Source: an uncultured Fidelibacterota bacterium (GTDB lineage Bacteria > Fidelibacterota > Marinisomatia > Marinisomatales > Marinisomataceae). From it: a stretch of 40,821 nt of DNA. Where the stretch lies: NCBI GenBank assembly GCA_902599655.1, contig CACKGC010000009.1, positions 1-40,821 on the forward strand, given 5' to 3'. Numbering within the stretch: the stretch's first letter is position 1; every line of letters starts with the position of its first letter. The notes under the pieces were generated by a model. That model had not been told where the DNA came from. It searched no databases and saw only the letters and a program-made list of their open reading frames with translations. Below are positions 1 through 40,821 of the stretch, piece after piece. A program made the translations under genes and the position numbers.

Positions 1-899
1 GAAAAACCACGCTTAGCACCAATGCAAATCGACCTTTAATTGGTGATGATGAACACGGATGGTCAAATAGTGGGATATTTAATTTTGAAGGTGGATGTTA
101 TGCAAAGGCCATTAATCTTGATAAAGATAAAGAGCCAGAAATTTATAATGCAATTAAGCACGGAACTCTTTTAGAAAATGTTGTTTATGACTTAGAAACT
201 AAAGAAGTCGATTTTGATGATAGTGCTAAAAGTGAAAATTCTAGAATTTGCTACCCAATTAATTTTGTAGAGAATTCTTTAGGCTCTAAAGGCTTAAAAA
301 GTGCTGGTCCTCATCCTAATTCAATTATATTTCTTACATGTGATGCGTATGGTATTATGCCTCCATTAGCTAGGATGACAAAAAAACAGGCTATGTATCA
401 CTTTATAAGCGGATATACAGCTAAAATGGCTGGAACCGAGATTGGTATTACCGAGCCAGTTGCTGCGTTTTCACCATGTTACGGAGGACCCTTTTTAACA
501 TTGCATCCTTTAAGGTATGCTGAATTATTGGAGCAAAAACTGAATGATTACGATTCTTCAGTTTATTTAGTAAATACTGGATGGTCAGGGTCAAGTGCAA
601 CAAGTGGATCTTCAAGAATAGATTTAAAACTAACAAAGCATATTATCAATTTAATTACTGATGGTAGCTTAGACTTTAGTAAATCAGTATTTGATAAGTT
701 TTTTAATTTAGAAATTCCATTAAATGTTGATGGTCTTAAAAATGAATTCTTGGTACCCCATCTCAGTTGGAATAATTTAGAAGAATATTTTTCAACTGGT
801 AATATGCTTACAAGACTTTTCAATAATAATTTTGAAAAATTTAAAATTCAAGATTCAGATATTCTAGCAGCCGGTCCAAAAACCGATTTAAGTGTTTAA
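1..899 (+). CDS. pckA: ATP-dependent phosphoenolpyruvate carboxykinase, C-terminal part (5' end outside window)
   Basis: Converts oxaloacetate plus ATP to phosphoenolpyruvate, CO2 and ADP in the cytoplasm, the entry to gluconeogenesis. The reading frame is open from base 3 and begins in the nucleotide-binding P-loop (KTTLS). It continues with the family hallmark LIGDDEHGWS, then FNFEGGCYAK, a YPI segment, and the adenine/metal region GYTAKMAGTE and GGPFLTLHP. About 298 codons are present; the family is about 530-540 residues, so some 230-240 N-terminal residues lie upstream. The stop codon is at 897-899. No frameshift is seen. The AUG at 357 is internal and is not a start. Identity is very secure from the motifs; only completeness is unknown. 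Confidence 0.96.
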   Translation, partial: KTTLSTNANRPLIGDDEHGWSNSGIFNFEGGCYAKAINLDKDKEPEIYNAIKHGTLLENVVYDLETKEVDFDDSAKSENSRICYPINFVENSLGSKGLKSAGPHPNSIIFLTCDAYGIMPPLARMTKKQAMYHFISGYTAKMAGTEIGITEPVAAFSPCYGGPFLTLHPLRYAELLEQKLNDYDSSVYLVNTGWSGSSATSGSSRIDLKLTKHIINLITDGSLDFSKSVFDKFFNLEIPLNVDGLKNEFLVPHLSWNNLEEYFSTGNMLTRLFNNNFEKFKIQDSDILAAGPKTDLSV

Positions 900-927
900 A
901 TCAAATTAAACTATACTATTTGAAATG

Positions 928-960
928 TACATTTTACAAATGTAAATTGGTTTTTATTTT
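928..960 (+). terminator. Putative intrinsic terminator after pckA
   Basis: A 7-bp inverted repeat (TACATTT at 928-934, AAATGTA at 938-944) with a 3-nt loop is followed by a T-rich run at 951-960. It lies in the 76-bp gap between pckA and greA. The stem is mostly A-T, so it is weak, and the stretch may also carry the greA promoter. An AGGA ribosome site follows at about 966-969. Confidence 0.4.
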
Positions 961-975
961 AAAAAAGGAACTAAA

Positions 976-1458
976 ATGGCAACTTTAATTTTAAGAGAAA
1001 CACACATCGCTTTAGAGGAAGAAATCAAGTCACTTGAGAAGCTTAAAAGAGAAACTTCTGAAAAAATTAGTGAAGCAGCTGATCATGGTGATTTAAAAGA
1101 AAATGCTGAATACCATGCAGCCAGAGAAAAACAAAGCTTAATAGTTTATAAAATTCAACTTATGCAATCTCATGCTCCCTTTAGAATAATTGAACATAGC
1201 GATATTAATACTGATCAAGCAGGATTCGGGAATAAAGTTTCTATTCACGAGGAAGGTAAAGATAAGCCAGAAGACTACTATATTTTAGGTCCAATTGAAG
1301 AGGAGTTAGACTTGTATCCATTTATTGTTACTTATCATTCTCCTTTTGGAAGGTCAGTTGCAGGTAAAAAAGTTGGAGAAGACTTTACACTTGAAATCAG
1401 AGGGGAAGATGTAAAGTTTACCGTAACTTCAATTGAAAAAATTGAATCAAAAAAATAA
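976..1458 (+). CDS. greA: Transcription elongation factor GreA
   Basis: Binds the RNA polymerase secondary channel and stimulates cleavage of backtracked RNA. The 160 residues fit the family (about 158). The N-terminal coiled coil (about 8-75) carries the tip motif GDLKENAEYHAA with the acidic residues Asp39 and Glu42 that coordinate the catalytic magnesium. The C-terminal FKBP-like domain (about 85-158) includes the SPFGRSVAGKKVGE stretch. The AUG has an AAGGA site 6-10 nt upstream. Its stop lies 2 bp from the stop of the convergent lptG. GreA and GreB share this fold; the short family-typical length and GDLKEN tip favour GreA. Confidence 0.93.
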   Translation: MATLILRETHIALEEEIKSLEKLKRETSEKISEAADHGDLKENAEYHAAREKQSLIVYKIQLMQSHAPFRIIEHSDINTDQAGFGNKVSIHEEGKDKPEDYYILGPIEEELDLYPFIVTYHSPFGRSVAGKKVGEDFTLEIRGEDVKFTVTSIEKIESKK

Positions 1459-1460
1459 TT

Positions 1461-2555
1461 TTATTTTCTAGCGTTAAGCATAAGATAAATTCCTATACTA
1501 ATAAATACAAAGTTAGACATCCAAGCTCCAAAAAATGGTGAAAGCACGCCTCCATAAGCTAGAGATTGTCCAAATTTTAAAAGAATTACGTATGAAAAAA
1601 TTGTAGCCAAGCTTAATCCTCCGCCAAAAGCTAAAGTAGTATTTGAGCGATAAACTGAAAGAGGAATTCCACAAAATATTACTATAATTGAGATAAAGGA
1701 ATATGCAATTTTATAATTTAGGTCAACTTCCCATTTGAGTGTATTTACGCCATTATTTTTCAAAGATTGTATTTGATTTTTTAGTTCTGAGTATGACACT
1801 TCTTCCGAGGAGCTTGCGGTGTTTATTATATCGCTTGGTGAAAAGTTTAAAGTAATTAATGAGTCATTTTTTGAAATAATTACATTTTTCTCTAAGCCAT
1901 CTTTATCGAAATCTCTTACTGAAAAATCTTTTAGATTCCATTGATTTAATTCTGCATTCCAAATTGCTTTTTTTGAATCAATTCTTTTTAATAGCATTCC
2001 ATCTTCTACTTCAAGAAAATTCAAATTTACAGCGACATTGTTATTACTATTAAACCTCTCTAATGCTATTAAGTCTTTTTGGTTCTTTTGAAAATAAACA
2101 TTTTCAAATACACTTTTATTTTTTACTCTACTTTTATTTTTTGACATATATGTACTTTTTATTTCATTCTTAGTTTTGTTATTATCTATTACAATCGAGT
2201 TATCGAAATAAAAAGATCCAATGCTTAATAGCAATCCAAGCAAAAGTACTGGTGTTGAAAGTCTGTATAGACTTAGTCCAGACGACTTAAATACTAGCCA
2301 TTCTTTTCTCTGTATCATCATTCCGTATGTAAACACAGAAGAAACAAGACATGATACAGGAATAGTTACACTGACCATCGATGGAAGCGATGCCTTATAA
2401 TAGTCGATCAAAATATTTGATGAGACTTCATTATCAATAAAACGGTTTAAATTTTCAAAGACATCCACAATCAATGAAATCAAAGTAAAAAAAATAGAAA
2501 CTATAATAAAAGTTGTTAAAAATTCTCTGAGAATATATAAGTCAATTTTTTTCAT
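1461..2555 (-). CDS. lptG: LPS export permease of the LptF/LptG (YjgP/YjgQ) family
   Basis: Inner-membrane subunit of the LptB2FG ABC transporter that extracts lipopolysaccharide and passes it to the periplasmic Lpt bridge. The 364 residues show the family layout: an N-terminal membrane block (helices near 12-32, 58-80 and 98-118), a periplasmic beta-rich domain (about 125-265) and a C-terminal membrane block (helices near 275-362). The opening KKIDLYILREFL resembles LptG more than LptF, but one sequence cannot settle which. No partner lptF lies in the window. The gene is transcribed away from alsT across only 21 bp, so the two promoters must overlap or lie inside the genes. Family is secure, subunit identity less so. 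Confidence 0.85.
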   Translation of the reverse strand: MKKIDLYILREFLTTFIIVSIFFTLISLIVDVFENLNRFIDNEVSSNILIDYYKASLPSMVSVTIPVSCLVSSVFTYGMMIQRKEWLVFKSSGLSLYRLSTPVLLLGLLLSIGSFYFDNSIVIDNNKTKNEIKSTYMSKNKSRVKNKSVFENVYFQKNQKDLIALERFNSNNNVAVNLNFLEVEDGMLLKRIDSKKAIWNAELNQWNLKDFSVRDFDKDGLEKNVIISKNDSLITLNFSPSDIINTASSSEEVSYSELKNQIQSLKNNGVNTLKWEVDLNYKIAYSFISIIVIFCGIPLSVYRSNTTLAFGGGLSLATIFSYVILLKFGQSLAYGGVLSPFFGAWMSNFVFISIGIYLMLNARK

Positions 2556-2576
2556 TATATTGTAACTTACTTAATC

Positions 2577-3944
2577 ATGGATATAATTAATAATTTTTTT
2601 GCAGAGTTATCAAATTTCTTATGGGGAAATTTTGGAGTAGCAAATTTAGTTATTGGAGGAGGAGTCTTCTTCCTAATTTATTCAAGGCTAACTCCATTTA
2701 GATATTTTAAACATGCATTTGAGATTTTACTTGGTAAACATGATGATCCAGATGATGAAGGCCAAATTTCACACTTTCAAGCTCTTTCAACAGCTCTATC
2801 AAGCACCGTTGGTATTGGAAACATAGCTGGAGTAGCTGTAGCCATATCATTGGGAGGTCCTGGAGCAATATTTTGGATGTGGATTAGTGCTATTGTTGGA
2901 ATGGCAACAAAATTCTTTACATGCTCCTTAGGTATAATGTACAGAGGTTATGATTCAGATAATGTTTTACAGGGAGGACCAATGTATGTTATTGAACACG
3001 GAATGGGGAAAAAATTCAAATTTTTATCTTATTGGTTTAGTATTGCTGGATTAGTGGGATGTTTGTCATTACTTCAAGCTAATCAGTTGACTCAAATTAT
3101 GTCAGACTATGTGGTAAAATCATTCGATATTGAACAATCTTTTAATTTAAATCTAATGATTGGGGTAATTATCGCTATCCTAGTATCATCGGTAATTTTC
3201 GGTGGTTTGAGCAGAATAGCTGAAGTTGCATCAAAAATAGTACCATTCATGGTAATGGTTTATTTATTGTCCGGTTTATTTATTGTTTTATCAAATGCTT
3301 CTTTAATACCTGCTATTTTTTCAAATATTTTTACAAGTGCATTTAATGGAAGCTCAGTTGCTGGCGGTTTTGCTGGAACTGCAATAGTTATTAGTCAAGG
3401 TTTTAGAAGAGCTGCATTTTCAAATGAGGCTGGAATGGGAACAGAGGTTATGGCTATCGGAGCATCTAAAAATAATCAGCCAATCAAATCTGGTCTAGTT
3501 GCAATGATTGGACCGTTAATTGATACAATTATAGTTTGCACAATTACTGGATTAGTCATTCTTCTTTCAAGTGAATGGATAGAGGGAACATACTCTGGAG
3601 TTTCTTTGACTCAAAAATCTTTCTCAAATTATCTTGGTTTAGCTGGTGACTATATCCTTATTTTTTCTGTAGCAACATTTACTTTATCTACAATGTTTGG
3701 ATATTCTTATTATGGCTGTAAATGTGCATCGTATCTTTTCGGTGCTAATTCGAAGTTTTACTATAGAATATTTTATGTTTTAACATTAGTCTTAGGCTCT
3801 GTTTTATCACTAGATCTAGCAGTCAATATTGTTGATGCAATGTTTGCTTTAATGGCTTTTCCAACGATGATTTCTGCATTATATTTAGCACCTAACATAA
3901 AAAAAGAAGCAAATAAATACTTTGCTTCAATAAAGGGGAATTAA
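2577..3944 (+). CDS. Sodium:alanine/glycine symporter, AGCS family
   Basis: Inner-membrane secondary transporter that couples small neutral amino-acid uptake (alanine or glycine in studied members) to sodium or proton entry. The 455 residues contain about ten hydrophobic helices. Family signatures are seen: HFQALSTALSSTVGIGNIAGVA near residues 65-90, a GGPGAIFWMW segment near 94, and FRRAAFSNEAGMGTE near 275-290. It is the first gene of a tightly coupled unit: its TAA overlaps the AUG of the phosphomannomutase gene by one base (TAATG at 3942-3946). Substrate cannot be read from sequence. The link to the downstream sugar-phosphate genes is by position only. Confidence 0.9.
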   Translation: MDIINNFFAELSNFLWGNFGVANLVIGGGVFFLIYSRLTPFRYFKHAFEILLGKHDDPDDEGQISHFQALSTALSSTVGIGNIAGVAVAISLGGPGAIFWMWISAIVGMATKFFTCSLGIMYRGYDSDNVLQGGPMYVIEHGMGKKFKFLSYWFSIAGLVGCLSLLQANQLTQIMSDYVVKSFDIEQSFNLNLMIGVIIAILVSSVIFGGLSRIAEVASKIVPFMVMVYLLSGLFIVLSNASLIPAIFSNIFTSAFNGSSVAGGFAGTAIVISQGFRRAAFSNEAGMGTEVMAIGASKNNQPIKSGLVAMIGPLIDTIIVCTITGLVILLSSEWIEGTYSGVSLTQKSFSNYLGLAGDYILIFSVATFTLSTMFGYSYYGCKCASYLFGANSKFYYRIFYVLTLVLGSVLSLDLAVNIVDAMFALMAFPTMISALYLAPNIKKEANKYFASIKGN

Positions 3945-4687
3945 TGAAAAATATTTTTATTTTTGACATGGATGGAACTCTAACTCCATCAAGAAGAGAA
4001 ATGACAAAAGATTTTGAAGAATTTTATAGCAATTGGGCTAAAAATCATACTTTTTTCTTAGTAAGTGGAAGCAATCTCGAAAAAATTAAGGAGCAGGTTC
4101 CTGAATACATATTAAATTTATCTGAAGGAGTTTTTACTTGCGGAGGAAATCAGCTTTGGCTTAATGGGGAGCTTTCTTATAATCATGAATTTAAGCCAGA
4201 AAATGATTTAATTCATTTCCTTGAAGAAAAACTAAAGGATAGTTCATACTCTGTAAGAGCAGGTAATCATATTGAAGATAGAGGTTCCATGCTCAATTTC
4301 AGCGTTGTAGGTAGAGATTGTTCATTAGAACAAAGATTACACTATTTTGAATATGATTGTGAATCAAACGAAAGAAATAACATAGCTGAAGAGATAATGG
4401 CTAAATGGGATAATCTTGATGCAGTAATTGGCGGTCAGATATCCATTGATATTACTCCAAGAGGTATGAATAAATCTCAAGTATTAGGTGAGGTGAAAAA
4501 GTTTTTCCCAAATGAAAAATATATTTTTATTGGTGATAGAACTATGGAAGGTGGTAATGATTATCCATTAGCAAAGATTATGCATAATCAAGAAAATTGT
4601 CTTGTTTTTCAAGCTGGAGCACCCTCAGCTGAAGATGGATATAAAGATACTCAAAGGATTTTAGAAGAATTAGATAATAATGGATAA
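3944..4687 (+). CDS. Eukaryotic-type phosphomannomutase (HAD superfamily, class IIB cap)
   Basis: Predicted to interconvert mannose 6-phosphate and mannose 1-phosphate, feeding GDP-mannose. HAD motif I is DMDGTLT with Asp8 as nucleophile and Asp10 as acid/base. The later segments match the eukaryotic PMM family rather than generic Cof-type phosphatases: DRGSMLNFSVVGR (substrate-binding arm), GGQISIDITPRGMNKSQ, and GDRTMEGGNDYP near the C-terminus. The 247 residues match that family's length. Most bacteria instead use the unrelated ManB/AlgC-type alpha-phosphohexomutase. Two genes downstream is a phosphoglucose/phosphomannose isomerase, which would supply mannose 6-phosphate; this supports the call. 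It overlaps the next gene by 8 nt. A sugar-phosphate phosphatase role is the main alternative. Confidence 0.86.
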   Translation: MKNIFIFDMDGTLTPSRREMTKDFEEFYSNWAKNHTFFLVSGSNLEKIKEQVPEYILNLSEGVFTCGGNQLWLNGELSYNHEFKPENDLIHFLEEKLKDSSYSVRAGNHIEDRGSMLNFSVVGRDCSLEQRLHYFEYDCESNERNNIAEEIMAKWDNLDAVIGGQISIDITPRGMNKSQVLGEVKKFFPNEKYIFIGDRTMEGGNDYPLAKIMHNQENCLVFQAGAPSAEDGYKDTQRILEELDNNG

Positions 4688-5636
4688 ACTAAATGATTTA
4701 AAAAATGATTTTCTAAATGAATTTTCTAAGATTCAAGATTTAGAAGGTCCATCTTATCTCTATGATCCAATAAAATACTTTGTAAAATCTCCAGGAAAAC
4801 GTTTAAGACCAATTATCGTATTATTTCTTGGAGAACTTTTTAAAAATTCTAAAAAAGATTCTATAAATGGAGCACTTGGTGTTGAGCTTCTTCACAATTT
4901 CACTCTTGTTCATGATGATATTATGGATGAAGACGATTTAAGGCATAATGTAGCCACTATTCACAAAAAATGGGATAATGCTCATGCTGTTCTCTCTGGA
5001 GATGGCTTAGGAGCACTTGGACCATTATTCATTGGAAAAATTAGAAAAAATACTTTAGCTATTTTAATTAGATATAATGAAGTCATTTTAGAAATATGTG
5101 AAGGACAAGCTTATGACATGGAGTTTGAAAACAAGGACTTTGTAAGTGTATCTGATTATTTATTAATGAGTTCAAAAAAAACCGGTTCATTGTTTGAGCT
5201 ATGTTTTGAAATTGCTTCTCTTATTAGCGATAAATATGAAGAAAATGTTAATGACTTAAAAAGACTTGGAAGAAACTTAGGAATAATTTTTCAAATTCAG
5301 GATGACATTCTTGAGCTTGAAACAGACAGTAACAATATGGGCAAGGGTACTCTTTCAGACATAGAAAGAAATAAGAAAACAATTTTAACATGCTTTGCTA
5401 TGGAAAAAAACTTAAGCGAATGGATTAAGCTAACTGAATTAACTGATCATGAAAACATTTCCAGCAAGAAAAAATCAATTTTTAGTTTTTTTATAGAAAA
5501 TAACCTCAAGAAAGAATCTGATAAGCTTTTAGCAGATTACATTAGTCAATGTAATGATATAATTAATGAACTTCCTAATGAGATACAAGGTGGTTTAAAT
5601 GAGTTAATTAGTTATATTATTAAGAGGAAAAAATGA
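4680..5636 (+). CDS. Trans-polyprenyl diphosphate synthase (FPP/GGPP synthase-like)
   Basis: Head-to-tail condensation of isopentenyl diphosphate with allylic diphosphates. The 318 residues contain GKRLRP near 40 (diphosphate binding), the first Asp-rich motif in LVHDDIMDED near 79-85, and the second in FQIQDDILE near 210-218. The last acid of the second motif is Glu instead of the usual Asp. There is no two-residue insertion in the first motif and there is a Phe five residues before it, features associated with C20-type enzymes. That chain-length reading is weak inference. The gene overlaps its neighbours on both sides (8 nt upstream, 4 nt downstream), so it is co-translated with the mannose-phosphate genes. 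Confidence 0.88.
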   Translation: MDKLNDLKNDFLNEFSKIQDLEGPSYLYDPIKYFVKSPGKRLRPIIVLFLGELFKNSKKDSINGALGVELLHNFTLVHDDIMDEDDLRHNVATIHKKWDNAHAVLSGDGLGALGPLFIGKIRKNTLAILIRYNEVILEICEGQAYDMEFENKDFVSVSDYLLMSSKKTGSLFELCFEIASLISDKYEENVNDLKRLGRNLGIIFQIQDDILELETDSNNMGKGTLSDIERNKKTILTCFAMEKNLSEWIKLTELTDHENISSKKKSIFSFFIENNLKKESDKLLADYISQCNDIINELPNEIQGGLNELISYIIKRKK

Positions 5637-6589
5637 CTGAGCATATTAAAAACTTTCCAAAACATATCCAGGACTCTTTAAAAAATATTAAAGAAGATAA
5701 TTTAAATCTTGAAGAGGTAGGTAAAGTAGTAATTGCCGGTATGGGGGGTTCTGCTATTGCTGGATTAATTTTAAAAGATTTATTTCCCGAAATGGAAATA
5801 GTTGTTGAAAGAAATTATTTTCCAAATACTCCAATAGATGAATACACCTTAGTCATTATTTGCTCTTATTCAGGCAATACTGAAGAAACTCTATCCTATT
5901 ACGATTACGCTGTAAGATTAACTGATCATGCACTAGTTGTTACAACTGGAGGAGAGTTGCTTAAAAAAGCAAAGTCCGATAATATTAAATTTCATTTATT
6001 ACCTAAAGGATATCCACCTAGATCAGCTTTAGGATTTTCATTAACATTTCTTATATCTCTTTTTGATAATGAAGGAGTTTCTAATATAGATTTTGAGTGC
6101 CTTGAATCATTTGCAGAAGAATCATCTACTAAAAAGTCTGAAGTATATGCTTTAGCAAAAAAAATTCATAAGACTATGCCAATAATTGTTACGGAAGAGG
6201 ACCTTTCATCAGTTGGATTTCGTTTGAAATCTCAACTCAATGAAAATAGTAAAATGTTATCATATAATATTACGATCCCAGAGATGAATCATAATGAGAT
6301 TATAGGTTGGGAAAATAATAATATAGATAAAAAATCTTTTTCTATGATTTGGATTCACATAGGGTGGCCAAAAAATCTAGAGCGAATGAAAATCACAAAT
6401 GAAATTTTATCAAAAAAAGTCTCCCATGTCGCACATTTATCAGTGCCTGATAAGGTGCCAAAAAATCTAACATCATTATTTTTCTTAATAAACTATATTG
6501 ATTGGCTAAGTTACTGGTGTGGTGTTCTGAATGATGTTGATATTGATGCTGTGAAATCAATTGATTTACTTAAGAAGAAAATTTCTTAA
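5633..6589 (+). CDS. Bifunctional phosphoglucose/phosphomannose isomerase
   Basis: Predicted to interconvert fructose 6-phosphate with glucose 6-phosphate and with mannose 6-phosphate. The 318 residues form a two-domain SIS protein. The first SIS domain shows GMGGSAIAG (about 36-44) and SYSGNTEET (about 79-87), the phosphosugar-binding loops typical of the archaeal/bacterial PGI-PMI family. The EMNHNEIIGW segment near 217-226 matches the family's conserved His/Glu region. It starts by ATGA overlap with the prenyl synthase gene and is last in the operon. Its 3' end overlaps the convergent fabF by 20 bp. Together with the phosphomannomutase it gives a two-step route from fructose 6-phosphate to mannose 1-phosphate. 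Confidence 0.9.
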   Translation: MTEHIKNFPKHIQDSLKNIKEDNLNLEEVGKVVIAGMGGSAIAGLILKDLFPEMEIVVERNYFPNTPIDEYTLVIICSYSGNTEETLSYYDYAVRLTDHALVVTTGGELLKKAKSDNIKFHLLPKGYPPRSALGFSLTFLISLFDNEGVSNIDFECLESFAEESSTKKSEVYALAKKIHKTMPIIVTEEDLSSVGFRLKSQLNENSKMLSYNITIPEMNHNEIIGWENNNIDKKSFSMIWIHIGWPKNLERMKITNEILSKKVSHVAHLSVPDKVPKNLTSLFFLINYIDWLSYWCGVLNDVDIDAVKSIDLLKKKIS

Positions 6590-7796
6590 AAATCACAACT
6601 GAGTTATGTCCACCAAACCCAAATGAATTACTCATTGAGATATTTATATCCTTTTTAAATGCTTCATTTGGAGTATAGTCTAGGTCGCATTCAGGGTCGG
6701 GATTGATGTAATTGATGGTTGGTGGAATAATACCATTATTTAGAGTATTTATACATGTAATAGCTTCAATGGCTCCAGCAGCTCCTAGCAGATGGCCTGT
6801 CATAGACTTTGTTGAGCTTATAGATACATTTTTAGCATCCTTGCCAAAAACCTTTTTAATGGCTTGAGTTTCCAGCATATCGTTAAAATATGTTGATGTA
6901 CCGTGAGCATTAATATATCCCACTTCAGATGTATCAATTTTAGCATCATTTAATGCCATAGTTATTGCGTTTGATGCGCCAGTACTTTTATTATCAGGTT
7001 GAGTGATATGAAAGGCATCATTCGTGATTCCATAACCAATAATTTCTCCAATGATATTCGCATCACGTTTCTTTGCTTCATCATAATCTTCTAGCATTAA
7101 CATTCCAGCACCTTCTGATAAAATAAATCCGTCTCTATCCTTATCGAAAGGTTTTGAAGCACATTGAGGATTTCCATTGTTTTTTGATAAGGCTTTCATA
7201 TTAGCAAATCCTGAAAGAGTAAGAGGGGTAATGCTTCCTTCAGCTCCGCCACAAAGAATAGCTTTGGAGTATCCATTGGATATTAATCTGTATGCCATCC
7301 CAATTGCATCTGTAGCAGAGGAACAGGCAGTAGACATTGAAAAGTTTAAACCATGTAAATTATGTTTGATAGCAATTTGTCCTCCAGCTATGTTTGGAAT
7401 CATTTTTGGAACATAAAATGGTGATACGCCTCGTTGACCTTTTTTAATTAGTTTTTGATGTTCTTCTTCAAGTGTATGCATGCCTCCAACACCTGTACCA
7501 ACAATAACTCCAGCATCAGAGGATTTATAATTAGAATTTTGAAGTGCTTGTTCAGCTGCTATTAAACCAAACATTGTAAACCTATCTAGCTTACGAGCCT
7601 CCTTAGCTTCAAAGAAATTATTCGGATCAAAATCTTTAACTTCTCCTGCAATTTTTATTGAAAAGTTTTCAGTATCAAAGCTTGAGATATGATCAATACC
7701 AGATTTCCCTTTAACTAAGTTTTCCCATAAAGATTGAGAATTATGGCCTAATGGAGAAATAGATCCTTCTCCAGTGATAACTACTCTTTTTTTCAA
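6570..7796 (-). CDS. fabF: Beta-ketoacyl-ACP synthase II
   Basis: Elongating condensing enzyme of type II fatty-acid synthesis: malonyl-ACP plus acyl-ACP gives beta-ketoacyl-ACP. The 408 residues match the family length (about 410). The Cys-His-His catalytic triad is intact: Cys158 in STACSS, His298 in NAHGTST and His335 in TGHLLGAAG, with Lys330 in STKSMTG. The C-terminal NSFGFGGHN loop is present. It begins two bases after the acpP stop and is the last gene of the minus-strand fab unit. Its tail overlaps the tail of the isomerase gene on the other strand, so there is no room for a separate terminator. Confidence 0.96.
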   Translation of the reverse strand: MKKRVVITGEGSISPLGHNSQSLWENLVKGKSGIDHISSFDTENFSIKIAGEVKDFDPNNFFEAKEARKLDRFTMFGLIAAEQALQNSNYKSSDAGVIVGTGVGGMHTLEEEHQKLIKKGQRGVSPFYVPKMIPNIAGGQIAIKHNLHGLNFSMSTACSSATDAIGMAYRLISNGYSKAILCGGAEGSITPLTLSGFANMKALSKNNGNPQCASKPFDKDRDGFILSEGAGMLMLEDYDEAKKRDANIIGEIIGYGITNDAFHITQPDNKSTGASNAITMALNDAKIDTSEVGYINAHGTSTYFNDMLETQAIKKVFGKDAKNVSISSTKSMTGHLLGAAGAIEAITCINTLNNGIIPPTINYINPDPECDLDYTPNEAFKKDINISMSNSFGFGGHNSVVIFKKFSS

Positions 7797-7798
7797 AA

Positions 7799-8032
7799 TT
7801 ATTTTGCGTGGTTATTGATGTATTCTAGCGCAGCACCTACTGTTGTAATTTTTTCTGCATCCTCATCAGGAATTTCTAAATCAAACTCTTCTTCAAACTC
7901 CATAATAAGTTCTACAGTATCTAATGAGTCTGCTCCTAGGTCATCAAGAAAACTTGCCTCAGGCACAACTCTTGATTCTTCAACACTAAGTTTGTCTACG
8001 ATAATATTTGTTACTTTTTCATTTAATGACAT
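7799..8032 (-). CDS. acpP: Acyl carrier protein
   Basis: Small acidic four-helix protein that carries growing acyl chains on a 4'-phosphopantetheine arm. The 77 residues are family-typical. The attachment site is Ser36 within GADSLD, followed by the acidic recognition helix ([12 protein letters not shown]). It lies between fabG and fabF, the classical order. A full AAGGAG ribosome site precedes the AUG, one of few strong sites in the window, which fits the very high abundance usual for this protein. Confidence 0.97.
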
Positions 8033-8041
8033 AATTAATAT

Positions 8042-8047
8042 CTCCTT
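8042..8047 (-). promoter_or_regulatory. Strong ribosome binding site of acpP
   Basis: On the minus strand the sequence reads AAGGAG, 9 nt before the acpP AUG and just after the fabG stop codon. Most genes in this window instead start by overlap with the preceding stop and have weak or no such site. Confidence 0.8.
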
Positions 8048-8048
8048 A

Positions 8049-8780
8049 TTAATTTAATGACATTCCACCGTCAATATAAAATGTTTGCCCTGTAATATAA
8101 CTGGCTTCATCGGAACATAAAAATAAAATCATTTGTCCAATATCTTTTGGTTTTCCAAGTTTTTTTAAAGGAATTCTATCTAAATATCCCTGTTTCACAG
8201 TATCAGAAAGGTGAGAAGTCATATCAGTTTCAATTAATCCTGGTGCAATACAATTTACTGTAATGTTTCTACGACCGACTTCTTTTGCTAGCGACTTTGT
8301 TAATGCCAACAGTCCACCTTTTGATGCAGCATAATTTCCTTGTCCTTTATTACCGTCTGTTCCTGAAATAGAAGAAATATTAATAATTCTTCCATTCTTG
8401 TTCTTTACCATATCTTTTAAGACTGTTTTGGTTAAATGAAAAGGACCATTAAGATTAACATTCATTACTTGATTCCATTCTTCAGATTTCATTCTTAGTA
8501 GAATATTATCCATATGAATACCGGCATTATTAACAAGAACATCTGCATGACCAAATTTTGAAATAACGAATTCATATAGTTCTTCAATTGATTTTTCATC
8601 AGAGATATCACAACAAAAAGGGTGAATATTTTTTATGTCTCTGACTGAATCTAAAGATTTTTCGCTTGTAGCAACTGCTACAACATTAAAATTATTTTGA
8701 GCAAGAATAAGAGAAATTTCTTTCCCAATCCCTCTTGATCCTCCAGTTACAATTGCTGTTTTTGTTGAAAAGTTAAGCAT
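8049..8780 (-). CDS. fabG: 3-oxoacyl-ACP reductase
   Basis: NADPH-dependent reduction of beta-ketoacyl-ACP to beta-hydroxyacyl-ACP. The 243 residues form a classical short-chain dehydrogenase. The cofactor loop TGGSRGIG is at 12-19, NNAG at 84-87, and the catalytic Ser137, Tyr150 and Lys154 (YAASK) are present. The C-terminal [13 protein letters not shown] is typical of FabG. The setting between fabD and acpP makes FabG far more likely than another SDR reductase. The gap to fabD is 9 nt. Confidence 0.95.
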
Positions 8781-8789
8781 AAAACAATC

Positions 8790-9674
8790 TTACAAGTTTT
8801 CAATACTATTATAGGTTGTAATTGTTAATGAATCATCAATTTTTTTGATAATATTACTTAAAACTTTTTTTGGACCAATTTCTACAAATTCGTTTGATAA
8901 TTCGCCTAGCGATTTAATACTTTTTGACCATTGAACTGGATTATCTATTTGTTCAATTAGAGCATGTTTAATTTCTTCAATACTGCTATTTGGTCTTGCA
9001 TTAAAATTTGAAACAATGGGGGAAGATACTTCATTAAACCTTGAAATATTTATTATATCAGTTAGCTTGTTTTTTGCTTCTGACATTAGTTTGGAATGAA
9101 ATGCTCCGCTAACACTTAATGGTATTACTTTTGCACCAATAGTTTTTAGACTTTCCGATGACAAATCAATTGATTCTTCACTTCCAGAAATAACGATTTG
9201 TGAGTCAGAGTTGATATTTGCAATTTGACAATCGACTGAATCACAAATAGTTTGTATTTTATCAATTGATGCTCCAATAACAGCACTCATTTTCCCTGGA
9301 TTATTTAATTCACATTCATGCATTGCTTTAGCGCGAACATCTACAATCTGTAACCCGGTTTCAAAATCAAAGAAATTATTTGCATATAATGCACTGAATT
9401 CCCCCAAGCTATGTCCTGCTACAGCAACACATTCTTTTTGGTCTTTGATAAGATCAAAAATTATTGTGGAGTGTATAAAAATAGCTGGTTGAGCGTATTG
9501 TGTTTGTCTTAATACATTTTCTTCAGCAGAAAACATAATTTCTGATATATCGTATCCTAAAATATTATTAGATAATTCAATTCTATCTTTTGCAAGTTGG
9601 AATGTATTATAAAGATTTGAGCTCATTCCAGGTCGGTGAGAACCTTGCCCTGAAAAAATGAAACAATTCTTCAT
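8790..9674 (-). CDS. fabD: Malonyl-CoA:ACP transacylase
   Basis: Transfers malonyl from CoA to ACP to supply extender units. The 294 residues start with the family opening CFIFSGQGSHRPGM. The catalytic Ser89 sits in GHSLGE, Arg114 lies in DVRAKAM (carboxylate binding), and the catalytic His193 lies in SGAFHS. The AUG overlaps the rpmF stop by one base (TAATG on the minus strand). In many bacteria plsX and fabH lie between rpmF and fabD; neither is here. Confidence 0.95.
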   Translation of the reverse strand: MKNCFIFSGQGSHRPGMSSNLYNTFQLAKDRIELSNNILGYDISEIMFSAEENVLRQTQYAQPAIFIHSTIIFDLIKDQKECVAVAGHSLGEFSALYANNFFDFETGLQIVDVRAKAMHECELNNPGKMSAVIGASIDKIQTICDSVDCQIANINSDSQIVISGSEESIDLSSESLKTIGAKVIPLSVSGAFHSKLMSEAKNKLTDIINISRFNEVSSPIVSNFNARPNSSIEEIKHALIEQIDNPVQWSKSIKSLGELSNEFVEIGPKKVLSNIIKKIDDSLTITTYNSIENL

Positions 9675-9850
9675 TAGTTCTGATCTACAGGTTTTCCTTT
9701 ATAATAAAGAATGCCATCATGATAGTATGCATGATGAGGTAGATGTTCTACTCCTGTATTCTTACATTTTACTGTATGAACAAGAGTGGACTTATAATGA
9801 GTCCTTCTCTTTTTAGAACGTGTTTTTGACTGTCTTTTTTTTGGTAACAT
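9674..9850 (-). CDS. rpmF: 50S ribosomal protein L32
   Basis: A 58-residue basic protein of the large ribosomal subunit. It opens MLPKKRQSKTRSKKRRTHYK, the conserved L32 N-terminus. It continues with a single-cysteine CKNTGVEHLPHHAYY region and ends YYKGKPVDQN. The zinc-ribbon four-cysteine pattern found in many L32 proteins is absent; the remaining pattern resembles the Bacteroidota form. An AAGGA site lies 5-9 nt upstream of the AUG. It is the first gene of the fab unit, the classical rpmF-fab linkage. Start and frame are clear from the conserved N-terminus. Confidence 0.93.
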   Translation of the reverse strand: MLPKKRQSKTRSKKRRTHYKSTLVHTVKCKNTGVEHLPHHAYYHDGILYYKGKPVDQN

Positions 9851-9871
9851 TTTATTCCTTAACCAGGTGGC

Positions 9872-9901
9872 AATATAAACAAATTAATCTTTCTTGTGAA
9901 A
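9872..9901 (-). promoter_or_regulatory. Possible promoter for rpmF-fabD-fabG-acpP-fabF
   Basis: On the minus strand a TTTCAC hexamer (9901-9896) and a TATATT hexamer (9877-9872) are 18 bp apart, 22 bp upstream of the rpmF AUG. They sit in the 57-bp gap after the SPOR gene, the longest gap inside the minus-strand block. A fit to the general sigma70 pattern in AT-rich DNA can occur by chance. Confidence 0.35.
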
Positions 9902-9907
9902 TATTTT

Positions 9908-10282
9908 TTATAATTCAGTTTTGTCAATCCAGCAATTATATCCAAGCTCAACTTTAATATTTTCAGCTAATTTAACAGCATCATCTCTGGTGGAAAAATT
10001 TCCATATCTAACTCGATATTTATATTCTGAATTAGCATCATTTTTTTGAATGAAAGCATCAATATCTGAAGCATTTAATGCCTGAACAACCTCCATTGCT
10101 TCATCAAAAGTTTTTTTAACAGCAATTTGGATTGTATAGTAAAATTCATTATCAACATTCATTGAAGAGGTTTCAGATATTTCTTCTTTGTTTTCTTCAA
10201 TAACATAATCAAGCCAACTTTCTGTTTGTACTTGAGAAAATATTGTTGAACTAAAAAATAATATTATTACAATTCTCAACAT
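9908..10282 (-). CDS. Small exported SPOR-domain protein
   Basis: The 124 residues have an N-terminal signal peptide (hydrophobic 2-15, predicted cleavage after TIFS leaving Gln17). A short acidic linker (about 22-45) is followed by a SPOR domain (about 47-122) with the opening YYTIQIAV, a central YKYRVRYGNF strand and the closing helix. SPOR domains bind glycan strands stripped of peptide stems, usually at division sites. There is no membrane anchor, so the mature protein is probably free in the periplasm or attached only to the wall. It lies 5 nt after ndk in a metabolic operon, an unexpected place for a wall-binding protein. Function beyond peptidoglycan binding is unknown. Confidence 0.8.
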   Translation of the reverse strand: MLRIVIILFFSSTIFSQVQTESWLDYVIEENKEEISETSSMNVDNEFYYTIQIAVKKTFDEAMEVVQALNASDIDAFIQKNDANSEYKYRVRYGNFSTRDDAVKLAENIKVELGYNCWIDKTEL

Positions 10283-10287
10283 AATAT

Positions 10288-10683
10288 TTAGAAAAAGAAA
10301 TTTATTTCAATTTCTGCATTTTCATTACTATCTGAGCCGTGAGTAGCATTCATTGAAATATCCGTTCCATATTTTGCTCTTATTGTACCTGCATCAGCTT
10401 CTGCAGGATTTGTTGCACCCATCAAATTTCTCCATTCTGAAACTGCATTAGCTTTTTCAAGCTTCATGATATGAGTTTCGCTCGAAGTCATGAACTCAAC
10501 AAGTTCTTCAAAAAATGGTTTATCTTTATGTATAGAGTAAAAACCTTCAGCTTGTTCAACACTAAGATGAAGTGTTTTTTCTTCCGCGATTATAAAACCG
10601 TTATCCATTATATCTTTTCTAATTTCATCTTTAAATCCTTTTTGCATAGCGTCAGGTTTAATTAGGGCAAGTGTATTATTCAT
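10288..10683 (-). CDS. ndk: Nucleoside diphosphate kinase
   Basis: Equilibrates nucleoside triphosphate pools by passing the gamma phosphate through a phosphohistidine. The 131 residues are slightly shorter than the common 140. Lys9 (ALIKPDA), the GATNPAEADAGTIRAKYG stretch and the phosphorylated His115 in NATHGSDS are all present. The AUG overlaps the sucD stop by one base, so translation is probably coupled to succinyl-CoA synthetase, which itself makes a nucleoside triphosphate. Confidence 0.95.
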   Translation of the reverse strand: MNNTLALIKPDAMQKGFKDEIRKDIMDNGFIIAEEKTLHLSVEQAEGFYSIHKDKPFFEELVEFMTSSETHIMKLEKANAVSEWRNLMGATNPAEADAGTIRAKYGTDISMNATHGSDSNENAEIEINFFF

Positions 10684-11561
10684 TATTCCTCTATTAGTTG
10701 TAACATTGTTTCTCCGATTTCAGATACTGTTTTTGCAACTGAAACCCCACATTCTTTTAGAATTTTAATTTTAGCATCTGCTGTTTCAGATCCTTCAGAA
10801 ATAATTGCTCCAGCATGACCCATTCTTTTTCCTTTAGGAGCAGTTTGACCTGCAATAAATGATACAACAGGTTTATTAAAATTGTTTTTGATCCATTCAG
10901 CAGCTTCATTTTCCATGCTACCACCAATTTCACCAATCATTACAACACCTTTAGTTTCTTCATCATCAGCAAAATGTTTCAATATATCTATCATACTTGA
11001 TCCGATAATTGGATCTCCTCCAATTCCAACAGCGGTAGTCATTCCTAATCCAACATTAACAATTTGGTCAATTGCCTCATAAGTCAAGGTCCCTGAACGA
11101 GAAAGAATGCCAACAGAACCTTTTTTGCAAATAAAACCAGGAGTAATTCCAATTTTTGATTCTTCAGCTGTTATCAAGCCAGGACAGTTAGGACCAATAA
11201 GAGTTGAAGAGGAATTATCAAGCGCACTTTTAACTTTTTTCATATCACGAACAGGAATTCCTTCTGATATACAAACAATTAAACCAATATTTTGATTTAT
11301 TGCTTCAAGAATTGCATTTGCAGCAAATCTAGGGGGAACAAAAATTACCGTGGCATCAATTGAAAACTCTTTTTTTGCTTCTTCGATGCTATTAAAAACT
11401 GGTAAGTTGTTTTCTGTAGCAGTTTGACCGCCTTTTCCAGGAGTTACTCCACAAACAACGTTAGAACCATAGTCTAGCATTTGCTGTGCATGAAATAGTC
11501 CTTCAGATCCAGTAATTCCTTGAACTAGAATAGAAGTTTTTTTATTTAATAGTATTGACAT
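10683..11561 (-). CDS. sucD: Succinyl-CoA synthetase, alpha subunit
   Basis: CoA-binding and phosphohistidine-carrying subunit of the TCA enzyme that converts succinyl-CoA to succinate with NTP formation. The 292 residues are family-typical. The N-terminal CoA-binding Rossmann domain contains QGITGSEG; GPNCPGLI is near 123-130; the phosphorylated His249 lies in RMGHAGAI. It overlaps sucC upstream and ndk downstream by one base each. Confidence 0.96.
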   Translation of the reverse strand: MSILLNKKTSILVQGITGSEGLFHAQQMLDYGSNVVCGVTPGKGGQTATENNLPVFNSIEEAKKEFSIDATVIFVPPRFAANAILEAINQNIGLIVCISEGIPVRDMKKVKSALDNSSSTLIGPNCPGLITAEESKIGITPGFICKKGSVGILSRSGTLTYEAIDQIVNVGLGMTTAVGIGGDPIIGSSMIDILKHFADDEETKGVVMIGEIGGSMENEAAEWIKNNFNKPVVSFIAGQTAPKGKRMGHAGAIISEGSETADAKIKILKECGVSVAKTVSEIGETMLQLIEE

Positions 11562-12727
11562 TATGATACCAATCCAACTGCTTTTTTAGCAGCTTCATCT
11601 ATTGTTTCAGCGCTTATAAGCTCTATATCTGATTCATCTAAAATTTGTTTTGCCAGTTTTGCATTAGTCCCTTGGAGTCTAACGACAACACCAACATTTA
11701 AATTTAATTCTTTAACAGCTTGAATGACTCCATTAGCTACTCTGTCACATCTAACGATACCACCAAAAATATTAATCAAAACTGATTTTACATTAGGATC
11801 AGAGAGAATAATTTTAAAACCATTCTTAATAGTATCAACATTAGCCGCACCTCCAACATCTAAAAAATTAGCTGGTTCACCGCCATGATGTTTTACTATG
11901 TCCATTGTTGCCATAGCTAGGCCAGCTCCATTAACCATACAGCCAACATTTCCATCAAGCTTAATATAATTTAATCCATATTCTGAAGCCTTAAGCTCTA
12001 AAGGGTCTTCCTCTGAAGTATCATGAAATTTTGCAATTTTTTCTTGTCTAAATAATGCATTTGAATCAATATCAACTTTCGCATCTAGTGCAATAATTTT
12101 TTGGTCTTCAGTGATTACAAGAGGATTAATTTCTAGTAAGTTGCAATCTGAATTCGAATAGCAATTATAAATATTCGTAAAAATCTCAAAAGCATCATTA
12201 AATGAATTTAGACTTAATGCATCAATAATTGTATTTACTGCATTTTCAAGAGGGTGGGTGTCATTATTTACCCAAGCCTTAACAATTTTTTTAGGAGTTT
12301 TCTCTGCTACTTCTTCAATATCAACTCCACCTTCTGTTGATACAATGAAGACATCAGCATTTTTTGCTCGGTCAAACATTAATGCAAAATAAAACTCTTT
12401 TTCAATATCTAGTGCTTCTGTAATTAATATTTGATTTACAAGTTTACCTTCTTCACCAGTTTGATGAGTTATTAAATTCATGCCAAGAATTTCATTAGCA
12501 GATTCAATAGCTGATTCTGTCGATGGACAGAATTTGACTCCACCACCTTTTCCACGACCACCAGCATGAATTTGCGCTTTAACTACAACAGCATCTGAGT
12601 TGAATTCATTTTGAACTTTCTCTATTGTTTTTTCAATTTCATTAGAAGAATAAACAATATGGCCTCTTTGAATTGGCACATTGTAATCAGACAAAAGTTC
12701 TTTAGCTTGGAATTCGTGAATTTTCAT
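11561..12727 (-). CDS. sucC: Succinyl-CoA synthetase, beta subunit
   Basis: ATP-grasp subunit that binds the nucleotide and completes the alpha/beta enzyme. The 388 residues match the family. It opens MKIHEFQAKELL; KAQIHAGGRGKGGGVK (about 50-65) is the nucleotide-binding loop; LEINPLV and ALDAKVDID carry metal ligands; and the C-terminal GGIVRCD segment is the CoA-ligase-type domain. Its start abuts the pruA stop. Nucleotide preference (ATP or GTP) cannot be told by eye. Confidence 0.96.
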   Translation of the reverse strand: MKIHEFQAKELLSDYNVPIQRGHIVYSSNEIEKTIEKVQNEFNSDAVVVKAQIHAGGRGKGGGVKFCPSTESAIESANEILGMNLITHQTGEEGKLVNQILITEALDIEKEFYFALMFDRAKNADVFIVSTEGGVDIEEVAEKTPKKIVKAWVNNDTHPLENAVNTIIDALSLNSFNDAFEIFTNIYNCYSNSDCNLLEINPLVITEDQKIIALDAKVDIDSNALFRQEKIAKFHDTSEEDPLELKASEYGLNYIKLDGNVGCMVNGAGLAMATMDIVKHHGGEPANFLDVGGAANVDTIKNGFKIILSDPNVKSVLINIFGGIVRCDRVANGVIQAVKELNLNVGVVVRLQGTNAKLAKQILDESDIELISAETIDEAAKKAVGLVS

Positions 12728-14350
12728 CTATTCTTCATCCATGAATGGATATCTGTAGTTATGAGGAGGTTCAAATGTTTCTTTAATTGTTCTTGGGGAT
12801 GTCCATCTTAACAAGTTAAGCATAGAGCCACCTTTATCATTTGTACCAGATGCTCTGCTTCCTCCAAATGGCTGTTGTCCTACAACAGCACCTGTAGGTT
12901 TGTCATTAATATAGAAATTTCCGGCTGAAAATCTTAATTTAGATCTTACTTCTTCAACGATGTCCCTATCTTCTGAAAACACACAACCTGTAAGAGCATA
13001 TGGAGATGTATTATCAATTAATTCTAATGTTTCATTCCAATTTTCGTTTTCATACACAAAAATGGTAAGTACTGGACCAAATATTTCTTCCTCAAGAGTT
13101 TTGAAGTGTGGATCAGTGGTTACAATGACCGTTGGTTCTACAAAATAACCCTTAGATTTATCATATCCGCCTCCGCAAATAACTTCACAATCATTACTTT
13201 CTTTAGCATAATCTAAGTATGAGGCAATTTTATCAAAGGCTGTTTCATCAATTACAGCATTAACAAAATTCTTAAAATCTTCAGGTGGTCCAACATCTAT
13301 TGTTTTGATTTCATTCAATAGTTTTTCTTGTATCTCGTTCCATTTTGATTTTGGCAGATACGCTCTTGACATCGCAGAACATTTTTGTCCTTGATATTCA
13401 AAAGCTCCTCGAACCATTGCTGTTACTAGACCCTTTATATCAGCTGATTCATGTGCTATACAAAAATCTTTACCACCTGTCTCACCAACAATTTTTGGAT
13501 AATTTCTGTAAGTATCTAAGTTATCAGACACTTTTTTCCAAAGATGTTTAAAAGTTTTCGTAGATCCAGTGAAATGTACTCCAGCTAATTCTTTATGACC
13601 TAATACTTGATCACCTATGCTTGGTCCGTCACCTGGAATAAAATTAATAACTCCGTCTGGAAGACCCGCTTCTTTATATAGTTCCATGATGTAGTAAGCT
13701 GAATAAACAGCGCTAGGTGCTGGTTTCCAAAGGACCGTATTTCCGACAATAGCAGGAGAGATGGCCAAATTACCTCCAATACTAAAGAAATTAAATGGAG
13801 CAATAGCAAAAACAAAACCTTCCAGTGGTCTGAATTCCAATTCATTTTTCATTCCGTCAGGAGATATAGGAGTAAAAGAGTTTTGCATTGTATATGCAAA
13901 TTCGATATTAAAGTTTAAAAAATCGATTAATTCACATGATGCATCAACTTCAGCTTGAAAAACACTTTTACCAATATCTAGCATTGCTGCAGCATTAATC
14001 TTATACCTATATGGACCTGCAATTAAGTCTGCAACTTTTTTAAAAATTTTTGCTCTTTCTTCTAAAGATGTATTTGACCATGTTTTCCAAGCTTCTAATG
14101 AAGAATCAATAGCCATTTGAATTTCTTCAGGACCTGCTTCATGATAATGACCTAGAATATGTCCATGATCTTGAGGTTTTGTACATGGTTTTGTATTACC
14201 TGTTCTTATCTCTTTTCCATTAATGATAATAGGAATATCTTTTTGCCTGCTTGATTGTCTTTCAATTTCTTCTAAAAGTAATTTTCTATGCTCTGAACCT
14301 GGCTCAAAATCTATAATTGGTTCGTTGATTGCTTTAAAATTTTTGTCCAT
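12728..14350 (-). CDS. pruA: L-glutamate gamma-semialdehyde (1-pyrroline-5-carboxylate) dehydrogenase
   Basis: NAD-dependent oxidation of glutamate semialdehyde to glutamate, the second step of proline catabolism. The 540 residues form a single aldehyde dehydrogenase domain of the free-standing type also found in mitochondria (ALDH4A1-like), not the PutA fusion. The catalytic Cys324 lies in YQGQKCSA and the general base Glu290 in GETGGKD; FTGSTKTF is the cofactor loop; the C-terminus has VVGQQPFGGSRASGTNDKGG. No proline dehydrogenase gene is seen nearby. It sits between dusB and sucC and could feed glutamate carbon to the TCA cycle. Confidence 0.93.
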   Translation of the reverse strand: MDKNFKAINEPIIDFEPGSEHRKLLLEEIERQSSRQKDIPIIINGKEIRTGNTKPCTKPQDHGHILGHYHEAGPEEIQMAIDSSLEAWKTWSNTSLEERAKIFKKVADLIAGPYRYKINAAAMLDIGKSVFQAEVDASCELIDFLNFNIEFAYTMQNSFTPISPDGMKNELEFRPLEGFVFAIAPFNFFSIGGNLAISPAIVGNTVLWKPAPSAVYSAYYIMELYKEAGLPDGVINFIPGDGPSIGDQVLGHKELAGVHFTGSTKTFKHLWKKVSDNLDTYRNYPKIVGETGGKDFCIAHESADIKGLVTAMVRGAFEYQGQKCSAMSRAYLPKSKWNEIQEKLLNEIKTIDVGPPEDFKNFVNAVIDETAFDKIASYLDYAKESNDCEVICGGGYDKSKGYFVEPTVIVTTDPHFKTLEEEIFGPVLTIFVYENENWNETLELIDNTSPYALTGCVFSEDRDIVEEVRSKLRFSAGNFYINDKPTGAVVGQQPFGGSRASGTNDKGGSMLNLLRWTSPRTIKETFEPPHNYRYPFMDEE

Positions 14351-14367
14351 AATTTATCCTTTGTTTT

Positions 14368-15348
14368 TTAGTGCCTAATATTAGACAAAATATCTTTCAT
14401 TTCAGAATAATTCTTTGCCAAAACGAATTTTTTTCGAAAAGAAGATGCACCTTTGAATCCTTTAAAGTACCAAGCAAAATGCTTCTTCATATTGTTGGCA
14501 CCTACGATTTCTCCATGAATTTGAACAAGAAGCTCTAAATGCTTTTTACATATTTCTAATCTCTCTTCAATACTTATATCTTCAAAATCTTCATTAAGCA
14601 TATATTTTCTTACTTCAGCAAAAAACCATGGATTTCCTAAAGCGGCTCTGCCAATCATAATGCCATCGCAGTTTGTATGGCTAAACATTTCATTTATATC
14701 ATCAATATTTTTTACATCTCCATTACCTATGACAGGAATACTTACATTTTCTTTTAATTCTTTTATTAAATCCCAATTTGCATTTCCTTTATACATTTGA
14801 ACAGTTGTTCTAGGATGAAGAGTAATTGCTTTAACTCCAACTTTTTCCAGATTTATACCAGCTTGAGTACTTACAATATTTTCTGAATTCCAACCTGCTC
14901 TCATTTTCACTGTAACAGGTATTTTGTCTACCGCTTTAACCACAGCTTCTGTGATATCTTCCATTAAACATAAATCTTTTAAAGCAGCAGATCCAGCACC
15001 TTTTTTTGTCACTTTTGGTACGGGACATCCATAATTTATATCAATTAAGTCTGGTTTAAATTTTTCATAGACTAATTTAGCAGCATTTTCCATTACTTCT
15101 GGTGTGTCGCCAAAAATTTGAATGCCTATTGGCCTTTCAAATTCAGAAAATTTGATCATATTCAATGTTTTTTCATTTTTCCTAATGATACCATGAGCTG
15201 AAACAAATTCTGAGTACACTACTCCAGCTCCAAATTCTTTTGCGATCACTCTAAATGCATAGTCCGTAACACCTGCCATAGGTGCAAGAAAAAATGGGAA
15301 ATCAAGTTTTAGGTTTCCAATTTGAATTTTTTTATTTATATCAAACAT
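14368..15348 (-). CDS. dusB: tRNA-dihydrouridine synthase, DusB-like
   Basis: FMN enzyme that reduces uridine in the tRNA D-loop. The 326 residues form a TIM barrel with PMAGVTDYAFR near 23-33, the catalytic Cys108 in NYGCPVPKV, KMRAGW and GNGDVKN (FMN phosphate), followed by a helical C-terminal domain from about 245. First gene of the long minus-strand block, reading away from rpmB. The Dus class (B versus A or C) is judged from the CPVPKV motif and overall length and is moderately certain. Confidence 0.88.
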   Translation of the reverse strand: MFDINKKIQIGNLKLDFPFFLAPMAGVTDYAFRVIAKEFGAGVVYSEFVSAHGIIRKNEKTLNMIKFSEFERPIGIQIFGDTPEVMENAAKLVYEKFKPDLIDINYGCPVPKVTKKGAGSAALKDLCLMEDITEAVVKAVDKIPVTVKMRAGWNSENIVSTQAGINLEKVGVKAITLHPRTTVQMYKGNANWDLIKELKENVSIPVIGNGDVKNIDDINEMFSHTNCDGIMIGRAALGNPWFFAEVRKYMLNEDFEDISIEERLEICKKHLELLVQIHGEIVGANNMKKHFAWYFKGFKGASSFRKKFVLAKNYSEMKDILSNIRH

Positions 15349-15427
15349 ATAGTTTTTGTTTGTTCACTACGATTATTGGTTTAAATTTCCCCAGTTTGAT
15401 TTGAACTTAAACATAAAAGGTTAAAAT
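15349..15427. promoter_or_regulatory. Divergent promoter region between dusB and rpmB
   Basis: This 79-bp gap separates divergently transcribed dusB and rpmB and should hold promoters for both the 10-gene minus-strand block and rpmB. It is very AT-rich with a CCCC run near 15392. I could not pick out a single convincing -35/-10 pair on either strand. An AAAAGG ribosome site for rpmB lies at about 15415-15420. Confidence 0.45.
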
Positions 15428-15664
15428 ATGTCAAGAGTTTGTGAAGTAACAGGTAAAAAAGTGATGTATGGCAATAATGTAAGTCATGCTCACAATAAAA
15501 CTAGAAGAAGGTTTGATATAAATCTTCAGAAAAAGACTTTTTGGGTGGAAACACTTAATAAGAAAGTTACACTCAAAGTATCTGCTAAAGGTTTAAAAAT
15601 TATTGATAAGAAAGGTATTGATTCAGTAATTAAAGATTTAATGGCAGAAGGCAGAAAATTTTAA
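15428..15664 (+). CDS. rpmB: 50S ribosomal protein L28
   Basis: Large-subunit ribosomal protein. The 78 residues open [24 protein letters not shown], the conserved L28 N-terminus, followed by the basic [10 protein letters not shown] segment and a [14 protein letters not shown] beta region. Only one cysteine is present, so it is not a zinc-binding form. The gene stands alone; the frequent partner rpmG is not next to it. Its last 4 bases overlap the end of the convergent gatB. Confidence 0.95.
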
Positions 15665-17106
15665 TCTTTTAATTTCTTGCTTAATTCAGCAATAATAACT
15701 TCGTGACTTACTTTTCCCTTAGTTTCTTTATTGACTTGACCAATAAAAAAACCGATTAATTTTTCTTCACCGTTCTTATATCTTAATACTTCATTTTGAC
15801 AGTTAGAAAGCACATTGTCAATAATTTCTGTTATATTTATATCCGAAGAATCGAAATCACCGCTTTTTAAAATTTCACTGATATTTTTACCGGTTTCAAA
15901 TAATGCTCTCAAAACCTCTTTACCTGAATTTTGGGTAATTTTATTTTGTTTTATTTCATCAATTAATATTTTTAAATCTTTTGCTTTAACTTTAGATGAA
16001 TCAAATGCTGTATTTATCTCATTAAAAAGCCTAAATAGTTCTGTGGAAACCCAAGTGCTAGCTTTTTTGGGCGAAACATCTAAACTAACAACTTCTTCAA
16101 AGTATTTTGCAATATCTTTTGAAGATGAAAGAATCATGCACTCATTTAAAGATAAATTATATTCGTTCATCCATTTTTTTTCATAATCAAAAGGAAGTAT
16201 AGGGACTAACGATTTAATGTCTTCAATAAATGACTTTTCTAAACTTACTGGCGGTAAATCTGGATCTGGAAAGTATCTATAATCATCAGCGTTTTCTTTA
16301 ATTCTCATTATCTCGGCAACGTTTTTATCATTATTCCAAGTTAAAGTAGCTTGTTGAACTTCTTTCCCATCGTTCAAAATCTTGTTTTGACGAATGATTT
16401 CAGATTCAATTGCCTTTTGAACGTTTCTAAAAGAGTTGATATTTTTGATTTCTGTTTTTACTCCAAATTTCCCACTACCTTTTTTTGATAGAGAGATATT
16501 AGCATCACATCTGAGTTTTCCTTTTTCCATTTCTGCATTTGAAATATTTATATAATTAACTATTTGTTTAATACGTTGCATAAAAATCTTGGCTTGTTCA
16601 GGATGAACTATTACAGGTTCTGTTACAATCTCAATTAATGCTGCTCCACTTCTGTTGTAATCTACATTACTTTTTTTGCTGTCATTATTATGAAAAGATT
16701 TTCCAGCATCTTCCTCTAAATGTGCTCTTGTTAAATCAATCTTAAACTCTTTTTCATTCCACCAAATTGGAACCGAACCTCCTGAAATAATTGGTTGATC
16801 AAACTGGGATATTTGATACCCTTTAGGTAGATCAGGATAAAAGTAATGTTTTCTAGCAAACGTAAAGTTTTTACTTATTTTTCCGTTTACCGCTTTTCCA
16901 AACATTATCGCCGACTCAATTGCCGATTGATTTACATTTGGAAGAGCTCCTGGAAGCCCCAATGAGGTTGGGCAGGTTAAACTATTTGGTGAGTTATCAT
17001 ATTCATATTGGCAATTGCTGAACATTTTGGAATTACAATCTAATTGGACATGTATTTCTAGACCAATTATAAAATCCCAATTTTTATTTATATCATTTAT
17101 GTTCAA
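15661..17106 (-). CDS. gatB: Asp-tRNA(Asn)/Glu-tRNA(Gln) amidotransferase subunit B
   Basis: tRNA-binding and kinase subunit of GatCAB, which converts mischarged Glu-tRNA(Gln) or Asp-tRNA(Asn) to the amide form. The 481 residues show the catalytic GatB domain ([10 protein letters not shown] near 13, [10 protein letters not shown] near 50, [19 protein letters not shown] near 83-101, and LRCDANISL), then the helical and YqeY-like tail domain from about 330. Its AUG overlaps the acn stop (ATGA). gatA and gatC are not in the window, so they must be elsewhere. Confidence 0.95.
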
Positions 17107-19361
17107 TGTGATTTTTTAGCAATTAAGTTAAGAGCTGAACCCGCTTTGAACCATTCTATCTGATTCTTTGAAAAAGTATGAAGCGTTTCAATAATTTCAG
17201 ATGAACCATCTGGTTTATTCAAGCTCAATTTAAGGTTAGTTTTATTATCAAAATCTTTAAGATTGACAGTAGATATTGTATCATTAGCTTCAATTTTGTC
17301 ATAATCACTTTTATCTTTGAAGATTAATGGTAAAATACCTTGCTTCTTCAAGTTGGTTTGAGCAATTCTTGCAAAACTTTTTGCAATGATAATTTTGCAA
17401 CCCATAAATCTAGGCTCCATTGCTGCATGCTCTCTACTTGAACCTTCTCCGTAATTCTCATCAGCTACAGCAATCCAATCAATATTATTTTCTTTATAAG
17501 TTTTAGCCACTTCATAAATATTATCGATTTTATCGTTAATCAAATCTATTGCTTCACCATTTGTTTTTGTAAAAGCATTAAGAGCTCCAGAATACATATT
17601 TTGGGAAATATTTTCGAGATGGCCTCTATATTTTAACCAAGGGCCAGCAGGAGAGACATGATCAGTTGTACATTTTCCTTCTGCTTTTAATAAAATTTTT
17701 AAATTATTCATCTCTTCCTTATTCCATTCCATAAATGGTTCTAATACCTGCAACCGATCACTTTCTTCTTTTATCACAATCTCAGTATTTGGACGAAGTT
17801 CAGCTTTTAGAAAGTCATCACTTCCAATTTTTTCAAATCCCATTTCAGGTAACTCCGAACCTATAGGTGATTCAAAGCTAAAACTACTGCCATCATTAAG
17901 AGTTAATTTATCTTTTGAAGGATTAAAACTTAATTTACCTGATATTGCTAGCGCAGTAACAATCTCTGGGCTAGCTACAAATGATTCTGTTGCCGCATTT
18001 CCATCATTTCTCTTTGCAAAATTTCTGTTAAAGGAAGTAATAATTGTATTTTTTTCCCCGTCACTAATATCAGATCTTTTCCATTGACCAATACATGGTC
18101 CACATGCATTTGCTAAAACTTTTCCACCAAGTTCTTCAAAGATTTTGGTATATCCATCTCGTTCCATTGTAGCTTTAATTTGATTAGATCCAGGAGTAAT
18201 ATAAAACTCAGACTTTGCCTTTAATCCCGCATCAAGAGCTTGTTTAGCTACATGAGCAGCTTTTTCAATATCTTCGTAAGAGGAATTCGTACAACTTCCA
18301 ATCAATCCAACCTTTAAATCATCATCATAATTATTTTTTTTAACTGCATCTGGCATATCCGAAATTTCTCTTGATAAGTCAGGGCTATAGGGTCCGACAA
18401 TATGTGGTTCTAATTCTGATAAATTAATTTCTATGACTTCATCGTAGTATTTTTCAGGATTTTCATGAACATCATCATCTGCTTTAAGATGATTTTTAAT
18501 TTCATCTGCTAAATCAGCAATATCTTTTCTATTGGTTGCTTCTAAATATTCATACATTTTTTTATCATATGGAAAAATAGATGTTGTTGCTCCAACTTCA
18601 GCTCCCATATTTGTAATAGTCGCCTTTCCGGTACAACTGATTGTCTCAGTTCCTTCACCAAAGTATTCAATTATTTTTCCAGTTCCACCTTTTACTGTAA
18701 GGATACCAGCAAGTTTAAGAATAATATCTTTTGGAGATGCCCAATCACTTAGTTGACCAGTAAGTTTGACTCCAATTATACCTGGCCAGTTAACTTCCCA
18801 CGGAGAGCTAGTCATTACATCAACAGCATCTGCTCCTCCAACTCCAATCGCAACCATTCCTAGTCCACCGGCATTTGGAGTATGAGAATCAGTTCCAATC
18901 ATCATAGTTCCAGGTACAGCATAATTTTCTAAAATGGTTTGATGAATAATTCCTGCACCAGGTTTCCAAAAACCTATGCCATATTTTGCACAAACAGACT
19001 TTAAAAAATCATACACTTCTTTATTTGTTAGCAGAGCGTTATTGAGATCATCATCCGCTCCTTGAATAGCAGTGATTAAATGATCGCAATGAACAGTGGT
19101 TGGAACTGCTGTTGTCTGCATCCCTGCATTGATAAATTGTAATAAAGCCATTTGAGCAGTTGCGTCTTGCATTGCGACACGATCTGGACTAAGGGTGCAG
19201 AATGTTTTAGTTCTTTCTGGAATTGACTGTAAATCTTCGGAAAGATGTGAAAAAAGAATTTTTTCTGTATATGTTAGAGGCCTATTGAAAAAACTTTTTG
19301 CATCAATAATTTTTGAAAGATAATTGTTATAAATTTGCTTAATTAGATCTGTCTGATTCAT
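17103..19361 (-). CDS. Aconitate hydratase, mitochondrial type
   Basis: Isomerises citrate to isocitrate via cis-aconitate in the TCA cycle using a [4Fe-4S] cluster. The 752 residues are close to the mitochondrial-type family and shorter than AcnA (about 890) or AcnB (about 860). Cluster ligands are Cys357 in GSCTNS and Cys420/Cys423 in NACGPCIGQW. Substrate segments include PDRVAMQDATAQM (59-71), GTDSHTPNAGG (156-166) and the C-terminal swivel domain with GEGSSREHAA and SFARI. A weak AAAGAG site precedes the AUG. It is transcribed divergently from maf over 45 bp and leads into gatB. Confidence 0.93.
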   Translation of the reverse strand: MNQTDLIKQIYNNYLSKIIDAKSFFNRPLTYTEKILFSHLSEDLQSIPERTKTFCTLSPDRVAMQDATAQMALLQFINAGMQTTAVPTTVHCDHLITAIQGADDDLNNALLTNKEVYDFLKSVCAKYGIGFWKPGAGIIHQTILENYAVPGTMMIGTDSHTPNAGGLGMVAIGVGGADAVDVMTSSPWEVNWPGIIGVKLTGQLSDWASPKDIILKLAGILTVKGGTGKIIEYFGEGTETISCTGKATITNMGAEVGATTSIFPYDKKMYEYLEATNRKDIADLADEIKNHLKADDDVHENPEKYYDEVIEINLSELEPHIVGPYSPDLSREISDMPDAVKKNNYDDDLKVGLIGSCTNSSYEDIEKAAHVAKQALDAGLKAKSEFYITPGSNQIKATMERDGYTKIFEELGGKVLANACGPCIGQWKRSDISDGEKNTIITSFNRNFAKRNDGNAATESFVASPEIVTALAISGKLSFNPSKDKLTLNDGSSFSFESPIGSELPEMGFEKIGSDDFLKAELRPNTEIVIKEESDRLQVLEPFMEWNKEEMNNLKILLKAEGKCTTDHVSPAGPWLKYRGHLENISQNMYSGALNAFTKTNGEAIDLINDKIDNIYEVAKTYKENNIDWIAVADENYGEGSSREHAAMEPRFMGCKIIIAKSFARIAQTNLKKQGILPLIFKDKSDYDKIEANDTISTVNLKDFDNKTNLKLSLNKPDGSSEIIETLHTFSKNQIEWFKAGSALNLIAKKSH

Positions 19362-19406
19362 ATTTACTCTTTATTGTTATAAATTTAGTCAAAAAAAAAC
19401 GATTTT

Positions 19407-19973
19407 ATGGGTATAATATTAGCATCTAGTTCTCCAAGACGAAAGAAAATTCTAGAAAAGTTAGGATACAATTTTAGTATTAAAGTTCCTGATATTGATG
19501 AGGAAAATATTAATGAATTGAATCCCATCGATTATGTAGTTGATGTCTCGATGAGAAAAGGATTAAAAGTTCATCAACAGTATGAAAATGCTTTTGTTCT
19601 TTCAGGAGATACAATAGTAGAGTTTCAAAATAAAATTATCGGTAAACCATCTTCTTATCAGGATGCTTTTGAAGTTTTATCTTTATTGTCAGGTAGGTCA
19701 CATTATGTAATAAGTGCTTTATCTTTAACTTATAATGACAACCAAATCACTATCTTTGATAGCACAAGGGTTTCATTTAAAACATTAAAAAAGGAAGAAA
19801 TTAAAAATTATATAAATAATTTCGATGTTCTGGATAAAGCTGGCTCATATAATATTGAAGATGCTGAGGAATATTTCATTAAAAATATTGACGGATGTTA
19901 TAATAATATTGTAGGTTTCCCAGAAGAAAAATTTTTAAGTAGTGAAATAAAACAAATTCTTGATTCAAAATGA
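19407..19973 (+). CDS. maf: Maf-like nucleoside triphosphate pyrophosphatase
   Basis: House-cleaning enzyme that hydrolyses non-canonical nucleotides (dTTP/UTP or modified NTPs) to monophosphates. The 188 residues open with the signature LASSSPRRKKIL. SGDTIVEF near 67 holds the catalytic Asp, GKPSSYQDAFEVL follows, and DKAGSYNIED near 142 takes the place of the usual AGAYGIQG. The normally conserved Gln there reads Glu. The closing GCYNNIVGFP is typical. It overlaps the next gene (ATGA) and begins the plus-strand run into the dcw cluster. Confidence 0.88.
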   Translation: MGIILASSSPRRKKILEKLGYNFSIKVPDIDEENINELNPIDYVVDVSMRKGLKVHQQYENAFVLSGDTIVEFQNKIIGKPSSYQDAFEVLSLLSGRSHYVISALSLTYNDNQITIFDSTRVSFKTLKKEEIKNYINNFDVLDKAGSYNIEDAEEYFIKNIDGCYNNIVGFPEEKFLSSEIKQILDSK

Positions 19974-20779
19974 TTTTTTACAACAAATATAAAAAGTTCA
20001 GAATCGAAAATAATATCGATTTGAAAGATATTTCAAAAAGAACCAAAATTGATTTGAAATATTTACAAGCATTAGAAAGAGGTAAGTTTGCAGAAATTCC
20101 TCCAGTTTATGTCAAATTATTTTTCAAAGCTTACATTAATGAAATTGGAGTTGATATTAATGAGGCATTGTTTGAGCTTGATAGTTTTTTAAACCAAAAG
20201 CCAAATAGTAAAACATTAAAATTTATACCTGATGAACGAAATGAGAGTTCTAGTTTTTTTAGCAAAATTAATAGCGAAAATTTATTTAATTCATCCGTTT
20301 TTATTGGAATTGCATCCTTTCTTTTAATTCTTTTGTTAAGTTTTTCTTTAAACTCAAATAGTCAAATTTCCCAAAAAGATCTTGAAGATGAATTAAGAAT
20401 TACAAAATCTGATTTAATTGAATTCTATTCTGTGAGAAGCGAAGAAGTTCTCTCAATTGAGAGTATCTCTAATCCAGTAACGATAAGATTTAAATCAAAT
20501 ATTGAAAATTATATTCATTTTTACGACAATTTTTCAGGAAAAGAATTTTTTATATTTGAGGATTCTCTTAATAGTCAATCGAATACATTTACGGAACAGT
20601 GGGATGGTCAAGAAAGAGCATTTTTAATTGCAAATACAGTCGATTATGAATTGATTTTATTTTCAGACAACTCATATGAAGATTTTTCAAAAAATATAAT
20701 TAATGATTTCCCTGTTGAAGTAATCTTAAAGTCAGATCCTTATACAATTACTATCAAAAAATATTTACCAAAAAATTAA
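19970..20779 (+). CDS. rodZ: RodZ-like membrane protein with N-terminal helix-turn-helix
   Basis: The 269 residues have a Cro/CI-type HTH domain (about 5-70) containing DLKDISKRTKIDLKYLQALERGKF. A charged linker precedes one membrane helix (about 104-125, SSVFIGIASFLLILLL), and a beta-rich periplasmic domain follows (about 160-265, the RodZ C-terminal type). This is the architecture of RodZ, which links MreB filaments to the elongation wall-synthesis complex. In RodZ the HTH binds MreB rather than DNA. Position between maf and mraZ fits an envelope role. No mreB is in the window, so partner assignment is by family. Confidence 0.82.
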   Translation: MIFYNKYKKFRIENNIDLKDISKRTKIDLKYLQALERGKFAEIPPVYVKLFFKAYINEIGVDINEALFELDSFLNQKPNSKTLKFIPDERNESSSFFSKINSENLFNSSVFIGIASFLLILLLSFSLNSNSQISQKDLEDELRITKSDLIEFYSVRSEEVLSIESISNPVTIRFKSNIENYIHFYDNFSGKEFFIFEDSLNSQSNTFTEQWDGQERAFLIANTVDYELILFSDNSYEDFSKNIINDFPVEVILKSDPYTITIKKYLPKN

Positions 20780-20813
20780 TTTTAATTTTTTTGCATTTTA
20801 TCAACAATTTTTA

Positions 20814-20843
20814 TTGACATAAACTCTCTCTGCATTGTAAGAT
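20814..20843 (+). promoter_or_regulatory. Sigma70-type promoter of the dcw cluster
   Basis: TTGACA (20814-20819, a perfect -35) and TAAGAT (20838-20843, four of six matches to TATAAT) are separated by 18 bp. Transcription would start near 20850, about 30 nt before the mraZ AUG. This is the best promoter match in the window and stands exactly at the head of the division cluster. No clear ribosome site precedes the mraZ AUG. Confidence 0.75.
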
Positions 20844-20865
20844 AAGTGGTTAATAGTGGGTTAAT
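20844..20865 (+). promoter_or_regulatory. Predicted MraZ operator: tandem GTGG direct repeat
   Basis: Two near-identical direct repeats, AGTGGTTAAT (20845-20854) and AGTGGGTTAAT (20855-20865), put GTGG at 20846-20849 and again at 20856-20859, exactly 10 bp apart. Tandem GTGG/TGGG boxes at one-turn spacing just upstream of mraZ are the known MraZ binding pattern in several bacteria. Here they begin right after the -10 hexamer, so bound MraZ would block initiation or early escape. Repeats are seen; autorepression is inferred. Confidence 0.7.
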
Positions 20866-20880
20866 TTCCCTTATTTTGTT

Positions 20881-21339
20881 ATGAGTAGCCAATATACATT
20901 TACAGGACAGTTTACGTTTTCTATTGATTCTAAAAATAGAATCAATATCCCTGCTCCGTTGAGAAAGCAGTTTTTAACCAAGGATAAGAAGACATTTGTT
21001 GTTACAAGAGGTATCGACCAATGCGCATGGATTTATCCTATTAATGAATGGAATTTTATTCAAAATGAATTAAAGCAACTTTCTTCTTTATCAAAAACAA
21101 ACCGAATTTTTTTAAGAAATCATCTTAGACATGCCAATATCTTAAAGTTTGACTCCCAAGGTAGATTTGTTTTGCCTCAAAGTTTAATTGATTATTCTGC
21201 AATCAAAAAAGATGTTACAATAGTTGGCGTATTAAATAAAATTGAAATTTGGAATCCAAATTTACTTCGAAAAATAGATCAATCTGACGAGATTGATGAC
21301 CAGTCATACGAAGAACTTTCAGAAAGAGTAAATATCTGA
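20881..21339 (+). CDS. mraZ: Transcriptional regulator MraZ
   Basis: First gene of the division and cell-wall cluster and its DNA-binding autoregulator. The 152 residues contain two AbrB-like (SpoVT/MraZ) half-domains: the first with SIDSKNRINIPAPLRKQF (about 15-32), the second with FDSQGRFVLPQSL (about 90-102) and VGVLNKIEIWNP. Both DxxxR(I/F) repeats are preserved, as needed for the oligomeric ring. The stop overlaps the rsmH AUG by one base (TGATG). The direct repeats upstream are its probable target. Confidence 0.93.
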   Translation: MSSQYTFTGQFTFSIDSKNRINIPAPLRKQFLTKDKKTFVVTRGIDQCAWIYPINEWNFIQNELKQLSSLSKTNRIFLRNHLRHANILKFDSQGRFVLPQSLIDYSAIKKDVTIVGVLNKIEIWNPNLLRKIDQSDEIDDQSYEELSERVNI

Positions 21340-22229
21340 TGGTTCCTACTTCATCAACTCAAAACAGACACATTCCTGTGATGTTGATGGAGTCATTAGA
21401 AAACTTAAAAATCAAAAAAAATGGTGTTTACGTTGATGGTACGCTTGGGCTTGGAGGTCATTCTGAAATTATTCTTCAACAAATTGATTCAGGTCTACTG
21501 ATTGGTATTGATAGAGATAAAGATTCAATTTCTCTTTCCAAGAAAAGGTTGTCTTCAAACAATAATTTCAAGCTTTTTAACGATAGTTATCAAAACTTAA
21601 ATATCATACTAGAAGAACTTAAAATTCAAGCTGTTGATGGTATTCTTCTAGATTTAGGACTTTCTTCATATCAATTGGAAGATAATAAGAGGGGATTTTC
21701 TCATAAATATGAATCTTCATTAGATATGCGATTTGATAAAAACTCTGCTGATTTTACTGCCGAGGATATTATTCAAAGAAATGAGCTGGAAGAACTAACT
21801 AGAATTTTTAAAGAATATGGTGAAGAAAGACATGCTTACAAGATTGCAAAAAAAATCAAAGATTTAAAAGGTGAAATTAGCGTACTGTCAATTACATCTA
21901 TCGTTGATAAAGTTACACCTTATAAATACAGGCTTAAAACATATTCAAGAATATTTCAAGCTTTAAGAATAGCTGCTAATAATGAATTAGATCATCTAAG
22001 TAGATTTTTAGATGATTTTATAAATCTGCTAAATCCCGGAGGGAGAATAGTTATTATTAGTTATCACTCTGTTGAAGATAGAATTGTAAAACATAAACTT
22101 AAAGAACTGAAGCATAAAAAAGAGATAGAATTGATTTATAAAAAACCTCTTATTCCTTCAAATGAAGAGGTTAGCATTAATAAAAGATCACGAAGTGCAA
22201 AAATGAGAGTGGGAGAAAAAATTGGCTAA
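21339..22229 (+). CDS. rsmH: 16S rRNA (cytosine-1402-N4) methyltransferase
   Basis: SAM-dependent methyltransferase of the ribosomal P-site residue C1402, also called MraW. The 296 residues begin near HIPVMLMESL and carry the SAM loop VDGTLGLGGHS (about 33-43), LLDLGLSSYQLED near 105 and the C-terminal signature ISYHSVEDRIVKHKLK near 240-255. Conserved position after mraZ. The 3' end overlaps ftsL by 8 nt. Confidence 0.95.
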   Translation: MVPTSSTQNRHIPVMLMESLENLKIKKNGVYVDGTLGLGGHSEIILQQIDSGLLIGIDRDKDSISLSKKRLSSNNNFKLFNDSYQNLNIILEELKIQAVDGILLDLGLSSYQLEDNKRGFSHKYESSLDMRFDKNSADFTAEDIIQRNELEELTRIFKEYGEERHAYKIAKKIKDLKGEISVLSITSIVDKVTPYKYRLKTYSRIFQALRIAANNELDHLSRFLDDFINLLNPGGRIVIISYHSVEDRIVKHKLKELKHKKEIELIYKKPLIPSNEEVSINKRSRSAKMRVGEKIG

Positions 22230-22527
22230 GAAAAAAAGATTAAGTAAAGCTGAAAAGCAAAAAAGAGAAAACTTAAAATGGATATTTATGTTTGTTATTC
22301 TTGTTTTAACAATTACTGTTTATTTAGCAGCATTTATCGAGTCAGATAAAACTCAAGCAAGCATCGATTTTAACAAAAAAACATTAGTAAAACTAAATGA
22401 GGATTTAACGATCAAAAGAAATTCTATTGAAAGAATGAAGAGAGCAGATATTATTTCAAAAAGAGCAAAAGAAATTGGATTGGTTTCAAGTAATCCAGAA
22501 ACAATTATCATAAAAATTAATGACTAA
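22222..22527 (+). CDS. ftsL: Cell division protein FtsL-like
   Basis: A short bitopic division protein that pairs with FtsB and FtsQ to activate FtsWI. The 101 residues have a basic cytoplasmic tail (1-18), one membrane helix (about 20-39) and a periplasmic coiled coil (about 45-80). It starts at UUG, supported by a GGGAG site 6 nt upstream inside rsmH; no in-frame AUG would keep the membrane helix. Sequence conservation of FtsL is low, so the call rests on size, topology and position between rsmH and ftsI. The end overlaps ftsI by 8 nt. Confidence 0.8.
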   Translation: MAKKKRLSKAEKQKRENLKWIFMFVILVLTITVYLAAFIESDKTQASIDFNKKTLVKLNEDLTIKRNSIERMKRADIISKRAKEIGLVSSNPETIIIKIND

Positions 22528-24436
22528 AAACTATATCAAATTTAAAAATAGAATAATATTTGTTCATATAGCAATAATGCTTATTTGGATTGGTTTTGGT
22601 GTTCGACTTTTCAATATTCAGGTAATAAATAGACTTAATAGCCCACAAGGAATTAAGGTTGAATCTATCAATGGATTAAGAGGAAATTTTTACGATGTTA
22701 ATGGTAAAAACCTTACACAAAATTTGACTTTTTATAGAATAGGTGTCCATACTAAAAAGATTTCAAATACGGAAAATTTAATAAATGAATTATCGTCTTG
22801 TACTGGTACCGATACAGAAGTTTATATTTCGAAAATAAATAGTGGGCGAGATTATATTGAGCTTGAAAAGAAAACAAATAAAAATTGTCAGCAGCTTCAA
22901 AAGAAATACCCAAATGCATTAATTATTAAAAAAAGTTTTAAAAGATATTATCCTGAAGATAATTTAGTATCTCAAATAGTTGGTTTTACAAATATTGACG
23001 ATAAAGGAATTTCGGGTTTAGAAGCAAAGTATAATAAATACCTAGAACCAGTAAGCGGATCTAAGTTGTCAAAGCGCAACGGTTTAGGAGTCAGAATTTC
23101 AGACCCAACCTTACCAACGGAAGAAGCCAAAAACGGCGCTGACATAGTTTTAACAATTAATAAAGAATATCAGGCAATTTTAAGAGATGAATTAATTCTT
23201 CAAATGGAAAAAGTAGGTGCTAAAGCATCAATGGGATTAATTCTAAATCCTCAAACAGGTGCATTATTATCAATGGTAAATCTTCCAGATTATAACCCAA
23301 ACTCTCCAAACGATTTTGATATTGAATTACAAAAAAATAAGATTGTTACTGATTTAATTGAGCCTGGATCTACATTTAAAATTGTAACAATGGCTGCAGC
23401 TTTAGAGAGTGATATAGCCTTGAATGATGAGTATAATGTTGAAGGTCCCTATAATTTTCATAATATAAAAATGATTGAAGATTCTGAGCCTCATTCTGTA
23501 TTGAATGTTAAAGAGATACTAGCATTTTCAAGCAACATAGGAACCATCAAAATTGCAGAACATTTAGGTAAGAAAAGCATTTATGATCAGGCAAGAGAGT
23601 TTGGATTTGGAACAAAAACTGGTTTTGATTCTTCAACCGAACCTACTGGAATTTTTAGAGAGCCTTCAAAATGGAGTTTATCCTCAATGCACAGTATACC
23701 TATCGGGTATGAGGTTTCAGCAACTCCATTACAAATTGCTATGTCATATGCAGCAATTGCGAACGGTGGGTTTATGTTAAAACCTTATGTAGTAGAAAAA
23801 ATTGAGAAACACGATGATACTATTATTAAGAATCAAAGAAATACAAAAAAAAGAGTTCTTTCTCAATCAAATGCTGAAAAATTAAGTTTAATGTTATCTC
23901 ATACTGTTGAAAATGGAAGTGGAAAGCTTGCTAATATAGCTGGTTGGAATGTTGCTGGAAAAACTGGTACATCTAAAAAATTGATAGATGGACAATATTC
24001 AGAAAAAGAATTTATATCAAGTTTTGTGGGATTTTTTCCTGCAGAAAATCCTCAACTACTGTGTTTAATCATTCTTGATAGCCCTGATGCCTCAAGAAAT
24101 TTACACTGGGGTTCTATGTCCTCGGCTCCAGTATTTAAATCTGTAATGGATAGAGTAATAAATATTGATAAATCAATCACAATTTCAAGATCTAAGAAAG
24201 AAAAACTTAAAAATGAACCAATCTTAATTCAAAAAAACCTAGAAAGAAAAATTGAATATGTTGAAATGCCAAACTTAATTGGCAAAACAGTTCGTGATGC
24301 ATTTTCAGAATTAAAAAGAGCTGGAATTAAACCCCAAATTAGTGGAAGAGGATTAATTGTTAGCCAAAGTATAGAGGCTGGCACAAAAATAGAAAAAAAA
24401 TCAATCTGTATATTAAAAGCAGAGTTAAAAGAGTAA
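22520..24436 (+). CDS. ftsI: Division transpeptidase FtsI (class B PBP) with C-terminal PASTA domain
   Basis: Septal peptidoglycan transpeptidase (PBP3/SpoVD type). The 638 residues have an N-terminal membrane anchor (about 13-30), a pedestal domain (about 45-200) and a transpeptidase domain. The nucleophile is Ser284 in PGSTFK, with SSN at 337-339 and KTG at 481-483; all three penicillin-binding motifs are intact. A PASTA domain follows (about 577-637, starting VEMPNLIGKTVRDA). FtsI of Gammaproteobacteria lacks PASTA; its presence fits other phyla. In the standard cluster murE follows; here ftsZ starts 9 bp after the stop. Confidence 0.95.
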   Translation: MTKNYIKFKNRIIFVHIAIMLIWIGFGVRLFNIQVINRLNSPQGIKVESINGLRGNFYDVNGKNLTQNLTFYRIGVHTKKISNTENLINELSSCTGTDTEVYISKINSGRDYIELEKKTNKNCQQLQKKYPNALIIKKSFKRYYPEDNLVSQIVGFTNIDDKGISGLEAKYNKYLEPVSGSKLSKRNGLGVRISDPTLPTEEAKNGADIVLTINKEYQAILRDELILQMEKVGAKASMGLILNPQTGALLSMVNLPDYNPNSPNDFDIELQKNKIVTDLIEPGSTFKIVTMAAALESDIALNDEYNVEGPYNFHNIKMIEDSEPHSVLNVKEILAFSSNIGTIKIAEHLGKKSIYDQAREFGFGTKTGFDSSTEPTGIFREPSKWSLSSMHSIPIGYEVSATPLQIAMSYAAIANGGFMLKPYVVEKIEKHDDTIIKNQRNTKKRVLSQSNAEKLSLMLSHTVENGSGKLANIAGWNVAGKTGTSKKLIDGQYSEKEFISSFVGFFPAENPQLLCLIILDSPDASRNLHWGSMSSAPVFKSVMDRVINIDKSITISRSKKEKLKNEPILIQKNLERKIEYVEMPNLIGKTVRDAFSELKRAGIKPQISGRGLIVSQSIEAGTKIEKKSICILKAELKE

Positions 24437-24440
24437 GGAG
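24435..24440 (+). promoter_or_regulatory. Strong ribosome binding site of ftsZ
   Basis: AAGGAG lies 5 nt before the ftsZ AUG and overlaps the ftsI stop codon. Most neighbouring dcw genes start by overlap without such a site, so ftsZ probably has its own high translation rate, as its abundance requires. Confidence 0.8.
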
Positions 24441-24445
24441 ATAAT

Positions 24446-25636
24446 ATGTTATTTGAATTTGATGAATTTTCAACGCAAAAAGCTAGGATTAAGGTCCTAG
24501 GAGTTGGTGGAGCAGGAGGTAATGCAATAAATAGAATGATTACGTCTGGTATGGAAGGTGTGGAGTTTATTGCTATCAATACAGATGCACAAGATTTAGA
24601 TAGCAACCCTGCTGAAACTAAAATTCAAATTGGAAAAGATTTAACTAAAGGATTGGGTGCTGGAGCAAAACCAGAAATTGGAAGAAAAGCAATAATGCAT
24701 GACAAGGAGGCTGTTTCATCAATTGTTGCTGGATCAGACCTTGTATTTGTTACTGCAGGAATGGGTGGTGGAACAGGGACTGGAGCAGCTCCAGTCGTAG
24801 CTAAAATTTGTAAAGAACTTGGTATATTGACTGTATGTATCGTTACTCTACCATTTAATTTTGAAGGTCCCAAAAAAATGTCAGCTGCAATGAAAGGTAT
24901 TTCAACAATGAGGAACTTTTGTGATACATTGATTGTAATACCAAATGAAAAACTACTTTCCGTGATTGATTATAATACTACTTTAGAAGAGGGATTTGCT
25001 GAATCAGATTCAGTGCTATTACAAGCTGCGCAAAGTATTTCAGACCTCATTAATAAGCAAGGAAATGTAAATATTGATTTTGCTGATGTGGAAACTGTTA
25101 TGAGTGGAATGGGAGATGCTGTGATGGGAACTGGAACTGCAAGGGGTGAAGAGAGAGCTGTATTAGCTGCACAGCAGGCAATTTGTAGTCCGCTTTTAGA
25201 TAATCAGTCAATTAAGGGTGCAAAAGCAGCTCTGGTAAATGTTACTGGAAATAAAAAAATGACCATGCGTGAAGTTGATGCAGCAACAAAGCTTATTTAC
25301 GAAGAAGCAGGTCAAGAAGTACATTTAATTTTCGGATGCGTTGTCGATGAAAATATGGCTGATGAATTAAAAGTTACTGTGATTGCTACTGGATTTAATC
25401 GTACACCAATAGAAGATATTGAGTATAAAAAAGAAATTCAAAAAAATGAATTTCACAAAAATACTAACGACTTAATGGAAACATCTAATACAACATTATA
25501 TAATCAAAAAAATGAAAACTCATTAAATGATGAAAATTTTGAGGATGAAAATGATGGCCCAACTTTGGTCTTTGATGATTTTGATCAAAGTGCTGATTTA
25601 GATGTTCCAGCTTATATAAGAAAACAAAATCGATGA
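24446..25636 (+). CDS. ftsZ: Cell division GTPase FtsZ
   Basis: Tubulin-like GTPase that polymerises into the Z ring. The 396 residues hold the GTP-binding domain with GVGGAGGNA (19-27), the tubulin signature GGGTGTG (107-113) and the T7 catalytic loop NIDFAD (209-214). The C-terminal domain runs to about 325, followed by an acidic linker (about 330-380) and the conserved C-terminal peptide DVPAYIRKQ, which binds FtsA. All key residues are intact. Its place is unusual: directly after ftsI and before murD rather than after ftsA. It overlaps murD by 4 nt, so it is embedded in the unit rather than merely adjacent. Confidence 0.98.
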   Translation: MLFEFDEFSTQKARIKVLGVGGAGGNAINRMITSGMEGVEFIAINTDAQDLDSNPAETKIQIGKDLTKGLGAGAKPEIGRKAIMHDKEAVSSIVAGSDLVFVTAGMGGGTGTGAAPVVAKICKELGILTVCIVTLPFNFEGPKKMSAAMKGISTMRNFCDTLIVIPNEKLLSVIDYNTTLEEGFAESDSVLLQAAQSISDLINKQGNVNIDFADVETVMSGMGDAVMGTGTARGEERAVLAAQQAICSPLLDNQSIKGAKAALVNVTGNKKMTMREVDAATKLIYEEAGQEVHLIFGCVVDENMADELKVTVIATGFNRTPIEDIEYKKEIQKNEFHKNTNDLMETSNTTLYNQKNENSLNDENFEDENDGPTLVFDDFDQSADLDVPAYIRKQNR

Positions 25637-26967
25637 AGTTTGAGGAAAAAAATATAGGAATTTTAGGATTAGGTAAAAGTGGATATTGGTCTGCAAAATT
25701 AGCTAAAAGTTTGAAAAATAATGTTTTTGTATCTGATTCAAATACAAACGTTAATGAAATGTTTGTTGATGATTTAAAAATGTTAGGTATTGATGTCGAG
25801 ATTGGCATTCATTCTAATCAAATTTTGGAATCTGATTTAATAATTAAATCACCTGGTATTCCTAATGATTCAGAAATAATGAATAAAATTAATTCTGAAA
25901 AAATTCCGGTTATTAGTGAGATAGAATTTGCCGGAAACCATTCTAAAACAAAAAATATTTGTATTACTGGTACAAACGGTAAAACAACTACAGTTTCTCT
26001 TTTAACAGAAATACTTAGTAAAGAAATGAACGTTCTAAAGTCTGGAAATATTGGTATTCCATTCTCCAAAATTGTTCTTGAGAACAAATTGTACGATCAA
26101 AATGATATTGATTATTGTATTTTAGAATTATCCAGTTTTCAACTTGAACATTGCTCAAAACTTAAAAAAGAAATTTCAGTCATTTTAAATATATCGTTAG
26201 ATCATATGGACAGATACAATTCTTTTGAAGATTATTTTGAAACAAAGATAAAGATTTTCGAAAATGCAAAATATTGTTTATTTAATTATGACGATAATTT
26301 TTTAAATGAAAGAATTAAAAGTAATGATAAAAATATAATTCCATTTTCTATCAGAGAAGAAAAAGGATATTATTACTATGATAAAAATAAAATTCTTTCA
26401 AATGGAAACAGTATATCAATTGATACAGACGATATTTCATTAAAGGGTATTCATAATGTATCTAATATTATTATTGCTGCCGAAATAGCAAAAAAAGTTG
26501 GAATTGATCAAGAGAATATTTGTAGGGCAGTAAGGGATTTTAAAGGATTGGAACATAGATTTGAACACTTTATTTCATATAATGGAATTGATTTTATTAA
26601 TGATTCAAAATCAACAAATATTGATTCAGCAAAAAAAGCACTTGAATCTATTTCAGGGAAAGTAATCTTAATACTAGGAGGTATTCCAAAAGAAGATGAC
26701 TTTAGCGATATATCATTATTTAAAAAGAGTATTTTAAAAATTATAGTTTATGGTGAAGCTTCACATAAAATTTATAATTCTCTTCCAAAGGATATCAGTC
26801 TTGAAAGAGTCGAAAAATTTGAAGATGCGGTTCAGGTTGCAATAGAAAGTGCTGTAGAAAATAGTGTCGTGTTGCTCTCGCCAGCTTGTGCAAGCTTTGA
26901 TCAATTTGATAATTATGAAGAAAGAGGTAAAAAGTTTAAAAATATTGTAGAAAGGTTTTATGCATGA
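25633..26967 (+). CDS. murD: UDP-N-acetylmuramoyl-L-alanine:D-glutamate ligase
   Basis: Adds D-glutamate to UDP-MurNAc-L-Ala in cytoplasmic peptidoglycan precursor synthesis. The 444 residues show the N-terminal UDP-binding domain (LGLGKSG near 11-17), the ATP loop ITGTNGKTTT (111-120), a central LNISLDHMDRY segment, and a C-terminal domain with NDSKSTN and SPACASFDQF. These last two motifs separate MurD from MurC, MurE and MurF. It overlaps ftsZ (ATGA) and ftsW (4 nt). Confidence 0.96.
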   Translation: MKFEEKNIGILGLGKSGYWSAKLAKSLKNNVFVSDSNTNVNEMFVDDLKMLGIDVEIGIHSNQILESDLIIKSPGIPNDSEIMNKINSEKIPVISEIEFAGNHSKTKNICITGTNGKTTTVSLLTEILSKEMNVLKSGNIGIPFSKIVLENKLYDQNDIDYCILELSSFQLEHCSKLKKEISVILNISLDHMDRYNSFEDYFETKIKIFENAKYCLFNYDDNFLNERIKSNDKNIIPFSIREEKGYYYYDKNKILSNGNSISIDTDDISLKGIHNVSNIIIAAEIAKKVGIDQENICRAVRDFKGLEHRFEHFISYNGIDFINDSKSTNIDSAKKALESISGKVILILGGIPKEDDFSDISLFKKSILKIIVYGEASHKIYNSLPKDISLERVEKFEDAVQVAIESAVENSVVLLSPACASFDQFDNYEERGKKFKNIVERFYA

Positions 26968-28100
26968 ATATTAAAGAGCAAGGTCAAGACAAAGTATTAT
27001 TCATAGCAGTGATTGCATTGATATCTTTTGGGTTATTCATGCTCTTTAGTGCAAGCTGGGTTAAGTCATTAGAAATTACTGGAGGAGATTCGAGAACATA
27101 CTTTTTAGTTAGTCAGATGATTAAACTTATTCCAGCCTTTTTCATCTTCGTTTTATTAACTAAGATTAATTATAGAAAATTACAGTTTTTATCTCCTTAT
27201 TTATTATTTTCTTCATTTCTTTTACTTGTATATACGCAGTTTCAGGGCTGTTCAGGGGATTCTTGTAGATGGCTATCAATTGGTCCTATTTCTTTTCAAA
27301 CATCTGATGTAGCAAGATTTTCTATGATAATTTTTTTAGCCAGTTATATTGATAATAACCATAAACAAATGAAGCAATTTGTTAAAGGTATTTTTTATCC
27401 TTTGTTAGCAATAATACCTGTGGCTTTAATGATTATTATTCAGCCAGATAATTCTACAACTTTAATTTTATTAACTATTGCTTTTGCAATGTTATTTGTT
27501 GGTGGAGCCTCTTTTATTCAATTGGCTACAATAGGAGTTTTTTCTATAGGTACTATTGGAATTTTTATTTTAAATGAGAAAAACTATGCATTAGGTAGAA
27601 TTTTATCTTTCATAGATTCTTCTGGTTCATCAGCTTCGATTGGATATCAATCAAATCAGGCCTTGATTGGCCTGAAGCAGGGTGGATTGTCAGGAATGGG
27701 TATTGGAGAAAGCATACAAAAATATTCTTACTTACCTGAAACTCATACAGATTTTATTTTTGCAATTATTGGTGAAGAATTAGGTTTTATTGCAGGTAGT
27801 ATTTTAATGTTAGTTTATTACATTATTTTTTATAGAGCTGTGCAAATCTCTAAAAAATCAAATGATATTTTTGGAATAATGTTGTCAATTGGTTTTGGTT
27901 TGAGTATAACGATATATGCTTTTATAAATATTGGAGTTGTGATAGGAGTTATTCCAGTTACAGGAGTTCCTTTGCCATTTATTAGTTACGGAGGATCTTC
28001 ATTAATCATCAATTTAATGATGATTGCTATATTGCTAAATATCAGTAAAGCACAAAGAAAGCTTAATGTTAAAAGATGGAGATTAAGAGTAAATGCCTAA
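26964..28100 (+). CDS. ftsW: SEDS-family septal glycosyltransferase FtsW
   Basis: Membrane glycan polymerase that works with FtsI to make septal peptidoglycan from lipid II. The 378 residues have about ten membrane helices. SEDS features seen include the FLASY segment near 115, IIQPDNSTTLI near 157, YLPETHTDFIFAIIGEELGF near 254-273, and the C-terminal PVTGVPLPFISYGGSS near 332-347. RodA shares the family, but the position between murD and murG identifies FtsW. It overlaps murG by 8 nt. Confidence 0.95.
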   Translation: MNIKEQGQDKVLFIAVIALISFGLFMLFSASWVKSLEITGGDSRTYFLVSQMIKLIPAFFIFVLLTKINYRKLQFLSPYLLFSSFLLLVYTQFQGCSGDSCRWLSIGPISFQTSDVARFSMIIFLASYIDNNHKQMKQFVKGIFYPLLAIIPVALMIIIQPDNSTTLILLTIAFAMLFVGGASFIQLATIGVFSIGTIGIFILNEKNYALGRILSFIDSSGSSASIGYQSNQALIGLKQGGLSGMGIGESIQKYSYLPETHTDFIFAIIGEELGFIAGSILMLVYYIIFYRAVQISKKSNDIFGIMLSIGFGLSITIYAFINIGVVIGVIPVTGVPLPFISYGGSSLIINLMMIAILLNISKAQRKLNVKRWRLRVNA

Positions 28101-29175
28101 AATGAATATTCTATTATGTGGAGGAGGAACAGGAGGGCATTATTATCCATTAATGGCAATAAAACAAGATCTTCATTCAAAGTCGGATTTTGGTTTTTCT
28201 TTTATTGGAGCAAAAAAGGGTATTGAAAGCTCAAAGATTCATAGCGAAAGTATTGCTTTTAAGCTAATTAGCATTTCTGGTTTAAATAGAAAAGTTTCCA
28301 TTAAATCATTATTTCAAAATATTATAGTTGGAATAAACATTATCATTGGATTTTTTAGTGTATTAATCTTTTTCATACAACAAAAACCTAATTTGGTTAT
28401 TTCCACTGGAGGATATTCATCCTTTCTGCCTTTACAAGTAGCAAGAATGCTTAAAATTCCTTACGTGTTACATGAACAAAATTCTTATCCAGGAGTTGTA
28501 ACAAAATTTTTTAGTAAAAATGCAAAAGCAGTTTTTTTAGGATTCAAAGATGCTGAAAAATATTTAAATAAAACAAATGCTATTTTTTCTGGGAATCCAG
28601 TTCTTTTACATAAAAGTAAAAGCATAAATATAAATATGAATAATGATTTAAGGACTTTATTGGTTTTTGGTGGAAGTCAAGGATCTCAATTTTTGAACCA
28701 AAAAATTAAGATAGCTTTGGAGAATGATAAATTAGATTTCATTAACGTTGTATGGATAGTTGGCAAAAATAATTATGAGTCTCTAAAACATTTAAAAAGA
28801 AAAAATGTAATCATCTATGATTACTGTAATGAAATGTCCTCTTTGTATCAAAATATTGACTTGGTACTATCAAGATCTGGTGCAATGACCATTGCTGAAT
28901 TAATAAAATTTGAAAAGCCTTCAATATTAGTTCCATTTAAATTTTCTTCGGAAAATCATCAGCATTTTAATGCAAAATTCCTTCAAGATAATTTTTGTTC
29001 AAAATTAATTAAAGAAGATGATTTCAATGATGAGACTTTTGTATCAACTTTAAAAAATTTATCTCAAGATGATAGAATTTTAGGTTCAATGAAAAGCAAT
29101 TTTAAGAATATTAATGTTCCAGACACTTTGTCAATTATTTCTAACTTTATTATGGAAAAGAAATATGCTTTATAG
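28093..29175 (+). CDS. murG: UDP-GlcNAc:lipid I N-acetylglucosaminyltransferase
   Basis: Peripheral membrane GT28 enzyme that converts lipid I to lipid II. The 360 residues open with the glycine loop GGGTGGHYYPLMAI. Further motifs are STGGYSSFLP near 112, HEQNSYPG near 132, GGSQGSQFLN near 194 and RSGAMTIAEL near 262-271, which binds UDP-GlcNAc. Two starts are possible, AUG 28093 (overlapping ftsW by 8 nt) or AUG 28102; the family's N-terminus fits either. It overlaps murC by 11 nt. Confidence 0.95.
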   Translation: MPKMNILLCGGGTGGHYYPLMAIKQDLHSKSDFGFSFIGAKKGIESSKIHSESIAFKLISISGLNRKVSIKSLFQNIIVGINIIIGFFSVLIFFIQQKPNLVISTGGYSSFLPLQVARMLKIPYVLHEQNSYPGVVTKFFSKNAKAVFLGFKDAEKYLNKTNAIFSGNPVLLHKSKSININMNNDLRTLLVFGGSQGSQFLNQKIKIALENDKLDFINVVWIVGKNNYESLKHLKRKNVIIYDYCNEMSSLYQNIDLVLSRSGAMTIAELIKFEKPSILVPFKFSSENHQHFNAKFLQDNFCSKLIKEDDFNDETFVSTLKNLSQDDRILGSMKSNFKNINVPDTLSIISNFIMEKKYAL

Positions 29176-30532
29176 TATCAAAAAAGTACATCTTATTGGA
29201 ATAGGTGGAATTGGAATGAGTGGAATAGCAGAGCTGCTAAAAAATAAGGAATTTGTGGTTTCAGGTTCTGATATTGCTGACTCACCAAACGTTCAGAGGT
29301 TAATTAATTTGGGAATAAATGTATCTATTGGTCATAATAAAGAAAATATTTCTGATGCTGAGTTAGTAATATATTCTGATGCTATCCCAAAAGATAATGC
29401 TGAGTTAATTGAAGCATTAGCAAAAAATATGATAGTTTATTCCAGAGCAAGAATGATTTCGGAAATAGCTAAGCTAAATAATTCTACAGTTGCTATTGCT
29501 GGAACTCATGGAAAAACCACTACAACATCAATGGTTGGTACTATTTTAAAAGCTATGAATTTAGATCCCACAATTATTGTTGGTGGGGTCGTTAAGTCTT
29601 TAGAATCTAATTCAGTTTTAGGAGGAGGAGACACATTTGTCGTTGAAGCTGATGAGTATAATAAAAGCTTGCTACATTTGAGTCCAACAATTGCAGTTAT
29701 TAACAATATTGATTTTGAACATATTGAATGCTACAATGATATTGATGATTTAAAGGATACATTTCTTCAATTTGCAAATTCAGTACCTTTCTACGGTACT
29801 GTTTGTGCATGTAAAGATTCTAAGAATGTTGCATCAATATTATCAAAAATAGATAAACCTATAATCACTTATGGAATCGATAGTCAAAATGTGGATATTA
29901 AGGCAGAAAATTTGCATCAGGAAAACGGAACTATTTCATTTGATGTAAAAGTTAAGGATCAAATGTTTTCAATTAATCTTTCTGTGCCAGGTAAATACAA
30001 TGTTTATAATGCTCTTGCATCACTTTCAGTTTGCGAAACAATGGGAATTGATTTAGAAAGCGCATGTAAAGCACTTAGTAATTTCAGCGGTGTTAAGCGA
30101 AGGTTTGATATAAAAGCAAGCAAAGATATAATGATTATTGATGACTATGCACATCATCCTGTTGAAGTTCAAAATGTAATAGAAACTGTAAAGAGCAATT
30201 GGAATAAAAATTTAAATGTCATATTTCAGCCACATCTTTTTTCAAGAACAAAGGAATTTTATAAGGATTTTGCAAAAGCTTTAATGATGGCAGACAATGT
30301 TATGATTACTGAGATTTTTGGCTCTAGAGAAAAAGAGGATAATTCTACTACTTCAGACTTAATAATTAATGAAATGTTAAAATTAAACCATAAGAATGTT
30401 TCATATGTTTCCTCAAAAGATATTGTTGAGGAAGTAAAGTCTAGAGGAGTTAAGGGAGATATTTTTTTAACGATGGGAGCTGGAAACATTTGGAGATATG
30501 CTGAAGAGTTAGGAAAACATTACAATGATTGA
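29165..30532 (+). CDS. murC: UDP-N-acetylmuramate:L-alanine ligase
   Basis: First amino-acid-adding ligase of peptidoglycan precursor synthesis. I start it at AUG 29165 because the family N-terminus (KKVHLIGIGGIGMSG) begins there; the frame is open 51 nt further upstream but that stretch only shadows the murG end. The 455 residues contain the ATP loop AGTHGKTTTT (112-121), EADEYNKSLL, NNIDFEHIE and the DDYAHHP motif near 325 that marks MurC. It overlaps murB by 8 nt. Confidence 0.95.
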   Translation: MLYSIKKVHLIGIGGIGMSGIAELLKNKEFVVSGSDIADSPNVQRLINLGINVSIGHNKENISDAELVIYSDAIPKDNAELIEALAKNMIVYSRARMISEIAKLNNSTVAIAGTHGKTTTTSMVGTILKAMNLDPTIIVGGVVKSLESNSVLGGGDTFVVEADEYNKSLLHLSPTIAVINNIDFEHIECYNDIDDLKDTFLQFANSVPFYGTVCACKDSKNVASILSKIDKPIITYGIDSQNVDIKAENLHQENGTISFDVKVKDQMFSINLSVPGKYNVYNALASLSVCETMGIDLESACKALSNFSGVKRRFDIKASKDIMIIDDYAHHPVEVQNVIETVKSNWNKNLNVIFQPHLFSRTKEFYKDFAKALMMADNVMITEIFGSREKEDNSTTSDLIINEMLKLNHKNVSYVSSKDIVEEVKSRGVKGDIFLTMGAGNIWRYAEELGKHYND

Positions 30533-31454
30533 AACTGTTATGAACGAAATTAATAATAAGACAGCTTCATTATGTTTTATGAATGAATCTCTTAAAAAAC
30601 ATACTACGTATGGAATAGGTGGTCCAGCAGATTTGATGATCTTTCCTAAAAGTAAGCAGGATTTAATAAAGGTAATTGAAATCATTAATGAAAATAAAAT
30701 CCAATTAACAATTCTTGGTTCAGGTTCAAATGTCCTTGTGAGTGATAATGGAATAAGAGGTGCGGTTATTTCTTTAAAAAATTCATTAAAACAAATAGAA
30801 GTTGATGAAAATATTCTTTACGCAGAATGTGGCACTATGCTCGGAAAAATTGTTAAACATGCAGTAAAAAATAATTTAATTGGTTTAGAAAATCTAAATG
30901 GAGTTCCAGGTACATTGGGCGGAGCTTTGATAATGAATGCTGGAGCTTGGGGAGGAGAGATTTCAGAAAACCTAATTCATGTTGAAGTAATAAATTCAAA
31001 AAGTGAAATTCAAAAAATTCAAAAGAAAGATTTAAATTTTTCTTACAGACAGTCATCATTCAATAAAGATGATATATTATTATCAGCAAAATTCAATCTT
31101 AAAAAAGCAGATAAAGATATTATTAAAGAAAATTTTATTGAAGCTCAAAGCGGTAGAAAAAAATCTCAACCTTTGAACAAAAGATCAGCTGGAAGTTTAT
31201 TTAAAAATCCTAAAAATAATTCAGCTGGAAAGCTTTTGGATGAGGCAGGTTTAAAGGGTTTCAGTATTGGGGACGCTAAAATATCTGAAAAGCACGCTAA
31301 TTTTTTTATTAATGATGGAGATGCTACATCAAAAGACATGATAATGTTAATAAAAAAAGCACATAAAGAGGTCAAAGATAAATTCAATGTTAACCTCTCA
31401 CTTGAAGTTAAGCTGATGGGTTTTAATGAAGATGAAATAGAGGGATTATGTTAA
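30525..31454 (+). CDS. murB: UDP-N-acetylenolpyruvoylglucosamine reductase
   Basis: FAD- and NADPH-dependent reduction giving UDP-MurNAc. The 309 residues show the FAD-binding region (TTYGIGGPADL, LGSGSNVLVSD, and NGVPGTLGGALIMNAGAWGGEI). The catalytic Ser lies in RSAGSLFKNP near 222-231, followed by HANFFIN. The lack of the extra C-terminal loop of the E. coli enzyme indicates the shorter type II form. AUG 30525 overlaps murC; AUG 30540 is an alternative. Confidence 0.95.
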   Translation: MIETVMNEINNKTASLCFMNESLKKHTTYGIGGPADLMIFPKSKQDLIKVIEIINENKIQLTILGSGSNVLVSDNGIRGAVISLKNSLKQIEVDENILYAECGTMLGKIVKHAVKNNLIGLENLNGVPGTLGGALIMNAGAWGGEISENLIHVEVINSKSEIQKIQKKDLNFSYRQSSFNKDDILLSAKFNLKKADKDIIKENFIEAQSGRKKSQPLNKRSAGSLFKNPKNNSAGKLLDEAGLKGFSIGDAKISEKHANFFINDGDATSKDMIMLIKKAHKEVKDKFNVNLSLEVKLMGFNEDEIEGLC

Positions 31455-32191
31455 AACAATTCTATAGTTCTATATTAAGCATGACCGCATTTTTATTTTC
31501 TGTTATTGTGCTTTGTGCATTGTCATTTAATTGGTCAAACTTTAAGAAAATATACGATATAGATGAGATAAATATTTATGGCACCAATTTTTTTGATCAA
31601 TCAATAATCGAGGAAAAAAGTGAAGTTTTACAGTCAAATAATATATTTGATACAGAATTAGGAAATTATAAAAATGAAATGTTAAAATTTGACCATATCA
31701 TAGATTGCAAAATTTCAAGAAAGTTTCCTTCTACAATTGATATTACAATTTATGAAAGAGAGCCTATAGCGCTAATAAGCAGTGATGAATTAATCATTTT
31801 AGATTCAGAGGGTGTGTGTTTACCTGTTGAATATTGTGATTTATCTTTACCGATTTTAAGCAATTTTAAATCAAATCCTGAATTGTATCCTAAAGGATCA
31901 ACAACTGCATCTACCAATGTATTAAACTCTATAAACCTTATGAAGTTTACTAAGGATAATCATTCAATAATTTATGATAATATTTCTGAGTTTGTTTTTA
32001 ATGAAGATAGTGAGTATGAAATCATTTTAAAGAATGGAAGAACTAGAATATTTTTAGGATCTCAAAATCTTCAATTGAAAATAAAATATTTAGAGTATTT
32101 CCAAGAAGCTTTAAAAGAGGAAAAAAATATTACAGATTATAGATACATTGATTTGAGATTTAACAACCAAGTAATTGTAAAAGAAGCATAA
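31448..32191 (+). CDS. ftsQ: Cell division protein FtsQ
   Basis: Bitopic scaffold of the divisome, partner of FtsL and FtsB. The 247 residues have a short cytoplasmic tail, one membrane helix (about 9-28), a POTRA domain (about 36-105, ending DITIYEREPIALI) and a beta domain (about 110-245). DSEGVCLPVE near 118 is the DxxG-type segment found at the start of the FtsQ beta domain. It overlaps murB by 7 nt and ftsA by one base. Confidence 0.88.
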   Translation: MLKQFYSSILSMTAFLFSVIVLCALSFNWSNFKKIYDIDEINIYGTNFFDQSIIEEKSEVLQSNNIFDTELGNYKNEMLKFDHIIDCKISRKFPSTIDITIYEREPIALISSDELIILDSEGVCLPVEYCDLSLPILSNFKSNPELYPKGSTTASTNVLNSINLMKFTKDNHSIIYDNISEFVFNEDSEYEIILKNGRTRIFLGSQNLQLKIKYLEYFQEALKEEKNITDYRYIDLRFNNQVIVKEA

Positions 32192-33432
32192 TGAGAAACA
32201 AAATTCAAGTAGCATTTGACTTAGGGTCGCATAGTATAAAAAGTGCTGTTGGCAGGATTCAACCGGATGGTAAAATTGAAGTTTTATCAATCGCAGAAAT
32301 TCATAGTAAAAGCATTGATTGTGGAGATATCGTTGATAAAGATTTATTACTCTCACATCTTGAAATTCTGATAGAAAAAATGGAAAAAGATGCAAAAATC
32401 AATATTGATGAGGATGCCTGGGTATCAGTTTCTGGACGTGGAGTGAGATCTATAAATTCATCAACAAGAATTCGTTCTAGGGAAAATACAGACTTTGAAA
32501 TTGATGAAGAGATAAAACAAAAACTACTTAATCAATGCTCTGACGTTCAAGTCTCATCTGATAGATATGTTTTACATAACATTGAGCAAGGATATTATAT
32601 TGGAAGTTCTCCATTAATTAGAAACCCTATAGGGATGGTTGGTAAGTCTATTGATGCTAAAGCTCACGTCATCCATGTTCGAAATTTTAATCTTTCTCAA
32701 TTAGATTACTGTTTTAATGAAGACTTAAGTATTGAACCTTTTCCTGTATTTGATGGTTACGCTGCTTCATCATCAAATTTAACACATGATGAGAAAGAAT
32801 TAGGCGTAATCTTTGTTGACATTGGATCTGATAAAACAAATATTTTGATTTTTAAAGATAATTATTTGATTCACTCCAAGGTTATTCCAATCGGATCTAG
32901 ATTAGTAACAAAAGATTTAGCAGCATATCTTCAGACCTCGATTGCAGAGGCTGAAAGAGTAAAAATTGAACACGTTTCTGCTTTTTCAGATTTTGCAGAC
33001 GATTCAAAAGTGTTTGAAGTTGAAATTCCAAATGATGATTTAAAGAAAAATGTGAATGAAAAAGAAATTTCAAAAATAGTTGAATTAAGATTTGAAGATG
33101 TCATTGATCAAATTGAAGTTCAATTAAAAAATATTGGAAAATCAACTACTGACTTTAAGTCAGGAATAAAGCTTTCTGGAGGTGGATCTAAAATTCGAAA
33201 TCTAGATTTACTCTTTAAAAAACATTTTGCAGATGTTCCTGTAGATCTAATGAAGATTAATAATATTGTTTATAAAGAAAATTTTGAGGACAAAAGAGAA
33301 TATATTACACTTTTTGGCTTATTAGCTTGGCCAATATTCAATGTAGAAGACAAATCCTCTTCTTTAAAAATAAAAGACGTTAGTGGCATTAAAAAAAGTA
33401 TATCGACACTTTTAAAAGGAATTTTTGAATAA
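32191..33432 (+). CDS. ftsA: Cell division protein FtsA
   Basis: Actin-like ATPase that tethers FtsZ to the inner membrane. The 413 residues show the phosphate-1 motif FDLGSHSIKSAVG (about 9-21), the SHS2/1C insertion (about 85-160), the phosphate-2 motif VDIGSDKTNI (about 209-218) and the adenosine loop LSGGGSKI (about 328-335). A C-terminal amphipathic helix (KKSISTLLKGIF) is the membrane-targeting sequence. It is the last gene of the dcw unit; no ftsZ follows, and a hairpin terminator lies 23 bp downstream. Confidence 0.95.
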   Translation: MRNKIQVAFDLGSHSIKSAVGRIQPDGKIEVLSIAEIHSKSIDCGDIVDKDLLLSHLEILIEKMEKDAKINIDEDAWVSVSGRGVRSINSSTRIRSRENTDFEIDEEIKQKLLNQCSDVQVSSDRYVLHNIEQGYYIGSSPLIRNPIGMVGKSIDAKAHVIHVRNFNLSQLDYCFNEDLSIEPFPVFDGYAASSSNLTHDEKELGVIFVDIGSDKTNILIFKDNYLIHSKVIPIGSRLVTKDLAAYLQTSIAEAERVKIEHVSAFSDFADDSKVFEVEIPNDDLKKNVNEKEISKIVELRFEDVIDQIEVQLKNIGKSTTDFKSGIKLSGGGSKIRNLDLLFKKHFADVPVDLMKINNIVYKENFEDKREYITLFGLLAWPIFNVEDKSSSLKIKDVSGIKKSISTLLKGIFE

Positions 33433-33455
33433 TTTTGGTTGGCTACCATAAAAAA

Positions 33456-33494
33456 AGATCGCTCCTGATTTCATTGAAATTGGGAGCATCTTTT
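33456..33494 (+). terminator. Intrinsic terminator closing the dcw cluster
   Basis: GCTCC (33461-33465) pairs with GGAGC (33483-33487). The stem is extended by AGAT/ATCT with one bulged C, and an inner ATTTC/GAAAT stem closes the loop. A TTTT run follows at 33491-33494. The G-C core makes it the strongest terminator candidate in the window. It sits in the 102-bp gap between ftsA and the next gene. Confidence 0.8.
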
Positions 33495-33534
33495 AACCTT
33501 TGCTATCTATCTCGGTTCTATTAAATTCTGAACT

Positions 33535-33861
33535 ATGGCAAACTTTTGGGAAGATTTAAAAAAGAACATCACAGAGTGGAGTATTGTAGCTTCAGAAAAA
33601 GCTGAGGAATTTACGCACACAAGTAAGTTGAGAATAGATGTTCTTCAATTAGAAAGAAAACTATCTAGTCATTATGTTAAGTTGGGCTTATACGTATTTT
33701 CTAAAACAAAAGAAAAAAATGTTTTGAACTTTGTTGGAGATAAAAGATATCTTTCTATTGTTGATAGCGTTGAATCTATTAAATCAGAAATTGCAGATAT
33801 AAAAAAAGAAATAAATCATGAAAATAATTCAGAAAATAAAGAGATAATTGATGATGAATAA
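33535..33861 (+). CDS. Small helical protein of unknown function, paired with M23 peptidase
   Basis: I do not recognise a named family. The 108 residues have no signal peptide or membrane helix and look almost wholly helical. The N-terminal segment (FWEDLKKNITEWS, then AEEFTHTSKLRIDVLQLERKLSSHYVKLGLYVF) is amphipathic and heptad-like. A second charged helix (about 80-95) and an acidic tail ending in DDE follow. It begins the unit after the dcw terminator and its last codons overlap the start of the M23 peptidase gene. The likely reading is a cytoplasmic partner or regulator of the envelope unit, but that is a guess from position. No clear ribosome site precedes the AUG. Confidence 0.7.
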   Translation: MANFWEDLKKNITEWSIVASEKAEEFTHTSKLRIDVLQLERKLSSHYVKLGLYVFSKTKEKNVLNFVGDKRYLSIVDSVESIKSEIADIKKEINHENNSENKEIIDDE

Positions 33862-34747
33862 AAAAAAGTTCTCTTTTCAATTTTTATCATCTGATAGATT
33901 GCACCAAATAAATTTTTCTTTATCAAATTTTTTAATTTTTTTGGGAATATTTACAGCCGCATTTATTGGTTTGAATTATTCTTTATCTTTAAGGTTTTCG
34001 GATGAGTATTACAAGATTAAGCTAGAAGAAACGGATGAAAAATATTCTGAAGTCTCTCAAGAATTGTTGAATAAAATTGCAAAACTTGAAGAAGAGTTAA
34101 AGTTAATTGAAGAAAAAGATTCAGAGTTAAGAACTTATGCTACTTTAGCACCATTAAGCGATGATGTTAAAGCTCAAGGCGTTGGTGGTTCAGCGGAAAA
34201 GGACATGCTCATTGATGAAGTCGATGATAGTGCAATTATGTTGCTTAAAGATAGAGTAGATTCATTAGCTTTTGCTATAAATATCCAGAAAGATAGCTAT
34301 AATACCATTTTCAATAAGATTAAATCGAATGAAACTATGTATAGACACATTCCTTCCATTTCTCCTGTTAAAGGATATATAGGTTCAAAATATGGATATA
34401 GAACAGACCCAATCGATGGAAAAAGAAGAATGCATTCCGGTCTTGATTTTCCAGTTAATCTTAATACAGATGTTGTGGCAACCGGTGATGGAGTAGTCAC
34501 TAAAGCACAGTATGATTCAGGATGGGGTAGATATATTAAAATTGATCATGGTTATGGGTATGAAACCGTATATGCTCATCTTTGGAAAATTAACGTCAAA
34601 AAGGGTCAAAGAGTTAAACGTGGAGATAAAATTGGAAAATCTGGAAATAGCGGAAGAGCTGCTGGATTCCATTTACACTATGAAGTTCACAAGAATAATA
34701 AAACAGTAGATCCGCTAAAATATTTTTTTACAGGCTATATTGATTAA
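33851..34747 (+). CDS. Membrane-anchored LytM/M23 peptidoglycan endopeptidase
   Basis: Predicted zinc metallopeptidase that cuts peptide cross-links. I choose AUG 33851; UUG 33848 and AUG 33854 are in frame and cannot be excluded. The 298 residues have a membrane helix (about 25-45) and a periplasmic coiled coil (about 52-95). The LytM domain (about 168-292) has all zinc and catalytic residues: His195 and Asp199 in HSGLD, His243 in YAHLW, and His274/His276 in FHLHYE. It is therefore probably active, unlike EnvC/NlpD-type activators. The stop overlaps the miaB AUG by one base. Membrane-tethered coiled-coil M23 enzymes act in shape or division. Confidence 0.88.
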   Translation: MMNKKKFSFQFLSSDRLHQINFSLSNFLIFLGIFTAAFIGLNYSLSLRFSDEYYKIKLEETDEKYSEVSQELLNKIAKLEEELKLIEEKDSELRTYATLAPLSDDVKAQGVGGSAEKDMLIDEVDDSAIMLLKDRVDSLAFAINIQKDSYNTIFNKIKSNETMYRHIPSISPVKGYIGSKYGYRTDPIDGKRRMHSGLDFPVNLNTDVVATGDGVVTKAQYDSGWGRYIKIDHGYGYETVYAHLWKINVKKGQRVKRGDKIGKSGNSGRAAGFHLHYEVHKNNKTVDPLKYFFTGYID

Positions 34748-36072
34748 TGGAATCCTCAGTAATTAAAAAATTCGCCTTAGAAACTTATGGCTGCCAAATG
34801 AACGTTGCAGATTCAGAACTTGTCGAAGGTATTTTGACAAATCTTGGTCTTGAAAAAACTGCTAATTATGACGAAGCAGATGCAATTTTTTTAAATACAT
34901 GCGCTATAAGAGAAAATGCTGAAACTAAAGTACATTCAAAGCTTGGTAATCTTCATAAAATAAAACTTAATAAGCCTCACTTGATAATTGGTGTATTAGG
35001 TTGTATGGCTCAGAACTTAAAAGATGATTTACTAAAGAATAAACCTTATGTAGACATTATTCTTGGTCCTGATTCTTATAGAAAAATTCCTGATTTAATT
35101 AATAGACATGTCAAAGATAATAAGAGTATTGTTGATACAAAGCTTTCAAGATATGAGGTATATGAAAATCTTTTTCCTAGTAGAGGAGATACGTTTAATG
35201 CCTGGGTTTCGATAATGCGAGGATGTGATAAATTTTGTTCATTTTGCATAGTTCCTTTTACTAGAGGAAGAGAGCGAAGTAGAAGCGTAGACAGTGTTGT
35301 TGAGGAGGTAAAAAAAGCTATAGATCAAGGCTTTGTTGAAATTACTCTTCTTGGTCAAAATGTTAACTCTTACAATTTTGAGGGTAAATCTTTTTCAGAT
35401 TTATTATTGGCTGTATCAGATATAAATGGTGTGAAAAGAATTAGGTATACTTCACCACATCCCCAGGACATTAATGTAGAATTACTTGAAGTGATGGCAT
35501 CAAGAAAAAATATTTGTAATTATGTTCATTTTCCCATGCAATCTGGATCAAACGAAGTGCTAAAGAGAATGAATCGAACTTACACCAGAGAGCATTTTTA
35601 TGATATGGCAATGAAGATTAGAGAAATCATGCCAAATTGTGGTCTTTCAACAGATATTATTGTTGGTTTTCCAGGTGAAACAGATGAACAGTTCAGAGAA
35701 ACTTTAGATTTAATGGAAGCAATAAAATTTAATTCTGCATTTACATTTAAATATTCACCAAGGCCTTACACAAAAGCTGAACAATTTTCAGATCATATTT
35801 CTGAGGACATTAAAAAATCGCGCCTTGATGAAATGTTAATTCTTCAAAGAAAACATACGTTGGAACTTAATCAAAACATGGTAGGAACTTTCCAGCAAGT
35901 ATTAATTGAAAAAGAAAGTAAAAAATCTAATTTGCATTGGGCTGGTAGAACTGATTCCAATGAATGGGTGATAATTGAGAAAAATAATAGTAATATCAAA
36001 GATATTGTACCTGTTGAAATATCTGACGCAACAGGTGTAATATTGCACGGTAAAGAGATTACAGGAGCATAA
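34747..36072 (+). CDS. miaB: tRNA-2-methylthio-N6-isopentenyladenosine synthase MiaB
   Basis: Radical-SAM methylthiotransferase acting on i6A37 of tRNAs. The 441 residues hold the N-terminal UPF0004 domain with cluster ligands Cys16, Cys52 and Cys86, and the radical-SAM motif Cys160-x3-Cys164-x2-Cys167 (RGCDKFCSFC). A TRAM domain occupies about 375-440. The GCQMN opening and the TRGRERSR segment favour MiaB over RimO or MtaB. It is coupled to its neighbours by one-base overlaps on both sides. Confidence 0.95.
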   Translation: MESSVIKKFALETYGCQMNVADSELVEGILTNLGLEKTANYDEADAIFLNTCAIRENAETKVHSKLGNLHKIKLNKPHLIIGVLGCMAQNLKDDLLKNKPYVDIILGPDSYRKIPDLINRHVKDNKSIVDTKLSRYEVYENLFPSRGDTFNAWVSIMRGCDKFCSFCIVPFTRGRERSRSVDSVVEEVKKAIDQGFVEITLLGQNVNSYNFEGKSFSDLLLAVSDINGVKRIRYTSPHPQDINVELLEVMASRKNICNYVHFPMQSGSNEVLKRMNRTYTREHFYDMAMKIREIMPNCGLSTDIIVGFPGETDEQFRETLDLMEAIKFNSAFTFKYSPRPYTKAEQFSDHISEDIKKSRLDEMLILQRKHTLELNQNMVGTFQQVLIEKESKKSNLHWAGRTDSNEWVIIEKNNSNIKDIVPVEISDATGVILHGKEITGA

Positions 36073-36386
36073 TGTTTAGAGTTATTAGAGTTTTATTATT
36101 ATTAGCTATATTGGCCGGAACTTTCTTGTTGTTTGACAAGAATAGTGAAAGTATAACTATTTACTTTTTTAGAGATATTGGTTACGATATTCCAGGGTAT
36201 CTTGCGTTTATCGGCTTTATTATGATTGGTGTAATTATTGGTTATATAATTTCTCTCAAATCTGTCTTTTCATATAGATCTGAAATTTCAAAGTTAGTTA
36301 AATCAAATAAAGAAATTTCAGAAGAGCTCGATGGTCTTAGAAATGTAGCTGTTGGCGAAGAATTTAGTTTTTCCGATAAGGAGTAA
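36072..36386 (+). CDS. lapA: LapA-like small inner-membrane protein
   Basis: The 104 residues have two membrane helices (about 5-22 and 42-62) around a short periplasmic loop (DKNSESITIYFFRDIGYDIPGY), then a cytoplasmic helical tail (about 68-95). This is the layout of the LapA (YciS, DUF1049) family. In E. coli lapA is co-transcribed with lapB, and a LapB homologue follows here 4 nt downstream, which strongly supports the call. Its own molecular role is poorly known even in model species. Confidence 0.82.
   Translation: MFRVIRVLLLLAILAGTFLLFDKNSESITIYFFRDIGYDIPGYLAFIGFIMIGVIIGYIISLKSVFSYRSEISKLVKSNKEISEELDGLRNVAVGEEFSFSDKE
36378..36383 (+). promoter_or_regulatory. Ribosome binding site that fixes the lapB start
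   Basis: AAGGAG ends 7 nt before UUG 36391. The frame is open back to UUG 36352, but that site lacks a comparable ribosome site. UUG 36391 puts the membrane helix right at the N-terminus, as in LapB. Confidence 0.7.
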
Positions 36387-36390
36387 TTCT

Positions 36391-37440
36391 TTGGAATTTT
36401 CTGCTTTAAGCAATCTGCAAATTTTCATAATTATCGTTGTAGTTTTATCTTTAATAATTTTCTTATTGGTGAGTAATCGATCTAAAAATATTCCTACTGA
36501 TGCTGAAGCTTTTAATAATGCACTTAAAGCTTTAGTTAACGGGGAAAAGGATAAGGCTTATCATCTTTTAAGAGAAATTATTTCAAAAGATTCAAACAAT
36601 ATTGATGCTTTCTTACTGCTCGGAGATCTTGTAAGAGAAAAAGATGTTAATCAAGCAATAAAAATTCATCAAACTGTGATTCTTAGACCACATATTTCAC
36701 AATCAAAAAAAATTGAAGCACATACTGCTCTTTCAAAAGATTTTATAAAAAGTGGTAATATTTCTAGAGCAGAAGAAGAGCTAAATAACATATTAAATAT
36801 GGATTCATCAAATAAATGGGCTTTATTAAAGCTTAAAGATATTGCTACGGAAAATAAAAATTGGAAGGAAGCCTTGAAGCATGAAAAAAAGTTAATGAAA
36901 GTAGATATCCATCATAAGAAAAATGATGAATCTATGTTGAATTACTACATTGCCATGGATTATAAGTCAAAAGATAAAATCAAAAATTATGTACATTATC
37001 TTGAAAAAAGTGCAGCTGCTGAAAATATTTATCCAGAGTCAGCCTTAGAACTTGCCAATCATAATAAAGATAATGCAGTTAAGGCAATTTCATATTACAA
37101 GCTATATGCTAAACATAAACCATCACAAAGAACAATGGCTTATAATAAAATAGAAAATATATTATTTGATAATCAACAGTATGATGAAGTTGAAAATCTG
37201 TATAAAGAATTATTAGAAAATAGCTTTGACGGTTTTGCTTTAAATAGACTAGTAGATATTCTTTTAGAAAAAAATGAAGTTGCTGATGCCAATGATTTAG
37301 TTGATAGATTTATGAAAAGTAATCACTCATGTCACTCAATTAGATTAAACAAACTAAAATTAGAATCTGAAAGTTTTGAAGTAAGAAAATCTATTTCTTC
37401 ATTATGTAACGAAATGATTAAAGATGAAATTATTAAATAA
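36391..37440 (+). CDS. lapB: LapB-like TPR protein lacking the rubredoxin domain
   Basis: In E. coli LapB (YciM) joins LPS synthesis to export and directs LpxC to FtsH for degradation. The 349 residues from UUG 36391 have an N-terminal membrane helix (about 8-27) and then TPR repeats. Family-specific segments are seen: NNALKALVNGEKDKAYHLL, LLLGDLVREKDVNQAIKIHQ, ILRPHISQSKK, DFIKSGNISRAEEEL and ENKNWKEALKHEKKL. E. coli LapB is 389 residues and ends in a four-Cys rubredoxin-like domain. Here the C-terminus has no CxxC pair and ends in a helical DEIIK. Either the lineage dispenses with the metal domain or this is a related TPR protein with another job. The end overlaps the SPOR gene by 17 nt. 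Confidence 0.78.
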   Translation: MEFSALSNLQIFIIIVVVLSLIIFLLVSNRSKNIPTDAEAFNNALKALVNGEKDKAYHLLREIISKDSNNIDAFLLLGDLVREKDVNQAIKIHQTVILRPHISQSKKIEAHTALSKDFIKSGNISRAEEELNNILNMDSSNKWALLKLKDIATENKNWKEALKHEKKLMKVDIHHKKNDESMLNYYIAMDYKSKDKIKNYVHYLEKSAAAENIYPESALELANHNKDNAVKAISYYKLYAKHKPSQRTMAYNKIENILFDNQQYDEVENLYKELLENSFDGFALNRLVDILLEKNEVADANDLVDRFMKSNHSCHSIRLNKLKLESESFEVRKSISSLCNEMIKDEIIK

Positions 37441-38059
37441 CCTTTTTTTCTTTATCGCAATATTAAGTAGTGTATTTGCTCAAGGCAAAGATTTGGCTCT
37501 GGAGTATGAAAGAGCCACTAAACTTACTGATGCAAATGAGGCGCTGCAAATTTATCAACGCATTATTAATACAAATGAAGATTCGGATTATGTATGGCTT
37601 TCAAAGCTAAAGAAAGCTGAAATGTTTTATGCAACTGGTTCCTATATTACATCCTCAAATATATTGAAAGAATTTAATCTAAATGCACCAACTTATCTTC
37701 TAAGTCAGTCTTCCAAAGATCTATTATATAAATCTTTGGATGCAGCAGGGGAATCTGATTCATTAAAAGTTTATCAAAAATTATTATCATCTAAAAAAAT
37801 CAAAAAAAATAAATCAAAAAAATCAACTAATAGAGTGTGGTTCATTCAATTTGGAGCATTTTCTTCAATTGAAAATGCAACAATATTGAAAGATTCACTA
37901 AAAGAAGAAAAAATTAATAATATTCAAATTGACCAAGTTTTTAAAAATGGTAAAATGATTTATTATGTAAGAAGCAATCATTTCAATTCTTATGACAAAG
38001 CTCTTGATCAAAGCAAGAAACTTAAGAATAAAACTAAATTTACTATCAGTGGTTTCTAG
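37424..38059 (+). CDS. Exported protein with TPR-like region and C-terminal SPOR domain
   Basis: The 211 residues begin with a signal peptide (hydrophobic 5-18, predicted cleavage after SVFA leaving Gln20). A helical repeat-like region follows (about 24-120, LALEYERATKLTDANEALQIYQRI), then a lysine-rich linker (about 125-140) and a SPOR domain (about 142-211, opening RVWFIQFGAF). SPOR binds denuded glycan strands, so the protein is probably periplasmic and enriched at sites of wall splitting. It ends the envelope unit that starts at 33535. Its stop codon touches the stop of the convergent OPT gene. Confidence 0.82.
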   Translation: MKLLNNLFFFIAILSSVFAQGKDLALEYERATKLTDANEALQIYQRIINTNEDSDYVWLSKLKKAEMFYATGSYITSSNILKEFNLNAPTYLLSQSSKDLLYKSLDAAGESDSLKVYQKLLSSKKIKKNKSKKSTNRVWFIQFGAFSSIENATILKDSLKEEKINNIQIDQVFKNGKMIYYVRSNHFNSYDKALDQSKKLKNKTKFTISGF

Positions 38060-39901
38060 CTATTTTTTAGCTACCAAGAATAATCTATAAAGAATCATAA
38101 TGATTATAGCAAGACCAACAAGATCATTCATTGGAGCAGGTAAAGATAAGCTTGGCCAGTAGTTTTTATCAAAGAACAGTGGAACTGCAATAAAGATAGC
38201 CATGAGTGCTTCTCCAGTTATTAATCCTGAAGCCATAAGCAGTCCATTATTTTTTCCATCTTCAGAAGCAGTTTTGCTAGCGAAGTGATTTAACATTCCT
38301 CCAATGAAAATTGGTAGAGTAAGTTCGACAGGAAGGTAAATTCCAATCGCAACAACAAGTATAGGGAATCTAAATTCTGCATTTCTTCGAGCTTGGTATT
38401 GGTCAAGAAGAATAATAAATATTCCTAAAATTGCTCCCGCATAAATCATCCCCCACTCTAAATTTCCAGAAAATACCCCGTTTGCTACATTGGTCATTAA
38501 TACAGCTTGTGGCGCAGGTAATTCAGAGCTACCAATACCATATGCTTCATGTAGTAGAGTTAAAACTATTCCAAGAGTTAAAGCTGCACTACTTACACCA
38601 ACAAGTTGCATCAGTTGCTGTTTCCATGGTGTTGCTCCAACAATATTTCCAGTTTTAAGGTCCTGAAGGTTATCTCCACCAATCGCTGCTGCACAACAAA
38701 CTACTGCTCCAATAAGAATTGCTGCTGCTGCACCTTTGGACGAGTCAACATCAAAAAAACTAATGATCAATAGAGAGCTGAATAATATCGTTGCAATAGT
38801 AACCCCAGAAATTGGATTATTTGAAGAGCCAACTACTCCTGCCATGTATGCAGCTACAGCAGAAAAAAGAAATCCGAAAATTGTCATAACTAATGATAGA
38901 ATAATTGCAGATGTCCAAGAACCTATAATTCCAAAGTAGGTAAGAGAAATTGGAACTAACATTGCTAGAATTGCCATAAATACGTAGTTGATTGGCAGGT
39001 CTTTTTCTTCTAAAGAAAGGTTATCAGCACTTTCTTTAAGTGTTTTTATGCTTAATTGAATGCTTTCAATTAATGGCTTAGCAAGTTGAATAACAGACCA
39101 AATACCACCCACAACCATGGCTCCAACTCCTAAATAACGTATTTTTGCATTCCAAATTCCATTAGCAATATCAAAATAATTTTCACCTTCAAACCCATAC
39201 ATGTATGAATATATTGGAATTGCAATAACCCATGATATCACACCACCAGAAAATACTAAAATACCAATGTTTCTTCCAACGATATAGCCAACACTAATTA
39301 AAGATGGGGATAGGCTTGCTCCCATACCAAAGATAGCACCCTTTATTGCTACTGCTCCACCAAGAGCACTAGACCAAATACCGAATGCTAATTCTCCAAG
39401 CTTTACGAATCCACCAAGTAACGCAGAGAACGCAATCATTTTTAAACTTTCTTTTGATTTATTAGCATCTGTTTCGTGACCAGTTTTTAGTACCGCAGCT
39501 GTTGCAACTCCTTCTGGAAATCGAAGTTGTGCTTTTAATATTAATGCTCTTCTTAATGGTACGGTGAATAATGCGCCTAAAATTCCACCGACCATAGCAA
39601 TTTTTGTTACTTCCCAATAGCTAATGGAATCCCAATATCCAATGAGCAACAAGGCTGGTAAAGTAAAAATAACTCCAGCAGCTAAAGACTCACCAGCAGA
39701 TGCTGCCGTTTGAACAATATTGTTTTCTAATATGTTTGAATTTTTAAAAAGTCTAAGAATCCCCATTGACATAATAGCCGCAGGAATTGATGCTGAAATA
39801 GTCATTCCTGCATAAAGACCTAAATATACCATTGCAGATGATAGGATTATTGACAAGAAAATACTTAAAAAAAAGGCTTTGAGAGTTATTTCATTTTTCA
39901 T
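38060..39901 (-). CDS. OPT-family transporter (oligopeptide or metal-chelate)
   Basis: Inner-membrane secondary transporter. The 613 residues contain about fourteen to sixteen hydrophobic helices. Family features are the opening LGLYAGMTISASIPAAIMSMGIL (about 27-49), PLRRALILKAQLRFPEGVATA (about 115-135), GSSNNPISGVTIATI (about 354-368), and CAAAIGGDNLQDLKTGNIVGATPWKQQ. OPT proteins carry small peptides, glutathione or metal-nicotianamine-like chelates; bacterial members are little studied and the substrate cannot be read here. It is divergent over 31 bp from a small His/Cys-rich protein and a TonB-dependent receptor. Confidence 0.9.
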   Translation of the reverse strand: MKNEITLKAFFLSIFLSIILSSAMVYLGLYAGMTISASIPAAIMSMGILRLFKNSNILENNIVQTAASAGESLAAGVIFTLPALLLIGYWDSISYWEVTKIAMVGGILGALFTVPLRRALILKAQLRFPEGVATAAVLKTGHETDANKSKESLKMIAFSALLGGFVKLGELAFGIWSSALGGAVAIKGAIFGMGASLSPSLISVGYIVGRNIGILVFSGGVISWVIAIPIYSYMYGFEGENYFDIANGIWNAKIRYLGVGAMVVGGIWSVIQLAKPLIESIQLSIKTLKESADNLSLEEKDLPINYVFMAILAMLVPISLTYFGIIGSWTSAIILSLVMTIFGFLFSAVAAYMAGVVGSSNNPISGVTIATILFSSLLIISFFDVDSSKGAAAAILIGAVVCCAAAIGGDNLQDLKTGNIVGATPWKQQLMQLVGVSSAALTLGIVLTLLHEAYGIGSSELPAPQAVLMTNVANGVFSGNLEWGMIYAGAILGIFIILLDQYQARRNAEFRFPILVVAIGIYLPVELTLPIFIGGMLNHFASKTASEDGKNNGLLMASGLITGEALMAIFIAVPLFFDKNYWPSLSLPAPMNDLVGLAIIIMILYRLFLVAKK

Positions 39902-39932
39902 AATCTTAACTTAATAAATTTTTAAAGTAAAA

Positions 39933-40208
39933 ATGAAAAAAACTATTATCGCATTAACACTTCTTTCTTTTGCCTTCCTTAGTTTACATGTACATATCCA
40001 TGAAAATGATCAATTAGATCATGTTTCTGATTACAATTCGGTTGAGGAAAATTGTGACTTTTGCCAGTTTAATAGTGATAAATCATTTGCAGAGGCATCG
40101 ACTTCTTCTGTTAGTATTAACTTTAAAAATATTACTTTTAAACAATATGTATCTAACTACATGTCGTTTAATATATTTTGTTTCTTAAACAAATCCCCAC
40201 CACAATAA
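39933..40208 (+). CDS. Small exported His/Cys-rich protein, possible metal binding
   Basis: Not recognised as a named family; it resembles short DUF2946-like proteins often seen beside TonB-dependent receptors. The 91 residues have an N-terminal hydrophobic segment (about 4-18) that could be a signal peptide. A histidine cluster HVHIHEN (19-25) follows, then DQLDHVS, an acidic stretch and CDFC (41-44). His-x-His-x-His plus Cys-x2-Cys could bind a transition metal. It lies 31 bp from the divergent OPT gene and 67 bp before the TonB receptor gene. Function unknown; metal binding is inference. Confidence 0.65.
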   Translation: MKKTIIALTLLSFAFLSLHVHIHENDQLDHVSDYNSVEENCDFCQFNSDKSFAEASTSSVSINFKNITFKQYVSNYMSFNIFCFLNKSPPQ

Positions 40209-40223
40209 TCTTATTATTACAAG

Positions 40224-40250
40224 CCGATATCAATATTTAATATCGGAGTT
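40224..40250 (+). terminator. Hairpin before the TonB receptor gene (terminator or attenuator)
   Basis: CCGATAT (40224-40230) pairs perfectly with ATATCGG (40240-40246) around a 9-nt loop, followed by AGTTTT. The T run is short and the hairpin is only 20 bp upstream of the receptor ribosome site. It could terminate the small gene, lower read-through into the receptor, or serve as a binding palindrome. Confidence 0.45.
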
Positions 40251-40275
40251 TTAACAAATCATTTTAGGAGAAAAA

Positions 40276-40821
40276 ATGAAAAACTATTTTAGTTTACTAA
40301 TATTAACATGCGCATTATTTGCTCAGAATGTTGTTACCGAATCTGATTCATTGAATCCGATTTCTCTTGAGGGTGTTGAAGTATATTCATCTTTAAGACA
40401 AGTCAATGAAGGAGATTTGGCTGCTTCTGCTATAATTTTTAATGATGAATTAGAGGTTATGGAAGGACAACACTTTAGTGACTTGCTTTTAAGAGTTCCT
40501 AATTTGAATTATGCTGGAGGTACTTCGAGACCAAGGTTTTTTCAAATTAGAGGTGAAGGTTCTGTAAGCAGATATGCCGACCAAGGACCGCCGAGTCCAT
40601 ATGTTGGTTTAGTTTTAGATGGAATGGATCTTTCTGAATTAGGAATGATTACACCATTATTTGATATGCAACAAGTTGAAGTTTTAATGGGTGTACAAAC
40701 AAGTTTGTTTGGAGCCTCAGCTTCATCAGGTTTAATTAATTTTAAAACTAATGATCCAACCGATGAAAAAGGTGGTTATGTTATGACCCAGCTTGGGTCG
40801 TACAACACCTATACCAATGGT
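40276..40821 (+). CDS. TonB-dependent outer-membrane receptor, N-terminal part (3' end outside window)
   Basis: Open frame of 182 codons running off the window. A signal peptide (MKNYFSLLILTCALFA, predicted cleavage before Gln17) is followed by a TonB-box-like EGVEVYSSLR (about 34-43). The plug domain shows FSDLLLRVPNLNYAGG, RFFQIRGEG (about 92-100), VLDGMDLSELG and VEVLMGVQTSLFGASASSGLINF (about 135-158). These are classical plug motifs; the beta-barrel lies beyond the edge. The strong ribosome site AGGAG at 40266-40270 is 5 nt before the AUG. Such receptors import iron chelates, vitamin B12, other metals or oligomers; the substrate is not visible. Confidence 0.9.
   Translation, partial: MKNYFSLLILTCALFAQNVVTESDSLNPISLEGVEVYSSLRQVNEGDLAASAIIFNDELEVMEGQHFSDLLLRVPNLNYAGGTSRPRFFQIRGEGSVSRYADQGPPSPYVGLVLDGMDLSELGMITPLFDMQQVEVLMGVQTSLFGASASSGLINFKTNDPTDEKGGYVMTQLGSYNTYTNG

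What the first reader, a model, noticed from the sequence alone, without database searches (positions are those of the whole stretch)
38060..40821. Possible outer/inner membrane uptake locus: OPT transporter, His/Cys protein, TonB receptor
An OPT transporter is divergent over 31 bp from a small exported protein with HVHIH and CDFC, followed by a TonB-dependent receptor. TonB receptor plus OPT could form a two-membrane route for a peptide or metal chelate, with the small protein as metal carrier or sensor. The hairpin between the last two genes may set their ratio.
Basis: inference. Interest (0 to 1): 0.5.

Follow-up and report, generated by a model that had tools for sequence, protein, structure and literature searches.

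The report
Vitamin B1 receptor with metal-type loops
At the end of this marine bacterial contig sits an outer-membrane receptor of a family tied to vitamin B1 uptake; in this lineage it has lost its vitamin-sensing RNA switch and gained metal-binding-like loops and a small metal-type companion protein, while the neighbouring inner-membrane transporter may not belong to the same job.

Summary
In detail: an OPT gene (38060-39901, -) is divergent over 31 bp from a 91-aa small protein (HVHIH, CDFC), then a hairpin and a TonB receptor cut by the contig end; the rest of the receptor opens another contig of this SAR406 (Marinimicrobia) genome.

The reading changes. Orthologous receptors in two deep genus members, in the order, and in gamma-/verrucomicrobia sit behind a TPP (thiamin pyrophosphate) riboswitch; a PnuC-type carrier follows in 7 of 11 of the last group. 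ThiC was found in 0 of 41 relatives, ThiE over cut-off in 0 of 41, thiamin pyrophosphokinase in 33 of 41. So this is a thiamin-family receptor. In most of the genus, window included, the riboswitch is gone, a CzcI-like small gene is inserted and the receptor carries His/Asp-rich loops, while family motifs stay. The hairpin covaries.

OPT-receptor adjacency is found across the order, but on other contigs OPT keeps an adenosine deaminase gene instead (7 of 7 clear cases), so a shared two-membrane route is doubtful. Most likely: a thiamin receptor that acquired metal-linked features; a full switch to metal uptake is the main rival. New variant of a known kind.

The parts
38060..39901 (-). OPT-family inner-membrane transporter (TIGR00733 type), 613 aa
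   Evidence: PF03169 E 1.7e-105, TIGR00733 E 4.7e-169; full-length orthologues 80-92% identical in the genus, 54-64% in most order members with a match, plus distant paralogues
39902..39932 (.). 31-bp divergent gap; in G005, G017 and G023 the same interval holds a TPP riboswitch (G017 below cut-off)
   Evidence: no Rfam riboswitch here
39933..40208 (+). small exported CzcI/LIC10965-like protein, 91 aa, HxHxH, CxxC, C-terminal NKSPP
   Evidence: 17-member alignment with invariant M1, C41, C44, N86-P90; NF047702 in 9 of 17 (best 0.0021), NF045614 CzcI in 4 of 17 (best 1.6e-4), weak
40224..40246 (+). covarying hairpin between the small gene and the receptor gene
40276..40821 (+). N-terminal 182 aa of a TonB-dependent receptor of the TPP-riboswitch (thiamin) family; cut by the contig end, rest at G000:C2:2-1633
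   Evidence: Plug PF07715; completion; riboswitch-controlled homologues; His/Asp-rich loops in the C2 part

Best explanation
The receptor descends from TonB receptors controlled by TPP riboswitches and most likely still imports thiamin (or a close analogue) across the outer membrane of a bacterium that, by the genes searched, cannot make it; imported thiamin is then turned into TPP by thiamin pyrophosphokinase. In this genus a small CzcI-like, probably periplasmic protein gene was inserted between the riboswitch and the receptor, the receptor gained long His/Asp-rich surface loops, and later the riboswitch was lost at least twice. The loops and the small protein most likely bind zinc or copper, making the receptor metal-responsive or dual-purpose. 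Shown: homology, riboswitch association, synthesis genes not found, loop gain, small-gene gain, riboswitch loss, hairpin. Inferred: thiamin as present ligand, metal binding, surface position of the loops, the order of use. The OPT transporter is a conserved neighbour whose link to this receptor is unproven (about 0.25 that it carries thiamin; this is not exclusive of the other readings).
For: TPP riboswitch RF00059 above cut-off directly upstream of orthologues or of their small gene in G005 (L031) and G023 (L027), 42.2 bits (below the cut-off of 54.3) in G017, above cut-off in 10 of 11 gamma/verrucomicrobial close homologues (L033-L043, not L038), and in 0 of 24 more distant receptor loci from the same search (L045; L044, L046-L067; L049 has no upstream sequence). 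Each of the 30 best riboswitch loci of the relatives (63 of 101 genomes had a match) has a TonB receptor directly downstream. PnuC-type gene right after the receptor in 7 of 11 (L033-L038, L043; PF04973 E 2.2e-46 for L033). ThiC 0 of 41, ThiE 0 of 41 over cut-off, TPK 33 of 41 including this genome. Motif YDxDW in 34 of 34 family receptors and 0 of 20 distant ones; GYDx[WF] at its site in 31 of 34 and 0 of 20. His-rich segments in 16 of 18 genus receptors examined, not in G005 and G017 (G017 cut off inside the loop), 0 of 5 in other families, 0 of 11 gamma/verruco; 10 other TonB receptors from five genus genomes have at most 2 His in 30 aa. Tree: G005+G017 split off first (100/99), G023 nested.
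Against: The window itself has no riboswitch, so its present control is not the TPP type. His-rich loops and a CzcI-like gene are not expected of a thiamin receptor; the second loop of L032 even gives a weak, sub-threshold zinc-protein hit (ZrgA NF047873 E 1.2e-4; may be composition only). A second receptor (716 aa) lies beside TPK in much of the genus (16 of 24 genomes have it, one as a fragment; adjacency) and might supply thiamin. No inner-membrane thiamin carrier was identified (PF04973 in 1 of 41, a weak fragment; ThiB subfamily over cut-off in 0 of 61, below it in 7). The motif was chosen after seeing the alignment, and four TB2 receptors behind TPP riboswitches lack it, so it marks the family, not proven ligand. 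The genus stem branch is long (1.71), as after a change of function.
Confidence: 0.55

Rival explanations
1. The receptor has left thiamin and now imports a metal (zinc or copper): the His/Asp loops capture the ion and the CzcI-like protein passes it on or senses it.
For: His/Asp loops and small gene go together and the riboswitch was lost afterwards. In G036 a distantly related small protein (E 0.0099, 32% identity) precedes a His-rich lipoprotein and a receptor whose best family is ZnuD (NF038289 E 1.2e-50, 172.9 bits, below its cut-off of 950). Weak ZrgA hit in the second loop. Long stem branch.
Against: The YDxDW motif is kept in all 16 His-rich members examined. G023 carries His-rich loop and small gene behind an above-threshold riboswitch. 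The genus still seems to need thiamin.
Confidence: 0.25
2. OPT is the inner-membrane thiamin carrier and forms with the receptor a two-membrane thiamin route, replacing PnuT. (Not exclusive of the main reading.)
For: OPT divergent from the riboswitch-receptor gene in 21 of the 30 best riboswitch loci, with two mutually distant receptor types in the slot. PF04973 in 1 of 41 (weak fragment) and ThiB subfamily in 0 of 61 over cut-off.
Against: OPT is followed by adenosine deaminase in 14 of 14 readable order loci beside the receptor and in 8 of 8 loci on other contigs (7 clear; L199/G033 may be the same locus split by contig ends). The riboswitch faces the receptor, not OPT. PolA is also a frequent neighbour, so part of the adjacency is backbone synteny. 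Nearest solved relative is an iron-phytosiderophore transporter (7wsr, E 3.1e-8).
Confidence: 0.25
3. One reading: OPT plus receptor carry a peptide or metal chelate, with the small protein as metal carrier or sensor.
For: Adjacency conserved; a solved OPT relative carries a metal chelate; small protein looks metal-linked.
Against: Receptor family is tied to TPP riboswitches (controls 96, 97); OPT keeps adenosine deaminase when away from the receptor.
Confidence: 0.08
4. The 716-aa receptor beside TPK took over thiamin uptake and freed the window receptor.
For: Next to TPK in part of the genus, absent between SOD and TPK in G017 and G003.
Against: Homologues (38-42% identity) sit in G030, G043 and G056, which also keep a riboswitch-controlled receptor; no TPP riboswitch was found near it in the genus and its best profiles are heme/hemoglobin and B12 receptors, below cut-off.
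Confidence: 0.12

Closest known systems
TPP-riboswitch-controlled thiamin TonB receptor (OMthi of Bacteroides thetaiotaomicron; omr1)
   Same: TonB receptor lineage behind a TPP riboswitch in a thiamin-requiring host; in B. thetaiotaomicron deleting OMthi raises the thiamin need of a synthesis mutant about tenfold, though the single deletion had no defect and its expression did not answer to thiamin (PMC5613172, passages); a putative omr1 is named in PMC12236431 (passages)
   Different: Window copy has no riboswitch and no PnuT neighbour, has His/Asp loops (C2 part) and a CzcI-like gene; homology to BT2390 itself was not tested
ZnuD-type zinc TonB receptors
   Same: His-rich loops (general knowledge of ZnuD is recalled); a distantly related small protein and a His-rich lipoprotein accompany a ZnuD-like receptor in G036
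   Different: The receptor itself is not of the ZnuD family (NF038289 E 0.009, 14.7 bits against 950; not among hits of the full L032 at E 0.01)
CzcI (Cupriavidus) and Leptospira LIC10965 small proteins
   Same: Weak profile hits from this family; CzcI is called a periplasmic protein that quenches Czc activity (PMC9045368, passages); LIC10965 and the TonB receptor LIC10964 are both upregulated in host-adapted Leptospira (PMC3953431, passages)
   Different: Hits are weak; no efflux genes next to it here
OPT family TIGR00733
   Same: Full-length match
   Different: Substrate unknown; here next to a thiamin-type receptor, elsewhere in the order with adenosine deaminase

Membership tests
TPP-riboswitch thiamin TonB receptors | TonB receptor fold (plug plus barrel) | tested here: met
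   Plug; AF2 model of the relative L032, pLDDT 77.4, pTM 0.80, top fold FyuA TMq 0.70
TPP-riboswitch thiamin TonB receptors | Protein descends from receptors directly behind a TPP riboswitch | tested here: met
   controls
TPP-riboswitch thiamin TonB receptors | Its own TPP riboswitch | tested here: not met
   none in 39800-40400, none found in G000; so not filed as a member of the riboswitch regulon
TPP-riboswitch thiamin TonB receptors | Transports thiamin | not testable with these tools
   no assay
TPP-riboswitch thiamin TonB receptors | Host needs imported thiamin | tested here: met
   ThiC 0 of 41, ThiE 0 of 41 over cut-off (7 of 41 weak), TPK 33 of 41; G000 is 81.5% complete, and other thi genes were not searched
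OPT family (PF03169/TIGR00733) | Profile match over cut-off | tested here: met
Zinc receptor ZnuD | Profile match over cut-off | tested here: not met
SusC/RagA polysaccharide receptors | TIGR04056 match | tested here: not met
   not among hits of the window part (E 1) or of full L032 (E 0.01); the order relative L131 has a hit below cut-off over residues 17-214 (49.2 of 368 bits)
CzcI / LIC10965 small proteins | Profile match over cut-off | tested here: not met
   NF047702 15.6 bits for the window protein against 130; NF045614 best E 1.6e-4 in 4 of 17 members, its cut-off not shown

The most novel reading that the evidence does not exclude
A vitamin B1 receptor in the act of becoming a metal-gated or metal/thiamin dual receptor, with an OPT-family carrier as the inner-membrane thiamin step: a two-membrane vitamin route that my searches did not find in print, and a visible change of control from riboswitch to metal-linked small gene plus hairpin.
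Probability: 0.15. Interest if true: 0.75.

Novelty: new variant of a known kind. Interest (0 to 1): 0.5.

Why it matters
SAR406 bacteria are widespread and uncultured in the ocean (recalled) and, by the genomes searched here, seem unable to make thiamin. Knowing their uptake receptor says how they depend on neighbours for vitamin B1. The genus also gives a stepwise series (riboswitch only; riboswitch + small gene + His loop; small gene + His loops only) in which a change of control and perhaps of ligand can be tested by ordinary binding and expression assays.

Tried and rejected
Polysaccharide receptor: rejected. Riboswitch remnant in the window: none; 31 bp leaves no room. OPT as thiamin partner: favoured, then weakened (adenosine deaminase stays with OPT). 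Takeover by the 716-aa receptor: low, see rivals. Pfam for the small protein: only scattered weak hits to unrelated families. Structure of the 91-aa protein: pLDDT 52.7, pTM 0.23, no use. Not tested: ThiT, YkoEDC, MFS and other thiamin carriers, ThiD, ThiL, ThiM, homology to BT2390. Literature: no paper of the library holds oligopeptide transporter + OPT family + thiamin + riboswitch, oligopeptide transporter + thiamin transport + TonB, or omr1 + thiamin + outer membrane receptor. Two hold Marinimicrobia + TonB-dependent + thiamin: PMC8034268 read in passages (no link between them there), PMC5317091 seen as a listing only. PMC12236431 read in passages (Marinimicrobia only as an abundance). Other papers in the listings were not opened, apart from those cited in Closest known systems. 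The library lacks most subscription journals. Dropped rows: receptors of G001 and G012 (broken frames) and G021 (masked stretch) were left out of the loop, motif and tree counts; G017 is cut off inside the loop; G003 lacks its N-terminal part; four of the 24 distant receptors (L049, L054, L057, L064) were not in the motif count of 20.

Full report
What is there. The window is one complete contig of genome G000 (706 kb, 22 contigs, 81.5% complete) and ends at base 40821. Its nearest named relatives, 78-95% identical over the matched receptor part, are nearly all labelled Candidatus Marinimicrobia/Neomarinimicrobiota (SAR406). The described genes are present as stated. The receptor is cut by the contig end; its remaining part opens contig C2 (G000:C2:2-1633) and is followed there by a PolA-like ORF, as in relatives. 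The hairpin before the receptor is conserved with compensatory changes over 12 aligned genus members: 89.2% of cells paired against 29.2-52.5% for slid versions.

What the receptor is. In L031 (G005) and L027 (G023) the interval behind OPT holds a TPP riboswitch above Rfam's cut-off; ten other genus loci in the same scan have none above it. G017 has a weaker match (42.2 bits, cut-off 54.3). The best homologues outside the phylum (L033-L043, gamma- and verrucomicrobia) have it directly upstream in 10 of 11 (L038 lacks it but has the PnuC-type gene), while the 24 more distant receptor loci of the same search have none (L049 holds no upstream sequence). In 7 of the 11 a PnuC-type carrier gene follows, and in L033 a kinase with a sub-threshold match to thiamine kinase follows that. 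Among 101 relatives 63 have a riboswitch match; the 30 best loci all precede a TonB receptor, of two mutually distant types, TB1 (the window's) and TB2. The TB1 receptors share YDxDW (34 of 34) and mostly GYDx[WF] (31 of 34; missing in G030 and G031, outside the fragment in G003); both are absent in 20 of 20 distant receptors and in the four TB2 receptors examined. As TB2 also stands behind TPP riboswitches, the motif marks the TB1 family rather than proving a ligand. Acidic plus aromatic residues would suit a cationic aromatic vitamin; that step is inference.

The host. ThiC is found in 0 of 41 genomes (13 of 14 controls ring), ThiE in 0 of 41 over cut-off (7 of 41 weak), TPK in 33 of 41 including G000. 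So thiamin most likely has to come from outside and is pyrophosphorylated inside. PnuC/PnuT-type carriers: 1 of 41, a weak fragment. ThiB subfamily: 0 of 61 over cut-off, 7 of 61 below it. ThiT, YkoEDC, MFS and other carriers were not tested.

What changed in this genus. Of 18 genus receptors examined, 16 have His-rich segments (at least 6 His in 30 aa); G005 and G017, which keep the riboswitch and lack the small gene, do not, though G017 is cut off inside the loop. The window genome has two segments, with 12 and 22 His (L148). Ten other TonB receptors from five genus genomes have at most 2 His in 30 aa. In the AF2 model of L032 both inserts (322-360, 611-658) have pLDDT under 50 and lie between long strands on the long-loop side, which by strand alternation is the cell surface; this is my reading of the strand list, not a measured topology. 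On the tree G005+G017 separate first (100/99), the His-rich members form one clade (92/81, short of the tool's star), and G023, with both riboswitch and small gene, is nested inside, so by parsimony the small gene came before at least two losses of the riboswitch. The tree tool warns of long branches and uneven composition, and the upstream part of G003 is unknown.

The small protein. 17 members share CxxC and a C-terminal NKSPP. The most consistent profile hits are LIC10965 family (9 of 17, best 0.0021) and CzcI (4 of 17, best 1.6e-4); five other families hit one or two members each. A distantly related protein in G036 (E 0.0099, 32% identity) begins a locus with a His-rich lipoprotein and a ZnuD-like receptor. 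Hence probably metal-linked and exported. AF2 gives no usable fold.

The OPT gene. It matches OPT over full length; its only solved relative found by sequence is an iron-phytosiderophore transporter. It is divergent from the riboswitch-receptor unit in 21 of the 30 best riboswitch loci, in a few of them as a fragment at a contig end; of the 9 others, L071, L083 and L087 lie at contig ends. But adenosine deaminase follows OPT in 14 of 14 readable order loci beside the receptor (L130, L131, L133, L135, L136, L173, L174, L175, L188, L207-L211) and in 8 of 8 loci where OPT lies on another contig (L198-L205). One of these, L199 (G033), may be the same locus split by contig ends, which leaves 7 clear cases; a 44% paralogue in L206 has no deaminase beside it. 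In the genus the deaminase is not next to OPT. So the OPT-receptor pairing is a conserved neighbourhood, not proof of a shared path.

Verdict. Ordinary parts in an unusual combination. The receptor's descent from TPP-controlled receptors is strongly supported. Its present ligand, the role of the loops, and any role of OPT remain open.

Noticed in passing
G055 loci L176-L183: One genome of the order has 12 TPP-riboswitch-like matches, 31 to 63 bits; apart from the OPT/receptor locus (L175), most of those with readable downstream sequence precede large secreted or otherwise unrelated ORFs (read by eye). Looks like an expanded riboswitch-like element.
   Followed up: partly
window 24446-25636: FtsZ lies between a PBP/FtsI-like gene and a Mur ligase, where murE/murF/mraY usually lie (recalled order), and not after the FtsA-like gene as in G002 (L172).
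   Followed up: partly
L169 6514-9913 (G000:C7), L171, L187: A 716-aa TonB receptor and a 161-aa lipoprotein-like gene sit between thiamin pyrophosphokinase and SOD in part of the genus, but not in G017 or G003.
   Followed up: partly
L068-L097, L130-L141: Two mutually distant TonB receptor types occupy the same TPP-riboswitch slot, often next to OPT, in different families of the order.
   Followed up: partly
L025-L031 receptors versus window 40276: Receptors of the other genus members have an extra N-terminal carboxypeptidase-like stretch that the window clade lacks (read by eye).
   Followed up: no
L018 6001-8375, L025 5009-5302 and 5698-7176: Receptor frame broken in G012, and OPT and receptor frames broken in G001; could be sequencing errors or decay.
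   Followed up: no
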